Part shown: positions 1 through 53,679 of the stretch, one piece after another
How positions within the stretch are numbered: position 1 is the first letter of the stretch
Layout of the letters: the number at the start of each line of letters is the position of its first letter
Assembly: GCA_024276195.1 (NCBI GenBank)
Contig: JAJRXR010000013.1
Coordinates: 1 to 53,679 of the forward strand
Length of the DNA stretch: 53,679 nt
From: Planctomycetota bacterium
GTDB lineage: Bacteria; Planctomycetota; Phycisphaerae; Phycisphaerales; UBA1924
Direction of reading: 5' to 3'
Notes under the pieces: model-generated
Told to the model about the DNA's origin: nothing
What the model saw: only the letters and a program-made list of their open reading frames with translations
Database searches by the model: none
Program-made: the position numbers and the translations under genes

Positions 1-37
1 CGATATAGGTCTCGGCGCGATCGTCGGGGATGGGCAT
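1..37 (-). CDS. 5' end of an off-window gene (N-terminus only)
   Basis: Twelve codons read leftward from an ATG at 35-37 (MPIPDDRAETYI) before the window ends. The product cannot be named. The start is supported by a TATCCT hexamer on the same strand at 43-48, five bases before the ATG, the same arrangement found at several other genes here. No Shine-Dalgarno is visible. It lies downstream of and in the same direction as the helicase. Confidence 0.4.
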   Translation of the reverse strand, partial: MPIPDDRAETYI

Positions 38-42
38 GGGGG

Positions 43-48
43 AGGATA
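43..48 (-). promoter_or_regulatory. -10-like TATCCT five bases before a start codon
   Basis: TATCCT on the minus strand, followed by five C residues and then ATG at 37. The spacing leaves almost no 5' leader. One of a set of TAnnnT-start pairs in this window; the promoter role is inferred. Confidence 0.35.
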
Positions 49-100
49 GAGGGGGGGAGGGCGAGGTGGCGAGGTGGCGAGTGGGGAAGAAATACGATTG

Positions 101-176
101 ACCATCTGACCATCTGACCATCTGACCATCTGACCATCTGACCATCTGACCATCTGACCATCTGACCATCTGACCA
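101..176. repeat. 8-bp tandem repeat (accatctg, nine copies plus a partial)
   Basis: Nine perfect head-to-tail copies of accatctg at 101-172 followed by acca at 173-176. It sits between the helicase gene and the next leftward gene. The preceding bases (about 62-86) carry gaggtggcga/gtgggg text that recurs at 23650 and 25640; the reverse complement of the unit (cagatggt) occurs in the 25.6 kb block. It is not a CRISPR array because there are no spacers. Confidence 0.95.
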
Positions 177-184
177 CTACAACC

Positions 185-241
185 CGCCGATTGGAAACCG
201 GCTGCCAAGTGCGCGAGGGCTGGAAGCTCTCGCCTCCGGGG
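185..241. repeat. Composite palindromic repeat (modules B and A), degenerate copy
   Basis: Module B (core TTGGAAACCGGCT, about 190-203) is followed by module A (GAGGGCTGGAAGCTCTC, about 215-231). Each can fold into a short hairpin. The copy ends seven bases from the helicase stop codon, so it is at the 3' end of that gene. Related copies lie at 3821-3889, 25709-25767 and 30197-30225. Confidence 0.8.
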
Positions 242-247
242 GTTGGT

Positions 248-1939
248 TTATTTCCGTCCGGTGCGCATGCGTCCGCCCATGCGCCTCGGGGGGAGCTTGG
301 AGGGGATAACGCCGCCCGGGAACTTCTTGGCCATCTCGTCTTTCGAGAGGCTCTTGGTTGCTTCTTCGGGCGAGTCGAGTTCGTGCCTGGGCTTGGTCTC
401 TTTGCGTTCGACGCCCTCGACGATGTACTGGTTGGGCTTGGGCTCGTCGCGCCAATCATCGGGGCGTTCGCGGGGCACGAAGTCGTTGTACTCGAGTTTG
501 GGGATCTCGGCGTTGACGAGGATCTCGATGTCGGTCAGGAGGCGTCCCTGCTCGGGGGTGACGAGGCTCCAGGCGACGCCGCGCCGCCCGGCCCGTGCTG
601 TGCGCCCGATGCGGTGGACGTACAGATCAGGATCTTCGGGCAGGTCGTAGTTGACGACGTGGGTGATGCCCTCGACGTCGATGCCGCGCGAGGCGAGGTC
701 GGAGGCGACGAGCACGGAGAGCGACCCGGAGCGGAAGCGTTCCATGACGCGGTTGCGGGCGCCCTGCGTGAGGTCGCCGTGGATGGCGTGGGCGTCGATG
801 TTCTGTCGTTCGAGGTAGCGGACAAGATCATCAACCGTGCGTTTCATGCGGCAGAACACCAGCGTCAGCGCCGGGTCCTCGTGCGTGAGCAGGTGGGCCA
901 GCAGGCGGCGCTTGTCCCACGGGGGCACGGGCAGGTGGAACTGATCGACCAGCTCCACCGTGAGCGAGCCGCCGGAGATGACCAGCTTCTCGGGGTTTTG
1001 CATGTACTGTCGGGCGAGGCGTTCGATCTCGGGTGTCAGCGTCGCGGAGACGAAGATGGTCTGGCGGTCCTTGGGGCACTGGCCCAGGATGCGCCGGATG
1101 TCCTCGCGGAAGCCGATGTCGAACATCCGGTCCACCTCGTCGAGGACGGCGAACTCGACGTGCGAGAAGGACATGTACCCGCGCTGGACCATGTCCATGA
1201 GGCGCCCGGGGGTGCCGACGATGATCTCGGGGTGCTCGCGGAGCTTGCTGGCCTGGGCATTGATGGACTGCCCGCCGTAGATCGCGACGGCGGTGATGCC
1301 CATCTTCGCGCCCAGCTCGTCGATGTCCTGACGGATCTGGATGGCCAGCTCGCGCGTGGGCGCGAGGATGAGCGCCTGCCCGACTTTGCCCGGCTCGACC
1401 ATGTTGAGCAGGGGGATGGCGAAGGCGGCGGTCTTGCCCGTGCCCGTCTTGGCCTGGCCCAGGATGTCTGCGCCGGTGAGCGCGACGGGGATGAGCGTGG
1501 ATTGGATCTGGGTCGGGTGGACGAAGCCGATGGCCTCGATCCCGGCGAGCAGATCCTCACGCAGATCCAGATCGGCGAAGGTCTTGTCGATGTCGAAGCT
1601 CTCGGCGGAGTGGACCGCAGCGGTTTTCTGGCGCTGGCGTGTGGGCTCGTGCTCGGCGCCCGCGTCGCGCGGGGGGCGCCCGCCGGAGCGCCCGCCTCGT
1701 CCTCCGTCGCGTCCGCCACCACCACCCCCGCCGCCTCCGCGACGGCTTCGTCCATCGTGATCGCCGCCGCCGCTCTCAGAGCGCGGTTGGTCTTGTGAGG
1801 ATTCGGTGTTCTGCGGCGCGCCATCGCCCGCGGGCTTGCGCCGACGCCTGCGGCGCTTCTTCTTGGGGGCGCCATCGGAATCGTTGTGGTTGGTCTGCGG
1901 TTGGTCCCCGGGCGCGGGGGCGTTGGTCTCGTCGGTCAT
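248..1939 (-). CDS. DEAD-box family ATP-dependent RNA helicase (DEVD variant)
   Basis: 563 residues with a complete two-RecA-domain helicase core: Q motif near 121-146, motif I AKTGTGKT (163-170), PTREL (194-198), GTPGR (242-246), motif II DEVD (267-270), SAT (298-300), ASRGIDV and HRIGRTARAG. Proteins of this family unwind or remodel RNA duplexes in ribosome assembly or mRNA decay. The first ~115 residues are a basic, Gly/Arg-rich low-complexity tail with a lysine/arginine run at 26-35, likely an RNA-binding extension; about 100 residues follow the core. Motif II reads DEVD rather than DEAD, which keeps the Asp-Glu pair. The start is ATG at 1939, with no clear Shine-Dalgarno. Which cellular DEAD-box subfamily it belongs to (RhlE/CsdA type) cannot be settled from motifs. 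Confidence 0.95.
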   Translation of the reverse strand: MTDETNAPAPGDQPQTNHNDSDGAPKKKRRRRRRKPAGDGAPQNTESSQDQPRSESGGGDHDGRSRRGGGGGGGGGRDGGRGGRSGGRPPRDAGAEHEPTRQRQKTAAVHSAESFDIDKTFADLDLREDLLAGIEAIGFVHPTQIQSTLIPVALTGADILGQAKTGTGKTAAFAIPLLNMVEPGKVGQALILAPTRELAIQIRQDIDELGAKMGITAVAIYGGQSINAQASKLREHPEIIVGTPGRLMDMVQRGYMSFSHVEFAVLDEVDRMFDIGFREDIRRILGQCPKDRQTIFVSATLTPEIERLARQYMQNPEKLVISGGSLTVELVDQFHLPVPPWDKRRLLAHLLTHEDPALTLVFCRMKRTVDDLVRYLERQNIDAHAIHGDLTQGARNRVMERFRSGSLSVLVASDLASRGIDVEGITHVVNYDLPEDPDLYVHRIGRTARAGRRGVAWSLVTPEQGRLLTDIEILVNAEIPKLEYNDFVPRERPDDWRDEPKPNQYIVEGVERKETKPRHELDSPEEATKSLSKDEMAKKFPGGVIPSKLPPRRMGGRMRTGRK

Positions 1940-2045
1940 GCAAAAATCCCCGGCGGCGCGTGGCGCCGCGAGTCGGTGGGGGAGATCCGGCCATGTTGGA
2001 TCGCATGACCGGGGCCGTCAGAACTGGCGGGAACACCCCTCAAGA

Positions 2046-2060
2046 ACCCGTCACACGGGT
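2046..2060 (-). terminator. Possible short hairpin downstream of the glycosyltransferase
   Basis: ACCCGT-cac-ACGGGT, a six-base stem with a three-base loop, lies 42 bases downstream of the leftward glycosyltransferase stop. On the minus strand it is followed by TTCTTG, a weak U tract. Plausible but minimal as an intrinsic terminator. Confidence 0.3.
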
Positions 2061-2101
2061 CGTGCCAGCCCATCCTCGCCCGCCTCAGCGCCAAGAGGCA
2101 C

Positions 2102-2950
2102 TCAGGAATCGCGGGACGCGGGATCGTAGGGGGCCTGTTGGGGGCGTGCGGGCGAATCTTCGGGCGAGTTTGAGATTTCGAGCAGGGCCAGGTGCTTCAT
2201 CAGCGTGCTCGCAGCGGTCGAGCCAGCCGCGAGAAAGCCAGGGACGCCGTCGCGCCAGGCCTGCTTGAGGATGAGCTGCTTGAAGAACGCGCCGGGGGGT
2301 GAGGTGAGCACGCGCAGGCGCGAGCCGCGGACGCCCGAGGCGTGCAGGCTCTCGCCCATGAGCCTTGCGTACCCCGCTTCCTTGCTGAGCTGCTCGCGAA
2401 AGGTGGCAAACGAGTCATGCCTGAGCGTCCCGGGCAGGTCGATGACGCGCTGGCCCGGCGAAAGACTGACCTCGAGCTTGTCGTGCGGGTCGAGCCCGCC
2501 CCACGCGGCGCGTTCGCGCCGGACGAGGCGCAGGCGATGTTCGGGCTGCCAGGCGTGGTTGAGGAAGCGCCCGTGCTCTCCGCCTCGGACGGGCGGGGAG
2601 TACCAGACCTTGCGGTTGACGCGGGCGCCGACGACGCCCGGGTCGTTCGTGTCCACGCACCGCTCGATCGATGCGCGCAGGTCAGGCATCACCGGCTCAT
2701 CCGAATCGAGGCACAAAACCCACTCGCCCGCGCAGGATTCGAGGGCGAGCTGTTTGGTTTTGACGTGCCCGAGCCAGGGGGTGTCGATGACGCGGGCGCC
2801 GGCGGCGGCGAGCAGGTCCAGCGTCGCGTCTGTCGAGCCTGAGTCGAGCGCGACGATCTCCCGCCCCAGCCCCGAGACGGAATCGAGCACCCGCCCGATC
2901 GTGTCGGCGTTGTCCTTGCAGACGATGGCGATGGAGAGGTCGCGGGGCAT
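2102..2950 (-). CDS. Family 2 glycosyltransferase (LPS core type)
   Basis: 282 residues with a GT-A fold starting almost at the N-terminus: first strand LSIAIVCKDNADTI, then ALDSGSTDATLDLL, and the metal/nucleotide-sugar motif LDSDEP near residue 80. The layout (short catalytic domain, helical C-terminus ending in a hydrophobic segment) resembles WaaE/KdtX/LgtF-type transferases that add glucose or heptose to the LPS inner core at the cytoplasmic face. It is divergent from an LPS-type kinase, with only 20 bases between the two ATGs, supporting a shared role in outer-membrane glycolipid assembly. No Shine-Dalgarno precedes the ATG; TAGCCT lies nine bases upstream. The exact sugar and acceptor are not predictable. 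Confidence 0.88.
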   Translation of the reverse strand: MPRDLSIAIVCKDNADTIGRVLDSVSGLGREIVALDSGSTDATLDLLAAAGARVIDTPWLGHVKTKQLALESCAGEWVLCLDSDEPVMPDLRASIERCVDTNDPGVVGARVNRKVWYSPPVRGGEHGRFLNHAWQPEHRLRLVRRERAAWGGLDPHDKLEVSLSPGQRVIDLPGTLRHDSFATFREQLSKEAGYARLMGESLHASGVRGSRLRVLTSPPGAFFKQLILKQAWRDGVPGFLAAGSTAASTLMKHLALLEISNSPEDSPARPQQAPYDPASRDS

Positions 2951-2958
2951 AAGTGAGG

Positions 2959-2965
2959 TAGGCTA
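2959..2965. promoter_or_regulatory. Bidirectional -10-like element between divergent starts
   Basis: The seven-base string TAGGCTA contains TAGGCT reading right (2959-2964, six bases before the ATG at 2971) and TAGCCT reading left (2960-2965, nine bases before the ATG at 2950). It is the only promoter-like string in the 20-base gap, and neither gene has a Shine-Dalgarno. A shared symmetric -10 producing two leaderless mRNAs is inferred. Confidence 0.5.
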
Positions 2966-2970
2966 CCCCG

Positions 2971-3855
2971 ATGCTGGTCCCGCCGACGGAAGGGCTGAAG
3001 GTCGCCAAATACGCTTCGGGGGCGGGGTACGCGCCCGATCAGTGGGCGAAGGCGCTGGCGGCGGTGGACTGGGACCGGGCCGAGCTGCTCAGTGACAAGC
3101 CCGGATCGAGCGTGTGGCGGGCGGAACTGGTCGTCCAGAAACGCCCGATGACGCTGGTGATCAAGTGCGAGCCGATCAACTCACTCAAACGCAAGATCCA
3201 GAAGCTGATTCACAAGACGCACGCCCATCGGCACTGGCGCGGGGCGGGACTGCTCATCAAGCACGGGTTCCGGACGGCCGAGGTGAAGGCGATTGTGTAC
3301 GGGCGGCGGGACGGGGTGGAGGTTGAGTGTTTGATCATGGAGGCGCTGGAGGGGAGGACGGTGCTGGCGCATCTGGCAGCGGGGGATCTGTCAGTGCGGG
3401 AGGAGCACGCGGTAGCGCGGGCGTGTGGCAGGCTTGTGTGGGAGCTTTACAGGAAAGCGCCGAACCCGGATCTGAAGCTGTCAAATCTCGTTGTGCTCGA
3501 TGCGAGCCCGCCTCGTGCAAGGCTGGGGATGATCGATTGTGTTGGAGTGGGCAGGCGAGCGGATCACATGGACATGCTGGCGATTCAGCTCATCGAGAGC
3601 ATCGGTTCACGAGTGATCCCAAGGGGCACGATCTGTATGCGGGCAGTTGCCGCGATGGTCGATCATATGTTGGTTGAGATGCGAACAGCGGAACTCAAGG
3701 GAGGCTTAGAGGTCGATACCTCCTCCGAAGTCCGGCGACAAGGCGTGAGGCAGTTTTGGGAAGAGATAGAGCTTCGAGCCCAGTCCTGCGGCGACCCCAC
3801 ACCCAAGCACGATCCGCTCGGGAGGGCTGGAAGCCCTCCCCTCCGGGGGCGATGA
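2971..3855 (+). CDS. LPS core kinase-like protein (Kdo/WaaP/InaA family)
   Basis: 294 residues with the degraded protein-kinase-like fold of LPS sugar kinases: a glycine-poor N-lobe with VIKCEP (lysine near 65), HRHWRGAGLLIKHGF (87-100) typical of the family, the catalytic loop NPDLKLSN (D167, N172), and the metal-binding aspartate in MIDCVG (D189). These enzymes phosphorylate Kdo or heptose of the LPS core. The gene is divergent from the glycosyltransferase at 2102-2950. The last ~11 residues (GRAGSPPLRGR) are encoded by a copy of palindromic repeat A, so the reading frame ends inside a repeat element and the original C-terminus was probably different. A start slightly downstream is possible, but TAGGCT six bases before ATG 2971 favours this one. 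Confidence 0.82.
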   Translation: MLVPPTEGLKVAKYASGAGYAPDQWAKALAAVDWDRAELLSDKPGSSVWRAELVVQKRPMTLVIKCEPINSLKRKIQKLIHKTHAHRHWRGAGLLIKHGFRTAEVKAIVYGRRDGVEVECLIMEALEGRTVLAHLAAGDLSVREEHAVARACGRLVWELYRKAPNPDLKLSNLVVLDASPPRARLGMIDCVGVGRRADHMDMLAIQLIESIGSRVIPRGTICMRAVAAMVDHMLVEMRTAELKGGLEVDTSSEVRRQGVRQFWEEIELRAQSCGDPTPKHDPLGRAGSPPLRGR

Positions 3856-3889
3856 GTTTGAGCCGGTTGGAAACCGCTCCACCAGGAGT
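3821..3889. repeat. Composite palindromic repeat (modules A then B)
   Basis: Module A, GGAGGGCTGGAAGCCCTCCC (3821-3840) with its tail to 3848, is followed by module B, GAGCCGGTTGGAAACCGCTC (about 3860-3879) with ccaccagg. Module A forms the 3' end of the kinase gene; module B lies just upstream of the methyltransferase. Order is A-B here, B-A in the copies at 185 and 25709. Confidence 0.9.
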
Positions 3890-3919
3890 GAACCGGTGGC
3901 GCTCTCGTCTGAAATGCGC

Positions 3920-3925
3920 TATCCT
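3920..3925 (+). promoter_or_regulatory. -10-like TATCCT ten bases before the methyltransferase start
   Basis: TATCCT followed by ten pyrimidine-rich bases and ATG 3936. No Shine-Dalgarno is present between them. Promoter function inferred from the recurring TAnnnT-start arrangement. Confidence 0.35.
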
Positions 3926-3935
3926 CCTCGCTCCC

Positions 3936-4919
3936 ATGCCCAAGAAAGCCAGCACGAAGAAGAAAGCCGCGCCATCGCGCGCGCCCACCAAGGCCAGGCC
4001 CTGGTCGCACATCCACCCCGAGACGAAGGTCGAGGCGCGGGCGTACCTGGGGGACTGCCGCGAGATTCTGCCGACGATCCCCGAGGTGAAGAAGTCGCAG
4101 GTGGATCTGGTCTTCGCCGACCCGCCCTTCAACTGGGCGCGCGACTACGACAAGCACGGCGCCGGGAACACGAACCACAACAAAGTCTGGGACGACAAGG
4201 CGATGAGCGAGGACGAGTACCTCGCCTTCACCTATGAGTGGCTGGATCTGTGCGTCGGCGCGCTCAAGGACACGGGCTCGATGTGGGTCAACATCCCGGA
4301 CACCTGGGCCGCCGAGATCGTGGTTCATCTCAAGAAGTCCATGACCATGGTCAACTGGTGTGTCTGGCACTACAGGTTTGGCCAGAACACCCGCGGCAAG
4401 TTCATCAACTCCAAGGTCCACGCGCTCTACTTCTGCAAGGACCCCGAGCGAAAGACCTGGAACCCGGACCCGATCCTCGAAACGTCCGACCGGCGTTCGA
4501 TCTACTTCGACGCGCGGACCGAGGACAAACGCGACGGGATGCCCTCGGGCCTGCGCGTGCCGATGGACGTCTGGTACGGCAAATACTGGGGGCGCATCCA
4601 GGGCAACAACAAAGAACGCCGCCCCGGGCACGACAACCAGTTGCCCGAGGTCTATCTCGAGCGCGTCATCGAGTGCAGCTCGAACCCGGGCGATCTGGTC
4701 CTTGATCCGTTCCTCGGCTCGGGCACGACCGGGGTCGTCGCCCACGCGCTCGGGCGGAACTTCATCGGGTGCGAGTACTCGAAGGCGAACGCCAAGGGCG
4801 CCTGCGAGCGGATTACGCTGGGTCCGATTCGAGAGCTGGGCCAGGCCCGGGGCAGCGTGACGGCCATCCACGGGCCTCGCAGGCGGGCGCCCCGGAAACC
4901 CACGGGCGCAAAGGCTTGA
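3936..4919 (+). CDS. Site-specific DNA methyltransferase (beta-type order, DPPF)
   Basis: 327 residues. The catalytic motif IV DPPF (62-65) precedes the AdoMet-binding motif DPFLGSGTTG (257-266), the order of beta-class amino-methyltransferases; DPPF is most typical of N6-adenine methylation, although N4-cytosine cannot be excluded. The first ~25 residues are a lysine/alanine-rich tail. No restriction endonuclease, specificity subunit or vsr gene is adjacent, so it appears to be an orphan enzyme acting in regulation or marking rather than a complete restriction-modification system. The open frame extends upstream into repeat modules A/B, but that part is repeat text; ATG 3936 is chosen because of TATCCT at 3920-3925 and the start of protein-like composition. 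Confidence 0.9.
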   Translation: MPKKASTKKKAAPSRAPTKARPWSHIHPETKVEARAYLGDCREILPTIPEVKKSQVDLVFADPPFNWARDYDKHGAGNTNHNKVWDDKAMSEDEYLAFTYEWLDLCVGALKDTGSMWVNIPDTWAAEIVVHLKKSMTMVNWCVWHYRFGQNTRGKFINSKVHALYFCKDPERKTWNPDPILETSDRRSIYFDARTEDKRDGMPSGLRVPMDVWYGKYWGRIQGNNKERRPGHDNQLPEVYLERVIECSSNPGDLVLDPFLGSGTTGVVAHALGRNFIGCEYSKANAKGACERITLGPIRELGQARGSVTAIHGPRRRAPRKPTGAKA

Positions 4920-4950
4920 ACTCAGGGGCGGGCGCTGGTACCACGGTGGG

Positions 4951-6720
4951 GTGGTGAGCGGCTTTCGGCATGTCGGGATTGCCCTTGCGCTCGCGTGTGC
5001 GGGCGGCGATCTGTGCGCACAGACGTTGACCTTTACCGAGGTCGCAGGCGCCGCGGGCGTGGACGGGGTGTACAAGTGCGCCCAGGGATACCCCGGGATG
5101 CACAACCTGATGGTCGGCGGCGTCGCGGTCGGAGATTTCAACAATGACGACTGGCCCGACCTGTTCGCGCCCAGCGGCGGGGTCGAGGCGGACAGGCTCT
5201 ACATCAACCAGCGCGACGGCACGTTCCGCGATGAGGCCCAGGCCTGGGGCATCGCGCAGCGGAGGCGCTCGGGCGGGGTCGCGGTCGGGGATGTCAACAA
5301 GGACGGTCTCGATGATATTTTCCTCGTCTCCTTCGGCGACGCTTCGGTCGATGCCAACCCGTTCCAGAGCAGGTTGTTTCTCAACCGGATGACCGGGGGT
5401 GTGCGCACGTTCGAGGAGGTCGGGCAGGCGGCGGGCGTCGCGCGCGTGGCGCAGGTGAGCGACGGCATGGGCGCGTGCTTCGGAGATTATGACCTCGACG
5501 GCGATCTCGATCTGTTCGTCAGCGCCTGGTTCGACACGCCCGGGGGCAACCGGTTGTTTCGCAACGAGGGCAATGACAGCGCGGGCGTGCCCCGGTTCGT
5601 CGATGTGACCGAGCTTGTGGGCTTGGACACAGAGGGCTTGCGCGGGTTCACGCCCCGGTTTGTGGACATGACGGGGGATCGGTACCCGGAGCTGCTGCTG
5701 ACCAATGACTTCGGGACGAGCCGGTACTACGAGAACAGCGGCGCTGATCCGGTGATGTTCACTGATCGCACAGTAGAAGCGGGCGTCACGCACGATTGCA
5801 ACGGGATGGGCTCGAGCGTGGGGGATGTGGACGGGGATGGCGATCTGGACTGGATGATGACGAATATTTACTTCCCGCCGCCCGTCGATTCGTGCGGCAA
5901 CACGCTGTATCTGCATGAGCGCGACGAGGACGGCCGGGTGACGTTCGTCGAGCGCGCGCGCGCGGTGGGCGTGCTCGACGCGGGGTGGGGGTGGGGGACG
6001 GAGCTGGTGGATCTGGACCTGGACGGCGACCTGGACCTGCTCGCGACGGGGGGGTGGAGCAGCTTTCCGGGGACGCCGGCGCGGGTGTACCTCAACCGGA
6101 GCGAGCTGGGCGCGGGGCTGGTGTTCGACGAGGTCGCGGGCGCGACGGGGCTGGACTTCATCGGGCAGGGGCGCGGGCTGGTGACGCTGGACTACGACCG
6201 CGACGGCGACCGCGATGTCGTCATCGTCGAGGGCGGCGGGGCGATGCGCCTGTTCCGCAACGGGCTCGACTCACCCGGATCGGCGGTGAGCATCGACGTT
6301 GTCACCTGGGTCAACCCGTGCCTGGCGCCGGGCGGGTTGGGGACGAAGATTGTCGCCCGGGCGGGCGGGCGGGAGACGGTCCGCGTGATCGACGGCGCCC
6401 AGACGTATCTTGGGTCGAGCGAGACTCGGGTTGTGCTTGGCCTGGGCGCGGAAGCGGCGTTTGAGTCGATCGAGCTGACGTTCGCGGACGGGAGCGTGCG
6501 CGTGCTCACCGATGTTGCCGGGGGGAGCGAGGTTGAGGTGATCGCGTGGCATCGCGGGGATCTGGACCGCTCGGGCGGGCTGGACTTTGGGGATGTGATC
6601 GAGTTCCTGGGGCTGTTCGCGGCGGGCGATCCGGGGGCGGATCTCAACGCGGACACGGTGCTCGACGCGGGCGACGCGATCGAGATGGTCTGGCTGCTGG
6701 GCGGGGCGTGCGCAGGGTGA
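4951..6720 (+). CDS. Secreted seven-repeat FG-GAP/ASPIC-UnbV protein with near-canonical dockerin tail
   Basis: 589 residues. An N-terminal signal peptide (about 1-24, ending LCAQ) leads into seven FG-GAP/VCBS calcium-loop repeats (GDFNNDDWPD, GDVNKDGLDD, GDYDLDGDLD, VDMTGDRYPE, GDVDGDGDLD, VDLDLDGDLD, LDYDRDGDRD), predicting a seven-bladed propeller. An ASPIC/UnbV domain (about 445-530, with RETVRVIDGAQTYLGS) follows, then a dockerin-like tail with loops GDLDRSGGLDFGD and ADLNADTVLDAGD. This tail keeps more acidic calcium ligands than the GC-type tails elsewhere and ends GGACAG. The protein is probably exported and cell-surface associated; the ligand is unknown. GTG 4951 is used, with GTG 4954 equally possible. 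Confidence 0.85.
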   Translation: MVSGFRHVGIALALACAGGDLCAQTLTFTEVAGAAGVDGVYKCAQGYPGMHNLMVGGVAVGDFNNDDWPDLFAPSGGVEADRLYINQRDGTFRDEAQAWGIAQRRRSGGVAVGDVNKDGLDDIFLVSFGDASVDANPFQSRLFLNRMTGGVRTFEEVGQAAGVARVAQVSDGMGACFGDYDLDGDLDLFVSAWFDTPGGNRLFRNEGNDSAGVPRFVDVTELVGLDTEGLRGFTPRFVDMTGDRYPELLLTNDFGTSRYYENSGADPVMFTDRTVEAGVTHDCNGMGSSVGDVDGDGDLDWMMTNIYFPPPVDSCGNTLYLHERDEDGRVTFVERARAVGVLDAGWGWGTELVDLDLDGDLDLLATGGWSSFPGTPARVYLNRSELGAGLVFDEVAGATGLDFIGQGRGLVTLDYDRDGDRDVVIVEGGGAMRLFRNGLDSPGSAVSIDVVTWVNPCLAPGGLGTKIVARAGGRETVRVIDGAQTYLGSSETRVVLGLGAEAAFESIELTFADGSVRVLTDVAGGSEVEVIAWHRGDLDRSGGLDFGDVIEFLGLFAAGDPGADLNADTVLDAGDAIEMVWLLGGACAG

Positions 6721-6785
6721 GCTCGGCGCAGAGCAGGCCCGGCGGACGCTCGGGGGCGGATAGGATCTGCTATCGGGAGGGCGCG

Positions 6786-7238
6786 TTGGGACGAGAGGCG
6801 GGCACATCACGGGCGTCGGGGGATCGGGCCGAGGCGTTCAAGCGGACGCGGGCGGCCCATCGCGACGAGACGGCTGAGGACTATGTCGAGGCGATCGCGC
6901 AGCTGATTGATGAGCGCGGCGAGTGTCGAAACCGGGACTTGGCAAAGATGTTCGGCGTCAGCCATGTGACGGTCGTTCGGATCATCAAGCGTCTGAGCGA
7001 GGCGGGGCTGGTCGAGAGCCAGGCGTACCGCCCGCTGCTTCTGACGGAGGCCGGGCGGGCGTTGGGCGAGGCGAGCCGAAGGCGTCACGAGGTCGTGCTG
7101 GGGTTTTTGCGCTCGATCGGGGTGGGAAAGCGTCAGGCGGAGATCGACGCCGAGGGGATTGAGCACCACGTCTCGGACCAGACGGTCCGGGCGCTGCGCC
7201 GGGTGATGGAAAGGCTCGAGGACGGGTCGGGCGGGTGA
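6786..7238 (+). CDS. mntR: MntR-like manganese-dependent transcriptional regulator (DtxR family)
   Basis: 150 residues with a winged-helix domain (about 28-90; recognition region GVSHVTVVRIIKRLSEAGLV) and a short metal-binding/dimerization domain. The ligands that define MntR are present: Asp32 and Glu35 in AEDYVEAI, the histidine in RRRHEVV, and both glutamates plus histidine in DAEGIEHHVS. Such proteins bind Mn2+ and repress manganese importers or activate efflux. A TTG start at 6786 is chosen because GGGAGG (6775-6780) sits five bases upstream and the protein then has the normal family length; longer frames would overlap the preceding gene. No manganese transporter gene is adjacent, so its targets lie elsewhere. 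Confidence 0.88.
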   Translation: MGREAGTSRASGDRAEAFKRTRAAHRDETAEDYVEAIAQLIDERGECRNRDLAKMFGVSHVTVVRIIKRLSEAGLVESQAYRPLLLTEAGRALGEASRRRHEVVLGFLRSIGVGKRQAEIDAEGIEHHVSDQTVRALRRVMERLEDGSGG

Positions 7239-7456
7239 GCGCTGGTTCTCGGTCCTGCCGGGTCAAAAAGCGGGCGCCGGGCGAGTTCCGAACGGAATCC
7301 GACCGGGATGAGAGCGCGAGACGCTGGCAATTCCGAGATTTTGGGGCACAACTAGGGGGGTAGCCGCGAATAGACGGGCGTTCGGGCGCTCGCCCGGGCG
7401 TCTGGTCAGGCTAAAACAAGCAGTCGCCGGTGTGCTGGCGCGAGAGGGTGCTTTTT

Positions 7457-9673
7457 ATGTTGCAGAATCGGTACCGGATGGTGGTGTGCGCTGCGGGCGC
7501 GCTGGTGATGGCGTGCGGGCTGGCCCAGGGTGTGGGCGAGAGCGCTGCGGCTCCTGTGGCGGGCACGCTGCGCCTCAAGACCGGGTTTACCCAGCTTGAC
7601 CAGAGTACGAGCGTGCTCAATCAGATCGCGCGCCCGGGCCAGCGCTTCGACGGCGCTGTCCGGGGCAAGTCAGTGATTGTGCTCGACGGGGCGATCACGC
7701 CCGAGCGCCGGGCGCAGCTTGTCGGTGCGGGTGTTCGCCTGGGTGATTACCTGCCCGACCACGCGTACATCGCGGATCTGTCGGGCGCGAACATGGGCGC
7801 CCTCAAGGCGCTGGGCTTTGTGAGCTGGGCGGGCAGGCTCAAGGACGAGTGGAAGATTTCGCCCGACCTCGGGCTGGCCATCCGGACGCACGACCCGGTG
7901 CTGCTGGACATTCAGGACAAGGGCGAGCTGGCGCTGCGGGTGTGGCTGTTCCCCGGGGCCGACCGGGACGCGGCGCTGGCGGGGATCGGCGCGATCGACG
8001 GCGTGCAGGTGCTCGCCGACACGCTCGAGGGTGATCGGCGCCTGGTGCAGCTCACGGCGACACGCCAGAGCGCGGCGCTGCTCGCGGGCGTGGCGCAGGT
8101 GCAGTGGATCGAGGACGCGCCGGAGATCTCGTTCCGCAACAACACCTCGCGCTGGGTTGTGCAGAGCAACATCGCGGGTGTGTACCCCGTGTACGACGCG
8201 GGCGTGCGCGGCGAGGGGCAGATCATCGGGGTCATGGACGGGCGGGTGGACGTGGACCACTGCTCGTTCACCGACCCGGAGGGCGACCCGATCGGCCCGG
8301 ACCACCGGAAGATCGAGGCGTTCAACCAGTCGATGATCTTCAACGACTTTCACGGCACGCACGTGGCCGGCTCGGCGCTGGGCGATGCGGGCGCGTTCGA
8401 CAACAGCCGGGGCGTGGCGTACATGTCGAGGATGGTTTTCAACACCACGCCCACGTTCACGCAGGCGGCGATCAACCAGCGTTTGTCGCTGCACGCGAGC
8501 CAGGGCGCGTTTATCCACACCAACAGCTGGGGCAACGACGGGACGACGAACTACGACGGGATGGTCCGCGGGATCGACGATTTCTCGTGGCAGAATGACG
8601 ACCACCTGGTGCTGTTCGCGGTGACGAACACGAGCACGCTGCGCAACCCGGAGAACGCCAAGAACCTGCTGGCGGTGTCGGCGGTCCGCGATTCGCCCTC
8701 GCAGGCGATCATGTGCTCGGGCGGGGCCGGCCCGACCAACGACGGGCGGCGCAAGCCCGAGATCGCGGCCCCCGGGTGCGGCATCCAGTCTTCGGACAAC
8801 AACACGGCCTGCTCGACGACGGGCCTGACGGGCACGTCGATGGCATGCCCGCAGGTCGCCGGGAGCGCGGCGCTGGTCCGCCAGTATTTCATGGACGGGT
8901 ACTACCCGTCGGGCGTCGCGACCGAGAGCGACCAGGTGACGCCCTCGGGCGCGCTGATGAAGGCGATGCTGCTCAACTCCGGGACGGACGTCGTTGGCGA
9001 CGGGGGATACCCGGGCCAGCGTGAGGGGTGGGGGCGCGTCACGACCGCGAACTCGCTGCTCTTCCCGGCGCAGGGCGGGGCGGGCGAGTCGATCATTGTC
9101 CGCGATGTGCGCAACAACACGGGCAAGTCGATGAACACGGGCGATGTGATTGATATCCCGTTCGAGGTGACCGAGGCGCTCAGCGCTCTGCGGGTGACGC
9201 TGGTCTGGCACGACGCGCCGGCGTCGTTGCTGGCCAACCCGGCCGCGGTCAACAACCTTGATCTTGAGGTCATCACACCCAACACGACGTACCAGGGCAA
9301 CGTGATGAGCGGCGGGGTCAGTGTTCCAGGCGGGGGCGCCGCCGACGCGGACAACAACGTCGAGATGGTCATCACCACAGCGCTCAACGCGGGCATGCAC
9401 ACGGCGCGGATCACGGCGACGGGTGTACCGGTTGGGTCGCAGGGGTTCGCGCTGGTGATCCGCGGGAAGGTTGCTGAGGACACCGGGGCGATGGGGTGCA
9501 ACGAGGCCGATCTGGCTGAGCCGTTCGGGACGCTGGACTTCACAGATGTGCTCGCGTTCCTGACGGCGTTCGGCGCGATGGAGGCGCAGGCGGATCTGGC
9601 GCTGCCGATGGGCGTGTTCGACTTCAGCGACGTGCTCGCGTATCTCGATGCGTTCGGGATGGGCTGCCCGTAA
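7457..9673 (+). CDS. Secreted subtilisin-like serine protease (S8) with GC-type dockerin
   Basis: 738 residues: signal peptide (about 1-23), a propeptide-like region to ~230, a peptidase S8 domain with Asp261 (IGVMDGRVD), His299 (FHGTHVAG) and Ser461 (GTSMACPQVAG), then a beta-jelly-roll domain (about 540-680) like that of KP-43-type subtilases, and a C-terminal GC-type dockerin (CNEADL...GMGCP). The triad is intact, so an active exported protease is expected. ATG 7457 is preferred over the upstream GTG-type start because GAGAGG (7442-7447) precedes it and the hydrophobic signal follows directly. A hairpin at 9701-9730 closes the unit. Confidence 0.92.
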   Translation: MLQNRYRMVVCAAGALVMACGLAQGVGESAAAPVAGTLRLKTGFTQLDQSTSVLNQIARPGQRFDGAVRGKSVIVLDGAITPERRAQLVGAGVRLGDYLPDHAYIADLSGANMGALKALGFVSWAGRLKDEWKISPDLGLAIRTHDPVLLDIQDKGELALRVWLFPGADRDAALAGIGAIDGVQVLADTLEGDRRLVQLTATRQSAALLAGVAQVQWIEDAPEISFRNNTSRWVVQSNIAGVYPVYDAGVRGEGQIIGVMDGRVDVDHCSFTDPEGDPIGPDHRKIEAFNQSMIFNDFHGTHVAGSALGDAGAFDNSRGVAYMSRMVFNTTPTFTQAAINQRLSLHASQGAFIHTNSWGNDGTTNYDGMVRGIDDFSWQNDDHLVLFAVTNTSTLRNPENAKNLLAVSAVRDSPSQAIMCSGGAGPTNDGRRKPEIAAPGCGIQSSDNNTACSTTGLTGTSMACPQVAGSAALVRQYFMDGYYPSGVATESDQVTPSGALMKAMLLNSGTDVVGDGGYPGQREGWGRVTTANSLLFPAQGGAGESIIVRDVRNNTGKSMNTGDVIDIPFEVTEALSALRVTLVWHDAPASLLANPAAVNNLDLEVITPNTTYQGNVMSGGVSVPGGGAADADNNVEMVITTALNAGMHTARITATGVPVGSQGFALVIRGKVAEDTGAMGCNEADLAEPFGTLDFTDVLAFLTAFGAMEAQADLALPMGVFDFSDVLAYLDAFGMGCP

Positions 9674-9700
9674 GGGGAGCGAGTGTGGAGTGATCTTTCC

Positions 9701-9733
9701 GCCGGCCCGGGTCAGTTGACGCGGGCCGGCTTT
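9701..9733 (+). terminator. Intrinsic terminator after the S8 protease
   Basis: GCCGGCCCG (9701-9709) and CGGGCCGGC (9722-9730) form a perfect nine-base stem with a 12-base loop, followed by TTTGT. It lies 28 bases past the protease stop. Confidence 0.7.
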
Positions 9734-9867
9734 GTATCTGGATTTGAGGGGTGAAATCACCCGTTCTGGGGCGCCGCCAGTGTGTTCGGGCTTGGCCCGG
9801 GGGCGGTGTTCGGATAGCTTCAGGGGCGCCGGGGCGGGTTGTTCCGGATCAGGCAGGAGAACATCGG

Positions 9868-12231
9868 ATGAGCACACGACGAAGCGCACTCGGCGGGCGG
9901 GCCATTGTTGGGTTGGGCGCGGGTGTTGTCGCGCTGGCGGCGGGCAGCGCCCAGGCGACGTGGTCGATCCTGATCGCCAACACGCGCACGGGCGAGATCG
10001 CCGCGGCGTCGGCGACGTGCCTGACCGGGTTCGACCTCAAGAGCAACACGCCCGTGCTGCTCACGGGGGTTGGCGCCGCGACGGCGCAGTCGTCGGTGGA
10101 CCTGCGGGGGATCAACCGGGGGGTGATCCGTTCGATGCTGCTTCAGGACGCTGGCCCGGCGGAGATCCTCGCGGCGCTCGAGCTCAGAGACTCGGCGCAC
10201 CAGACGAGGCAGTACGGGATGCTCGACGCCTCGGGCGAGACGATCACGTTCTCTGGCTCGTCGAACGCGCAGTGGGCCGGGGGGCAGACGGGGCAGGTGG
10301 GGGATCTGGTGTACGCGATCCAGGGAAACATTCTCACCGGGGCGCCGGTGGTGCAGGCCGCGGTTGACGCGGTGCTGATGACGCCCGGCGATATCCCGGC
10401 GAAGCTGATGGCGGCGATGGAGGCCGCGGCGCTGTTCGGGGGCGACGGGCGATGCTCGTGCCCGCAGCCTCAGGGGCCGACTGACTGCGGCTCACCGCCC
10501 AACGGAGGCGACTTCGAGAAATCGGCGCATATCGCGTACATGCTCATCGCGCGCACGGGCGACAAGGACGGGTGCAACCAGATCCTCGACACGCGCGGGC
10601 GCCCGGCGGACTTTGTGATCGGCGATTTCAACTTTGACACCCGGCCAGACGTGATCACGGCGACGAGCGCGGCGAGCATGAACGTAGCCGTGATCTTCAA
10701 CGTGACGAGCGATGACGATGCGCTCTCGACGCTGGCGGTCGCCGGGGAGTTCGAGAGCGGGGCGCTGCAACTTCGGATCGCGTCGGGCGACTTTACGGGG
10801 GACGAGACGTACGACACGGCGGTCTGTTCAGAAAGCTCGGACGTGGTGATCGTGTTCCCGGGCGGCGAAGATGGGCTGCTTGGCAAGGGCATCAGCACAC
10901 CCGTGGGCGCTGGGCCGCGAGATATCGCTGCGGGCGATTTCGATGGCGCCAACGCCGGGGATATCGCGACGGTGAACGCGGACGGGAGCGTCAGCATCCT
11001 GCTCAACACGGGCGTCGGGACGTTTGATGTCACGAGTGTGACGCCGGTCGCCAACTCGGGGACGAACATTGCAACGGGCGATTTCGACGGCGACGGCGAC
11101 ACGGACCTGGCGATCGCCCACGACGCTCTGGGGATTGTCACGACCATGCTCAACGACGGCGCGGGGACGTTCACACCGGGCTCGTTCACTTTTGTCGGCG
11201 CCGGGCCAATGGGCCTGGTGGTCGGGGATTTCAACGGGGATTTGTTCGACGATCTGGCGACCCCGAGCACCGACGCCGCCTCGATCAGCGTGCTGCTGGG
11301 CACGGGCGCGGGCTTTAGCCGAACGGACGTCCCAACCCCGGGCGGGCGGCGGATGGTATTGCTCGCGGGCGGGCGGATGGACGAGGACGGCGACACCGAT
11401 CTTGTCGCGGTGCTCGGGCAGCCGAGCGGGATCGTGTCGGTGCTCAACGACGGGAACGGTACGTTCGCGTTTGGCATTCCCGCGCCGATCGCAACGGGAG
11501 TGACAGCGCTCGGGGTTGGCGATTTCAACAGCGACGGGCTTGACGATGTGATCATCGGCGCCTCGGGGGTCAGCGGGATCATGGTGGCAGAGAACCAGGG
11601 CGGCGGGATGTTCCTCGCCGAGGAGGGGTGCGCGACGGGCGACTACTTCATGACGTTCAACGTGCCCAACACGATCGCGTCGGACCCGGACCCGGTCATC
11701 ACACTCCGCGAGATGTATGACATCTGGCGGGCCGAGCTTGTCGGGCGCCCGGACGCGGTCCGCTCGGTCGTCACCGGGGCGACGAGCCTCGTCGCCAGCA
11801 CCGAGGGGCCGAGCAGCATCCGTCTTCGTGTCGAGCTGCGCGACTGGCAGAGCCAGAGCGCCGAGCTGGGGCTGGGCTCGCTCAGCGCGGCGCTGGGCCA
11901 GGGGTCCGACGGCGTTGTGGAGGTCGGAGAAGTGCTCGACCTTGGCGGGGGGGTGTACGAGATCGAGCTGATCGCCGGGGCGGTGCTGGGACGTGATGTG
12001 ATCGAGATTGTCGCTGACGACGGCGTTCGCCCGGTGACGCTCATGCCCGTGTATGCGGTCGAGGTGCTCGACAGCCGTGTGGACTTCGACGGCGATGGCG
12101 TGGCCGGGTTCGGGGATGTGCTGGCCTTCCTCCAGGCGTTCGCGGCCCAGGACCCGAGCGCGGATCTCGACACGAACACCATGTTCGACGCGGCGGATGT
12201 GATGCTGTTCCTGGGGCTGTTCGCGCTCTGA
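9868..12231 (+). CDS. Secreted DUF1028 protein with a nested seven-repeat FG-GAP insertion and dockerin tail
   Basis: 787 residues, starting at ATG 9868 after AGGCAGGAGA. A Tat-like or long signal (MSTRRSALGG..., twin Arg at 4-5) leads directly into DUF1028 (ATWSILIANTRTGEIAAAS), a Ntn-hydrolase-like family of unknown activity. After the Cys-containing segment near 190-230, seven FG-GAP repeats (GDFNFDTRPD, GDFTGDETYD, GDFDGANAGD, GDFDGDGDTD, GDFNGDLFDD, MDEDGDTD, GDFNSDGLDD) intervene; then GDYFMTFNVPN...DPDPVITL...VGRPDAV resumes what looks like the C-terminal part of DUF1028, followed by an Ig-like segment and a dockerin-like tail with a full EF-hand-like loop VDFDGDGVAGFGD. It lacks the terminal Gly-Cys-Pro. 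Role unknown; export and anchoring are likely. Confidence 0.85.
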   Translation: MSTRRSALGGRAIVGLGAGVVALAAGSAQATWSILIANTRTGEIAAASATCLTGFDLKSNTPVLLTGVGAATAQSSVDLRGINRGVIRSMLLQDAGPAEILAALELRDSAHQTRQYGMLDASGETITFSGSSNAQWAGGQTGQVGDLVYAIQGNILTGAPVVQAAVDAVLMTPGDIPAKLMAAMEAAALFGGDGRCSCPQPQGPTDCGSPPNGGDFEKSAHIAYMLIARTGDKDGCNQILDTRGRPADFVIGDFNFDTRPDVITATSAASMNVAVIFNVTSDDDALSTLAVAGEFESGALQLRIASGDFTGDETYDTAVCSESSDVVIVFPGGEDGLLGKGISTPVGAGPRDIAAGDFDGANAGDIATVNADGSVSILLNTGVGTFDVTSVTPVANSGTNIATGDFDGDGDTDLAIAHDALGIVTTMLNDGAGTFTPGSFTFVGAGPMGLVVGDFNGDLFDDLATPSTDAASISVLLGTGAGFSRTDVPTPGGRRMVLLAGGRMDEDGDTDLVAVLGQPSGIVSVLNDGNGTFAFGIPAPIATGVTALGVGDFNSDGLDDVIIGASGVSGIMVAENQGGGMFLAEEGCATGDYFMTFNVPNTIASDPDPVITLREMYDIWRAELVGRPDAVRSVVTGATSLVASTEGPSSIRLRVELRDWQSQSAELGLGSLSAALGQGSDGVVEVGEVLDLGGGVYEIELIAGAVLGRDVIEIVADDGVRPVTLMPVYAVEVLDSRVDFDGDGVAGFGDVLAFLQAFAAQDPSADLDTNTMFDAADVMLFLGLFAL

Positions 12232-12345
12232 TCCGCCCCGGGTACGGGCGGATCGCGGGATCTTGGCGTGCGATGGACGCCTTCGGATTGACACGGATAC
12301 CCTTGACGCCGGCGGATGGTCGCCGAGATGAGGGAGGACGACGCC

Positions 12346-13308
12346 GTGAAGAAGATCCTGATTATTCTGGTGTTGGTTGTGCTGCTGGTGGTCGGTTTGA
12401 TTGTCGGTGCGGTCGCGTACGGCATCTCGCAGATCGATTCGATCTTCGAGCGCGCGATCGAGCAGGGCGGGACCTACGCCACGGGCGTCGAGACGACGGT
12501 CGAGAGTGTTGACGTCGGACTGACGACGGGCACGTTTGAGATGACCGGGCTCGAGATCGGCAACCCGGAGGGGTTTGACTCGCCCCACTTCCTGGCGCTG
12601 GGCGAGGGGTCTGTGGGTGTGGCGCTGAGCCAGGCGACGATGCAGAGCATCCGGGTGCCTGAGTTTCGCTTGTCGGATATCGATCTGAACCTCGACCAGA
12701 CCGGTGGCAAGGCGAACTACCAGACGATCCTCGACAACCTCAAGCGGTTCGAGTCCGGGTCGGACGGGTCTGCGCCGGAAAGCGAGACGACCGGCCCCAA
12801 GGTGACGATTGACAAGCTGACGATCGAGAACATCAACGTCCACCTGATCGGCGTGCCCGGGCTGAGCCTGGTCGCGGGCGATGTGGCGGTGAACGTGCCG
12901 CTGATCGAGCTGACGGACGTGGGCGGCGCCGACGGGATGAGCTTCGGCGAGCTGACGAACCTCGTGGTCAAGACGGTGCTGACGGCGGTGGTTGACGCCG
13001 GGGGCGGGGTGATCCCGGGCGAGATCCTGGGCCAGCTCACCGGCGGCCTCGGCGAGCTGACCTCGCTGGGCGAGATGGGTGTGAACATCGTCGGCGGTCT
13101 GGGCGAGGGTCTGATCGAGGGCGTTGGAACTCTTGGCGAGGGCGCGGCGGGCGCGGTCGGGGATGTCGCTGAGGGCGCCGCGGGCGCTGTTGGTGATGTC
13201 GTCGAGGGCGCGGGCGAGACGGTCAAGGACGCCGTCGGCGGTCTGGGCGAGGGCCTGGGCAACATCCTCGGCGGCGGTGATGACAAGGACGACGACGGCG
13301 GACCCTGA
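12346..13308 (+). CDS. Membrane-anchored AsmA-like protein of unknown function
   Basis: 320 residues. A GTG at 12346 is preferred because GGGAGG (12332-12337) lies eight bases upstream and the product then begins VKKILIILVLVVLLVVG, a single N-terminal membrane anchor (about 3-25). The following domain (TTVESVDVGLTTGTFEMTG, then LEIGNPEGF) resembles the start of AsmA-type proteins that sit in the periplasm. A low-complexity C-terminus repeats EGAAGAVGDV-like blocks and ends in an acidic DDKDDDGG tail. The protein is probably periplasmic and anchored in the inner membrane. AsmA relatives affect outer-membrane lipid traffic, but transfer of that role here is weak. Confidence 0.7.
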   Translation: MKKILIILVLVVLLVVGLIVGAVAYGISQIDSIFERAIEQGGTYATGVETTVESVDVGLTTGTFEMTGLEIGNPEGFDSPHFLALGEGSVGVALSQATMQSIRVPEFRLSDIDLNLDQTGGKANYQTILDNLKRFESGSDGSAPESETTGPKVTIDKLTIENINVHLIGVPGLSLVAGDVAVNVPLIELTDVGGADGMSFGELTNLVVKTVLTAVVDAGGGVIPGEILGQLTGGLGELTSLGEMGVNIVGGLGEGLIEGVGTLGEGAAGAVGDVAEGAAGAVGDVVEGAGETVKDAVGGLGEGLGNILGGGDDKDDDGGP

Positions 13309-13706
13309 GTCGTTTGAGCACGATTCAGGCGTGGGGCGAGGGAACTCCCGCGCCAGCGGTTCGTATGGGATATGTCTGTCGTCGGGTGGGTAGGCAAGCT
13401 CCGTTCGGGGCGTGTCGTCCGGCGGTTTGTACACCTGCGCCCCCTCGCTCTCTTCTATTCTCTTCGCCAGCATTGGTCACGCTCTGGCGGGTCGGTTGGT
13501 CTCTCTCTGATCGGGATGGATCTGCGCGTGCTGTGCCGCGTATCGGACTGCTGAATCGCAGTTCTGGCCCGGGGCTCATCTCTGGGCGATGTCCGGATTG
13601 AAACAAACAACGTCCGCCGTGCCCGGTGAACGCTCCAAGATATTGGACGCGCTGACTGGCGGCTGATCGCTCGACCGGTCGGGGTTGGGCCATTGGAGAT
13701 GGACTG
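13309..13706. other. 398-base intergenic region without a convincing gene
   Basis: Both strands were read; the open frames crossing it are shadows with no protein-like composition. The region is less GC-rich than its neighbours and precedes the S8 protease at 13707, so it probably carries that gene's promoter and leader (GGAGATGG lies just before the start). No stable long hairpin or repeat module was recognised. Confidence 0.5.
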
Positions 13707-16073
13707 ATGATGCGGATGACACGCGCGTGCGGCGCAACCCTGATCGTTCTTTCGCTTCTGGGTGGGTTTGCCCGAGGGGCGCCGGTCGAATCGATCCTGA
13801 GCCAGCTCAACGCGCAGGCGGGTGATGCGCAGCGTCTGGTTGATGCGCAGGCGGCGGCGGATGCTTTCGTCGCGGTCCCGGGCTCGCGCGAGTTCACGGG
13901 CGAGGTGATCGTCCGCCCGCGCGGCGCCGTCCGCGGGGCGTGGACAGCCAAAGCCAGCGTGATCCAGCGGGCCGCGGCGCGCGTCGCCCCGCTGATTGTG
14001 CGCACGAGCACGGTGACAGAGCAGTACGTCGTGAAAGTTCCCGAGGGGATGGACGAGAACAAGTTCTGTGCGTTCCTGATGGCGACGGGCGACTACGAGT
14101 ACGCCGAGCCGAACTGGAGGCTCTTCCCGGCGGAGACAGTCCCCAACGACCCGTTCTTTGCCAGCAGCTGGCAGCACGGCAAGATCATGTCCGCCGCGGC
14201 GTGGGATCTTGTCACCGGGAGCGACCAGATCATCGTCGCGGTCTGCGACACCGGGTGCGACTCGAACCACCCGGACCTCGAGAGCGCCTACGTCCCCGGG
14301 TACAACTCCCGGACGAACAAGGCCGAGGTTGATGGCGGCGATGTCGAGGACATCAACGGGCACGGGACGTTCGTCGCCGGGTGCGCGGCGGCGATCGGGA
14401 ACAACGGGGTCGGCGTCGTGGGCGCGGGCTGGAACTTCCGGATCATGCCGATCCGCGTGACGAATAACCCGGCCGGGTTTGCCAACCCGTTCGATCTGAC
14501 CCAGGGCGCCATCTGGGCCGCCCAGAACGGGGCGCAGATCGTCAACGTCAGCTTCTCGGGCGGCGTGTCGATGGCCAACCAGGCGGCGGCGGTCGAGATC
14601 AAGGCGGCGGGTGGGCTGCTGTTCTGGGCCGCGGGCAACGACAACGCCCTGCTGCCCGACGTGCAGCGACCGGATTACGTCATCGTCGCCTCGACCACGT
14701 CGAGCGACAACAAGAGCGGCTTCAGCAACTTCGGGCCTCCGATTGATGTCGCGGCGCCCGGCTCGGGCGTGCGCTCGACCCGCGTCGGTGGGTCGTACGG
14801 CACAAGCTCGGGCACGAGCTTCGCCAGCCCGATCGCTGCGGGTGTTGGCGCCATGATCTTCGCGGCCAACCCGGACCTGCACCCGACCGATGTGCAGGAG
14901 ATCCTGTCGCTCGGGGCGGACGACCTTGGCGCGCCGGGCGAGGACAACCTGTTCGGCGCCGGGCGTGTCAACACGTTCAACTCCGTTCAGATTGCGTTGG
15001 GCTTCACGCCGAGGGCGCCGCTGCCGTTTGCCGATTCGTTCGAGTCCGCCGCGTTCAACGGGTCGGACTGGCTCGACATCCAGGGCGCCGAGGTTGTGCT
15101 CGACCCGGCCCCGGGCGGCTCGCTGGCCATGCTCCTCGACGGCGCCGACTCGATCGAATCAAACGCCATGCTCGCGCAGATGAGCACGGGTCAGGTCGTG
15201 GTCTTCTCGTTCCGCTCGCGCCGCGAGGGCGTCGAGGCGGGCAAGACGCTCCTGGCCCAGTACCGCGACGCGGCGGGCGTGTGGCAGACCGCGGCGGAAC
15301 TGGCCTCCGACGGCTCGGACCAGGGCAGCTATTCCCTCACCGAGTTTGTCGTCAGCGAGAGCGACCTGACCAACCAGCTCGCGATCCGGTTTATCGCGGG
15401 CGGCTCGGACGCGACGGACATCTGGCGCATCGACGATGTGGACGTGTCTGTGTTCGCGGGCGCCGTGCTCCCGCTGGCCGATTCGTTCGAGTCGGGCGGG
15501 CTGATCGCGACGCGCTGGGACGAGATCATCGGCGCAACCGTCGAGGCGGGCGGCGCCGGCGGCTCGCTGGCGATGGCGCTCGACCCGGGCGACAGCGCAA
15601 CGACCCAGGGCCTTGACGGATCGGTCTTCCCCGAGACGCTGTTCCTGAGCTACCGCGTCCGCGCCCAGGGCGCCGGCGCCGGCGATTCGATGCTCGTCGA
15701 GTTCCGCAACGTGCTCGGCGAGTACTCGCCCGTCGAGACCGTCTCCGGCCCGGACGCGGGCGTGTACGAGCTGCGCGTGGTCGAGCTCTCGGTGCTGGCG
15801 CTGCACAACGATCTGGCGATCCGGTTCACAGGCCAAGGCCCGAGCGGGCTCTGGCGGGTTGATGATCTGCTGCTGAGCCTCGATCCGGCGCAGGCGGACT
15901 GCCCGGCGGATCTGGCAGAGCCGTTCGGCGCGCTGGACTTCGCGGATGTGCTGGCGTTCCTGACCGCGTTCGGCGCCGGGGCGCCCGAGGCGGATCTGAG
16001 CGAGCCATTCGGCGCGTTTGACTTTGCCGATGTGCTGGCGTTCCTGAGCGCGTTCGGGGCTGGGTGCCCGTGA
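13707..16073 (+). CDS. Secreted subtilisin-like protease (S8) with two beta-sandwich repeats and GC-type dockerin
   Basis: 788 residues: signal peptide (1-24), propeptide of the fervidolysin type (about 60-140, EQYVVKVPEG), then the S8 domain with Asp181 (VAVCDTGCDSNHPDL), His219 (NGHGTFVAGC), oxyanion Asn311 (AAGND) and Ser371 (GTSFASPIAAG). Two tandem beta-sandwich domains of about 150 residues follow, each opening with LPFADSFES or LPLADSFES, probably carbohydrate- or protein-binding modules. The protein ends in a GC-type dockerin (DCPADLAEPFG...GAGCP). All catalytic residues are present. The start ATG 13707 follows TTGGAGATGG. It is followed after 99 bases by an FG-GAP protein with the same tail. 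Confidence 0.92.
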   Translation: MMRMTRACGATLIVLSLLGGFARGAPVESILSQLNAQAGDAQRLVDAQAAADAFVAVPGSREFTGEVIVRPRGAVRGAWTAKASVIQRAAARVAPLIVRTSTVTEQYVVKVPEGMDENKFCAFLMATGDYEYAEPNWRLFPAETVPNDPFFASSWQHGKIMSAAAWDLVTGSDQIIVAVCDTGCDSNHPDLESAYVPGYNSRTNKAEVDGGDVEDINGHGTFVAGCAAAIGNNGVGVVGAGWNFRIMPIRVTNNPAGFANPFDLTQGAIWAAQNGAQIVNVSFSGGVSMANQAAAVEIKAAGGLLFWAAGNDNALLPDVQRPDYVIVASTTSSDNKSGFSNFGPPIDVAAPGSGVRSTRVGGSYGTSSGTSFASPIAAGVGAMIFAANPDLHPTDVQEILSLGADDLGAPGEDNLFGAGRVNTFNSVQIALGFTPRAPLPFADSFESAAFNGSDWLDIQGAEVVLDPAPGGSLAMLLDGADSIESNAMLAQMSTGQVVVFSFRSRREGVEAGKTLLAQYRDAAGVWQTAAELASDGSDQGSYSLTEFVVSESDLTNQLAIRFIAGGSDATDIWRIDDVDVSVFAGAVLPLADSFESGGLIATRWDEIIGATVEAGGAGGSLAMALDPGDSATTQGLDGSVFPETLFLSYRVRAQGAGAGDSMLVEFRNVLGEYSPVETVSGPDAGVYELRVVELSVLALHNDLAIRFTGQGPSGLWRVDDLLLSLDPAQADCPADLAEPFGALDFADVLAFLTAFGAGAPEADLSEPFGAFDFADVLAFLSAFGAGCP

Positions 16074-16172
16074 GGGGCGTCGGGCGGCAGGTTTTGACAT
16101 TTGGAAGTTTCGGGGGTGTTGACGCGGGGTGAATCACTTATCCTCCTGAGACCAACAGGGAGGAGAGGGATC

Positions 16173-17450
16173 ATGCTTGCTCATATTCTCGTGCTGTCGT
16201 CGCTCGCGCTGGGGCCATGCGTTCCGGAGTTTGAGGAAGAGGTCCGGTTCGACACGGGGCAGAACCCGGAGCAGATCGAGGTGGGCGATCTCGACGGCGA
16301 CACCTTCCCCGATGTGGTTGTCGGGCACTTCATCGGTGGGTTCGTGAGCATCTTCTACGGCAACGGGCAGGGCGCGTTCGGCATCCCGGTGACGCTCCCG
16401 GCTGGCGCCGGAGGCGGCGTCCTCATCGCTGATCTGAACCACGACAACAACCCGGACATCATCACGGCCAACGTCCTCAATGACGACATCTCCGTCATCC
16501 TCGCCGACGGAATGGGCGGCTTTCTTGAGCAGACCAGATTCGGCGCGGGTGACGGTCCCGTGACCATCGCCGCAGCGGACCTGAACATGGACACCCATCC
16601 CGATCTGGTGGTTTCGGCGGGTCTGGACGACACGCTGCGCGTCTTCCTGGGCGATGGCGCGGGCGGGCTGACCCCGTTGGCGCCGATCACCATCGACGAC
16701 CTGCGCCAGGTCGTCACGGGCGATTTCAACGCCGACCTGATCCCGGATCTCGCGGTTCCACGCTCCAGCGTCGGTCTCGTTGACGTGCTCATCGGCATCG
16801 GCGACGGGACGTTCGCACCGCCCGTGAGCTACACGGCGACGTTCGGCGCGTCATACATCGACGTGGGCGATCTGGACGCCAACGGCACGCTCGACCTGGT
16901 CGTCGTCCCCCGCGTCGTGAGCGTGCCGCCGACCGACGCGGCGCTCGTTGTGCTTCTGGGCGTTGGCGACGGGACGTTCGCGCCTCCCGTCGCCTACACG
17001 ATCGGTCAACGCCCCAGCGAGTGCGTGATTGTGGACATCGACAACGACGGGATCCTGGACGTCGTCGCGTCCAACATCGACGCCAACGAGCTGTCCGTGC
17101 TGCACGGCGTCGGCGACGGCACGCTCATGCCGCAGATACGGGTTCCCGCGGGCGTAGGACCGGCCTCGATCGCCGCGGCGGACCTGGTGGGCGATGGCGT
17201 CCCGGATCTGCTCTTCCTCAACGCCAACGTGAACAAGCTGTCCGTCATGCTCAACACCTGCCCGAGCCTGGGGTGCAACGCTGCGGACCTGGTCGAGCCG
17301 TTCGGGACGCTGGACTTCTCCGACGTGCTGGCGTTCCTGACCGCGTTCGGGGCGGGCGACCCGGGCGCCGACCTGGCGCCACCGTTCGGGACGCTGTACT
17401 TCTCCGATGTGCTGACGTTCCTGACCGCGTTCGGAGCCGGGTGCCCGTGA
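16173..17450 (+). CDS. Secreted seven-repeat FG-GAP protein with GC-type dockerin
   Basis: 425 residues. ATG 16173 follows a strong GGGAGGAGAGG. After a signal peptide (about 1-17) come seven FG-GAP repeats: GDLDGDTFPD, ADLNHDNNPD, ADLNMDTHPD, GDFNADLIPD, GDLDANGTLD, VDIDNDGILD, ADLVGDGVPD, predicting one closed seven-bladed propeller and nothing else before the C-terminal GC-type dockerin (GCNAADLVEPFG...GAGCP). This is the simplest architecture of the family here: one propeller plus one anchor. A likely role is calcium-stabilised ligand binding outside the cell; no ligand can be inferred. The coding repeats of its dockerin are close at the DNA level to those of the neighbouring protease. 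Confidence 0.9.
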   Translation: MLAHILVLSSLALGPCVPEFEEEVRFDTGQNPEQIEVGDLDGDTFPDVVVGHFIGGFVSIFYGNGQGAFGIPVTLPAGAGGGVLIADLNHDNNPDIITANVLNDDISVILADGMGGFLEQTRFGAGDGPVTIAAADLNMDTHPDLVVSAGLDDTLRVFLGDGAGGLTPLAPITIDDLRQVVTGDFNADLIPDLAVPRSSVGLVDVLIGIGDGTFAPPVSYTATFGASYIDVGDLDANGTLDLVVVPRVVSVPPTDAALVVLLGVGDGTFAPPVAYTIGQRPSECVIVDIDNDGILDVVASNIDANELSVLHGVGDGTLMPQIRVPAGVGPASIAAADLVGDGVPDLLFLNANVNKLSVMLNTCPSLGCNAADLVEPFGTLDFSDVLAFLTAFGAGDPGADLAPPFGTLYFSDVLTFLTAFGAGCP

Positions 17451-17493
17451 GCCGGTGATGGAGCAGACCCCGTCCGGGCGGGGCTTGTGCGCG

Positions 17494-17499
17494 TAGCGT
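17494..17499 (+). promoter_or_regulatory. -10-like TAGCGT before the UbiA start
   Basis: TAGCGT five bases before GTG 17505. It matches the TAnnnT-start spacing seen at other genes and is the reason GTG 17505 is preferred to GTG 17487. Inferred. Confidence 0.3.
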
Positions 17500-17504
17500 T
17501 GGGC

Positions 17505-18593
17505 GTGAGCACGCCAGCGAGCAACAGCACACGAGCCCTGGGCTGGGGCGCCAAGCTGCGCCTGGTGGGGGCGGACATCAAGCTGGCGCACTCGGTGTTC
17601 GCGCTGCCGTTCGCGCTGCTGGCGGCGTTTCTGGTGGCGCCGAGACTTCCCGCCGAGCCGGTCCCGCCTGGCATGCTCGATATTCACGGTGGTGTCGTCC
17701 GGGCTTACTACGCACCGATCGATTGGTCTGTCTTCGGAGGCATGCTTGGGCTCATCGTCGCATGTATGTTTCTGGCACGTACATGGGCGATGGTGGTCAA
17801 CCGTGTCGCAGACCGGTCGATTGACGCCGAGAACCCAAGGACTACCGGGCGTGCGTTTGCGGCTAGATCTCTTAGCGGGCGGGACGGGCTGCTCGTGCTC
17901 GCGGGCAGCGCGCTGGCGTTCCTCGGCGTCTGCGCCTTGTTCTGGATTTTCTACGATAACCCCTGGCCCACACTGCTGTCGTGGATTGTTCTTGCTTGGA
18001 TTGCGTTTTATTCGTTTACGAAGCGGTTTACGTGGTTGTGTCACGTGTTTCTTGGTGGGGCGCTCGCGGTGAGCCCATTGGCGGCTGCGGTTGCTGTCGG
18101 TGGTATTGACGCCCTCTCTTTCCAACCTGCTGACTGGTTGCAGGATGCTGCGGACCAGACTGGGTTTCACGTGATGAGCATGACTATCTCGCCGTTTGGG
18201 GCTCCACAGGGACCGGGGATAGCGGCGCTCTCGCTCATGGTCCTGCTCTGGGTTGCCGGGTTTGACGTGATCTACGCGCTCCAGGACATGGACTTCGATC
18301 GTCAGCACGGGCTGCGTTCGATCCCGGCCCGCTTCGGGTGGAAGGGCGCCGCGTGGATCAGCCGGGCGCTGCATGTGGGGGCGGTGCTGGCGCTCGCCAT
18401 CGCGTGGCGGGTCGAGCCCCGGTTTGGCTGGCTCTTTGGCGTTGGGCTCGGGGTTGTTGTCGCGGCCCTCATCTGGGAGCACGCGGTCCTGGCCCGGCGC
18501 GGGCGGGCGGGCATCCCGATGGCGTTCTTCACCCTCAACGGCGTGGTCGCGCTCACGCTCGGGGCCTTCGGCATCGCCGATGTGCTCGTCTGA
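17505..18593 (+). CDS. UbiA-family prenyltransferase (4-hydroxybenzoate/menaquinone-precursor type)
   Basis: About 362 residues, several membrane helices. Both Asp-rich prenyl-diphosphate/Mg motifs are intact: NRVADRSIDAENPRTTGR and DVIYALQDMDFDRQHGLRSIP, the signature of UbiA-type enzymes that attach a polyprenyl chain to an aromatic ring. In lineages that make menaquinone by the futalosine route the corresponding enzyme is MqnP; that is the likeliest role, but a 4-hydroxybenzoate substrate is equally compatible. The protein is longer than typical (~290) because of extra loops near 40-70 and 165-200. GTG 17487 is an alternative start. The stretch around 17,950-18,150 is visibly less GC-rich than its surroundings. 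Confidence 0.88.
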   Translation: MSTPASNSTRALGWGAKLRLVGADIKLAHSVFALPFALLAAFLVAPRLPAEPVPPGMLDIHGGVVRAYYAPIDWSVFGGMLGLIVACMFLARTWAMVVNRVADRSIDAENPRTTGRAFAARSLSGRDGLLVLAGSALAFLGVCALFWIFYDNPWPTLLSWIVLAWIAFYSFTKRFTWLCHVFLGGALAVSPLAAAVAVGGIDALSFQPADWLQDAADQTGFHVMSMTISPFGAPQGPGIAALSLMVLLWVAGFDVIYALQDMDFDRQHGLRSIPARFGWKGAAWISRALHVGAVLALAIAWRVEPRFGWLFGVGLGVVVAALIWEHAVLARRGRAGIPMAFFTLNGVVALTLGAFGIADVLV

Positions 18594-18669
18594 CCCCGCC
18601 CCCACACCCAGGGGGCGCCAGATTTCAAGTTTTTCTGAAATCGGCGCCCGCCCGGGGCGCCCACGCGCA

Positions 18670-18675
18670 GATAAT
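18670..18675 (+). promoter_or_regulatory. -10-like GATAAT before the GbsR-type regulator
   Basis: GATAAT lies five bases before GTG 18681 and eight before ATG 18684, with no Shine-Dalgarno between. Suggests a very short or absent leader. Confidence 0.4.
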
Positions 18676-18683
18676 CCGTCGTG

Positions 18684-19253
18684 ATGCCCGACGACGCCCA
18701 GAGCGCTCAGCTTCTCAAGGCCCAGGACCGGTTCATCGACGCCTGGGGGCGGATGGGCTCGGTCTGGGGCATCTCGCGGACGATGGCCGAGGTCCACGCG
18801 CTGCTGTTTGTCACGGGCGAGGCGATGTGCATGGACGAGCTGATGGACCGCCTGCGGATCTCGCGGGGCAACGCGTCGATGTCGCTGCGGGCGCTGCTTG
18901 AGTGGGGCGTGGTCAGCAAGACCCACAAGGACGGGGAACGCCGGGACTTCTACACCGCCGAGCAGGATGTGTGGGCGATGTTCCGCGCGATCTTGCGCGA
19001 GCGGGTCAAGCGCGAGGTCGAGCCGTTGCTCGAATCGCTCGGCGAGGTGCGCGAGCTGAACCCGTCGGGCGGGAAGAACGCGCCCGAGTCGGCCCGGGAA
19101 CTGGACCAGCGCCTCGAAGAGGTGCAGGAGGTCTTCGGTCTCGTCGCGTCGCTCGGCGAGCGGTTCACCGGGGCGAACGGGCAGGGGCTCAAGGTCGCGG
19201 CCAAGCTGCTGGCCAAGGCGCCCGGTGGAACCCGGCGAAAGGCGAAGGCATGA
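18684..19253 (+). CDS. GbsR/MarR-type transcriptional regulator
   Basis: 189 residues with a winged-helix domain (about 30-95): MAEVHALLFVTGEAMCMDEL, then RLRISRGNASMSLRALLEWGVV as recognition helix, and the wing DGERRDFYTAE. This matches the GbsR branch of MarR-like regulators, which control osmoprotectant or transport genes. A helical C-terminal half (about 100-170) probably dimerizes. GTG 18681 immediately precedes ATG 18684 and could serve instead. The stop overlaps the start of the next gene (ATGA), so the two are translated together. The effector is unknown. Confidence 0.85.
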   Translation: MPDDAQSAQLLKAQDRFIDAWGRMGSVWGISRTMAEVHALLFVTGEAMCMDELMDRLRISRGNASMSLRALLEWGVVSKTHKDGERRDFYTAEQDVWAMFRAILRERVKREVEPLLESLGEVRELNPSGGKNAPESARELDQRLEEVQEVFGLVASLGERFTGANGQGLKVAAKLLAKAPGGTRRKAKA

Positions 19254-19672
19254 GCTCGTCGGCGCCCTTGCCAACCAAGCCCGCCGCCCAGACTGATACT
19301 CACAAGCCCGTTGCGCGACTGGTCTGGAGCGTGTCGAGCGGGGCGCTCGCTCGCCTGTGCGCCGGCGCAGCGCACGGGAGCGGGTCCGTGGTCGGGGAGC
19401 TCTCGCTGGAAACGAGCATCGCGCCCGACGCCTCGGGCGAGACGGTGGTGCGCTGCGGGAACGCAGAGCTGGCGCGAGAGGCGCACGGACCCGGGTCGGT
19501 TGTGGTGACGAGCGATCCCGGGCGCGGGCTCGAGCACGTGGACATCGCGGGCGTGCTCTCGCTGACAACCCGCACCGGCGAGGTGATCTTTGCCCGGGCG
19601 CCGATCTTTGAGCGCCTGGGCCTTGAGGGCGGGCGGTACGAGCTGGCGCCGACGAAAGACGCCGAACGCTGA
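19250..19672 (+). CDS. Hypothetical protein coupled to the GbsR-type regulator
   Basis: 140 residues, ATG 19250 overlapping the regulator stop by four bases. No recognised family. The composition (alternating short beta-like segments, e.g. ARLVWSVSSGALARLCAG and GSVVVTSDPGRGLEHVDIAG) suggests a small beta-rich soluble domain without signal peptide or membrane segment. Tight coupling implies a joint function with the regulator, perhaps as a partner or sensor. It ends 41 bases before a convergent gene. Confidence 0.65.
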   Translation: MSSSAPLPTKPAAQTDTHKPVARLVWSVSSGALARLCAGAAHGSGSVVGELSLETSIAPDASGETVVRCGNAELAREAHGPGSVVVTSDPGRGLEHVDIAGVLSLTTRTGEVIFARAPIFERLGLEGGRYELAPTKDAER

Positions 19673-19713
19673 AGCGCCCGGCGTCTGGAGGGTTTTGTGT
19701 GTCGCAGGAGTGG

Positions 19714-20553
19714 TCAGCTCTTGCGGAGCATGGCCCAGCCGATACCGCCGAAGAGGAGCATGACGACGGCGCCTCCGCCGAGGATCATGTACGGCGCCGA
19801 GCCTTCCAGCGAGCCGAGCATCGCGGCCGAGCCCGAGCCGGTCAGGCCCATGATGGTGGCGGCGACCGTGACGGCCAGCGTGACAACCATCGCCAGCGCC
19901 AGCCCGCCGGCGATGCCGGACCAAGGCCCGTCGTACGCCTCGGCCATGGGCATCAACGCCGCCTGCGCCGCGTTGTTGGACGAGCCGAAGTCGGTGTCGC
20001 CCGATGATTCAAACAGCGCTCCGCCCGCAGCGGCAGCGACGGCCGAAGCGCCGATCGCGCTCTCGCCCGAGTCCGAGTCGCCCGATTCATCGCCGAAGAC
20101 ATCTTCGAGCAGGTTCGCGCCCAGCGAGGTGTCGTCGGGCTCGAGCGTGAGCTGCGCCAGGCCAGAGCCGGAGGCGGCCGAGTCCATGTTGATGTCGGGC
20201 GCCCCGATCGCGTTGCTCACGAGTGTGTCGGCCGACGGGTCGGCCATGTCCTCGGCGTCGGGATCAAAGATGCTCACACCGGTCGATTCGTTCGGGCTCT
20301 CGGCCGCGAACGCGGATCCCGACCCGGACGAGGACAGGCTCAGCGGCTCAAGCTCGGAGCTCTCGGCCAGCGAGATGTCGTCGTCATCATCGCCCCCGCC
20401 CGCGAGCAGATCGACCTGATCGACCTTGAACACGAGACGGTCGCGGTCGCGGAACTCCTGGAGCTGCCCGCTCTCGGCCAGCGACTGGACCTCGTCGGAA
20501 CTCATGCCCAGCTTCTGGGCGGCCTCGTCAACCGTGTAAAACATCTTCGCCAT
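19714..20553 (-). CDS. Helix-turn-helix (excisionase/MerR-like) protein with C-terminal membrane segments
   Basis: 279 residues from ATG 20553. Residues 1-50 form an excisionase-type winged HTH (MAKMFYTVDEAAQKLGMSSD, then DRDRLVFKVDQVDLL). The middle (about 55-205) is acidic and Ser/Asp-rich, probably disordered. Two hydrophobic helices follow (about 220-245 and 253-276) and the protein ends WAMLRKS. The arrangement, a cytoplasmic DNA- or protein-binding head tethered to the membrane, recurs in planctomycetes, but its role is unknown. The longer open frame upstream is not protein-like. It lies downstream of the S24 repressor on the same strand with a 199-base gap. Confidence 0.75.
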   Translation of the reverse strand: MAKMFYTVDEAAQKLGMSSDEVQSLAESGQLQEFRDRDRLVFKVDQVDLLAGGGDDDDDISLAESSELEPLSLSSSGSGSAFAAESPNESTGVSIFDPDAEDMADPSADTLVSNAIGAPDINMDSAASGSGLAQLTLEPDDTSLGANLLEDVFGDESGDSDSGESAIGASAVAAAAGGALFESSGDTDFGSSNNAAQAALMPMAEAYDGPWSGIAGGLALAMVVTLAVTVAATIMGLTGSGSAAMLGSLEGSAPYMILGGGAVVMLLFGGIGWAMLRKS

Positions 20554-20752
20554 CGGGCGTGTCTCCGCGTCGTGTCCTGATTCGTCTCCAGACAGAGCCC
20601 GTCGGGCGTCTGTGCTGGCCTGATGATGGTACGCCGCCCCATCGGGCGGGGTTCCGGGGCGGGAGATCCCTCGGGCGTCCGGGCAGGGCCGGATGTAGGG
20701 CGGACGCAGGGCTGGACGGCAATCTGGGCAATATCTGGGCAAATATGGGGGC

Positions 20753-21574
20753 TCAGGGCTCGATCGAGCGCATGACCGAGACCGCCGGGTAGATGCCCGC
20801 GACCTGCTCGCGGGGCGCGACCCGGGGGGGGTAGCGGTTGTTGATCGGCTGGATGCGAATCATCTCGCGCCCCTGCTCGTCGGTCTCAAAGAACACGCGC
20901 TTGAAGGTGGACTCGTCGTCGCGCTCGAGGCGGACGAAGCAGTCCGAGCCCGCGCGGACCTCGCGCGCGGGGCTGAAGATCACGATGTCGCCCTCGCGGT
21001 AGTCGGGGGTCATCGAGTCGCCCACCACCCGAGCGGCGAACGCGTCTGGGTCGTGCAGGTCCGGGCACCGGACATACTCGTCGGCGATCCGCGCGGGATA
21101 GCCAAGGTCGGTGAACTCTGTCGGGTACCCGGCGGAGACCGCGTTGATCAGCGGGACCTCCAGCGGGAGCGCCACGGGCGAGGGCTCGTCAACACCCGGC
21201 GGCGCAACTCGCCCCACCAGACGCGACAGCTCGCCCGAGCGGTACGCCTCGTCGAGTGAGCCGCTCGCGATCATCGCGGCCAGACGCTGCACGGCGCGAC
21301 GGTCTGTCTGCAGGCGCGCAAAGTCACGCTTGACTGGCGCGGGCGTGCGCTCCCAGCGGGCCGTCTCGATCAGGCGCCCGCGCGGCAGGTCGAGCGCTTC
21401 CTCGAGCTTCGTGAGCACGGCGTCGCTCGGGGCGCGCTTGCGCCCGTTCTCGATCTCGCACAGATAACTCTTGGACCGCTCAACCCGGCGCGCCAGCTCA
21501 TCGAGCGTCAGCCCAAGCTGATGACGGCGCAGGCTGATGAGGTGTCCGACGCTTGTTTCGTAGGTTTGTGGCAT
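20753..21574 (-). CDS. XRE-type repressor with LexA-like S24 self-cleavage domain
   Basis: 273 residues from ATG 21574. An XRE helix-turn-helix (about 5-65: LRRHQLGLTLDELARRVERS then YLCEIENGRK) is joined to a C-terminal S24 domain. The self-cleavage apparatus looks complete: an Ala-Gly scissile site in NAVSAGYPTEF, the nucleophile serine in VVGDSMTPDY and the lysine in STFKRVFFE. Such proteins repress phage or stress genes until RecA-stimulated autoproteolysis. It is divergent from the HTH gene that opens the phage-like cassette, and the shared region carries a palindrome at 21729-21750, so it is the likely repressor of that cassette and of itself. Confidence 0.88.
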   Translation of the reverse strand: MPQTYETSVGHLISLRRHQLGLTLDELARRVERSKSYLCEIENGRKRAPSDAVLTKLEEALDLPRGRLIETARWERTPAPVKRDFARLQTDRRAVQRLAAMIASGSLDEAYRSGELSRLVGRVAPPGVDEPSPVALPLEVPLINAVSAGYPTEFTDLGYPARIADEYVRCPDLHDPDAFAARVVGDSMTPDYREGDIVIFSPAREVRAGSDCFVRLERDDESTFKRVFFETDEQGREMIRIQPINNRYPPRVAPREQVAGIYPAVSVMRSIEP

Positions 21575-21691
21575 TGGCGTGCTCGCCTGCGCGGCGCGGC
21601 GCTCAAAGGGCGATCGTGGATGGCGCGCCGAGCTTCCGGCGCGGAGTGACGGGTTCTGTGCGCTTGATTGTTGTCCAACCATACAAAGCCC

Positions 21692-21770
21692 TTGCAAGTC
21701 GTTCGCCAAATGGATACAAATACCTTCGGTGTTCGCTGAATAGTGAACACTCAAACGTGTGCGATGTCAA
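21692..21770. promoter_or_regulatory. Divergent promoter/operator region with a 22-bp palindrome
   Basis: Rightward promoter: TTGCAA (21692-21697), 17-base spacer, TACAAA (21715-21720). Just downstream, 21729-21750 is a near-perfect palindrome (GTGTTCGCT...AGTGAACAC, eight of nine arm positions paired, four-base centre), placed over the expected transcription start. A half-site-like GTCGTTCGCC lies at 21698-21707 inside the spacer. On the minus strand TTGACA occurs at 21770-21765. The region is notably AT-richer than flanking genes. Binding by the S24 repressor is inferred. Confidence 0.6.
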
Positions 21771-21792
21771 GGCTTGAAGACTCAAAAGCGGG

Positions 21793-22284
21793 GTGAAGCG
21801 CATGGACGGGCATTCTGGGCGAGGGCGTGGGAGGTACGGAGGCCGCAGCAGCGGAGGGATCGGGGCGGTGATCGACCCGGACGCGGCGTGGGATCTTCGT
21901 CGAAAGCGCCGGCGGGAGGTCGTCGAGCGGGTGGTCGAGCGGGCCGAGCTGCTCTCGCCGAGCGACCGGGCCCTGGTCCTGGCGTACTACCGCGACGGGC
22001 AGAGGGCGTCGGACATCGCGCGCCTCGCGGGCGAGCCTGTGCGGGCGCTGCGCAGGCGACTGCGCCGGGTGGTCGAGCGCGTGCTGAGCCCGCGGTTCGA
22101 GTTTGTCGCGTCCCGGCGTCTGACATGGACGCCGACGCGCCGGCGCGTGGCGTGCGCGTGCGTGCTCGAGGGGTACACGCTGCGCGAGACATCGCGCCGC
22201 CTCGCCCTGAGCCTGCATTCGGTCCGGAGGCACCACGACGCGGTGCAGGCGATGTTCGAAGATGAGATGGACAGCGGACGATGA
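21793..22284 (+). CDS. Small double-HTH regulator at the head of the phage-like cassette
   Basis: 163 residues. After a Gly/Arg-rich tail (1-25) there are two helix-turn-helix-like segments: LSPSDRALVLAYYRDGQRAS (about 54-73) with RALRRRLRRVVERVL, resembling sigma-factor region 4, and VACACVLEGYTLRETSRRLA (about 118-137) with SLHSVRRHHDAV. It may be a sigma-like or phage late-gene regulator; no family name can be given with confidence. It is divergent from the S24 repressor and shares its operator region; its stop overlaps the start of the next gene (ATGA). GTG 21793 is used; ATG 21802 is possible. Confidence 0.75.
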   Translation: MKRMDGHSGRGRGRYGGRSSGGIGAVIDPDAAWDLRRKRRREVVERVVERAELLSPSDRALVLAYYRDGQRASDIARLAGEPVRALRRRLRRVVERVLSPRFEFVASRRLTWTPTRRRVACACVLEGYTLRETSRRLALSLHSVRRHHDAVQAMFEDEMDSGR

Positions 22285-23642
22285 GCCAGGTCGTGTGCGA
22301 TGCGCCGGTGAGCGATCGGGTGCGCGATGTGCTGGCGACGTTCGGGCTGACGGTCGAGCGCGGCAGCGAGCGAGCGAGTGCGCCAGATCATGGGGCGATC
22401 GATGCGCTGCGCGGGCTCGGGGGCGGGCAGGTGGCGATCATCAGCGGGGCGAGCGGGTGCGGCAAGTCGGTGCTGGTGCGCACGCTCGCAGATGAGCTTG
22501 CGCAGCGCGGCGAGCGGGTAGATATCGTCTCGATCGGCGCGCTGACGCGATCGCGCCGGCGTGTGATTGACCTGGTTGGGGGGGATCTGCATGGGGCGAT
22601 GTCTCGCCTTGCGCGCGCGGGACTGGGCGAGGCGCGCCTGCTGGCGCGCCGGGCGTGCGATCTCTCGGAGGGCGAGCGCTGGCGATTGGCGCTGGCCCGG
22701 GCGATGGGCGAGTTTGAGGGCGAACGTGGGGGCGGACGCGGGGGCGAGCGGTGGGTGATCGCCGACGAGTTCTGCTCGGTGCTCGACCGCGAAACAGCGC
22801 GGGGCGTGTGCGCATCGGTCCGGCGGTGGGCGCGGTCGAGCCCGCGGGTCCGTCTGATCTGCGCATCGGCGCACGAGGATCTTCCCAGCCTGCTCGGGGC
22901 GGATCTGTGCGTGCGTCTGGACCCGGTCGGGCGGGTGAGGCTCGAGCGCGGCTTGGACGCTCAGAGCGCTGAAATCCGGTTTGGGGCGGGGACGATGGAG
23001 GATTACGACGCGCTGAGCGGCCTGCACTATCGCGCCGGGCGCCCGGCGACGTGGACGCGTGTTGTGCGCGCGACGGCGGAGGTGGACGCGGGTGAGCGGT
23101 TGGTCGGGGTGCTTGTCGAGAGCCGCCCGACGCTCAACGCGGCGTGGCGCGACCTGCCCTGGCCCGGGCGCTACACACGCGGGGACAAGCGCGAGCGCGC
23201 CCTGCGCATCAACCGCGAGCTGCGCTGCATCTCGCGCGTGGTCGTGGACGGGCGCTGGCGCTCGATGGGCGTCGCGCGGCGTCTGGTCGAGGAGGCGCTG
23301 CGCACGGCCCAGACGCCCGCGACGGAGGCGATCGCCGCGATGGGGGCGGTGTGCCCGTTCTTCGAGCGGGCTGGCATGCGGGCGTACCGGGCGGCGGTGC
23401 TCGCACCCGATGCGCGGTTGGGCGATGCGCTGGCGCACGCCGGGGTTGATGCGCGGGAGCTGATTGTGGGAGAGCGGGCCGACGAGGCGGCGTGTGACCC
23501 GTTCTTGCGGCGCGAGCTGGAGCGCTGGGCGCGGGCGTCGCGTTCGACGCGGGGGCTGCTTGGGCGGGAGTGGGGGCAGGTGGCGCGGGCGGCGGGGGCG
23601 AGGCTGTCGAGCCGGGCCGTGTGCTATGCGCGGGTCGGGTGA
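22281..23642 (+). CDS. ABC-type ATPase fused to a GNAT acetyltransferase domain (COG2401-like)
   Basis: 453 residues. N-terminal ABC ATPase: Walker A GASGCGKS (56-63), signature LSEGERWRLALARAM (about 133-147), Walker B WVIADEFCSVLD (about 160-171). The C-terminal half carries a GNAT-type fold with the acetyl-CoA loop RWRSMGVARRLVEEAL and later CPFFERAGMRAY. This fusion corresponds to the COG2401 group, known from some archaea and phages, with undefined function. There are no membrane segments, so it is not a transporter. The ATG overlaps the upstream HTH gene stop. A terminase gene lies 0.46 kb downstream, reinforcing a phage origin. All ATPase motifs appear intact; GNAT substrate is unknown. 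Confidence 0.82.
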   Translation: MSQVVCDAPVSDRVRDVLATFGLTVERGSERASAPDHGAIDALRGLGGGQVAIISGASGCGKSVLVRTLADELAQRGERVDIVSIGALTRSRRRVIDLVGGDLHGAMSRLARAGLGEARLLARRACDLSEGERWRLALARAMGEFEGERGGGRGGERWVIADEFCSVLDRETARGVCASVRRWARSSPRVRLICASAHEDLPSLLGADLCVRLDPVGRVRLERGLDAQSAEIRFGAGTMEDYDALSGLHYRAGRPATWTRVVRATAEVDAGERLVGVLVESRPTLNAAWRDLPWPGRYTRGDKRERALRINRELRCISRVVVDGRWRSMGVARRLVEEALRTAQTPATEAIAAMGAVCPFFERAGMRAYRAAVLAPDARLGDALAHAGVDARELIVGERADEAACDPFLRRELERWARASRSTRGLLGREWGQVARAAGARLSSRAVCYARVG

Positions 23643-23826
23643 TGGGAGGCGAGGTGGCGAGTGGCGAGTGGGGAGTGGGGAGTGGGGAGTGGGGAGTGGG
23701 GAGTGGGGAGATGGCCAGAGAGCAGATGGCGGATGGATTCAATCCCATTGCCCATTGCCCATTGCCCATTGCCCATTGCCCATTGCCCAGCCCCCATTGC
23801 CCGGCGGAGAGAAGGCGAGGTGGTGA
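23643..23826. repeat. Composite simple-repeat block inside the phage-like cassette
   Basis: Contains six tandem copies of the 7-mer agtgggg (23667-23708) and six of the 7-mer cccattg (23744-23785), plus gaggtggcga text and a diverged further cccattg. The string gattcaatcccattgccc recurs in the block at 25.67 kb, and gaggtggcga also near position 62. The block separates the ABC-GNAT gene from the small ORF and terminase. Confidence 0.9.
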
Positions 23827-24096
23827 GTGGCGAATGGTGAGTGGTCAGAGGGTGGTCCGGTCCCGCCGCCGATTGTCCGCTGTCTGGAGGAGGCGGGGGC
23901 GCGGGATCGGAGTGGGGCGGGCGATGGTGAGGGGCCTGGGGAGCCGGGCGATGGGGCAGCGGCGGGGGAGTTGCCGCACGCGTTGACGTGTTTTGTGAGC
24001 GCGGCCCAGCGGCGGGCGGTGCTGGCGCGGCTGCGCCGGGTGGATCGGGACCGGGCGCGGGCGCTGTTGCGGGCGCTGCGGATCGAGACGGGCTGA
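23827..24096 (+). CDS. Small protein upstream of the terminase (function unknown)
   Basis: Up to 89 residues; the GTG start at 23827 lies within repeat-derived sequence, so the true N-terminus is uncertain. The last ~40 residues (LPHALTCFVSAAQRRAVLAR then LRRVDRDRARALLRALR) form a basic helical segment. It ends nine bases before the terminase start, the position where phages often encode a small terminase subunit or packaging helper; no sequence evidence beyond position supports that role. Confidence 0.5.
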   Translation: MANGEWSEGGPVPPPIVRCLEEAGARDRSGAGDGEGPGEPGDGAAAGELPHALTCFVSAAQRRAVLARLRRVDRDRARALLRALRIETG

Positions 24097-24105
24097 GGGG
24101 GGTTG

Positions 24106-25635
24106 ATGGGCAGTGAACCGGGGGGTGAGGACGGCGCGCGCGCACATGGTGATGAGCGTGGCGCGGGGTTGTTTCATGAGGAGCTGGGCGGGGCGCCCGG
24201 GACGGACGACGAGCTGCACTCGTGGATCGAGGAGCATCTGGGTGTGGTCATCGCGCGCCGGGCGTTGGTCGAGGGGCACACGGCGCCGTTCGAGTACATC
24301 CGGCACTCGTTCTTTGAGACGGAAACGCCTCGGGATTGCGTGGTGTGGGCGAACCGGGGCGGGGGGAAGACGTTTCTGGCAGCGATCGCGTCGGTGCTGG
24401 ACCTGGTGTTCAAGGACGGGATCGAGATCCGGGTGCTGGGCGGGTCGCTCGAGCAGGCGGGGCGGATGCACGCGCACCTGCGCGAGCTGCTCTCACGCCC
24501 GGGCCTGGCGCACACGATCGACGGGCGCATCACCGAGCGCCGTGTACGTCTGCGCAACGGGTCGTGTCTGGAGCTGCTGGCGCAGTCGCAGCGGTCTGTC
24601 CGGGGCACGCGCGTGCAGAAGCTCCGGTGCGACGAGGTCGAGCTGTTCGACCCGGAGGTGTGGGAGGCGGCGCAGCTGGTGACGTGCTCGAAGGTGTGCG
24701 CGGGGATCCGGGTGCGCGGGGCGGTGGAATGCCTGAGCACGATGCACGTCGCGTACGGGCTGATGCACCGGATCGTGGGCGAGGCGCGAGCGGGGAACGT
24801 CCGGCGCCTGTTCCGCTGGGGGCTGGTCGATGTGCTGGGTGTGTGCGGGAGCGAGCGGGCGTGCGAGAGTCAGGAGCATGGTCCGTGCGATCTGCTTGAG
24901 GAGTGCGCCGGGCGGGCGAAGGCGCGCGACGAGGCGGGGGCGGCGGCGGGGCACGTCGATGTGGACGATGCGTTGACACAGAAATCCCGCGTGAGCGAGA
25001 GCACATGGCAGAGCGAGATGCTGTGCCTGCGACCGACGCGCTCGGACTGTGTTTTGCCCGAGTTCGGGCGCGAGACGCATGTGGTGCGCGAGGCGCCCGA
25101 GGAGCGCGGCGGGTGGGTGTGGGTCGGGGGGATGGACTTTGGGATCCGATCGCCGACGGTGGTGCTGTGGGGCGGGGTGGACCCGGCGGGGGTGCTGTGG
25201 ATCGTCGATGAGCGGGTCGTCTGCGGCGTGACGCTCGGAGAGCACATCAACGCGATCAAGGCGGCGCCCTGGCCCGCGCTCGCGTGGATCGGTGTGGACC
25301 CGGCGGGCGGGCAACGCTCCGGGCAGACGGGCGTGAGCGACATCCAGGCCATGCGGCGCGAGGGGCTGGTCGTCAAGCACCGACGCATGGGCGTGAGCGA
25401 GGGGCTCGAACTCGTCCGCGTCCGCCTGCGCCCGGCCCAGGGCTCGGCGCGGGTGCTGGTGCATTCGCGCTGCGAGAAGCTGATCGAGTCGCTCGAGACG
25501 TACCGGTACCCGAGGGATCGCCCCGAGTCGCTCGAGCCGGTGAAGGACGGGTCGGACCACGCGGTGGACGCGCTGCGGTACCTGATCCAGAACCTGGACC
25601 GGGGGTACGAGGCGCGGTTTTCGAGGTATGTGTAG
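24106..25635 (+). CDS. Phage terminase large subunit-like protein (orphan)
   Basis: 509 residues. N-terminal packaging ATPase: Walker A NRGGGKT (83-89), Walker B with catalytic pair KLRCDEVELFD (D176, E177). C-terminal RNase H-like nuclease: GGMDFGIRSPTVVLW, WIGVDPAGGQ, and KDGSDHAVDALRYLI supply the three acidic metal ligands. Between the domains a cysteine cluster (CGSERACESQ, HGPCDLLEECAG) could bind zinc. These enzymes cut and pump phage DNA into capsids. No portal, protease, capsid or tail gene is present within reach, so this is a remnant or domesticated terminase. ATG 24106 is preferred over TTG 24103 because GAGGGGGG precedes it. Confidence 0.88.
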   Translation: MGSEPGGEDGARAHGDERGAGLFHEELGGAPGTDDELHSWIEEHLGVVIARRALVEGHTAPFEYIRHSFFETETPRDCVVWANRGGGKTFLAAIASVLDLVFKDGIEIRVLGGSLEQAGRMHAHLRELLSRPGLAHTIDGRITERRVRLRNGSCLELLAQSQRSVRGTRVQKLRCDEVELFDPEVWEAAQLVTCSKVCAGIRVRGAVECLSTMHVAYGLMHRIVGEARAGNVRRLFRWGLVDVLGVCGSERACESQEHGPCDLLEECAGRAKARDEAGAAAGHVDVDDALTQKSRVSESTWQSEMLCLRPTRSDCVLPEFGRETHVVREAPEERGGWVWVGGMDFGIRSPTVVLWGGVDPAGVLWIVDERVVCGVTLGEHINAIKAAPWPALAWIGVDPAGGQRSGQTGVSDIQAMRREGLVVKHRRMGVSEGLELVRVRLRPAQGSARVLVHSRCEKLIESLETYRYPRDRPESLEPVKDGSDHAVDALRYLIQNLDRGYEARFSRYV

Positions 25636-25638
25636 GGG

Positions 25639-25767
25639 AGGTGAGGTGGCGAAGTGGTCAGATGGTCAGTGGGGATTCAATCCCATTGCCCATTGCCCAT
25701 TGACGGAGCCTGAGCCGGTTGAAAACCGGCTCCACCAGGGCGCGGAGGGCTGGAAGCCCTCGCCTCC
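25639..25767. repeat. Composite repeat block: gaggtggcga text, cccattg x3, modules B and A
   Basis: Starts with gaggtggcga and cagatggt/agtgggg text, then gattcaatcccattgccc with three tandem copies of cccattg (25682-25702), then module B (GAGCCGGTTGAAAACCGGCTC, about 25712-25732) and module A (GGAGGGCTGGAAGCCCTC, about 25744-25761). It lies in the convergent gap between the terminase and the leftward membrane genes, where the hairpins could end transcription from both sides. Confidence 0.9.
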
Positions 25768-25784
25768 AAAATCCATCTCACCAC

Positions 25785-26036
25785 TCACCCCGGCATGGGA
25801 GCGAGCGAGGGGATGGCGTAGGCGATGACGAGGTAGGCGCCGATGCCGAGGAGGATGATGCCGCCGACGATCTGGATGGTGAATGTCAGCACCTGGCGCC
25901 AGTAGAGGCGCATGTCCACGGTGCGGACGGCCTTGTAGCCCACGGCGATAAAGAACGCGAGCGGGAGCAGCAGCACGAACCAGAAGTCCTGGGCGTTGAT
26001 GGGGTCGATGAAGGGGGTGTAGGCGAGGGTGGTCAT
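25785..26036 (-). CDS. Small two-helix membrane protein
   Basis: 83 residues from ATG 26036, which overlaps the stop of the DUF6677-like gene (ATGA). Two membrane helices: FWFVLLLPLAFFIAVGY (about 19-35) and FTIQIVGGIILLGIGAYLVI (about 52-71), with a short basic loop VRTVDMRLYWRQ. No family recognised. Translational coupling points to a partner role for the DUF6677 protein. The larger open frame upstream is the shadow of that gene. Confidence 0.75.
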   Translation of the reverse strand: MTTLAYTPFIDPINAQDFWFVLLLPLAFFIAVGYKAVRTVDMRLYWRQVLTFTIQIVGGIILLGIGAYLVIAYAIPSLAPMPG

Positions 26037-26695
26037 GAGCCGGTCCCCGTGCTTGTGACAGAGATCGCGGCATCGACGGCGAGGCCTGCTGGGGTGTCGA
26101 GTTTGTCGAGTGCGTTGCGTCCGGGCTTGGATCGCTTGGTCGGCATGAGCGCGTCGAGGATGATGATGAAGTTGAGCATGCCGGCGATGGTGACAAACAA
26201 GGTGCCGAGCTCGTTCATCTTGGCGATGCTCTTTTTGTTGGGCGGGCCTGCGGTCGCGGAGGCGTCGGTGGGCGTCCGCCACTCCCAGTGACCCCGCCGC
26301 AGGATGTCCTTGTTCTTGCCCGGTTGGTCGGGGGCGCCCGGGACCGGCTCGATCCAGGTACGCGTCTCAACGGGGTAGCCCGAGCGGGTGTCCCAGGTGG
26401 GTCTGCCGGTGATGGAGGGGACTTTGGCCCAGGCTTTGAACTGGCTTTGGTGGAGGGCGTCGACGGCGAAGGCGCCCGGGCCGACGATGGCCTGACCAAA
26501 GAACCAGATGGGGTCTTCCTTGGAGTCGATGACGTCGATGCCTCCGATGAGGAGGCCGCTGAGGAAGAGGCCCAGGACGCCGACGCTGGCCATGGCGCCG
26601 CGGTAGAGCTGGCCCCGGAACATCTGCCCGGCGCCTGGGAAGAGGAAGGCGAGGACGGCGGCGGGGATATCGAGGGTGGCGCGGTCAGTGCTCAT
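26033..26695 (-). CDS. DUF6677-like membrane protein
   Basis: 220 residues from ATG 26695. It begins LDIPAAVLAFLFPGAGQMFR, a helix pattern shared with small membrane proteins of the planctomycete DUF6677 family, followed by ASVGVLGLFLSGLLIGGIDV, a long periplasmic or cytoplasmic middle (about 70-165, containing WDTRSGYPVETRTWIEP) and another helix, LGTLFVTIAGMLNFIIILD. Function is unknown. It is coupled to the small membrane protein by ATGA overlap. The open frame reaches further upstream but that part is proline/arginine-rich shadow. Confidence 0.75.
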   Translation of the reverse strand: MSTDRATLDIPAAVLAFLFPGAGQMFRGQLYRGAMASVGVLGLFLSGLLIGGIDVIDSKEDPIWFFGQAIVGPGAFAVDALHQSQFKAWAKVPSITGRPTWDTRSGYPVETRTWIEPVPGAPDQPGKNKDILRRGHWEWRTPTDASATAGPPNKKSIAKMNELGTLFVTIAGMLNFIIILDALMPTKRSKPGRNALDKLDTPAGLAVDAAISVTSTGTGS

Positions 26696-26773
26696 GCGTC
26701 GGGGGGTCTCTGCTGGGGGGGGAGAAAGACCCCAGGGGGTGTGGTCGGATCGGGGGGAGGCGGGCGGGGGGCG

Positions 26774-26801
26774 TTGACAGGGGGCGCTTCGGCGGTAGTG
26801 T
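26774..26801 (+). promoter_or_regulatory. Putative sigma-70 promoter
   Basis: TTGACA (26774-26779), 16-base spacer, TAGTGT (26796-26801), directed toward the acidic protein gene at 26893. Found by eye; no supporting leader feature. Confidence 0.4.
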
Positions 26802-26892
26802 ACGCCGAAGCCGGTTGGTCGAGGGCGGTGGCGCTCTGGCCCGGTGCGGTGAAGGTGTGCCCGGCGACCGGGCGTTTGAGGACCATAGAGCG

Positions 26893-27126
26893 ATGGATGG
26901 CGAATCAGAACACATGGACATGGTTGGCGGGTGCTGGATGGTGGATAACCGGGGCGGACGCGGGGGAGCCGCAGTGCTTGCGGGTGACGACGAGGACGAG
27001 GACGAGAGGTACTTCCGGGAGGAAGACGACGATGATTACGAGGAGAACGAGGATTACGACGAGGATGATGACCTCGATGACGAGGATGAAGTAGAGGAGA
27101 AGGAGGAGGAGGACGATGAGCTGTAG
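26893..27126 (+). CDS. Small, extremely acidic C-terminal-tail protein
   Basis: 77 residues from ATG 26893. The last ~45 residues are almost entirely Asp/Glu with occasional Tyr/Phe (DDEDEDERYFREEDDDDYEE and onward). Small acidic proteins with this look occur in planctomycetes, but no function is known. Support: a promoter-like pair upstream, a complete frame, and position in an otherwise empty 494-base gap. Against: the tail is low-complexity GAN-repeat DNA that would be open by chance. Confidence 0.45.
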   Translation: MDGESEHMDMVGGCWMVDNRGGRGGAAVLAGDDEDEDERYFREEDDDDYEENEDYDEDDDLDDEDEVEEKEEEDDEL

Positions 27127-27189
27127 GGAGCCGTTCTCGGGCCGGTGAGGGGCCGACCCGGGCAGAACCGCGGCGTCCTGGAGGCCTCG

Positions 27190-27708
27190 ATGAGCACACC
27201 CAAGCCAGAGCAGTCGTCAGATCGCAGCGAGCAGAACCCGTCGTCGGAGCTTTCTGGCGAGGGGATTGTGGACCGGCGCCTGGGGCTGGACAAGCGGCGC
27301 GTCACGCTGGTCAAGGACGGCAAGGTGGTGGCGCCGACGGGGCTGGAGCGCCGGCGCGGTCCTGGGCGGCGGTTGAGTGATTTTACGAAGTCCGCCGAAG
27401 AGGGCGAGATGACGACGGAGCAGTTCCTGTTCCTCAAGGCGATCGACGCCTTCAAGACGGGCAACAACAAGGCGTTCCCGACCTGGACGGACGTGCTCGA
27501 GGTCGTGCGCCTGCTCGGCTATCGCAAGACGATGCCCAGCGAGCTGAACCTGCCCGCGGCGGAGGACTGGAAGGAGCGTGCGGACGCGCCGGCCAATGTT
27601 CGCCCGGACGGCTGGGAGCGGCGCTTCCAGGGCAAGCCGATGAGCGAGGCCGAGCTGACCGACGAGGCGCTCGACGAGTTCGAGCGGAGCCTCGGCGAGG
27701 CGGCCTGA
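27190..27708 (+). CDS. Conserved-looking hypothetical protein
   Basis: 172 residues from ATG 27190, preceded by TGGAGG six bases upstream. The first 45 residues are polar, then DRRLGLDKRRVTLVKDGKVV and GLERRRGPGRRLSDF form a basic segment, followed by a helical part FLFLKAIDAFKTGNNKAFPT and WTDVLEVVRLLGYRK. No signal peptide or membrane segment. The basic middle suggests nucleic-acid or protein binding. It precedes the HerA-like ATPase by 42 bases but that gene appears to have its own promoter. Confidence 0.7.
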   Translation: MSTPKPEQSSDRSEQNPSSELSGEGIVDRRLGLDKRRVTLVKDGKVVAPTGLERRRGPGRRLSDFTKSAEEGEMTTEQFLFLKAIDAFKTGNNKAFPTWTDVLEVVRLLGYRKTMPSELNLPAAEDWKERADAPANVRPDGWERRFQGKPMSEAELTDEALDEFERSLGEAA

Positions 27709-27735
27709 GCGTTCTGACAGGCCCGCGCGTGCGTG

Positions 27736-27741
27736 TAGACT
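27736..27741 (+). promoter_or_regulatory. -10 TAGACT before the HerA-like gene
   Basis: TAGACT nine bases before ATG 27751, with CTGACA (27714-27719) 16 bases upstream as a plausible -35. Predicts a leaderless or near-leaderless mRNA. Confidence 0.5.
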
Positions 27742-27750
27742 CGCGGGCGT

Positions 27751-30189
27751 ATGAGCCAGATCCCAAATCCAGAGCTGTTTGAACGACTCGGCGTGTTTTA
27801 TCTCGGGCGCGAGCTGTCGCCCGGGGGAGAGCTCGGCGGGGCGTTGTTGTACGACTCGCGCGACCTGACGACCCACGCGGTGTGCGTGGGGATGACGGGC
27901 TCGGGCAAGACGGGGCTGTGTATCTCGTTGCTGGAGGAGGCGGCGCTCGACGGGGTGCCGGCGATCTGCATCGACCCGAAGGGGGACCTGGGCAACCTGC
28001 TGCTGACGTTCCCGGAGCTGCGGGGCGAGGACTTTGCGCCGTGGATCGACGAGGCGGACGCGCGGCGCAAGGGGATGAGCGCGGGCGAGTACGCGCAGAA
28101 CCGGGCGGAGCTGTGGAAGAAGGGGCTGGGCGAGTGGGGGCAGGACGGGGAGCGGATCCGGAAGCTGCGTGAGAGCGCCGAGGTGACGATCTACACACCC
28201 GGGAGCAGCGCGGGGAGGCAGATCACGCCGTTGACGTCGTTCAAGGCGCCTCCGCCTGAGATGCGGGGCGATGATGAGGCGATGCGCGAGCGTGTGAGCG
28301 CGTCGGCGTCGGGGCTTTTGGCGCTGCTGGGCGAGGACACGGACCCGGTCAAGAGCCGGGCGCACATCCTGATCTCGACAATCCTGGGCGAGGCGTGGGG
28401 CAGGGGGCAGGACCTGGACCTGGGCGAGCTGATCCGTCGGGTGCAGTCGCCGCCGGTCGAGCGGATCGGGGTGATGAGCGTGGACGCGTTCATGAGCGAG
28501 AAGGACCGGGGCAAGCTGGCGATGACGATCAACAACCTGCTGGCGTCGCCGAGCTTTGCGGGGTGGATGCAGGGCGAGGCGATGGATGTTGATCGCCTGC
28601 TGCGCACGGGCGAGGGGAAGGCGCGGATCTCGATCATGTCGATTGCGCACCTGAGCGAGGCGGAGCGGCAGTTCTTCGTGACGCTGCTGCTGGGCGAGGT
28701 GATCGCGTGGATGCGTCGCCAGCCCGGGACGGGGTCGTTGCGGGCGATTTTGTACATGGACGAGGTGTTCGGGTATTTCCCGCCGACGGAGAACCCGCCG
28801 ACGAAGCGGTTGTTGCTGACGCTGATGAAGCAGGCTCGGGCGTACGGGCTGGGGTGTGTGCTGGCGACGCAGAACCCGGTGGACCTGGATTACAAGGGGC
28901 TGAGCAACGCGGGGACGTGGCTGCTCGGGCGGTTGTCCACGGAGCGGGACAAGAGGCGCGTGCTCGACGGGCTCGAGGGGACGGCGGGGGGGACGGGGAT
29001 CAGCCGGCGCGAAGCGGACAAGATTTTGTCGTCGCTTCGCCCGCGTGAGTTTTTGATGCAGAACGTGCACGAGGACGGGGCGGTGCTGATGCGGACGCGC
29101 TGGGCGATGAGCTATCTGCGCGGGCCGATGACGCGGGAGGAGATCAGGCGTTTGACGCCGGATGTGGAGCAGGCTCCGGCGCCTGCGGGCGCGCGCACGT
29201 TCGCGGCGCCAGCGCCCGAGAAGCTGGCCCCGGAGCCGATCGCGCCGATGGGCGTGGAGATGGGGTATGTGCCGATCGCGCGGTCGATCTCGTCGGAGGA
29301 CAGGCTTGTTTACAGGCCGGCGGTGCTGGGGTCGTGCCAGCTTCATCATGTCCGCGTCGCGGCCAAGATCGACCAGTGGGAGGACCTGACATTGCTGGCG
29401 CTGGTCGATGAGGGGCAGGCGTCGGCGGACTGGCAGGACGCGATCAAGGTTGGCGATCTGCGCGATCAGCTCGAAGACACCCCGGACACGCGGGGGACGT
29501 TCGCCCCGATCAGCGGGGCGATCGACGAGCGGAAGGACTTTACCAAGTGGAAGCGGTCGCTGAGCGCGTTCGCGTACCGCGAGTATGCGCGCGATGTGCT
29601 GCACTGCAAGAGCCTCAAGGCCTATTCGGCGCTGGGCGAGACCAAGGAGCACTTCCGCGTGCGCCTGGGCGAGCTGCTGCGTGAGGAGCGCGACGAGGCG
29701 CTCGACAAGATGCGCACGAAGTACGCCTCCAAGCTGGCGACGCTCGAGGACCGGGTGCGCCGGGCGGAGCAAAGAGTCGAAGTAGAGAAGGAGCAGTACA
29801 GGCAGTCGGGCCTGCAGACGGCGGTGTCGATCGGCAGCGGGTTGCTCGGGGCGCTGCTGGGGCGGAAGAAGATGAGCGTGACGAACGCGAGGCGGGCGGG
29901 GAGTGCCGCGAGCAAGGCGGCGCGGACCGGCAAGGAGCGCGGCGACATCGCGCGGTCACGCGAGAACGTCGAGGCCCTGCGCGAGCGGTACCGCAAGCTC
30001 GAGCTGGAGTTCGACGACGAGATCAGCTCGATCGAGCGGGAGATGGACGTGGACGCGCTGGAGCTGGGCGTGATCCGGGTGCCTCCCCGGAAGGGTGACA
30101 TGAACCCGGCGGAGGCGGTGCTGGTGTGGGCGCCGTTCCGGGTGGGGGCGGATGGGCGGGCGGAGGCGGCGTTTGAGGTGGAGGTGTAA
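27751..30189 (+). CDS. HerA/FtsK-like ATP-binding protein (DUF87/DUF853 type)
   Basis: 812 residues. A HerA-type ATPase with Walker A GMTGSGKT (47-54), IDPKGDLGN in place of a typical post-Walker strand, Walker B ILYMDEVFGYFPP (about 330), then LATQNPVDLDYKGLSNAGTW and the arginine-rich segment LSTERDKRRVLDGLEG. The C-terminal third has a coiled coil (about 635-680 and 730-765). Relatives are hexameric DNA pumps or translocases; no NurA nuclease partner is adjacent, so the substrate is open. TAGACT at 27736 and the lack of a Shine-Dalgarno support ATG 27751. It converges on the ferredoxin gene. Confidence 0.88.
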   Translation: MSQIPNPELFERLGVFYLGRELSPGGELGGALLYDSRDLTTHAVCVGMTGSGKTGLCISLLEEAALDGVPAICIDPKGDLGNLLLTFPELRGEDFAPWIDEADARRKGMSAGEYAQNRAELWKKGLGEWGQDGERIRKLRESAEVTIYTPGSSAGRQITPLTSFKAPPPEMRGDDEAMRERVSASASGLLALLGEDTDPVKSRAHILISTILGEAWGRGQDLDLGELIRRVQSPPVERIGVMSVDAFMSEKDRGKLAMTINNLLASPSFAGWMQGEAMDVDRLLRTGEGKARISIMSIAHLSEAERQFFVTLLLGEVIAWMRRQPGTGSLRAILYMDEVFGYFPPTENPPTKRLLLTLMKQARAYGLGCVLATQNPVDLDYKGLSNAGTWLLGRLSTERDKRRVLDGLEGTAGGTGISRREADKILSSLRPREFLMQNVHEDGAVLMRTRWAMSYLRGPMTREEIRRLTPDVEQAPAPAGARTFAAPAPEKLAPEPIAPMGVEMGYVPIARSISSEDRLVYRPAVLGSCQLHHVRVAAKIDQWEDLTLLALVDEGQASADWQDAIKVGDLRDQLEDTPDTRGTFAPISGAIDERKDFTKWKRSLSAFAYREYARDVLHCKSLKAYSALGETKEHFRVRLGELLREERDEALDKMRTKYASKLATLEDRVRRAEQRVEVEKEQYRQSGLQTAVSIGSGLLGALLGRKKMSVTNARRAGSAASKAARTGKERGDIARSRENVEALRERYRKLELEFDDEISSIEREMDVDALELGVIRVPPRKGDMNPAEAVLVWAPFRVGADGRAEAAFEVEV

Positions 30190-30196
30190 AGACTGA

Positions 30197-30225
30197 TGGC
30201 CGGTTGGAAACCGGCTCTACCAGGA
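30197..30225. repeat. Palindromic repeat module B
   Basis: GCCGGTTGGAAACCGGC with the tail ctctaccagg, in the 46-base gap between two convergent genes. The stem could act as a bidirectional terminator. Module A is absent here. Confidence 0.85.
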
Positions 30226-30235
30226 GCTTCGACGC

Positions 30236-30499
30236 CTACGCGTCTTTGTAGTAATCCAGGTTGATCTGGACGTAGTTGTTCCACTCTTCGGGGAGGTCCT
30301 CGTCCTGGTAGATGGCCTGGACGGGGCATTCGTCAACGCACAGGCCGCAGTCGATGCAGGTGTCGGGGTCGATGAAGAGCTGGGTGGCGGTCTCGAAGTC
30401 GGGCTCGTCCTTGGTGGGGTGGATGCAGTCCACCGGGCAGGAATCGACGCAGCTCGTGTCCTTGGTGCCCAGGCAGGGCTCGGCGATGATGTGCGGCAT
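30236..30499 (-). CDS. Seven-iron-type ferredoxin ([3Fe-4S][4Fe-4S])
   Basis: 87 residues. Cysteines 9, 17 and 58 fit the [3Fe-4S] ligand set and 21, 48, 51, 54 the [4Fe-4S] set of Azotobacter ferredoxin I-like proteins. The position equivalent to the non-ligand Cys11 is Thr12, so the first cluster cannot be a classic 4Fe site using that residue. C-terminal extension EWNNYVQINLDYYKDA is typical of the family. It is a soluble low-potential electron carrier; the partner enzyme is not encoded nearby. ATG 30499 follows CGGAGCATTTGTC. Converges with the HerA-like gene. Confidence 0.92.
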   Translation of the reverse strand: MPHIIAEPCLGTKDTSCVDSCPVDCIHPTKDEPDFETATQLFIDPDTCIDCGLCVDECPVQAIYQDEDLPEEWNNYVQINLDYYKDA

Positions 30500-30597
30500 G
30501 ACAAATGCTCCGATTGAACCCGCCCAGAGCTTGGGCGGGTCCAGACTCTATCCCCCGGCGGCGGGCGGGGTGGGGGTGGGGTGTTGAGCAACGAAAT

Positions 30598-30662
30598 CCG
30601 AGCCGCGAGCGTGAGCTCGCGACGAACCCCGCCATTCTCGCGAGCTCACGCTCGCGGCTCGG
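30598..30662. repeat. Inverted repeat with 25-bp perfect arms
   Basis: Arms 30598-30622 and 30638-30662 are exact reverse complements with a 15-base loop. It lies ten bases past the metG stop (leftward) and 99 bases before the ferredoxin start, so it can form a strong 3' hairpin on the metG transcript. No U tract follows; mRNA stabilisation or repeat-element origin are both possible. Confidence 0.9.
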
Positions 30663-30672
30663 AATGAGGTGG

Positions 30673-32544
30673 CTACGCCCCGGGGGCGGGGTCGTTGGGG
30701 TCGGCGCGCATGAAGAGGGCGTCGCCCTTGGTGATTTTCTGGCCCGGCTTGAGCGAGTGGGGGCCGCCCCACTGGGCGAGTTCGGCGAGGGGCGCGACGA
30801 AGCCGGAGTTGGGGTCGGCGGGGTCGTTGAGGTGGGCGCAGTTCCAGTTGCGCCAGACCTCGGCCATTTTCGAGGGCATCGCTGGGGCGAGGAGGAGGGT
30901 GGCGATACGGAGGGCTTCGGCGCAGGAGTAGAGGATGGTCGAGAGGGCCTTGTCGGCGTGTTCGTGCTCGTCCAGGCGTTTGGCGAGGGTGAAGGGGGCG
31001 GCGTAGCTGATGAAGTCGTCCACCTCGCGGACGAGCTTGCGCCCGAGGGCGAGGGCGGTGTCGAGCTGGGGGGTTGAGTAGTCGGCTGTTGCGCTCTGGA
31101 TCGCGTCCGATGTGAGCTGCGCGAAGTCGAAGGTGCGCTCGGGATCGTCAACGGGCTTGCCGGCGGCGGCGCGGGCTTCGAGCGCGATGCCCAGGGCCTT
31201 GCCGCCGGGGAGGCCGAACTGACCATTGCAGGTCCGGTCGCAGGCGCCGCCCAGGTACTTGTCGATCATTTTGCCCACGCGGCTGACGGCGTTGCCGACG
31301 CCGTTGGCCAGGTCCGCGTTGTACACCTCGACAAAGCGTTTGTGCGCAAAGTCCGAGTCGGTCGCGCCGAGCGGGCCTTGGGTCATCAGGAACCAGCGGA
31401 CGGCGTCGAGGCTGTACTTGTCCGCGTAAGCCCGGAGCTGGTCGATCTCGATGAAGTTGCCCAAGCTTTTGGACATCTTCGTGCCCTCGCTGATCCAGTA
31501 GGCGTGGGCGTAGATGGTTTTGGGGGGTTGCTCGCCGAGGGCGCGGAGGAGGCAGGGCCAGATCACGGCGTGGAACCAGAGGATGTCCTTGGCCATGAAG
31601 TGGACGATGTCGGGGTGGGTCGGCTCGCCGGGTAGATCGGCTCTCCGAGCCGATCCGTCTTCAGTGGTCGAAATGCTCCGATCGGCTCGGAGAGCCGATC
31701 TACCCGGGATCGGCTCGGAGAGCCGATCCGTGTTTGTGGGCGGGGTTCGGATCGGCTCGGAGAGCCGATCTACGCGGCGGGGCCAGTACTTGCGCAGGTC
31801 GTCGGTATCGACGACGGTCAGGTAGTTGCACAGCGCCTCAATCCAGACGTAGATGCGGTGCTCGGGATCGCCCGGCATCGCGATGCCCCAGTCGGAGTCT
31901 TCGGGCTTGATCTTGCGCGAGACGGGCACAGGGCGGAGGCCCTGCTTGAGGCGACCGAGGACTTCGTTTTTGCGCTGCTCGGGGAGGACGCTGATGGCGC
32001 CGGACTCGATCTGGTCCTTGAGCCATGACTCGTGTTTGTCGAGCTTGAAGAAGTAGTTCTGTTCGGTGCGCTTTTCGAGGGGCTTGCCGGTGACGGGGCT
32101 TTTGAAGTCGTGCTCTTTGGCGACGGTCTCGGTGACGTACTCCTCCTGGGAGGGGGCGAACCAGCCGACGTAGTCGCCGAGTTCGATGTCGCCCGAGTCG
32201 ATGAGGCGCTGGATGTAGGCGCTGGCGCGGTCTTTGTGGCGGGCCTCGGTGGTGCGCACGAAGTCGTCGTTGGAGAAGTTCATGAAGGCGAAGGCCTCCT
32301 TGAACCGCTCGGCGTTGAGCGTGGCCCAGTCCATGGGCGACATGTCGCGCTCGCGGGCGGAGGTGACGATTTTTTCGGCGTGTTCGTCGGTGCCGGTGAG
32401 GAAGAAGACGTCACGCCCGATCAGGCGCTGAGCCCGGGCGGCGACGTCGGCCACGAGCGTGGTGTAGCAGTGCCCGATGTGGGGGCGGTCGTTGACGTAG
32501 TAGATGGGCGTGGTGATGTAGTAGGGGGCTTTGGGGGCAGGCAT
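30673..32544 (-). CDS. metG: Methionyl-tRNA synthetase with an in-frame palindromic-repeat insertion
   Basis: 623 residues from ATG 32544. Class I synthetase that charges tRNA-Met: HIGH at 22-25 (NDRPHIGHCYTT), the connective region without the zinc cysteines (GWFAPSQEEYVTETV), the KMSKS loop (EGTKMSKSLGNF) and an anticodon-binding helical domain. Between KYWPR and HPDIVHFMAKDI, residues ~257-309 are encoded by four copies of a GATCGGCTCGGAGAGCCGATC-type palindrome and spacers (RLSEPI, SALRAD, SARRAD). The frame stays open. TAGACT lies five bases upstream of the start and no Shine-Dalgarno is visible. Being essential and apparently single in this window, it probably still works with a surface loop inserted before the active-site strand. 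Confidence 0.93.
   Translation of the reverse strand: MPAPKAPYYITTPIYYVNDRPHIGHCYTTLVADVAARAQRLIGRDVFFLTGTDEHAEKIVTSARERDMSPMDWATLNAERFKEAFAFMNFSNDDFVRTTEARHKDRASAYIQRLIDSGDIELGDYVGWFAPSQEEYVTETVAKEHDFKSPVTGKPLEKRTEQNYFFKLDKHESWLKDQIESGAISVLPEQRKNEVLGRLKQGLRPVPVSRKIKPEDSDWGIAMPGDPEHRIYVWIEALCNYLTVVDTDDLRKYWPRRVDRLSEPIRTPPTNTDRLSEPIPGRSALRADRSISTTEDGSARRADLPGEPTHPDIVHFMAKDILWFHAVIWPCLLRALGEQPPKTIYAHAYWISEGTKMSKSLGNFIEIDQLRAYADKYSLDAVRWFLMTQGPLGATDSDFAHKRFVEVYNADLANGVGNAVSRVGKMIDKYLGGACDRTCNGQFGLPGGKALGIALEARAAAGKPVDDPERTFDFAQLTSDAIQSATADYSTPQLDTALALGRKLVREVDDFISYAAPFTLAKRLDEHEHADKALSTILYSCAEALRIATLLLAPAMPSKMAEVWRNWNCAHLNDPADPNSGFVAPLAELAQWGGPHSLKPGQKITKGDALFMRADPNDPAPGA
31634..31770. repeat. 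Four copies of palindrome C within the metG coding sequence
   Basis: Copies at about 31634-31655, 31680-31700, 31708-31728 and 31750-31770, each a 21-bp near-perfect palindrome GATCGGCTCGGAGAGCCGATC (or its complement). The whole inserted stretch (about 31618-31776, 159 bases, divisible by three) adds about 53 codons to metG. Confidence 0.93.
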
Positions 32545-32549
32545 GGGCG

Positions 32550-32555
32550 AGTCTA
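32550..32555 (-). promoter_or_regulatory. -10 TAGACT five bases before metG
   Basis: TAGACT on the minus strand, then five bases (CGCCC) and ATG 32544. Palindrome C copies occupy the region where a -35 would lie. Confidence 0.5.
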
Positions 32556-32559
32556 GGTA

Positions 32560-32714
32560 GATCGGCTCTCCGAGCCGATTCGGGGCGACGTGTAGATCGG
32601 CTCTCCGAGCCGATTTTGGATTCAGGCACGTCGTTTCTCCATCCCACCCGGGGCGACTCAACAACGCGCCCAGGCGTTCGCCTCCCAACGCCGGATCGGC
32701 TCGGAGAGCCGATC
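32560..32714. repeat. Three copies of palindrome C in the metG/DUF4174 divergent gap
   Basis: Copies at 32560-32579, 32595-32614 and 32694-32714, the last followed by a half copy near 32720. They fill much of the 214-base region shared by the two divergent promoters. Confidence 0.93.
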
Positions 32715-32746
32715 TACCCAAGAGCCGATCGACGCGACCTATCGGG

Positions 32747-32752
32747 TAGGCT
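32747..32752 (+). promoter_or_regulatory. -10-like TAGGCT six bases before a start codon
   Basis: TAGGCT, six G residues, then ATG 32759. The G run could alternatively act as a weak ribosome-binding site. Confidence 0.4.
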
Positions 32753-32758
32753 GGGGGG

Positions 32759-33307
32759 ATGGGATATGGACACATGATGACGCGACGGGCGGGGCTGGTG
32801 GCGGGGCTGGTCGTGGGGTTGGGTGCAACTCTGGGGTCGGGGTGTGGGAAGAAGGCGTATGTGCGTGACACGACGCCGACGCTTCCGGAGGAGCTGGACC
32901 CGATGCTGGTGCTCTTCGAGGAGGCGCCTGTTGAACAGACGCGGGCGGGTCGGCGCCCGCTGGTGATCTTCGCGCTCTCGGCGGATGACCCTGCGGCGCT
33001 CGAGCAGGTGGCGTTGGTCCGGGAGGCGAAGGCGGGGTTTGAGGACCGGGACATGATGCTTATTGAGGTGTACGAGGTCGGGATATCGAGGCGCGAGGGG
33101 CGCCCGATGAGCCAAGCTTCGGCGGTGGAATGGCACGAGCGGTTCCGGGCGAGCACGTGGCCCGTGGAGGTGGTGCTCGTGGGCAAGGACGGGGGCGTGA
33201 AGCGCCGGTCGGCCGGGTCTGCGGTGATGAGCGAGCTGTTTGAGCAGATCGACCAGATGCCCGTGCGCAAGCGGGAGGTGTACGAGCGGGCGCGGGACGG
33301 GGGCTGA
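32759..33307 (+). CDS. DUF4174-like exported protein, possible lipoprotein
   Basis: 182 residues. An N-terminal hydrophobic signal (about 9-27, LVAGLVVGLGATLGSGC) ends at a cysteine in a non-ideal lipobox (Gly-Ser-Gly-Cys). The C-terminal part (RPLVIFALSADDPA, EDRDMMLIEVYEV, VEVVLVGKDGGVKRRS, ELFEQIDQMPVRKREV) matches the pattern of DUF4174, a thioredoxin-fold-like domain lacking the CxxC pair. Function unknown. Divergent from metG across a repeat-filled gap. ATG 32759 is chosen because of TAGGCT six bases upstream; ATG 32774 or 32777 are alternatives. Confidence 0.75.
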   Translation: MGYGHMMTRRAGLVAGLVVGLGATLGSGCGKKAYVRDTTPTLPEELDPMLVLFEEAPVEQTRAGRRPLVIFALSADDPAALEQVALVREAKAGFEDRDMMLIEVYEVGISRREGRPMSQASAVEWHERFRASTWPVEVVLVGKDGGVKRRSAGSAVMSELFEQIDQMPVRKREVYERARDGG

Positions 33308-33423
33308 GTTCGGATGGTGTTCGGTTTAGATGGGTTTGTGCGGGCGGGGGGGTCTATGCTCGGCGTGAGCGTGGAATAGGCCCGGGCCCGGGGCTGTTGC
33401 CCTCTGTATGAAGGGAAGACTCC

Positions 33424-34038
33424 TTGGATCGCGACAAGTTCGAGCGGCTCGCCCTCGAGCATCTGGACAGTGTCTATCGGATGGCGCTGCATCTGTCGCG
33501 TCGCCCGGAGGAGGCGGACGATCTGGTGCAGGAGGTCTATGCGCGGGCGTTCCGTCCGGGGACGATCGAGCGGTTCGAGGACAAGAGCACCGAGGACGGC
33601 GGGGGTGGGATGCGTTCGTGGTTGTTCACGATCACGCACAACGTGTTCTACACGCGGATCAAGCGGGAGGCGCGCCAGCCGAAGTCGGTGGAGGCGTTCT
33701 ACGCGGAAGAGAGTTCCGAGACGCTCCCGGGCGAATCGCCCCCGGTGTTCGACCGGACGGAGCTGGACTGGGAGCAGGTGGACGGTCGCCTCAAGCTGGC
33801 GATCGAGGAGTTGAAGGACGAGTACCGAGAGGTGCTGATGATGTGGGGTGTTGATGGGCTCAAGTACCGGGAGATCGCGACGATCCTGGAGGTCCCGATC
33901 GGGACGGTGATGAGCCGGTTGCACCGGGCGAGGAAGGTATTGGCGGATCGGCTCCTGGCGGACGCGGGGGCGGTCAGCGACCTGGGGATTGGCGGCGAGG
34001 CGGGCAGGCGGAACGGCGAGCAGGGGAAGTCGGCATGA
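33424..34038 (+). CDS. ECF-type RNA polymerase sigma factor
   Basis: 204 residues from TTG 33424, preceded by AAGGGAAG. Region 2 (LDSVYRMALHLSRRPEEADD, LVQEVYARAF) recognises the -10 and region 4 (KYREIATILEVPIGTVMSRL then HRARKVL) the -35 element. The linker (about 70-110) is longer than in minimal ECF factors. The stop overlaps the start of the next gene, an anti-sigma-like membrane protein. Its regulon is unknown, but the pair probably responds to an envelope signal. Confidence 0.92.
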   Translation: MDRDKFERLALEHLDSVYRMALHLSRRPEEADDLVQEVYARAFRPGTIERFEDKSTEDGGGGMRSWLFTITHNVFYTRIKREARQPKSVEAFYAEESSETLPGESPPVFDRTELDWEQVDGRLKLAIEELKDEYREVLMMWGVDGLKYREIATILEVPIGTVMSRLHRARKVLADRLLADAGAVSDLGIGGEAGRRNGEQGKSA

Positions 34039-35006
34039 CAGACGACATGAACAACACGAACACTGGCGGCGGGGCGGCGATGTCAGACGCGGCGCTGCTG
34101 CGGGCGGCTGCGGACGATGAGCTGACGAGCGAGCAGCGTGATCGCCTCGACCGGCACCTGTCGCGGAGCCTCGAGGGGCACGCGCGGATCCAGTTTGAGC
34201 GGGAGCTTCGCAGCGCGGTGGGGCGTGTGATGGGGGTTCCGACGGCGCCGGCGGCGCTGCGGGCGGGTGTTGAGCGGATTATCGAGAGTGCGCGTGACAG
34301 CGAGCCGACGCCGGAGTTCAAGCCGGCCGAGGCGGTGCGCGAGACGGGCGGCGTCGAGGCGCTGCGCGTGCAGACGCGCTCGCGTTCGTTCTGGGCGAAC
34401 CGCCAGGCGTGGATGGGGGCGCTCGCGGCGGTGCTGGTGGTGGGCGTCGCGTCGGTGCTGGTCTGGCAGGCGGCGAGCCTGGTGGGCGTGCAACTGACGG
34501 ACGACCAGCGGGATTACCGGTCGCGTCTGGTGGGGCATGTGGCCAGCGAGCACCGGCGTGTGATCGACCCGGCGGTCGCGGCGACGAAGCTGTCGGTGCG
34601 CGAGCCGGAGGAGGTTCAGGCGTTCTTCCGCCAGGTGGTCGGATCGACGCCGTCGGTACCGGGGCTGACGGAGGGGACGCCATCGCTGGCGTTTGTGGGC
34701 GCGGGCAACTGCCATGTGCCGGGGTCGGACGGGAGTTCGGCGCACCTGCGGTTTGATGTGATCGGCCCTGACGGGAGCGTGGAGCGGGTGGTGAGTGTGT
34801 TCGTGAAGACGGACAACGGGGAGTTGCCGCTTGAGGCGGGGGTGACGTACGCGATGGATACCAAGGCGTGCGGGGAGTCGGGGACGCGGGTGCTGGTGTG
34901 GTCGAATGGGGGGTTGGTGTACTTTATGGTGGCTGACGCGATCAACGATGGGTGCGTCGCGGTGCTGGAGCATCTGGGCGTGGCTCGCCCCAGCAAGAGC
35001 CTGTAA
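34035..35006 (+). CDS. Anti-sigma factor-like membrane protein
   Basis: 323 residues, ATG 34035 overlapping the sigma-factor stop (ATGA). The N-terminal helical part (about 17-75: LLRAAADDELTSEQRDRLDR, HLSRSLEGHARIQFER) matches an anti-sigma domain, but the zinc motif HxxxCxxC is absent: Ser and Gly/His occupy the cysteine positions. One membrane helix (about 128-150, MGALAAVLVVGVASVLVWQA) separates it from a periplasmic domain of unknown type (about 160-315). The coupling and topology indicate membrane sequestration of the sigma factor, released by an external signal. Confidence 0.82.
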   Translation: MTDDMNNTNTGGGAAMSDAALLRAAADDELTSEQRDRLDRHLSRSLEGHARIQFERELRSAVGRVMGVPTAPAALRAGVERIIESARDSEPTPEFKPAEAVRETGGVEALRVQTRSRSFWANRQAWMGALAAVLVVGVASVLVWQAASLVGVQLTDDQRDYRSRLVGHVASEHRRVIDPAVAATKLSVREPEEVQAFFRQVVGSTPSVPGLTEGTPSLAFVGAGNCHVPGSDGSSAHLRFDVIGPDGSVERVVSVFVKTDNGELPLEAGVTYAMDTKACGESGTRVLVWSNGGLVYFMVADAINDGCVAVLEHLGVARPSKSL

Positions 35007-35211
35007 GGGCGGGCGCCGGCTTTGGTGGTTGGGGATCCCTGGGGGCGGGGCGGAATCGAACGCACAACGGCGGGTTTGAGGCGTAGAAGTGGGGCCAGCG
35101 GCGTGGCGCCGGGTCCATCGGGTGTTATCGAGCGCGCACGGGGCGGCTTTGTGCGATCCGGCGCTCCGAGGGGCCGAATATCATTGTCGCCAGGATGATG
35201 AGGAGGCGGTC

Positions 35212-36906
35212 ATGAGCGGACGAGCATGTGTGATGGGGTTGGTTGCGGGTCTGGCCCTGGGGCTGGGTTCTCCGGCGCTGGGGCAGAACGCGCTGGGGAC
35301 GGGTCGGGGGCTGGACCAGCGGCTCGACGCGCGGGGGCCTCGGGCGTTGTGGGCTGGGAGCGTGCCCGGGCAGTCTGTGCAGGGCACGGGGCGGCTGCTG
35401 GACAACAGCTTGTACGCGGGGAGCCGGTACAACGACGCGGGGATCTCGCGCGACCCGATGCGCGAGTTCGCGTTCCGGCGTTCGATCGTGACGGGCAACG
35501 CGCCGGGGGGGCTGTCGTTCCGGGGTGATGTGGGGTACACGGAGCCGAGGGCGTTCCGGGCGGACCTGGGCTCGAACGATCTGTTCGCGTTCCGGCGTGA
35601 TTCATTGTATTCGGGGCTGGTGGGGCAGGGGATCCGTGGGACGGAGGCGTTGCAGTATCAGATGGCGATGACGACGGGGTCAACGCCGCCGCCGAATCTG
35701 GTGGGGAGCATCGTGGTGCCGCGATCGTTCACGCCCGAGCCGGTGTCGGTGATTGCGGCAAGGCGGATCGACACGGGGCGGATCGACACGAGTGAGCCGT
35801 TGCACAGGGCGGACCCGTCGGACGGGGCAGAGAGCGGGTCGTTGCTGGGGACGCTGCGTTCGTCGGCGGCGTATTCGACGAGCATGAGCCTGCAGCCGTT
35901 GATGGTGAACAAGCTGGACACGCCGGAAGGGGCGGCGGACATCGCGATCACGGCATCGCCTCTGCGGGGCGTGCGGTTGTCTCCGGTGCCGGATGAATCA
36001 GAGGACACACGCGAGGATCTGCGTGTGGACACGAGCGTGCCCGGGACGGGGTTTGAGGCGGGCGGGCGTGTGGAGACGGCGCACGACGTGGTGATGCGCC
36101 AGCTCGAAGAGGCGGCGACGCCCGACGAAAGCGGGGCGGAAACGGAGGCGGCGCAGACGTGGTCGGAACGCCTTGAGGAGCTGCGCCTGAAGGTTATTCA
36201 GGGGACGGAGCCGGGCGAGGGCGATGCGGGCGACGAAGGCGCCAAGCCGGGCGAGCTGCCCAAGGATCTGCAGGATCTCGAGCGGATGGGGACGTTCGAC
36301 GAGGAAACGATCGATCTGATGCGCCGCGCGCGAGAGCCGGTCAAGCGGTTGGTGATGCCGGGCGAGGGGGGGCAGCGAGATATTTTCCGCGAGCACATGG
36401 AGGCCGGGCAGCGGCTGCTGACGCGCGAGCGGTTCTTCGACGCGGAGGAGCGGTTCACACGGGCGCTGGCGATGCGTCCGGGGGACGTGACGGCGCAGGT
36501 GGGGCGGATCCACTCGCAGCTTGGCGCCGGGATGTACCTGTCGGCGTCGATGAACCTGCGCGTGCTGATGATCCAGCACCCGGAGCTGATCGCGATGCGG
36601 TTTGATGAGACGCTGCTGCCGGGCGATGAGCGCCGCGAGCGGATCATGACGGCGCTGCGTACAAAGATCGGGATCGGGGGCGAGGCGGGGTCGGTGCGCG
36701 AGGGCGACGCGCAGCTGCGCCGGGAGGCGGGGCTGCTGCTGGCGTACCTCGGGCGTCAGACGGGCGACCGTGACGCGGTGCGCGACGGGCTGTCGGCGAT
36801 CCGGAAGGTGAACGATGAGTTCGAGGGCGACGAGAACCAGGCTACGGAGCGTCGTCTGCTCGAGCTGCTCGAGCGTGTGTGGCTCTCACCCGAGACGGAT
36901 GGATGA
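35212..36906 (+). CDS. Secreted TPR-containing protein coupled to a SpoIIE-type phosphatase
   Basis: 564 residues from ATG 35212, preceded by AGGAGGCGG. A signal peptide (about 1-25, ending ALGQ) leads to a long, largely unstructured segment with repeated RxF/FRR motifs (about 60-260), then an acidic linker and a C-terminal tetratricopeptide-like region (HMEAGQRLLTRERFFDAEER, RALAMRPGDVTAQVGRIH). Such proteins act as periplasmic scaffolds. Function unknown. Its stop overlaps the phosphatase start (ATGA), so the exported protein and the cytoplasmic phosphatase are made together. Confidence 0.75.
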   Translation: MSGRACVMGLVAGLALGLGSPALGQNALGTGRGLDQRLDARGPRALWAGSVPGQSVQGTGRLLDNSLYAGSRYNDAGISRDPMREFAFRRSIVTGNAPGGLSFRGDVGYTEPRAFRADLGSNDLFAFRRDSLYSGLVGQGIRGTEALQYQMAMTTGSTPPPNLVGSIVVPRSFTPEPVSVIAARRIDTGRIDTSEPLHRADPSDGAESGSLLGTLRSSAAYSTSMSLQPLMVNKLDTPEGAADIAITASPLRGVRLSPVPDESEDTREDLRVDTSVPGTGFEAGGRVETAHDVVMRQLEEAATPDESGAETEAAQTWSERLEELRLKVIQGTEPGEGDAGDEGAKPGELPKDLQDLERMGTFDEETIDLMRRAREPVKRLVMPGEGGQRDIFREHMEAGQRLLTRERFFDAEERFTRALAMRPGDVTAQVGRIHSQLGAGMYLSASMNLRVLMIQHPELIAMRFDETLLPGDERRERIMTALRTKIGIGGEAGSVREGDAQLRREAGLLLAYLGRQTGDRDAVRDGLSAIRKVNDEFEGDENQATERRLLELLERVWLSPETDG

Positions 36907-38585
36907 GCACAGACGGGGGCGCGGGACGGCGGAGGCGAGTCTCGATCCGCGACTACATCACGGATGGATCACTCGCGGCGCTGTGCGCCGAGCTGGCGTC
37001 GCTGACGGGCAGCGAGATTACGCTGCGCGATGAGCGGGGCGAGCTGATCGAATCGGCGGGCGCGGGGCGTCTGGTCGCTGCGGGGGCGGCGCGCGAGGGC
37101 GAGGTCGAGGTTCCGCTGCTGGTCGAGGGGGCGCGGATCGGGTCGATCGTGATGAGGGGCGGGCCTGCTGATGATGAGGCGTATGTGCATACGCGGTCGA
37201 TTTTGTCGCTGCTGGGTCGGGCGGCGAGCGAGCTGTGCGCCGATGTGTCGGAGCTGCGTGGGCGGGTGAAGGAGCTGGGTGTCCTTGAGCGGCTGAGCAG
37301 TTTGCTGGTGGGCGGGGGCGATCCTGAGGACGTGCTGCGCGAGTCGTTCGAGTCGGCGTTGGATGTGCTGGGGCTGGACGCGGGGTCGTTGGTGCTTTTG
37401 CCGGAGGACGCAGACGGGATCGCGCGGTCGAACGACGAGTCGGAGCTGGAGGTCAAGGCGAGCAGGGGGTTGAGCGAGGGGTGGCTTTCGAGCGGGGCGC
37501 CGTTGAGCAGGGAGCGGGTGTTCGATCGCCAGGCGCTCGATGGGGAGGTTGTGGTTTCGGAGGATCTGCTGGCGGACCCGCGGGTGGTCGAGCCGGGGCG
37601 GTGTGTGGAGGAGAACCTGCGGAGCTTTATCGGGGCGGGGCTGGTGGTGCGCGGGAGGCCGATCGGGGTGATGCGGTTGTATTCGAGGACGGTGCGTGCG
37701 TTCTCGGAGGCGGACCGGAGGCTGCTGCGTTCGATCGGGCAGCAGGGAGCGGCGGCGGTGGAGCAGGCGCGGTTGGTCGAGGCGCGGGCGCGCGAGCGGC
37801 GCGTCAAGCGTCAGCTGCAGCTTGCGGGGGCGGTGCAGGCGCGGATGCTGCCGACGAAGCTGCCGACGCTTTCTGGGCTGGATATCGCGGCGCGGTGCGA
37901 GCCGAGCTCGGACCTGGGAGGCGATTTTTTCGACGTGTTCGAGCTGGGCGGGCGGGTGGTGGTGCTGATCGGGGACGTGGTGGGCAAGGGGATCGCGGCG
38001 GCGCTGCTGATGAGCGCGGTGCGGGCGACGCTGCGGGCGTATCTGGAGCGGGTGGATGATCTGTCGCGTGTGATGTCGATGGCCAACGAGGCGTTGTGCC
38101 GGGATTCGTTGCCCAACGAGTTCGCGACGGTGTGGCTGGGGCTGATCAACCCGGAGACCGGGGAGCTGACGTACTGCTCGGCGGGGCATGACCCGCCCTT
38201 TGTTGTGCGGGATGTTGCGACGGGCTCGCCCAGGCTCGAGGAGCTGCCCGGCGATGGGCTGGTGCTTGGGGTGCTCGGGGGCGAGGTGTACCCGGCCCGG
38301 ACGGTGCGGCTGCGTGAGGGCGACGTGGTGTTCGCGTACACGGACGGCGTGACGGACGCGGCGAGCTTTGACCGGAAGCGGTTCGGGCGGGCGCGGTTGC
38401 ACGCGGGGGTGCTCGAGCTGCTCGGGCGCGATGCGGGGGCGTCGGCTTCGAGGGTGCTGGACCAGACGATGTGGCATGTGCGCGCGTTCTCGGGCCTTGC
38501 CGAGCGGGCGGACGATGAGACAGCGGTGGTGGTCCGCGTTGGGGCTGGGTTTGGGGCGGGAACGCCTGTGCCGGTCTCAGAGTGA
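36903..38585 (+). CDS. PocR/GAF-domain SpoIIE-type (PP2C) serine phosphatase, RsbU-like
   Basis: 560 residues from ATG 36903. An N-terminal PocR-like sensory segment (about 12-95), a GAF domain (about 130-300), then a SpoIIE/PP2C phosphatase domain: SSDLGGDFFDVF, VVVLIGDVVGKGIAAALLMS, YCSAGHDPPFVV, VFAYTDGVTDA and DDETAVVV. The metal-binding aspartates are all present. Enzymes of this type dephosphorylate anti-sigma-factor antagonists in partner-switching pathways, so it probably links a small-molecule or surface signal to gene expression. No kinase or STAS partner lies nearby. Coupled by ATGA overlap to the TPR protein. Confidence 0.9.
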   Translation: MSTDGGAGRRRRVSIRDYITDGSLAALCAELASLTGSEITLRDERGELIESAGAGRLVAAGAAREGEVEVPLLVEGARIGSIVMRGGPADDEAYVHTRSILSLLGRAASELCADVSELRGRVKELGVLERLSSLLVGGGDPEDVLRESFESALDVLGLDAGSLVLLPEDADGIARSNDESELEVKASRGLSEGWLSSGAPLSRERVFDRQALDGEVVVSEDLLADPRVVEPGRCVEENLRSFIGAGLVVRGRPIGVMRLYSRTVRAFSEADRRLLRSIGQQGAAAVEQARLVEARARERRVKRQLQLAGAVQARMLPTKLPTLSGLDIAARCEPSSDLGGDFFDVFELGGRVVVLIGDVVGKGIAAALLMSAVRATLRAYLERVDDLSRVMSMANEALCRDSLPNEFATVWLGLINPETGELTYCSAGHDPPFVVRDVATGSPRLEELPGDGLVLGVLGGEVYPARTVRLREGDVVFAYTDGVTDAASFDRKRFGRARLHAGVLELLGRDAGASASRVLDQTMWHVRAFSGLAERADDETAVVVRVGAGFGAGTPVPVSE

Positions 38586-38607
38586 GCGCGGCGTGGTCAG
38601 GCGATGC

Positions 38608-38883
38608 TCAGGCGGCGTGGGGGCCTTCGTCGGACTCTGACGCGGGGAAGGGCAGGGTGTCGATCAGCTCTTCGAGCTCGCTGATGCCGCGCTGGATGTC
38701 GCTCAGGGCGGCCTCGGCGTCGGTGGCGGCGTCCTCGGTCTCGGGCTGGGCAGAGCCCCGGGAGATCGAGTTTCTGACAGATCGGCGGTCGTCGCTCCGT
38801 CCGGGGATCCGGTCCCGTGGGAACGGGATCGGGGCGGGGGCTTCGTCTTCTGGGTTGTCGTCGTGGTGCAGACGCAGACGCAT
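38608..38883 (-). CDS. Small acidic hypothetical protein
   Basis: 91 residues from ATG 38883, preceded by a perfect GAGGAGGT seven bases upstream, the strongest Shine-Dalgarno in the window. Sequence begins MRLRLHHDDNPEDEAPAPIP and ends with a predicted helix DAEAALSDIQRGISELEELI. No known family, signal or membrane segment. Its stop lies 23 bases from the convergent phosphatase stop. The initiation signal makes it a real gene despite its small size. Confidence 0.72.
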   Translation of the reverse strand: MRLRLHHDDNPEDEAPAPIPFPRDRIPGRSDDRRSVRNSISRGSAQPETEDAATDAEAALSDIQRGISELEELIDTLPFPASESDEGPHAA

Positions 38884-39094
38884 GGCGGACACCTCCTCAC
38901 GGGGCGACGGACCCACTGAAATCGGCGAGTTGAGCGCGGGAGTTCAAGCGGCGCAGAACTTGCCGAGGCGTTGGGCATTCGGACCACACCAGGCCGGTTT
39001 TGGCGCGGTTCTCGGACGTCCCGTCGTCGTTATCGGGCGGGTGACGGCGTGAGCTTGAGCGGGAGGAAGGCGGGGGTGTTTGGATGGAAAGGCG

Positions 39095-39221
39095 GTACGC
39101 GGAGGGCGCGAAGGGGGGCGGAGGACGCGGAGTTTTTGAGCCGGGTTCAGACCCAGGATCTCCTCACCACCCCATCTGTATCTCTCCGCGTTCTCTGCGA
39201 TCCTTCGCGCCCTCCGCGTAC
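39095..39221. repeat. Imperfect inverted repeat of the gcggagggcgcgaagg type
   Basis: Perfect 20-base arms (39095-39114 and 39202-39221) and a second matching pair (39125-39132 and 39184-39191) separated by unmatched bases. A repeat with this text is common between genes in several bacterial groups. Together with the hairpin at 39254-39343 it fills a 499-base region (38884-39382) in which I see no gene. Confidence 0.85.
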
Positions 39222-39253
39222 GCATTTTTACGCGATCCCGAGAGAAGATCCTG

Positions 39254-39343
39254 CGCATAAAGCCCAAAGCGTCAGCGCCGGGTTTCTTTCGTCACGCTTT
39301 CGCGCCAGAAGAAACCCGGCGCTGACGCTTTGGGCTTTATGCG
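39254..39343. repeat. Inverted repeat with 35-bp perfect arms downstream of plsY
   Basis: Arms 39254-39288 and 39309-39343 are exact complements with a 20-base loop. It lies 39 bases past the plsY stop on the leftward strand. The longest perfect palindrome in the window. No T tract on either side, so it is more likely a mobile palindromic unit or mRNA-stabilising hairpin than a standard terminator. Confidence 0.92.
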
Positions 39344-39382
39344 ACGCGGGCGGGCGCTCACGGGAGCGAAAGGACACCGGGC

Positions 39383-40063
39383 TCAGGCGGCGTCGGGGGG
39401 GTCGGCTTTGGGTGAGCCGATCTTGTGCTCTTCGCCCGCGAGCAGGCGTCGGGCGTTGGAGCGGTGGCGGATGAGCACGAGTGCTGCGAGGAGGAGGCTG
39501 ACACTCAGGAAGGGCAGGGCGTCGGCGGGGCGGGCGCCGGTGAGCACGTCCCAGAGCGCGAGGGTGACGGCCAGCGGCAGCGCGAGAGCGGCGGCGATCG
39601 AGGCGAGCGAGACGTAACGCCAGATGGCGAAAGTCAGACCCCAGACGATGGCGCTGGCCCCTGCGGCGAGGGAGAGGATGGGGAAGACACCGAGCAGGGC
39701 GCCGAGCCCGGTCGCGACGCCCTTGCCGCCCTTGAAGCCAAGGAAGGGGCTGAACATGTGCCCGAGGACGGCGGCGCTCATGACCGCGACCCAGAGCCAG
39801 GCGTCGGCCTGGGCGATGTCGCGCTGGCCCGCGACGCCGGCGATGAGGCCTGCGGCGAGGGTGGGGATGAGGCCCTTGAGCATGTCGAGGGAGAAGCAGA
39901 GGAGGAAGAAGCGGAAGCCGAGGACGCGACCGACGTTGGTGGCGCCGGGGTTGCCCGAGCCCTGGGCGCGGATGTCGATGCCCTTGGCGCGGGCGATGAG
40001 GACGCCGAAGGGGATGGAGCCGGCGAGGTAGGCGAGAGGGATGGAGAGGAGAAAGGGGAGCAT
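39383..40063 (-). CDS. plsY: Acyl-phosphate:glycerol-3-phosphate acyltransferase
   Basis: 226 residues from ATG 40063. Multi-pass membrane enzyme with the three conserved PlsY motifs: GSIPFGVLIAR near the N-terminus, GSGNPGATNVGRVLG, and GHMFSPFLGFKGGKGVATGLG. It acylates glycerol-3-phosphate using acyl-phosphate, the first committed step of phospholipid synthesis. TACCCT lies six bases before the ATG and no Shine-Dalgarno is visible. The longer open frame upstream runs into a hairpin. C-terminal tail (HKIGSPKADPPDAA) is extra. The acyl-phosphate synthase plsX is not in the window. Confidence 0.94.
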   Translation of the reverse strand: MLPFLLSIPLAYLAGSIPFGVLIARAKGIDIRAQGSGNPGATNVGRVLGFRFFLLCFSLDMLKGLIPTLAAGLIAGVAGQRDIAQADAWLWVAVMSAAVLGHMFSPFLGFKGGKGVATGLGALLGVFPILSLAAGASAIVWGLTFAIWRYVSLASIAAALALPLAVTLALWDVLTGARPADALPFLSVSLLLAALVLIRHRSNARRLLAGEEHKIGSPKADPPDAA

Positions 40064-40069
40064 GGGGGG

Positions 40070-40075
40070 AGGGTA
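40070..40075 (-). promoter_or_regulatory. -10-like TACCCT six bases before plsY
   Basis: TACCCT, six C residues, ATG 40063 on the minus strand. The large palindrome at 40094-40159 begins 18 bases upstream, over the -35 position. Confidence 0.35.
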
Positions 40076-40093
40076 TGGGAGCGGAGGGTGGCA

Positions 40094-40159
40094 CGACTCG
40101 CCGTCTTCGGCGCAGTCGTGTTCGCTCAAACCCACGACTGCGCCGAAGACGGCGAGTCG
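40094..40159. repeat. Inverted repeat with 27-bp perfect arms between zinc-ribbon gene and plsY
   Basis: Arms 40094-40120 and 40133-40159 are exact complements with a 12-base loop. It lies 12 bases past the stop of the upstream leftward gene and just before the plsY start region, so it can separate the two transcription units. Confidence 0.92.
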
Positions 40160-40171
40160 CGGCGCCCGTAT

Positions 40172-40615
40172 TTAGTAGCGGTCTTGGCGGGAGACGAGGG
40201 GGCCGCATTTGTGGCGGAACAAGGCTTTCCAGGCGACGGGGAGATCAAGGTACCGCACATCGAACGCGCATTCGGGGCAGCATTCGGGCTCCACGAGACC
40301 CGAGAGGTCGAACAGGCAATGGGGGCAGGCGGAGTAGTTTGCTTGGCGAACCTGCTTTGCAAAGGATCGGAGGCGGATCACAAGGCCGATTGAGAATGCC
40401 AGAAATCCCGCGATGCCGACGATAGCGAAAGGCATCCCAGCGCGTCTGAATGAGCTTTCAAGGAATAGAACAATCACCATTCCAGCGAAGGCGGCAAACG
40501 GGATTGTGAGAAATATAAAGACTGCAAGTGAGATGGAGACAAGCCGAAACGCTTTCGGCTCACGCTCGAGCGTTGTGAGCATCATCCCGATTTCAGTGGA
40601 TGTTGTTTGCGTCAC
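40172..40615 (-). CDS. Membrane protein with C-terminal zinc ribbon (paralogue 1)
   Basis: 147 residues from GTG 40615, preceded by AAGGAG at eight bases. Two membrane helices (about 25-50 and 62-82) precede a zinc ribbon: CPHC ... CCPEC, with the conserved string FDLSGL and CAFDVRYLD. The tail KALFRHKCGPLVSRQDRY differs from its paralogue. It is a tandem relative of the gene at 40754-41179; the two share the whole ribbon region. Its start overlaps (GTGA) the stop of a decayed tmk fragment, exactly as expected if a tmk-zinc ribbon unit was duplicated. It is visibly less GC-rich than its neighbours. Confidence 0.75.
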   Translation of the reverse strand: MTQTTSTEIGMMLTTLEREPKAFRLVSISLAVFIFLTIPFAAFAGMVIVLFLESSFRRAGMPFAIVGIAGFLAFSIGLVIRLRSFAKQVRQANYSACPHCLFDLSGLVEPECCPECAFDVRYLDLPVAWKALFRHKCGPLVSRQDRY

Positions 40616-40737
40616 GCGAGTTGCTCCTTGAGCCAGCACACATGTTGTTGGAACAATATGTCCTCACCTTTGCTCGCGATGATGTGGAGGTGGTGTTCAG
40701 GGGTGCGCTGGATCTCAGTAGCCTTCCTGGTTTGTTC
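40612..40737 (-). pseudogene. Degenerate copy of the 3' end of tmk
   Basis: Read leftward and ending TGA at 40612-40614, about 41 codons give EIQRTPEHHLHIIASKGEDI then LFQQHVCWLKEQLA. The intact tmk at 41167-41883 ends DPEHHLRIDASKGEDEVFEQ then LVNGLERCLG. DNA alignment also holds (shared gtcctc, ttgctcgc blocks). No start, P-loop or upstream part remains. It starts right after the paralogue-2 stop, so the piece is what remains of a duplicated tmk-zinc ribbon segment. Confidence 0.8.
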
Positions 40738-40753
40738 GGCGCTTGCCGAGGGT

Positions 40754-41179
40754 CTATTGAAAGAGGCTCTTCCAGGCGGCCGGGATATCGAGTGAGCGGG
40801 TATCGAAGGCGCACTCGGGGCAGCGCTGCGGATCGGTCAGGCCGGAGAGATCGAAGAGGCAGTTGGGGCAGGCGAGATAGCTCGTATTGCGAACACGCCG
40901 GCGTATTCTGAAGTAGTAGAACAGATTGATGTAGACAGGAGACATCTGGACCATGAGAAGCGTGATGGTGATTGGACCTTCGAGGGGGGGAGGCGCCAGT
41001 TGCTTGATGAAGCCGCTGAGAAAGAGCGGAAGCATGATCGCCCCGAGAATCAACATCAACAAACTTGCGAGCCAAACCCCGTAGGCCACGATCCAGTAGG
41101 CGCGCGGTCGGGGGCGGCGCGAGAGTGTCTCGCGGAAGGCGGGCTCGTCCGGGCCGGAGAAACGTCTTAGCCCAAGCAT
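40754..41179 (-). CDS. Membrane protein with C-terminal zinc ribbon (paralogue 2)
   Basis: 141 residues from ATG 41179, overlapping the last 13 bases of tmk. Two membrane helices (about 27-58 and 70-92) and a zinc ribbon CPNC ... RCPEC, with FDLSGL and CAFDTRSLDIPAAWKSLF, closely matching paralogue 1. The role is unknown; ribbons of this kind often bind nucleic acid or a partner protein. Its position behind tmk appears ancestral because paralogue 1 is preceded by a tmk remnant. Confidence 0.78.
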   Translation of the reverse strand: MLGLRRFSGPDEPAFRETLSRRPRPRAYWIVAYGVWLASLLMLILGAIMLPLFLSGFIKQLAPPPLEGPITITLLMVQMSPVYINLFYYFRIRRRVRNTSYLACPNCLFDLSGLTDPQRCPECAFDTRSLDIPAAWKSLFQ

Positions 41180-41883
41180 CGTTCGAGCCCATTGACCAAC
41201 TGCTCGAACACCTCGTCCTCGCCCTTGCTCGCATCAATGCGCAGATGATGCTCCGGATCGCCCTCGATCTGCTTGAGGTAGCCCTGCCTCACGCGCTGGT
41301 GGTAGTCGCGGCCTTTGGCTTCCATGCGGTCGAGCAGGGGGTTGAGGCGGGTCGCGGCGGTGTGTTCGTCTACGTCGAAGATGACGACGAGGTCGGGGGT
41401 TGTGGGGCCGCAGGCGATGGTGGCGGCGGCGTGGATCTCGGACTCGGGCAGGCCGCCGGCGGCGCCCTGGTAGGCGAGGGTGGAGCTGACGAAGCGGTCG
41501 GCGACGACGAGGCGGTCGGCGGCGAGCGCGGGGCGGATGGTTTGCTCGACGAGCTGGGCGCGGCTGGCCATGTAGAGGAGCATCTCGCAGCGGAGGGTCA
41601 TGTCTTGCTCGAGGTGGTCGAGGAGGGCGAGGCGGATTTTCTCGCCGATCTCGGTGCCGCCGGGCTCGCGGACCTCGCAGGGGTCGAGGCCTGCGGCGCG
41701 AGCGGCGGTGAGGAAGCGTCGGAGCTGTGTGGATTTGCCGGAGCCGTCGGGGCCGTCGAAGACGAGGAACTTGGCGCGGAGAGCGCTGGCCAGGGCGCTC
41801 GGGAGGGGGGGAGCGTTGGTGTCGGTCTGGTCGGCGGGGTTGGTCACTGAGTTGGTCACTGAGTTGGTCACGAAGTTGGTCAC
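41167..41883 (-). CDS. tmk: Thymidylate kinase
   Basis: 238 residues. dTMP kinase: P-loop FDGPDGSGKST (42-52), REPGGTEIGEKIR, the DR(F/Y) motif VVADRFVSSTLAYQGA and the LID-like segment RMEAKGRDYHQRVRQGY. It makes dTDP from dTMP for DNA synthesis. The first ~36 residues are an extension containing TNSV-type repeats encoded by a 12-bp tandem repeat; each unit supplies an in-frame GTG (41883, 41871, 41859, 41847), so the start is ambiguous. GTG 41883 overlaps the upstream VWA stop (GTGA), while TAGACT seven bases before it suggests an internal promoter as well. Confidence 0.92.
   Translation of the reverse strand: MTNFVTNSVTNSVTNPADQTDTNAPPLPSALASALRAKFLVFDGPDGSGKSTQLRRFLTAARAAGLDPCEVREPGGTEIGEKIRLALLDHLEQDMTLRCEMLLYMASRAQLVEQTIRPALAADRLVVADRFVSSTLAYQGAAGGLPESEIHAAATIACGPTTPDLVVIFDVDEHTAATRLNPLLDRMEAKGRDYHQRVRQGYLKQIEGDPEHHLRIDASKGEDEVFEQLVNGLERCLG
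41836..41883 (-). repeat. 12-bp tandem repeat carrying four possible GTG starts of tmk
   Basis: Four units of GTGACCAACTCA-type sequence on the minus strand. In frame they encode TNFV/TNSV, and each begins with a GTG that could initiate translation. Confidence 0.85.
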
Positions 41884-44846
41884 GGGGCGGAGTCTAGCTG
41901 GCGGGCGGCGGCCTCGATGCGCGAGCGCCAGGGCTCGGCGCCGAGCACGGGATCGAGCAGGCGGAGGCGCGCCAGGTTGGTCCGCGCGGCGTCGGCGTCG
42001 GCGGACTCGCCCTGGCCTGCGCGCTCGGCAAGGATCTCGAGCATGAGCGTCCAGGCGTGCCAGAACATGTCGGTGCGATCGCCGGAAGCGTCGAGCGATG
42101 AGGCAAGGGTGCGCAGCAGCTCGAAGGCCTCGGCGGTTTGACCGACGGCCAGATGGGCGCGGGCGCGGGCGAGGTCGAGGCGGGCTTGACCACCGGGGAT
42201 GGTTTCTTTGAGAGCGGCGGCGCGGATGAGCAGGGGCATGGCGCGCCCGGGGTCGCCCGAGTCGAGCTCGGCCTCGCCCAGGTCAACGAACAGCGCGGCG
42301 CGGGGGCGGGCGTCGTGGCGCTCGGCGTAGCGGGCGGCGCGACGGAGGAGGGCGACGCGCTCGAGCGAGTTCGGGGCGAGCGGGCCGGCGGTGAGGTCGG
42401 CGATTGTTTCCAGGTAGAGCATGGCGGCGGCGGCGCCCTCGGGTGTGCCCGCCTTGATTGGTTCGAGCACGTCGAGGACATCGAGCCCTGACAGGCGCTG
42501 GGCGTACTTGTAGCGCCAGAGGTCGGCCTGGGGGTGGTCGGGGTATTTCTCGACGGCCAGGCGGAGCACGCCCAGCTCGTAGGACTCGGGCAGGCCCTCG
42601 CCTGCGGCGGAGGCGTCGGCGACGGCTGCGGACAGCGCGTCGGCGGCGCGCGGGGACTCGGGGAACTCGCGGGCGATGCGTTCGAGGTGCTGCGTGGCGC
42701 GGGCGCGGGACTCGGGGGTGTTGCGGACGCGGTGGACGATGGCGGCTTCCCAGAGGGCTTCGGGGGCGAGGGCGCCGGCGTCGGCTCGATCGGCGACCTG
42801 CTCGAAGAGGCGCACGGCCTCGTTCCAGCCGGTCGCGCGACGGGCGAGCACGACGGCGCGGGCGAAGGCGGCCTCGGGCGGGAAGGCGGGCCAGTCGAGT
42901 GAGCGGGCCTGGGCGTCGGTCGCGGCGGCGAGCTTGGCGTAGACGAGAGCCGTGCGCTGGCGCGGGTCGGTGATGAGCGATTCGTCGTCGGTGAGCGCGA
43001 GCAGGTCGTCGAGGGCGCCGGGCGCGAGGGAGGGCTCGGGCAGGAGGGTTCGGGCGGTCGCTTCGGCGGCGGCCAGGCGCCAGAGCGGGTCGGGCAGGCG
43101 TTCGACGACGAAGGGGGCGAGCTCGGTCGCGTCGCGCAGGGCGGCGACGCCCAGGGCGCGGTCGCGCTCGTTCTGTGCGGTGAGCAGCAGCGCGAGCATG
43201 GCCTCGGCGACGATCGAGGGCTTGGCCTTGAGCAGGTCGGCCTCGCTGATGAGCGAGCGCAGGACGCGCCGCGATTCATTGGTGTCATCGACGAGGTGCA
43301 GGGCGACGCCCAGGGCGACGCGGCGCGCGGCCTCGGCGTTGGTGTCTATGAGCGAGAGCTGCTCGACGTTGGCGATCGCGGTGGTGGCGAGCTGGCGGCG
43401 CCAGGCGGGGTCGTCCGAGAGCGAGGCGAGGAGGATCGCGGCGCGGGCGCGCAGCAGCGGGAGGCGCGCGTCGGGCGGGTTGCGCGGGTCGTAGTCGGAG
43501 CTTGCGGAGGCCTCGGGGAAGGTGGCGAGAACCGCGAGGACGAACTCGGTGGCGCGGGAGACGGAGTCGCGTTGTTCGGGCAGGGGGACGCCAAAGAGGA
43601 CGGAGAGGGCGGAGCCGTCGTTCTCGATGGAGGCGAGGCGCTGGGCGGCGCGTTCGAGCTTGGCGTTGTCGTCTTCGGAGAGGGCCTGGGCGAGGGCGAC
43701 CTGTTCGGCCTGGTCGGGGTCTTTGGTGAGGTCTTCCCAGCGGACGAGTCGGTAGGAGCCCTCGCCGTCGCCGTGGGTGAGGGCGATGGCCTTCATGGTT
43801 CCTGTGGGGTCTTCGTCGAGGAACTGGATGGTTTTGATGGTGACTCTGCGGCGCGCGGTGTGTTTGGAGAGGGGGTTGAGGCGGTCAAGGTCGGCGAGGA
43901 TGGCGTCTTTGCCACGTCCCCAGGAGGCGTTGGGGCCTGAGCGTTGGATGGAGCGCGAGAGCATGAAGATGAGGTCGGGCTTGAACTCGAAGGCGGCGCG
44001 GAGGCCGTCGGCGGGGTTGGAGCGCCCGCCGGGAAGGGCGGCGTCGATCCAATCGGCGACGGCCTGCTGGTTGGCGGGGGTGGCGCGGATGAGTGTGGGC
44101 TTGGAGCCCTTGGGGGTGAGGACGCGGAAGGGGGGCGTGCCTTCGGGGCGGTTTTTGGTGTCGCCGAAGAGGACAATCTGGAAGTGCTGGGTGGGGGCGA
44201 GGCGATCGACGGAGCGTTTGAGCTGGTCTTTGACGAAGGAGAAGGAGGAGGCCATGGCGCCGGAGGCGTCAACGACGTAGACGATGCGCGACGCGGCCTG
44301 GGAGCGGAGGCCCGCGAAGGAGGCGAAGGGTTGTTCGGAGGAGGAGGCGCCGGCGATGGCGTCGATGACGCCGGCGCCGTTGACAGCGCCGACGGATGAG
44401 ATCAGGTCGGGCGATTGAGCGTCGAGCGAGTTGGTCAGGCCGACAAGCTCGATGACGCGCGGCGGGTCGGGCAGAGTGGGCGGGGGCGGGTGGTCGGTGG
44501 AGGCCTGCGGGTCGGTCGGCGCTTGGACGGGGGGGCGCTCGAGCGGGGCGGTGATGGGGCGAGAGGATTCGATCGCGGGGGTGAGGTTGATCTCGCTGAG
44601 CGAGACGCGGTCGGTCTCGGGGGCGGGGGTGATGGCGTTGACGTAGAGGATGGCCCCGAGCAGGGCGAGGGGGATGGTGAGCGAGACGGCCGTGGGCAGG
44701 ACATTGCGGACCCAGGCGGGGACGCCTGCGAAGGTCTCGGGGATGCGAGGGATGATGAGGTCCGCCCGGGAAGCGGCGGCGACGGCGGGCTGGGGGTCGA
44801 TCCTGCCTGGCTCGGTGTGGGGGCTGGATCGGGTCGGCACGGGCAT
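41880..44846 (-). CDS. Membrane-anchored von Willebrand factor A-domain protein
   Basis: 988 residues. A cytoplasmic N-terminus, one membrane helix (about 49-69), a proline-rich linker (about 85-130), then a VWA domain from about 185 with the metal-adhesion-like motif IVYVVDASGAMASSF (DxSxS not perfect: Asp-Ala-Ser-Gly-Ala) and HFQIVLFGD. The remaining ~600 residues are alanine-rich helical repeats resembling TPR/SEL1-type scaffolds. VWA proteins often assemble metal-dependent complexes. It follows DoxX by eight bases and its stop overlaps tmk, so it is in the same leftward unit. Function unknown. Confidence 0.82.
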   Translation of the reverse strand: MPVPTRSSPHTEPGRIDPQPAVAAASRADLIIPRIPETFAGVPAWVRNVLPTAVSLTIPLALLGAILYVNAITPAPETDRVSLSEINLTPAIESSRPITAPLERPPVQAPTDPQASTDHPPPPTLPDPPRVIELVGLTNSLDAQSPDLISSVGAVNGAGVIDAIAGASSSEQPFASFAGLRSQAASRIVYVVDASGAMASSFSFVKDQLKRSVDRLAPTQHFQIVLFGDTKNRPEGTPPFRVLTPKGSKPTLIRATPANQQAVADWIDAALPGGRSNPADGLRAAFEFKPDLIFMLSRSIQRSGPNASWGRGKDAILADLDRLNPLSKHTARRRVTIKTIQFLDEDPTGTMKAIALTHGDGEGSYRLVRWEDLTKDPDQAEQVALAQALSEDDNAKLERAAQRLASIENDGSALSVLFGVPLPEQRDSVSRATEFVLAVLATFPEASASSDYDPRNPPDARLPLLRARAAILLASLSDDPAWRRQLATTAIANVEQLSLIDTNAEAARRVALGVALHLVDDTNESRRVLRSLISEADLLKAKPSIVAEAMLALLLTAQNERDRALGVAALRDATELAPFVVERLPDPLWRLAAAEATARTLLPEPSLAPGALDDLLALTDDESLITDPRQRTALVYAKLAAATDAQARSLDWPAFPPEAAFARAVVLARRATGWNEAVRLFEQVADRADAGALAPEALWEAAIVHRVRNTPESRARATQHLERIAREFPESPRAADALSAAVADASAAGEGLPESYELGVLRLAVEKYPDHPQADLWRYKYAQRLSGLDVLDVLEPIKAGTPEGAAAAMLYLETIADLTAGPLAPNSLERVALLRRAARYAERHDARPRAALFVDLGEAELDSGDPGRAMPLLIRAAALKETIPGGQARLDLARARAHLAVGQTAEAFELLRTLASSLDASGDRTDMFWHAWTLMLEILAERAGQGESADADAARTNLARLRLLDPVLGAEPWRSRIEAAARQLDSAP
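41891..41896 (-). promoter_or_regulatory. -10-like TAGACT before tmk
   Basis: TAGACT on the minus strand inside the 3' end of the VWA gene, seven bases before GTG 41883. Same hexamer as before metG, upp and the HerA-like gene. Confidence 0.4.
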
Positions 44847-44854
44847 GGGTATTC

Positions 44855-45814
44855 CTACGGCGCCCGGTCGAAGGAGGATCGGTCGCGGGCGTCGTCGTCG
44901 TCATCATCGTCGTCCCAGTCGTCGGCGCTTGAGGGGGCGAAGATGGCGCGGTCGAGGGCGAGGGTTCCGGGGCCTGCGAAGAAGAGGGCGAGGCAGGACA
45001 TGAGGACGATGAGCTGGAAGAGGGGCTCTTGCCATGCGAAGGAGAGGAAGGGGTTATTGGGGAGGAAGCCGAGGAATGCGTCGCCCTTTTGGATGGCGGC
45101 GCCGATGGTGGTGAGCCAGATGGCGACGAGCATGACGCCCGCGAGCGAGAGGGCGGAGAGGCGGGTGATGAGGCCGATGAGCAGGAAGAAGCCGGCGAAG
45201 ATTTCGGTCAACGCCGCGCCCCAGGCGAGGAAGACGGGCCAGCGCTTGGAGGCGAGGGCCTTGGGCCAGATGGCGGGCTTGGCGGAGCCGTCGTCGCGGG
45301 AGTCGGGGTTGGCGGCCTGGTCCATCAGCAGCACCAGTTGGTAGACGGAACGGGCGGTGACGGGCTCGGGCTTGTCGGGCGGGGCGCCGTCTTGCACGAG
45401 GGTGATGTGCGCGGAGAGCGGCGCCTGCGCGGAGCGTTGGGGCTGCGCGTCGGGGTTTGCGGGCGCTGGTTCGTCGTCGGAGGGAACGGGATCTGGGAGG
45501 GGCTCGGTTGGTGCGATGGAGGTTGGATCGGGGTCGGGGGCGGGGTCTTCAGGGAGTGTGTCTGCGGGCGCATCGGCAGCGCCGGCGTCTGGCGTATCGG
45601 TGGGTTGGTCGGTGGGTTGGTCGTTGGGGGGCGAGGGAGGGGGCGGGGCGTTGGGGATGGAGACGCTGTGGGCCTGGAGGACGGTGATTTGCTGGGGTGT
45701 GACCTCGAAGGTGGTGATGACTTTGGAGAGTCCCGCCCAGAGGAAGATGAGGGCGAGGGGGAGTCGGAGGCACAGGGGGGTGAGGTTGAGGGCCATCCGG
45801 TCGCGGGTGCGCAT
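44855..45814 (-). CDS. DoxX-family membrane protein with a large proline/aspartate-rich loop
   Basis: 319 residues from ATG 45814, preceded by GGAAGG eight bases upstream. It starts like DoxX (LCLRLPLALIFLWAGLSKVI, helix 1 at about 12-33) and later has the other three helices (about 193-215, 220-240, 262-285). Between helix 1 and 2 an atypical ~150-residue insertion, rich in Pro, Asp and Ala (NDQPTDQPTDTPD and onward), is predicted to be extracytoplasmic. The C-terminus is acidic (DDWDDDDDDDDARDR). DoxX members act in redox or sulfur-related membrane complexes. Coupled closely to the VWA gene. Confidence 0.82.
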   Translation of the reverse strand: MRTRDRMALNLTPLCLRLPLALIFLWAGLSKVITTFEVTPQQITVLQAHSVSIPNAPPPPSPPNDQPTDQPTDTPDAGAADAPADTLPEDPAPDPDPTSIAPTEPLPDPVPSDDEPAPANPDAQPQRSAQAPLSAHITLVQDGAPPDKPEPVTARSVYQLVLLMDQAANPDSRDDGSAKPAIWPKALASKRWPVFLAWGAALTEIFAGFFLLIGLITRLSALSLAGVMLVAIWLTTIGAAIQKGDAFLGFLPNNPFLSFAWQEPLFQLIVLMSCLALFFAGPGTLALDRAIFAPSSADDWDDDDDDDDARDRSSFDRAP

Positions 45815-45947
45815 GTCGCCGTCCTTCCGTGGAGGGGCGTGTGTGGGACGCCCAGCGGGGTCCGTGTGAGCATCATACCGGGGAGTGATCGGGGGATTTC
45901 ATGTGGTTTTCGGGGATTGGGGGCGTATGGGGTTAGGATGGGCGTAC

Positions 45948-46031
45948 GCGGGCGTGGCGGAACTGGCAGACGCGCGGGATTTAGGATCCCGTGGGGGCAA
46001 CCCCTTGCAGGTTCGACTCCTGTCGCCCGCA
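45948..46031 (+). tRNA. tRNA-Leu (anticodon UAG)
   Basis: 84 nt with a complete cloverleaf: acceptor GCGGGCG (45948-45954) pairing with CGCCCGC (46024-46030), discriminator A at 46031, anticodon stem CGGGA/TCCCG around loop TTTAGGA with anticodon TAG at 45982-45984, a long class II variable arm, and the T loop GTTCGACTC. The 3' CCA is not encoded. Decodes CUA/CUG-type leucine codons. A TAGGAT string lies upstream at about 45934. Confidence 0.96.
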
Positions 46032-46168
46032 TTCGTGTCATGAGGTGTGTTGGCGGATCCTTTATGCAGGGTGTGGCGTATAGGTGCATGCCCTCGGTCT
46101 GAGCGGGGGTATTCCCGGGCGTTCGTCCGGGCGCCTGGTGGAACCATGATCGACGTAAGGAGAGGACT

Positions 46169-47632
46169 ATGCAGCGGCGAGTTCTGTGTCGCGGTGTTGC
46201 GCTCGGGTGCAGCGCGGCGATGATCGGATCGGCCTCGGGCCAGTGGGTGACTTTTGATGATGAGACGGGGTCGCGGCTGACGCTTACGAGCGTGCCGAGC
46301 AACGACGGCGAGGAGAAGGACATCATCGCGGCGGACGTGGACCACGACGGGGATCTGGATGTGATCGTGGTTCGGAAGTCGCCTTTCTCGAACCCGGGGG
46401 CGCGCGATGACGTGCTGCTGATGAACGAGGGGGGCGTGCTGGTGGACCGGACGGCGATGTTCGGGTTCGACGCGGGCGCGAGCGACGCGCGGGATGTGCA
46501 GTGCGTGGACCTGACCGGCGACGGCTGGGAGGACATTATCATCTGCACGACGTTCAACGACCCGATCCGGTTGTATGTAAACCAGGGCGAGATTGGTGGG
46601 GTGTGGCAGGGGTTCGCGGACGAGACGGCGGCGCGCCTGGGGGCGGTCGTTGAGGGGTCGCGTCTGTACTGCGCCGTGGGGGTGGAGGACGTCACGGGCA
46701 ACGGGGCGGCGGATCTGTTTTTCTCGAACTACAACGGCGGGGACGACCTGCTGTATATCAACGACGGCTCGGGCAACTTTACGGACCAGACGGCGGCGCG
46801 GATGGGCAGCTTTGCCAACAGCGCGTTCGGGACGTCGAACGTGATCGTGGATATTGATGGGGATGGGGACCAGGACATCATCAAGCTGACGACGCTGTTC
46901 GATCAGGCGCCGTTCCAGCGTGGGGTGTATGTGCTGTGGAACGACGGGACGGGGGATTTCAATAATCTTCCGTTCCAGCACATCCCGGCGGACCAGCCGT
47001 ACATGTTCATGCTTGAGGACTTCAACGGCGACACGGTGCTGGATATGTATGTTGTGAACGATGGTGCCGACGAGGTGTACCTGACGACGGGTGTGGTCGC
47101 GGATACAAGCTGGAACTTTACGATCGGCGCGCCCACGAGCGCGAGCCGCACGACCGGCTTCGGCGGGAACCTGCGGACGGTGGACATCGACAACGACGGC
47201 GACATGGACATCGCGGTGGGGCCGATTGATACCGACATCGCCAACTGCGGCGTGGGGGCGCAGATGGCTTTCCTTCGGAACAACGGCGCGGGTGGGCTGT
47301 CGGACCCGTACAACGCGGGGCCAGCCCAGAACTTCAACGATGAGGCGCACGATTTCGAGTTCCTGGATCTCAACGGGGACGGGTGCATGGACATCTTCAT
47401 GGCGATGTGCACGGGGTACCGGGTGCTGATCCAGACGGGGTGTACGGCGCCGATGTGCAACGAGGCGGACCTGGGCGAGCCGTTCGGGGAGCTGAACTTC
47501 TCGGATGTGGTCGCGTTCCTGACGGCGTTCGGGGCGATGGAGCCCGGGGCGGATCTGGCGCTGCCGTTCGGGGAGTGGAACTTCTCGGATGTGGTCGCGT
47601 TCCTGGGCGCGTTCGGGACGGGGTGCCCGTAA
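46169..47632 (+). CDS. Secreted seven-repeat FG-GAP protein with GC-type dockerin
   Basis: 487 residues from ATG 46169 after TAAGGAGAGG. Signal peptide about 1-24 (ends SASGQ). Seven FG-GAP loops: ADVDHDGDLD, VDLTGDGWED, EDVTGNGAAD, VDIDGDGDQD, EDFNGDTVLD, VDIDNDGDMD, LDLNGDGCMD, predicting a single propeller; then the GC-type dockerin (MCNEADLGEPFG...GTGCP). It is far from the first secretome island but has the same two-module design as the gene at 16173. The gene ends at a strong terminator. Confidence 0.9.
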   Translation: MQRRVLCRGVALGCSAAMIGSASGQWVTFDDETGSRLTLTSVPSNDGEEKDIIAADVDHDGDLDVIVVRKSPFSNPGARDDVLLMNEGGVLVDRTAMFGFDAGASDARDVQCVDLTGDGWEDIIICTTFNDPIRLYVNQGEIGGVWQGFADETAARLGAVVEGSRLYCAVGVEDVTGNGAADLFFSNYNGGDDLLYINDGSGNFTDQTAARMGSFANSAFGTSNVIVDIDGDGDQDIIKLTTLFDQAPFQRGVYVLWNDGTGDFNNLPFQHIPADQPYMFMLEDFNGDTVLDMYVVNDGADEVYLTTGVVADTSWNFTIGAPTSASRTTGFGGNLRTVDIDNDGDMDIAVGPIDTDIANCGVGAQMAFLRNNGAGGLSDPYNAGPAQNFNDEAHDFEFLDLNGDGCMDIFMAMCTGYRVLIQTGCTAPMCNEADLGEPFGELNFSDVVAFLTAFGAMEPGADLALPFGEWNFSDVVAFLGAFGTGCP

Positions 47633-47658
47633 GCGATTCGGGACAAGTTGAGAATCCG

Positions 47659-47690
47659 CAGGGAGTCCCGTCGTGGGGCTCCCTGTTTTT
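47659..47690 (+). terminator. Intrinsic terminator after the FG-GAP gene
   Basis: CAGGGAGTCCC (47659-47669) pairs with GGGGCTCCCTG (47675-47685), one G-T pair, five-base loop, then TTTTT. It overlaps the stop codon of the convergent deaminase gene (47689-47691). Confidence 0.88.
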
Positions 47691-48174
47691 ATGGGGATGG
47701 CTCGGCGGGCGGGACGCCGATGTCCTCGTTCCAGAGGTTCGGGTGTTCGGCGATGAAGGTGCGCATCAGTGCGATGCAGCGGGGGTCGTTGGCGAGGACG
47801 ATCTCGACGCCTTCGGCGCAGAGCCAGTCTTCGCGCCCGAGGAAGGTGTCGTGCTCGCCTATGACGACGCGGGGGATGCGATGGAGGATGGCGGCGCCGG
47901 TGCACATGGCGCAGGGGGAGAGGGTGGAGGCGAGGGTGAGGGTGTGCCAGTCGCGCCGGCGCCCGGCGGCGCGGATGCAGACTGTTTCGGCGTGGGCGGT
48001 GGGATCGCCGGTCTGGACGCGGAGGTTGCGCCCGCGCGCGACGATCTGGCCCGCGGGTGTGACGAGGGCGGAGCCGATGGGGATGGCGCCCTGGTCGCGT
48101 CCGGCGCAGGCCTCTTCGTAGGCGGCGTCGAGGGCGAGGCGGTTGAGCTCGGTCAGGGGTGCTGAGGGGCGCAT
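47689..48174 (-). CDS. Cytosine deaminase-like nucleoside/base deaminase (fungal FCY1 type)
   Basis: 161 residues of the CDA fold. Zinc site: HAE in PTAHAETVCI (catalytic Glu) and SPCAMCTGA (two Cys). The flanks AYEEACAGRDQGAIPIG, RGRNLRVQTGD, IPRVVIGEHDTF and the C-terminal FIAEHPNLWNEDIG follow the pattern of yeast cytosine deaminase rather than TadA or the TIM-barrel CodA. It would convert cytosine to uracil. Divergent from upp with a 44-base gap, which would pass uracil to UMP. Start ATG 48174 with the shared intergenic promoter region. Confidence 0.85.
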   Translation of the reverse strand: MRPSAPLTELNRLALDAAYEEACAGRDQGAIPIGSALVTPAGQIVARGRNLRVQTGDPTAHAETVCIRAAGRRRDWHTLTLASTLSPCAMCTGAAILHRIPRVVIGEHDTFLGREDWLCAEGVEIVLANDPRCIALMRTFIAEHPNLWNEDIGVPPAEPSP

Positions 48175-48206
48175 GGGCGGGGTGTTCCGGGCGCGATGGT
48201 GTGGTG

Positions 48207-48212
48207 TAGACT
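48207..48212 (+). promoter_or_regulatory. -10 TAGACT six bases before upp
   Basis: TAGACT, six bases, ATG 48219. Identical hexamer to the one before the HerA-like gene. The intervening CGCAGG gives at most a weak ribosome-binding site. Confidence 0.5.
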
Positions 48213-48218
48213 CGCAGG

Positions 48219-48866
48219 ATGAGCCTGTCTCACCCCGAACATCCGAATCTTATCGTGTTTGACCACCCGCTGATCCGTCACAAGCTGACCTGGATGCGCG
48301 ACGAGGCGACGAGCTTTCGCGCGTTCCGGGCGCTGCTCGAGCAGATCGCGGGGCTGATGGTGTACGAGGTGACGCGGTCGTTTGAGACGGTGGAGGTGGA
48401 GGTGCGGACGCCGATGCAGCGGATGCGTGGGTGGCGGGTGGAGACGCCGATCACGGTGGTTCCGGTGCTTCGGGCGGGGCTGGGGATGACGGGGGGGATT
48501 CTGGAGTTGATGCCCGAGGCGCGGGTGGGGCATCTGGGGATGGCGCGGGATGAGGCGACGCTCGAGCCGCGGGCGTATTTGAATAAGCTGCCGGGGGATC
48601 TGGACGCGGGGCCGGTGATTCTGGTGGATCCGATGCTGGCGACGGGGGGGAGCGCGTCGGCGGCGATGGGGATGCTGCGCGAGGCGGGGGCGAGCGATCT
48701 GCGGATGATCTGTCTGGTGGCGGCGCCGGAGGGCGTGCGCCGGCTGGCAAAGGATCACCCCGAAGTCACGGTGTACACGGCGGGGCTCGACGAGCGGCTC
48801 AACGAGCAGGGGTACATTTTGCCCGGGCTGGGCGACGCGGGGGACCGGCTGTTCGGGACGACGTAG
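48219..48866 (+). CDS. upp: Uracil phosphoribosyltransferase
   Basis: 215 residues. PRTase type I: dimer and uracil-site segments FDHPLIRHKLTWMRDEAT and VVPVLRAGLGMTGGIL, the PRPP loop ILVDPMLATGGSASAAM, and the C-terminal VYTAGLDERLNEQGYILPGL with GDAGDRLFGT, all diagnostic of Upp. It converts uracil and PRPP to UMP. Divergent from the cytosine deaminase, forming a pyrimidine-base salvage pair. Faces a terminator shared with the convergent subtilase. Confidence 0.96.
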   Translation: MSLSHPEHPNLIVFDHPLIRHKLTWMRDEATSFRAFRALLEQIAGLMVYEVTRSFETVEVEVRTPMQRMRGWRVETPITVVPVLRAGLGMTGGILELMPEARVGHLGMARDEATLEPRAYLNKLPGDLDAGPVILVDPMLATGGSASAAMGMLREAGASDLRMICLVAAPEGVRRLAKDHPEVTVYTAGLDERLNEQGYILPGLGDAGDRLFGTT

Positions 48867-48910
48867 CGGGCGCGGGATAGCGGGCGGCGGACGTTGTGTG
48901 CGCAGAGAAA

Positions 48911-48934
48911 ACGCCCGGGGGCAGCCCCGGGCGT
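48911..48934. terminator. Bidirectional terminator between upp and the convergent subtilase
   Basis: ACGCCCGGGG (48911-48920) pairs with CCCCGGGCGT (48925-48934), four-base loop. Rightward tail GTTGTGTTT, leftward tail TTTTCTCTG. Confidence 0.75.
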
Positions 48935-48964
48935 GTTGTGTTTGATGGGATCAGGAGAAACGTG

Positions 48965-51900
48965 TTACGGGCAGCCGGCGCCGAAGACGGCGAGGTAGGC
49001 GGCGACGTCGGAGAAGTCCCACTGACCGAACGGGGCGGCGAGGTCGGCCTCGGGCGCCATGGCGGCGAAGGCGGTGAGGAAGGCGGAGACGTCGGAGAAG
49101 TCGAGCGAGCCGAATGGTTCGGCGAGGTCGGCCTCGTTGCACCCGGAGGGGCCTACGCAGATGAAGGATTCGATGTGGAGGGCGTCGATGCCGGCCTCGA
49201 TGACGTTTTGCGTGCCGAAGTCGGAGGCGGTGAAGCGGAGACGGATCTGGTCGGTGGGAGTGACGAAGTCGGCGACGCGGAAGGAGGCCTCGATCCAGGC
49301 GCCTGTGCCGCTGGGCCCGACGGATTCGAGCGTGGTCCAGTTGGCGCCAGAGTCGTTGGAGATTTCGACGATGAAGAGGTCGTCGGAGGCGGCGCCGACG
49401 GTGGTGTCGTACCAGCGTCGGTAGGAGAGCACGGCTTCGGGGGCGGAGGCGAGGGCGTAGTCGGAGCTGGTGAGGATGGTGGCGGCGTTGTCAACGTCGG
49501 TGTTGTCGTCGGCGTTGCCGGTGAGCCAGCACTGTCCGGAGCCGTCGGCGTCGAAGGCGGGGTCGCCGCGGTCGCCGCCGCCGACGGGCGTGCCGCGTTC
49601 CCAGCGTCCGGTGGCCTGGGTGGTGACGCCTCCGGTGACGGTCCAGCCGGAGTCGGCCTCGAAGTTGTCGTCGAGGAGGACGGTGATCTCTCCGATGTCA
49701 ACGGAGAAGGGGTTGGCGGCGGCGGCGGTGGGGAGGTTGATGACGCCCGCAAGATTGCCCTCGGCGGTGACGAAGAACTGGATGGTCTCGTCGCAGTCGG
49801 CGCCGGGGATGGTGGAGGTGAATGCGTTGGCGCCGGCGTCGGTCATGGCGACGGTGGTGAAGGAGCCGGCGTCGAAGCGGTAGCTGAGCATGACCGAGCC
49901 GGGGACGAGGGTGTCGATGCCCGGGAAGATGGCGACATCAACGGGCAGGGGTGTCGCCGGCGGGTGGAGCGCGGGGACGACGGTGGTCAGGGCAGCGGCG
50001 AGGAAGCCCTCGCCCAGGTCGGGCGTGGCGGAGAGGGCGAAGGTCTGGGGGCCGCTGGCGACGCTGGTCCCGACAACCTCGACGCGCCAGGCGCCGGACT
50101 CGGGGTTGGTGATCTGGACCTGCTCGATGTTGTTGAGCGTGTCAACCTGGGTCTGGACGGCGGGGCTTGCGGGGCTCGCGGGGTTGAGTGTCCAGGGGAA
50201 GAAGCGCACGCCCGAGGGTGAGACGACGACGAGGTCGAGGTCGTTGATGAGCGCGGGGCTGACGTTGGGCGTGCCAGCGGGGTCGTCCCAGGCCATGGTG
50301 ATTTTCATCTCGGGCGTGCCGCCCGGGATGTTGATGGTGAAGGTGACGGCGCCGCCCTGGTCAACGATGTCTTCGGCCCAGTCTCCGGTGCGCATGAGGT
50401 CGATGGCATCGACGACACGGGCGGAGCCGTAGCCGTATTGGTAGTCGGGGCCGGTGTTTCCAAGGTCAACGGCGGAGTGGCAGAGCCAGGCTTTCATGAG
50501 TTGGTTGGAGGGGTCGGGCTGTGCGGGGAAGTTGTTGCGGAAGTCTTCGAAGATGAGTGCGCCCATGCCGGCGAGTGTGGGGCCTGACATGGAGGTGCCG
50601 CAGAGTGTGGTGTAGTCGGTGTCGAAGCCGGAGTCGGTGGAGGTGACGCCGAAGTCGCCGTTGGACTGGCACCCGGGGCCGGCGAGGACGGGGCGGATGC
50701 GTCCGTCGTCGGAGGGGCCCCAGCTGGAGAAGGAGGTCATGGAGTCGTTGTTGGAGTTGAGAGCGCCGACGGTGATGGCGTTTTTGTTGTTGGCGGGCGG
50801 GGGGGAGGTGTTGTAGGCGGAGCCACAGGACGAGCCTCGTTCGTTGCCGGCGGACCAGAAGATGACGATGGGGCCGCCGAGTGAGCCTCGGATGATGTTG
50901 TCGATGGTGGCGGCGCAGAGGCCGTAGTCGCCTTCCCAGGCGCAGGGGAAGCCGTTGGGCCCGACGTTGGAGCCGATGGAGTTGTTGGAGATGCTGGCGC
51001 CGTGGGTGTTGATGGCGGTGGAGTAGTCGGCCTCGATGTCACCCGGGTTGGTGTAGAGGAAGGTGCCCGAGCCGTCCCACTCGAAGCCGGCGGAGACGAT
51101 GGAGGCGCCCGGGGCCATGCCGGTATGGGTGGAGTTGCCTGTGCCGTTGCCGGCGACGGTGCCTGAGACGTGGGTGGCGTGGAAGTTGGTGCCCGATCCG
51201 TCGATGACGGTGGTGCGTCCGGCGAGATCGACGTGGGAGGCGCGGGCGGTGCCGGCGTCGTAGACGAGGACCGTCACGCCCGAGCCGTCGAGGCTGTACG
51301 GGGCGCTCTGGGCGATATCGACCTGGGTGATGGCGCGGTTGGAGGCGTTGAAGCCTTCCATGCGCGGCAGCGGGGGCTCGATCCACTGGACACGGTCGTC
51401 TTCGGCGAGGGCGTGGACCTGGCTGAGCGGGAGCTCGACGACCATCGAGTTGACACTGATGAGCGTGTCGCGGACGACGCCGGCGTGGTTGGTGATGACG
51501 GTGTTGGCCTCTTGGAGGACGGCGTCGATGTCGTCGTGGAAGCGGACGTAGACGCCGACAATGGGGTCGGCGAGCGGGCCGTTGTCGCGAGCGCCAGCGT
51601 CAACGATTGACCACGCGGGGGGCGCGAGGTTGAGCAGGGTGTCGTGGAGCTTGTATTCGATGCGGATCGGTGCGGCGGCGATGAGGCCGGCGGCGGCGAG
51701 GGCGTTGGCCTGCGCGCCCGGGTCAAGGCGGGCGAAGTAGGCGCCCGAGCCGAGGGGGGAGAGCAGGGTGACGCCCTGAGCGCCGAGGCTGGTGCGTTCG
51801 GGCTTGGACAGAGCGCTGTCGAAGCGGAGGATCATGCGGGGGGCGCCGGGCTGGGCGGCGAGGCGGAGGGCCTCGGTGGCGGCCTGCGCGGGGGCGGCGG

Positions 51901-52024
51901 GGGCGGGGGCGAGGCGCTGGGCGGCGTCGGAGCGCCAGACGATGGTGTCGTCGAGGGCGATGGCTGAGCCGGCGCAGGCGAGCAGGGCCGCGAGGGCGAT
52001 GGTCCGGGTGGTGGATTTCCGCAC
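48965..52024 (-). CDS. Secreted subtilisin-like protease (S8, KP-43-like) with GC-type dockerin
   Basis: 1019 residues from GTG 52024, with AAGGAG six bases upstream. Signal peptide about 1-24, a long propeptide, then S8 with Asp256 (TVLVYDAGTARASH), His282 (FHATHVSG), Asn394 (FWSAGNERG) and Ser478 (GTSMSGPTLAG). A C-terminal jelly-roll (about 580-690), a further beta-sandwich part (about 800-950, NFEADSGWTVTGG, ATGRWERGTPVGG) and a GC-type dockerin (GCNEADLAEPFG...GAGCP) follow. All catalytic residues are intact. The longer open frame to 53086 overlaps the next gene and is a shadow. Confidence 0.92.
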   Translation of the reverse strand: MRKSTTRTIALAALLACAGSAIALDDTIVWRSDAAQRLAPAPAAPAQAATEALRLAAQPGAPRMILRFDSALSKPERTSLGAQGVTLLSPLGSGAYFARLDPGAQANALAAAGLIAAAPIRIEYKLHDTLLNLAPPAWSIVDAGARDNGPLADPIVGVYVRFHDDIDAVLQEANTVITNHAGVVRDTLISVNSMVVELPLSQVHALAEDDRVQWIEPPLPRMEGFNASNRAITQVDIAQSAPYSLDGSGVTVLVYDAGTARASHVDLAGRTTVIDGSGTNFHATHVSGTVAGNGTGNSTHTGMAPGASIVSAGFEWDGSGTFLYTNPGDIEADYSTAINTHGASISNNSIGSNVGPNGFPCAWEGDYGLCAATIDNIIRGSLGGPIVIFWSAGNERGSSCGSAYNTSPPPANNKNAITVGALNSNNDSMTSFSSWGPSDDGRIRPVLAGPGCQSNGDFGVTSTDSGFDTDYTTLCGTSMSGPTLAGMGALIFEDFRNNFPAQPDPSNQLMKAWLCHSAVDLGNTGPDYQYGYGSARVVDAIDLMRTGDWAEDIVDQGGAVTFTINIPGGTPEMKITMAWDDPAGTPNVSPALINDLDLVVVSPSGVRFFPWTLNPASPASPAVQTQVDTLNNIEQVQITNPESGAWRVEVVGTSVASGPQTFALSATPDLGEGFLAAALTTVVPALHPPATPLPVDVAIFPGIDTLVPGSVMLSYRFDAGSFTTVAMTDAGANAFTSTIPGADCDETIQFFVTAEGNLAGVINLPTAAAANPFSVDIGEITVLLDDNFEADSGWTVTGGVTTQATGRWERGTPVGGGDRGDPAFDADGSGQCWLTGNADDNTDVDNAATILTSSDYALASAPEAVLSYRRWYDTTVGAASDDLFIVEISNDSGANWTTLESVGPSGTGAWIEASFRVADFVTPTDQIRLRFTASDFGTQNVIEAGIDALHIESFICVGPSGCNEADLAEPFGSLDFSDVSAFLTAFAAMAPEADLAAPFGQWDFSDVAAYLAVFGAGCP

Positions 52025-52126
52025 GAGAGTCTCCTTGGTGGCGATTCGCCCGCAGAAGCTCGGGCGAGTGTTCAACGTACCGGGAAAGTGGGGGCTGTGG
52101 AAGGGGTTGAGTAGATACGGGGTGTT

Positions 52127-52164
52127 GAAGAAAGAGCGGGGCGAGCCTTTCGGATCGCCCCGCT
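52127..52164 (-). terminator. Intrinsic terminator of the M43 metalloprotease gene
   Basis: AGCGGGGCGA (52135-52144) and TCGCCCCGCT (52155-52164) form a perfect ten-base stem with a ten-base loop; on the minus strand it is followed by CTTTCTT. It lies 24 bases past the metalloprotease stop. Confidence 0.8.
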
Positions 52165-52187
52165 GGGGATTTGGAGAAGATGACCGT

Positions 52188-53411
52188 CTATGGGCAGCCA
52201 GCGGCGAAGAGGCCCAGGAAGGCGACAACATCGGAGAAGTCAAAGACGCCTGCGGGAAGAGCGAGGTCGGCCTGGGGGGCGCCGCCGCTGAAGGCGATGA
52301 GGAAGGCGGTGACATCGGAGAAGTCGAGGACGCCGAAGGGGGGGAGGAAATCGGCGGGTGAGCAGGCGCCGCCGCCGGTGGCGTCGGAGGCGAGGTTGGG
52401 TCGGTAGTGTTCGAGGGTGCAGCGCATGCGGTTGGACTGTTCGGGTGTGAACATTTCCATGCAGATGTCGTCGGAGTAGTCCATGTAGTTGTCTTTGGGG
52501 GCCTGGAGGCCGCAGGAGGAGCGTGAGCCGGGGCAGCCGAAGGTGGGTGTGCTTTCGTTGTTGGTGTCGCAGATGCGGTCGCCGGAGTTGTAGCAGGAGC
52601 CGCCGGCGCATCCGCCGTTGAAGGTGTGGTAGAGGCCGAAGTAGTGCCCGAGTTCGTGGGTGGTGGTGCGACCGAGGTGGTAGGGGACGAGCGGGGCGTT
52701 GCGTCCGAAGGAGGAGTAGAGGACGACGACACGGTCGGAGTTGGAGCCGGCGATACCGCCCTGGGGGAGGTCGGGGACGTACCCGAGTGCGCCGGAGGCG
52801 GAGTTGGTGTAGATGTTGAGGTAGCGGTTGGTGTCCCAGGCGAGGGTGTTCCAGTACGAGCCGTTGTCGTTGAACCAGGAGTTGCTGGTGGTGTAGGTGA
52901 TGCCGTTGGTGGGGGAGCCGGAGGGGTCTTCGGTGGCGAGGAAGAACTCGAACTGAGAGTCGGTCCCGTTGGCGCCGTTGGAGCCGGCGATGGCCTGGAA
53001 ATCTTCGTTGAGGACGTCGATCTGAGACTGGACGCGGCTCTCGGAGATGAAGCCGGTTCCGGCGTTGTTCTGGATGACGTGGACAACGACGGGGATTCGG
53101 AAGAGACCGGCGGAGGGGTCGTACTGGGTTTCGATGTTGGTGTTGTTGTAGGAGCAGTCGCTGGCGGCGCCGCGGGCGGGGCCTTGCTGGGCGTCGATCA
53201 TGCTCGCCTGGGTGAGGCAGTGGGTCTGCTCGGTGTCGAAGTAGCCGGAGTCGGCGAGGGCCTGCCAGGAGTTGTAGAGCTGGCCGTTGGCGTAGATGGT
53301 GTTGTCATCGACGACGTGGAAGGAGGGGCGGGCCAGGGGTGAATCATCGGTGGCGAGCGCGGAGGAGGCGCAGGCGGCGAGTGCGAATGCGAGTGCGGCT
53401 TGGATGGTCAC
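52188..53411 (-). CDS. Secreted M43 (pappalysin-type) zinc metalloprotease with GC-type dockerin
   Basis: 407 residues from GTG 53411, with GGAG eight bases upstream. Signal peptide about 1-20. The metzincin motif HELGHYFGLYH (H252, E253, H256, G259, H262) binds zinc, and the Met-turn is in KDNYMDYSDD (M310). Upstream FRIPVVVHVIQNN and downstream CMEMFTPEQSNRMRCTLEHY fit the M43B pappalysin/ulilysin family. Many cysteines suggest disulfide stabilisation after export. Ends with CSPADFLPPFG...AAGCP, a GC-type dockerin. Located immediately upstream of the subtilase in the same direction, but with its own terminator. Confidence 0.9.
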   Translation of the reverse strand: MTIQAALAFALAACASSALATDDSPLARPSFHVVDDNTIYANGQLYNSWQALADSGYFDTEQTHCLTQASMIDAQQGPARGAASDCSYNNTNIETQYDPSAGLFRIPVVVHVIQNNAGTGFISESRVQSQIDVLNEDFQAIAGSNGANGTDSQFEFFLATEDPSGSPTNGITYTTSNSWFNDNGSYWNTLAWDTNRYLNIYTNSASGALGYVPDLPQGGIAGSNSDRVVVLYSSFGRNAPLVPYHLGRTTTHELGHYFGLYHTFNGGCAGGSCYNSGDRICDTNNESTPTFGCPGSRSSCGLQAPKDNYMDYSDDICMEMFTPEQSNRMRCTLEHYRPNLASDATGGGACSPADFLPPFGVLDFSDVTAFLIAFSGGAPQADLALPAGVFDFSDVVAFLGLFAAGCP

Positions 53412-53501
53412 GGCTTGAACTCCAGATGCGGTGAAGGGGGACACGGGGAATCGGCGCACCGCCTGGGGGAGGCGGCACACCGGGGGGGGAATGCGGGGCG
53501 G

Positions 53502-53679
53502 TTATGGGCAGCCAGCGCCGAAGGCGCCCAGGTAAGCGATGACGTCGGAGAAGTCTAAGGTTCCGAAGGGGGGGGCAAGGTCGGCGCTGGGGTCGCTTGA
53601 GGCGAAGGCGACGAGGAAGGCGGTGATGTCGGAGAAGTCGAGGACGCCGAAGGGCTCGGCGAGGTCGGCCTCGGAGCAG
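53502..53679 (-). CDS. 3' end of a further GC-type dockerin protein (partial)
   Basis: The last 58 codons of a gene entering from beyond the window: CSEADLAEPFGVLDFSDITA, FLVAFASSDPSADLAPPFGT, LDFSDVIAYLGAFGAGCP, then TAA at 53502. Both dockerin halves and the Cys-Gly-Cys-Pro ends are complete. The N-terminal domain, and so the function, is not visible. It lies in the same direction as the metalloprotease and subtilase. Confidence 0.88.
   Translation of the reverse strand, partial: CSEADLAEPFGVLDFSDITAFLVAFASSDPSADLAPPFGTLDFSDVIAYLGAFGAGCP

Follow-up and report, generated by a model that had tools for sequence, protein, structure and literature searches.

REP palindromes in frame in a planctomycete methionyl-tRNA synthetase and their probable relation to a transposase gene embedded in leuS

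The DNA analysed in this study, termed the window, covers positions 1 to 53,679 (53,679 nucleotides) of contig JAJRXR010000013.1 from a Planctomycetota bacterium of the order Phycisphaerales (GCA_024276195.1; 3.04 Mb in 88 contigs, 91% complete). This genome is denoted G000, with G-numbers referring to the genomes compared, L-numbers to fetched loci and C-numbers to contigs of G000. The minus strand of the window contains metG (30673–32544, start ATG at 32544, stop at 30673), which encodes a methionyl-tRNA synthetase (MetRS) of 623 residues, as defined by matches to the Pfam family tRNA-synt_1g (2.2e-84) and to Aquifex MetRS (PDB 2csx, 7.2e-91). In the alignment with the latter, residues 257–312 have no aligned counterpart, being flanked by chain residues 251 and 252, which places an in-frame insertion of about 56 residues (31609–31776, minus strand) into the turn YWP^xxVHFMAKDI, here referred to as the YWP^VHFMAKDI loop. 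A previous sequence-only reading had located this insertion nearly exactly, at 31618–31776, and its assignment of four palindromes to an open metG frame is borne out by exact matches: the 21-nucleotide palindrome GATCGGCTCGGAGAGCCGATC is found within the frame in four mismatch-free copies at 31635–31655 (in reverse orientation), 31680–31700, 31708–31728 and 31750–31770. The same reading had described the copies as near-identical, which requires refinement, as the 21-nucleotide core is perfect in all four and a GTAG/CTAC head is present in three. Including these heads, the first copy extends over 31632–31655 (plus strand, GTAG at its left) and forms an inverted pair with the second at 31680–31703 (minus), the third consists of a stem without head (31708–31728, minus) and the fourth is again headed (31750–31773, minus). 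Three additional copies reside in the 5' region of metG, at 32557–32579 (plus, 12 nucleotides before the start codon), at 32592–32614 (plus) and, between metG and a divergent open reading frame at 32759, at 32694–32717 (minus). A chance origin of the palindromes was rejected, since shuffled versions of the window contained on average 0.01 matches at up to three mismatches and a count of 12 was reached in none of 100 shuffles.

The full unit can be described as GTAG-ATCGGCTC-TCC-GAGCCGAT, comprising a GTAG head, a perfect stem of 8 bp and a loop of 3 nucleotides or, with the hairpin written as one piece, as GTAG-ATCGGCTCTCCGAGCCGAT. With the tetranucleotide directly preceding the short palindrome, this headed unit of 23 nucleotides is found in 25 copies in G000 at up to one mismatch. 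Judged by this anatomy, the metG palindromes are REP elements. They follow the plan of the Stenotrophomonas REPtron Sm of group 3, whose REP is described as a perfect 8-bp stem with a 3-nucleotide loop and GTAG directly before it (PMC8266576), and share with the GTAG-REP superfamily, as portrayed in PMC3733652, the GTAG head in front of a short palindrome, the arrangement in inverted pairs, the dispersal and the location of some copies in frame. The headed unit is open in five of six reading frames, with the single stop-bearing frame owing its stop to the head, and most landings can thus be read through. Among 35 REP types, 28 are open in six frames and 7 in five, resulting in a mean of 5.8 compared to 5.47 for shuffled composition, which argues weakly for design.

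To place the insertion in context, we have surveyed 110 metG genes, 108 from genomes of the bacterial family (of 153 with a metG match) and two from outside of it. The loop segment is bare, with a length of 31–32 residues, in 81 of the 110 homologues and longer in 29, indicating that length variation is common in this part of MetRS; some of these additions precede YWP and most lack a hairpin. The residues of the G000 insert are absent from all other homologues, leaving G000 as sole carrier among the 110, and the genome, at 91% completeness, contains one metG match only, so that neither relatives with the same residues nor a second complete gene, both considered as objections in the initial reading, were encountered. 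Hairpin arms of at least 8 bp are found in six of the 110 segments, and in all six codon shuffles match the arm length in only 0–4 of 200 cases. Since this includes L239 and L276, whose hairpins come without extra residues, the shuffle test fails to separate these two from the four with insert. Other in-frame hairpins are located at the same loop in metG of G015 and G134 (L055 and L250), which do not match any of the RAYT termini examined.

A search of G000 at up to two mismatches identified 32 palindrome copies in 12 clusters, at least five of which contain an inverted pair, while a reversed control sequence did not yield any copy under the same conditions. As assigned from reading frames and Pfam matches, 19 copies reside in frame in nine conserved protein genes, which encode MetRS (4 copies), a carboxyltransferase (3), ClpB (2), UvrA (2), CarB (2), a leucyl-tRNA synthetase (LeuRS, 2), a glutamyl-tRNA synthetase (2), a member of the fumarylacetoacetate hydrolase family (1) and a seryl-tRNA synthetase (1). 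For the glutamyl-tRNA synthetase, the class derives from Pfam and the specificity for Glu is presumed. Another 7 copies are contained in the gene for RNase P RNA (RF00010, 179 bits; L006, 1193–1946), within two insertions that are long relative to the Rfam model and that we take to be in the P12 and the P15–P17 regions. The remaining six are found outside recognised genes, one on C42, two on C57, just before a dihydrofolate reductase domain and inside the open frame of this domain, and three before metG. Of the 32 copies recovered by the genome-wide search that the initial reading had proposed, 26 are thus part of a gene product, either a protein read in frame or RNase P RNA. In this respect G000 differs from the GTAG-REP superfamily, most of whose members are intergenic according to PMC3733652.

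Two copies bound a gene of a different kind. On contig C64 of G000, a match to REP-associated tyrosine transposases (RAYTs) at 24148–24558 lies between two inverted palindrome copies, in frame and with LeuRS sequence on both sides. This single frame matches the NCBIfam models leuS_bact with 935.6 bits and REP-associated tyrosine transposase with 88.3 bits (cut-off 80). The RAYT is bounded by identical inverted REPs of 24 nucleotides that match the metG copies and thus associate the same repeat with both ends of a RAYT gene. The resulting cassette of about 640 nucleotides, consisting of a REP, the transposase and an inverted REP, does not contain any stop before the host frame resumes, and the stretch between flanking landmarks of LeuRS is 213 residues longer than in its shortest relative. 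In the 11 genomes with a leuS match, the RAYT is present in G000, G146 and G129, whose LeuRS reads through to its normal end, and absent from the site in seven (G001, G002, G020, G186, G147, G031 and G016), with G186 carrying some other extra residues; G185 was not parsed. As no leuS match was found in G003, the comparison with congeners refers to G001 and G002. From a reading of class I synthetases, the insertion place in LeuRS (YWMG^VDLYIGG) seems to correspond to the place in MetRS.

At up to one mismatch, the palindrome is absent from G001–G003, and its headed form is present in 11 of 164 genomes of the family. The highest counts are found in G146 (118) and G000 (25), the two genomes whose leuS RAYT carries the same REP, and nine other genomes contain 1–12 headed copies each. 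An assembly error, another concern of the initial reading, is unlikely because the repeat is dispersed in G000 and shared, in its headed form, by 10 other family genomes. The leuS RAYT becomes a likely mobiliser by virtue of the same inverted REPs at its ends, the empty leuS site in G001 and G002 and the highest copy numbers in G146 and G000. We thus consider it very likely from these sequence relationships that the metG REPs were spread by this cognate RAYT, a HuH/Y1 transposase embedded in leuS of the same genome. None of the RAYTs fetched from the nine other genomes (with one of G094 unfetched) is bounded by the headed palindrome, which counts against a strict pairing of REP and RAYT.

These nine genomes could be used to argue for a different origin, in which the metG palindromes would be protein-coding palindromes of the type known from Rickettsia, unrelated to any transposase of the genome. 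The comparison to Rickettsia palindromic elements had already been drawn in the sequence-only reading and holds for the in-frame insertion and for the likeness in effect, as both systems, judged by description, place coding palindromes into conserved genes (nine protein genes in G000, in addition to the copies in an RNA gene). It does not extend to the machinery, which with the GTAG head and the sequence identity to the ends of the leuS RAYT looks like that of a REP/RAYT system. We know of no transposase for the Rickettsia elements, whereas a candidate is present in G000, and the copy number is highest where the leuS RAYT bears the same REP. We therefore regard an origin unrelated to a transposase as improbable. 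According to work cited in PMC3733652, the genes that carry Rickettsia elements in frame probably give functional proteins.

A second pair of transposase and repeat is found in rdgB, whose RAYT in G000, G001 and G002 is bounded by GGAG-GGGGGGGCTTCCAGCCCCCCC. At up to one mismatch, the core GGGGGGGCTTCCAGCCCCCCC occurs 9 times in G000, 10 times in G001 and 7 times in G002, where one copy resides in frame in metG at the same loop as the G000 insert. The nine copies in G000 include the two bounding the rdgB RAYT, one just before a GcpE domain, four in the frames of an E2 acyltransferase, phosphoglucose isomerase, methylpurine-DNA glycosylase and DnaE, and two in frames without Pfam match.

An alignment of 13 embedded RAYTs was used as query (A1) for a search of 164 family genomes, in which 80 contain a match at 1e-12 and 74 places are found at E ≤3.7e-40, with weaker matches residing mostly in frames of less than 400 residues. 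In 71 of the 73 fetched places (one of G094 was left out), the RAYT shares a single open frame with a conserved enzyme, the exceptions being one place in G178 with masked stretches and one in G077 at a contig end, where no host was identified. The hosts are ValRS (32), RdgB (19) and LeuRS (17, three at site A and 14 at site B in the editing domain), with Hsp70, the IPP transferase MiaA and a BioF/Kbl-type acyltransferase in one case each. The RAYTs do not constitute free-standing genes with their own stop, as there is none between RAYT and host, and host sequence is recognised on both sides in 68 of the 71 cases and on one side in the remaining three. Completeness of the host was judged only where covered, since the fetched stretches sometimes fell short of its C-terminal part. 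Among 151 genomes of the order, 14 carry a second RAYT type (A2) in the loop of ValRS; elsewhere this type is free-standing. The loop was thus entered by two types of RAYTs. With respect to a possible start codon of their own, a methionine in the 60 residues before the core is found in 47 of 73 A1 and 9 of 14 A2 RAYTs, compared to 15 of 17 free-standing ones, proportions that do not discriminate.

Most of these genomes are drafts, and two valS frames end early, in G002 (L102) by a stop 235 residues after the RAYT, with ValRS sequence continuing in that frame, and in G151 (L140) after the RAYT, with ValRS sequence resuming in another frame. Both hosts may be broken, or the drafts may be wrong or misread. 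As a general explanation, we give hardly any credence to artefacts of assembly or frame, or to broken pseudogenes, in view of the recurrence of in-frame RAYTs across independently assembled genomes, among them G110 with its single contig, the large number of hosts recognised on both sides in one frame, the low dN/dS reported below and the presence of one metG match in each of the 153 genomes with a match and of one valS match in 153 of 155. In G110 and G112, two species of one genus, valS (L210, L211) is a mosaic, with a RAYT tract that is 98–100% identical per window of 50 nucleotides and upstream stretches that are only about 60% identical. Because plain recombination would explain the near-identical tract as well, we leave undecided whether the valS RAYT has recently been transferred between the two.

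By sequence, the embedded RAYTs have features of transposases. They belong to the Y1_Tnp family (PF01797, over cut-off), their best match in the PDB is TnpA_REP (4er8, 2.9e-10), and the RAYTs in leuS and rdgB of G000, in valS of G002 and at L199 also exceed the cut-off of the NCBIfam model for REP-associated tyrosine transposases (NF047646). The two HuH histidines and the tyrosine are invariant in all 13 aligned A1 rows. Inverted terminal palindromes bound 66 of 71 testable A1 and 14 of 14 A2 RAYTs, with clear repeats not found in the remaining five A1 cases, compared to none of 50 (A1) and none of 4 (A2) control windows in the host gene; this count requires 110 residues before and 25 after the core, and L214 and L215 were left out.

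As an alternative, we considered whether the RAYTs could be exapted domains, old fusions whose HuH DNA-binding activity is useful to the enzyme or the cell, with the REPs as bystanders. Several properties would be expected from such a scenario. In 16 of 16 hand-picked species pairs, the dN/dS of the RAYT part is 0–0.33, with synonymous sites near saturation in several. In a quick tree, in which 11 of 67 inner branches are well supported and L214 and L215 are left out, the host site changes 10 times compared to 34.9 times after shuffling, which indicates that RAYTs cluster by recurring sites, much of which may reflect descent. RAYT lineages thus appear to keep to their own host sites, with some jumps. 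Finally, RAYT and host distances correlate in a Mantel test for RdgB (r 0.52, n=19) and ValRS (r 0.33, n=31). Conversely, no such correlation is found at LeuRS site B (r –0.01, 13 of 14 rows), the presence in 80 of 164 genomes at 1e-12 is patchy, the host enzymes are functionally unrelated, two RAYT types occupy one ValRS loop, and the inverted REPs at both ends and the dispersed REP copies are difficult to reconcile with bystanders. On this balance, we regard exaptation as unlikely.

The embedded RAYTs also resemble inteins with homing endonucleases, where a DNA-cutting enzyme is carried within the reading frame of essential genes, at conserved positions and with a patchy distribution. If the likeness included the mechanism, the insert would be spliced out of the protein. 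We consider this to be extremely improbable, despite the shared location in frame at recurrent sites of essential genes and the DNA-cutting enzyme inside, as neither Pfam nor NCBIfam detects a Hint or intein domain in the frames scanned, the ends are REP palindromes and REP-only inserts lack any domain.

Beyond the family, A1 matches at 1e-22 are found in 65 of 392 genomes sampled over the phylum. The loci in named genomes refer to the best 80 of 539 confirmed ones, obtained with a query that favours embedded RAYTs. Among these best 80 of 539, the RAYT is part of a frame of at least 390 residues at 66 loci and of a shorter frame at 14, and typed motifs assign 52 of the 80 to a known host. Family models confirm AlaRS, IleRS, ThrRS, RecG, PriA, MetH, PurH and a DUF1156 protein as hosts within the same best 80. 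In this set, 51 of the 66 long-frame and 7 of the 14 short-frame loci have terminal repeats that pass the threshold, and the long-frame loci stem mostly from Planctomycetota and Verrucomicrobiota, Myxococcota and Elusimicrobiota contributing one case each. Taken together, we find the balance tipping modestly towards a class of non-splicing, protein-embedded transposons, in which REP-bounded RAYT cassettes would reside in frame inside essential enzymes, repeatedly enter the same loops where insertions are tolerated and give rise to in-frame palindromes in other proteins and to copies in RNase P RNA, with at least thirteen host families in Planctomycetota and Verrucomicrobiota, several of them seen once, and single cases in two other phyla.

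In the mechanism that we propose for the transposition of REPs by embedded RAYTs, the GTAG head would be the site at which the enzyme cuts REP hairpins in single-stranded DNA. Single REPs or inverted pairs of them would be copied or moved into new places, where they would persist if the landing is in frame in a loop tolerating extra residues. Lacking a stop, the cassette would add a domain to the host enzyme upon translation. Residence in an essential single-copy gene would place expression of the transposase under control of the host and make imprecise loss costly. From the described sequence features, we infer that the RAYTs are probably made and active, that they would be responsible for the REPs in metG and that the host enzymes would work with their inserts.

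In the literature, RAYTs figure as domesticated transposases, encoded separately, whose repeats are mostly extragenic. The sequence-only reading had considered an analogous system of in-frame palindromes in this lineage as undescribed, which does not hold for the palindromes themselves: intragenic GTAG REPs, some in frame and including cases in uvrA and tRNA synthetases, are reported in PMC3733652, and the metG insert alone is therefore a further case of a known phenomenon rather than a new kind. The transposase gene in frame, by contrast, looks undescribed. The group 3 REPtrons share the plan of the REP and a HuH/Y1 TnpA_REP with neighbouring REPs (PMC8266576), whereas the transposase of G000 is not a separate gene, its frame being continuous at either end with that of a housekeeping enzyme. 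Among titles and abstract openings, with few subscription papers covered, we found no report of a RAYT gene embedded in frame in a housekeeping gene. In the genomes analysed, members of the RAYT family seem to reside within tRNA synthetases and repair helicases. Should this interpretation be correct, bacteria would possess intein-like selfish elements that do not need splicing. Their insertion sites would list, in a catalogue provided by nature, the loops at which essential enzymes tolerate insertions, and the elements would be a source of new segments in proteins. It also becomes possible to test how REPs spread, a question still open, with a transposase and its candidate cognate repeat matched in many genomes.

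In the proteins, short peptides that look REP-encoded recur next to embedded RAYTs. GTGVPPV and GTGFQPV are found at L108, L111, L123 and other loci and may help to recognise in-frame REPs at the level of the protein, and the early frame end in valS of G002 adjoins the REP-like peptide RGTGVPPG. Next to A2 RAYTs in valS, the in-frame peptide repeats TSRAREEAG and EHGRPARTNEA (L106), apparently REP copies read as protein, and the short SPKRERGF (L113), apparently REP-derived, were observed. The window itself contains two more palindromes in the vicinity of metG. A REP-like palindrome with a CTAC end at 30200–30222, just after the open reading frame 27751–30189, is similar to the repeat that terminates the rdgB RAYT of G036. 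Beyond the 3' end of metG, an intergenic inverted pair of GCCGCGAGCGTGAGCTCGCG is located at 30597–30663, and the same sequence flanks a free-standing RAYT of the second type in G000 on both sides (L101, at about 2128 and 2702), thus defining a further REP family.
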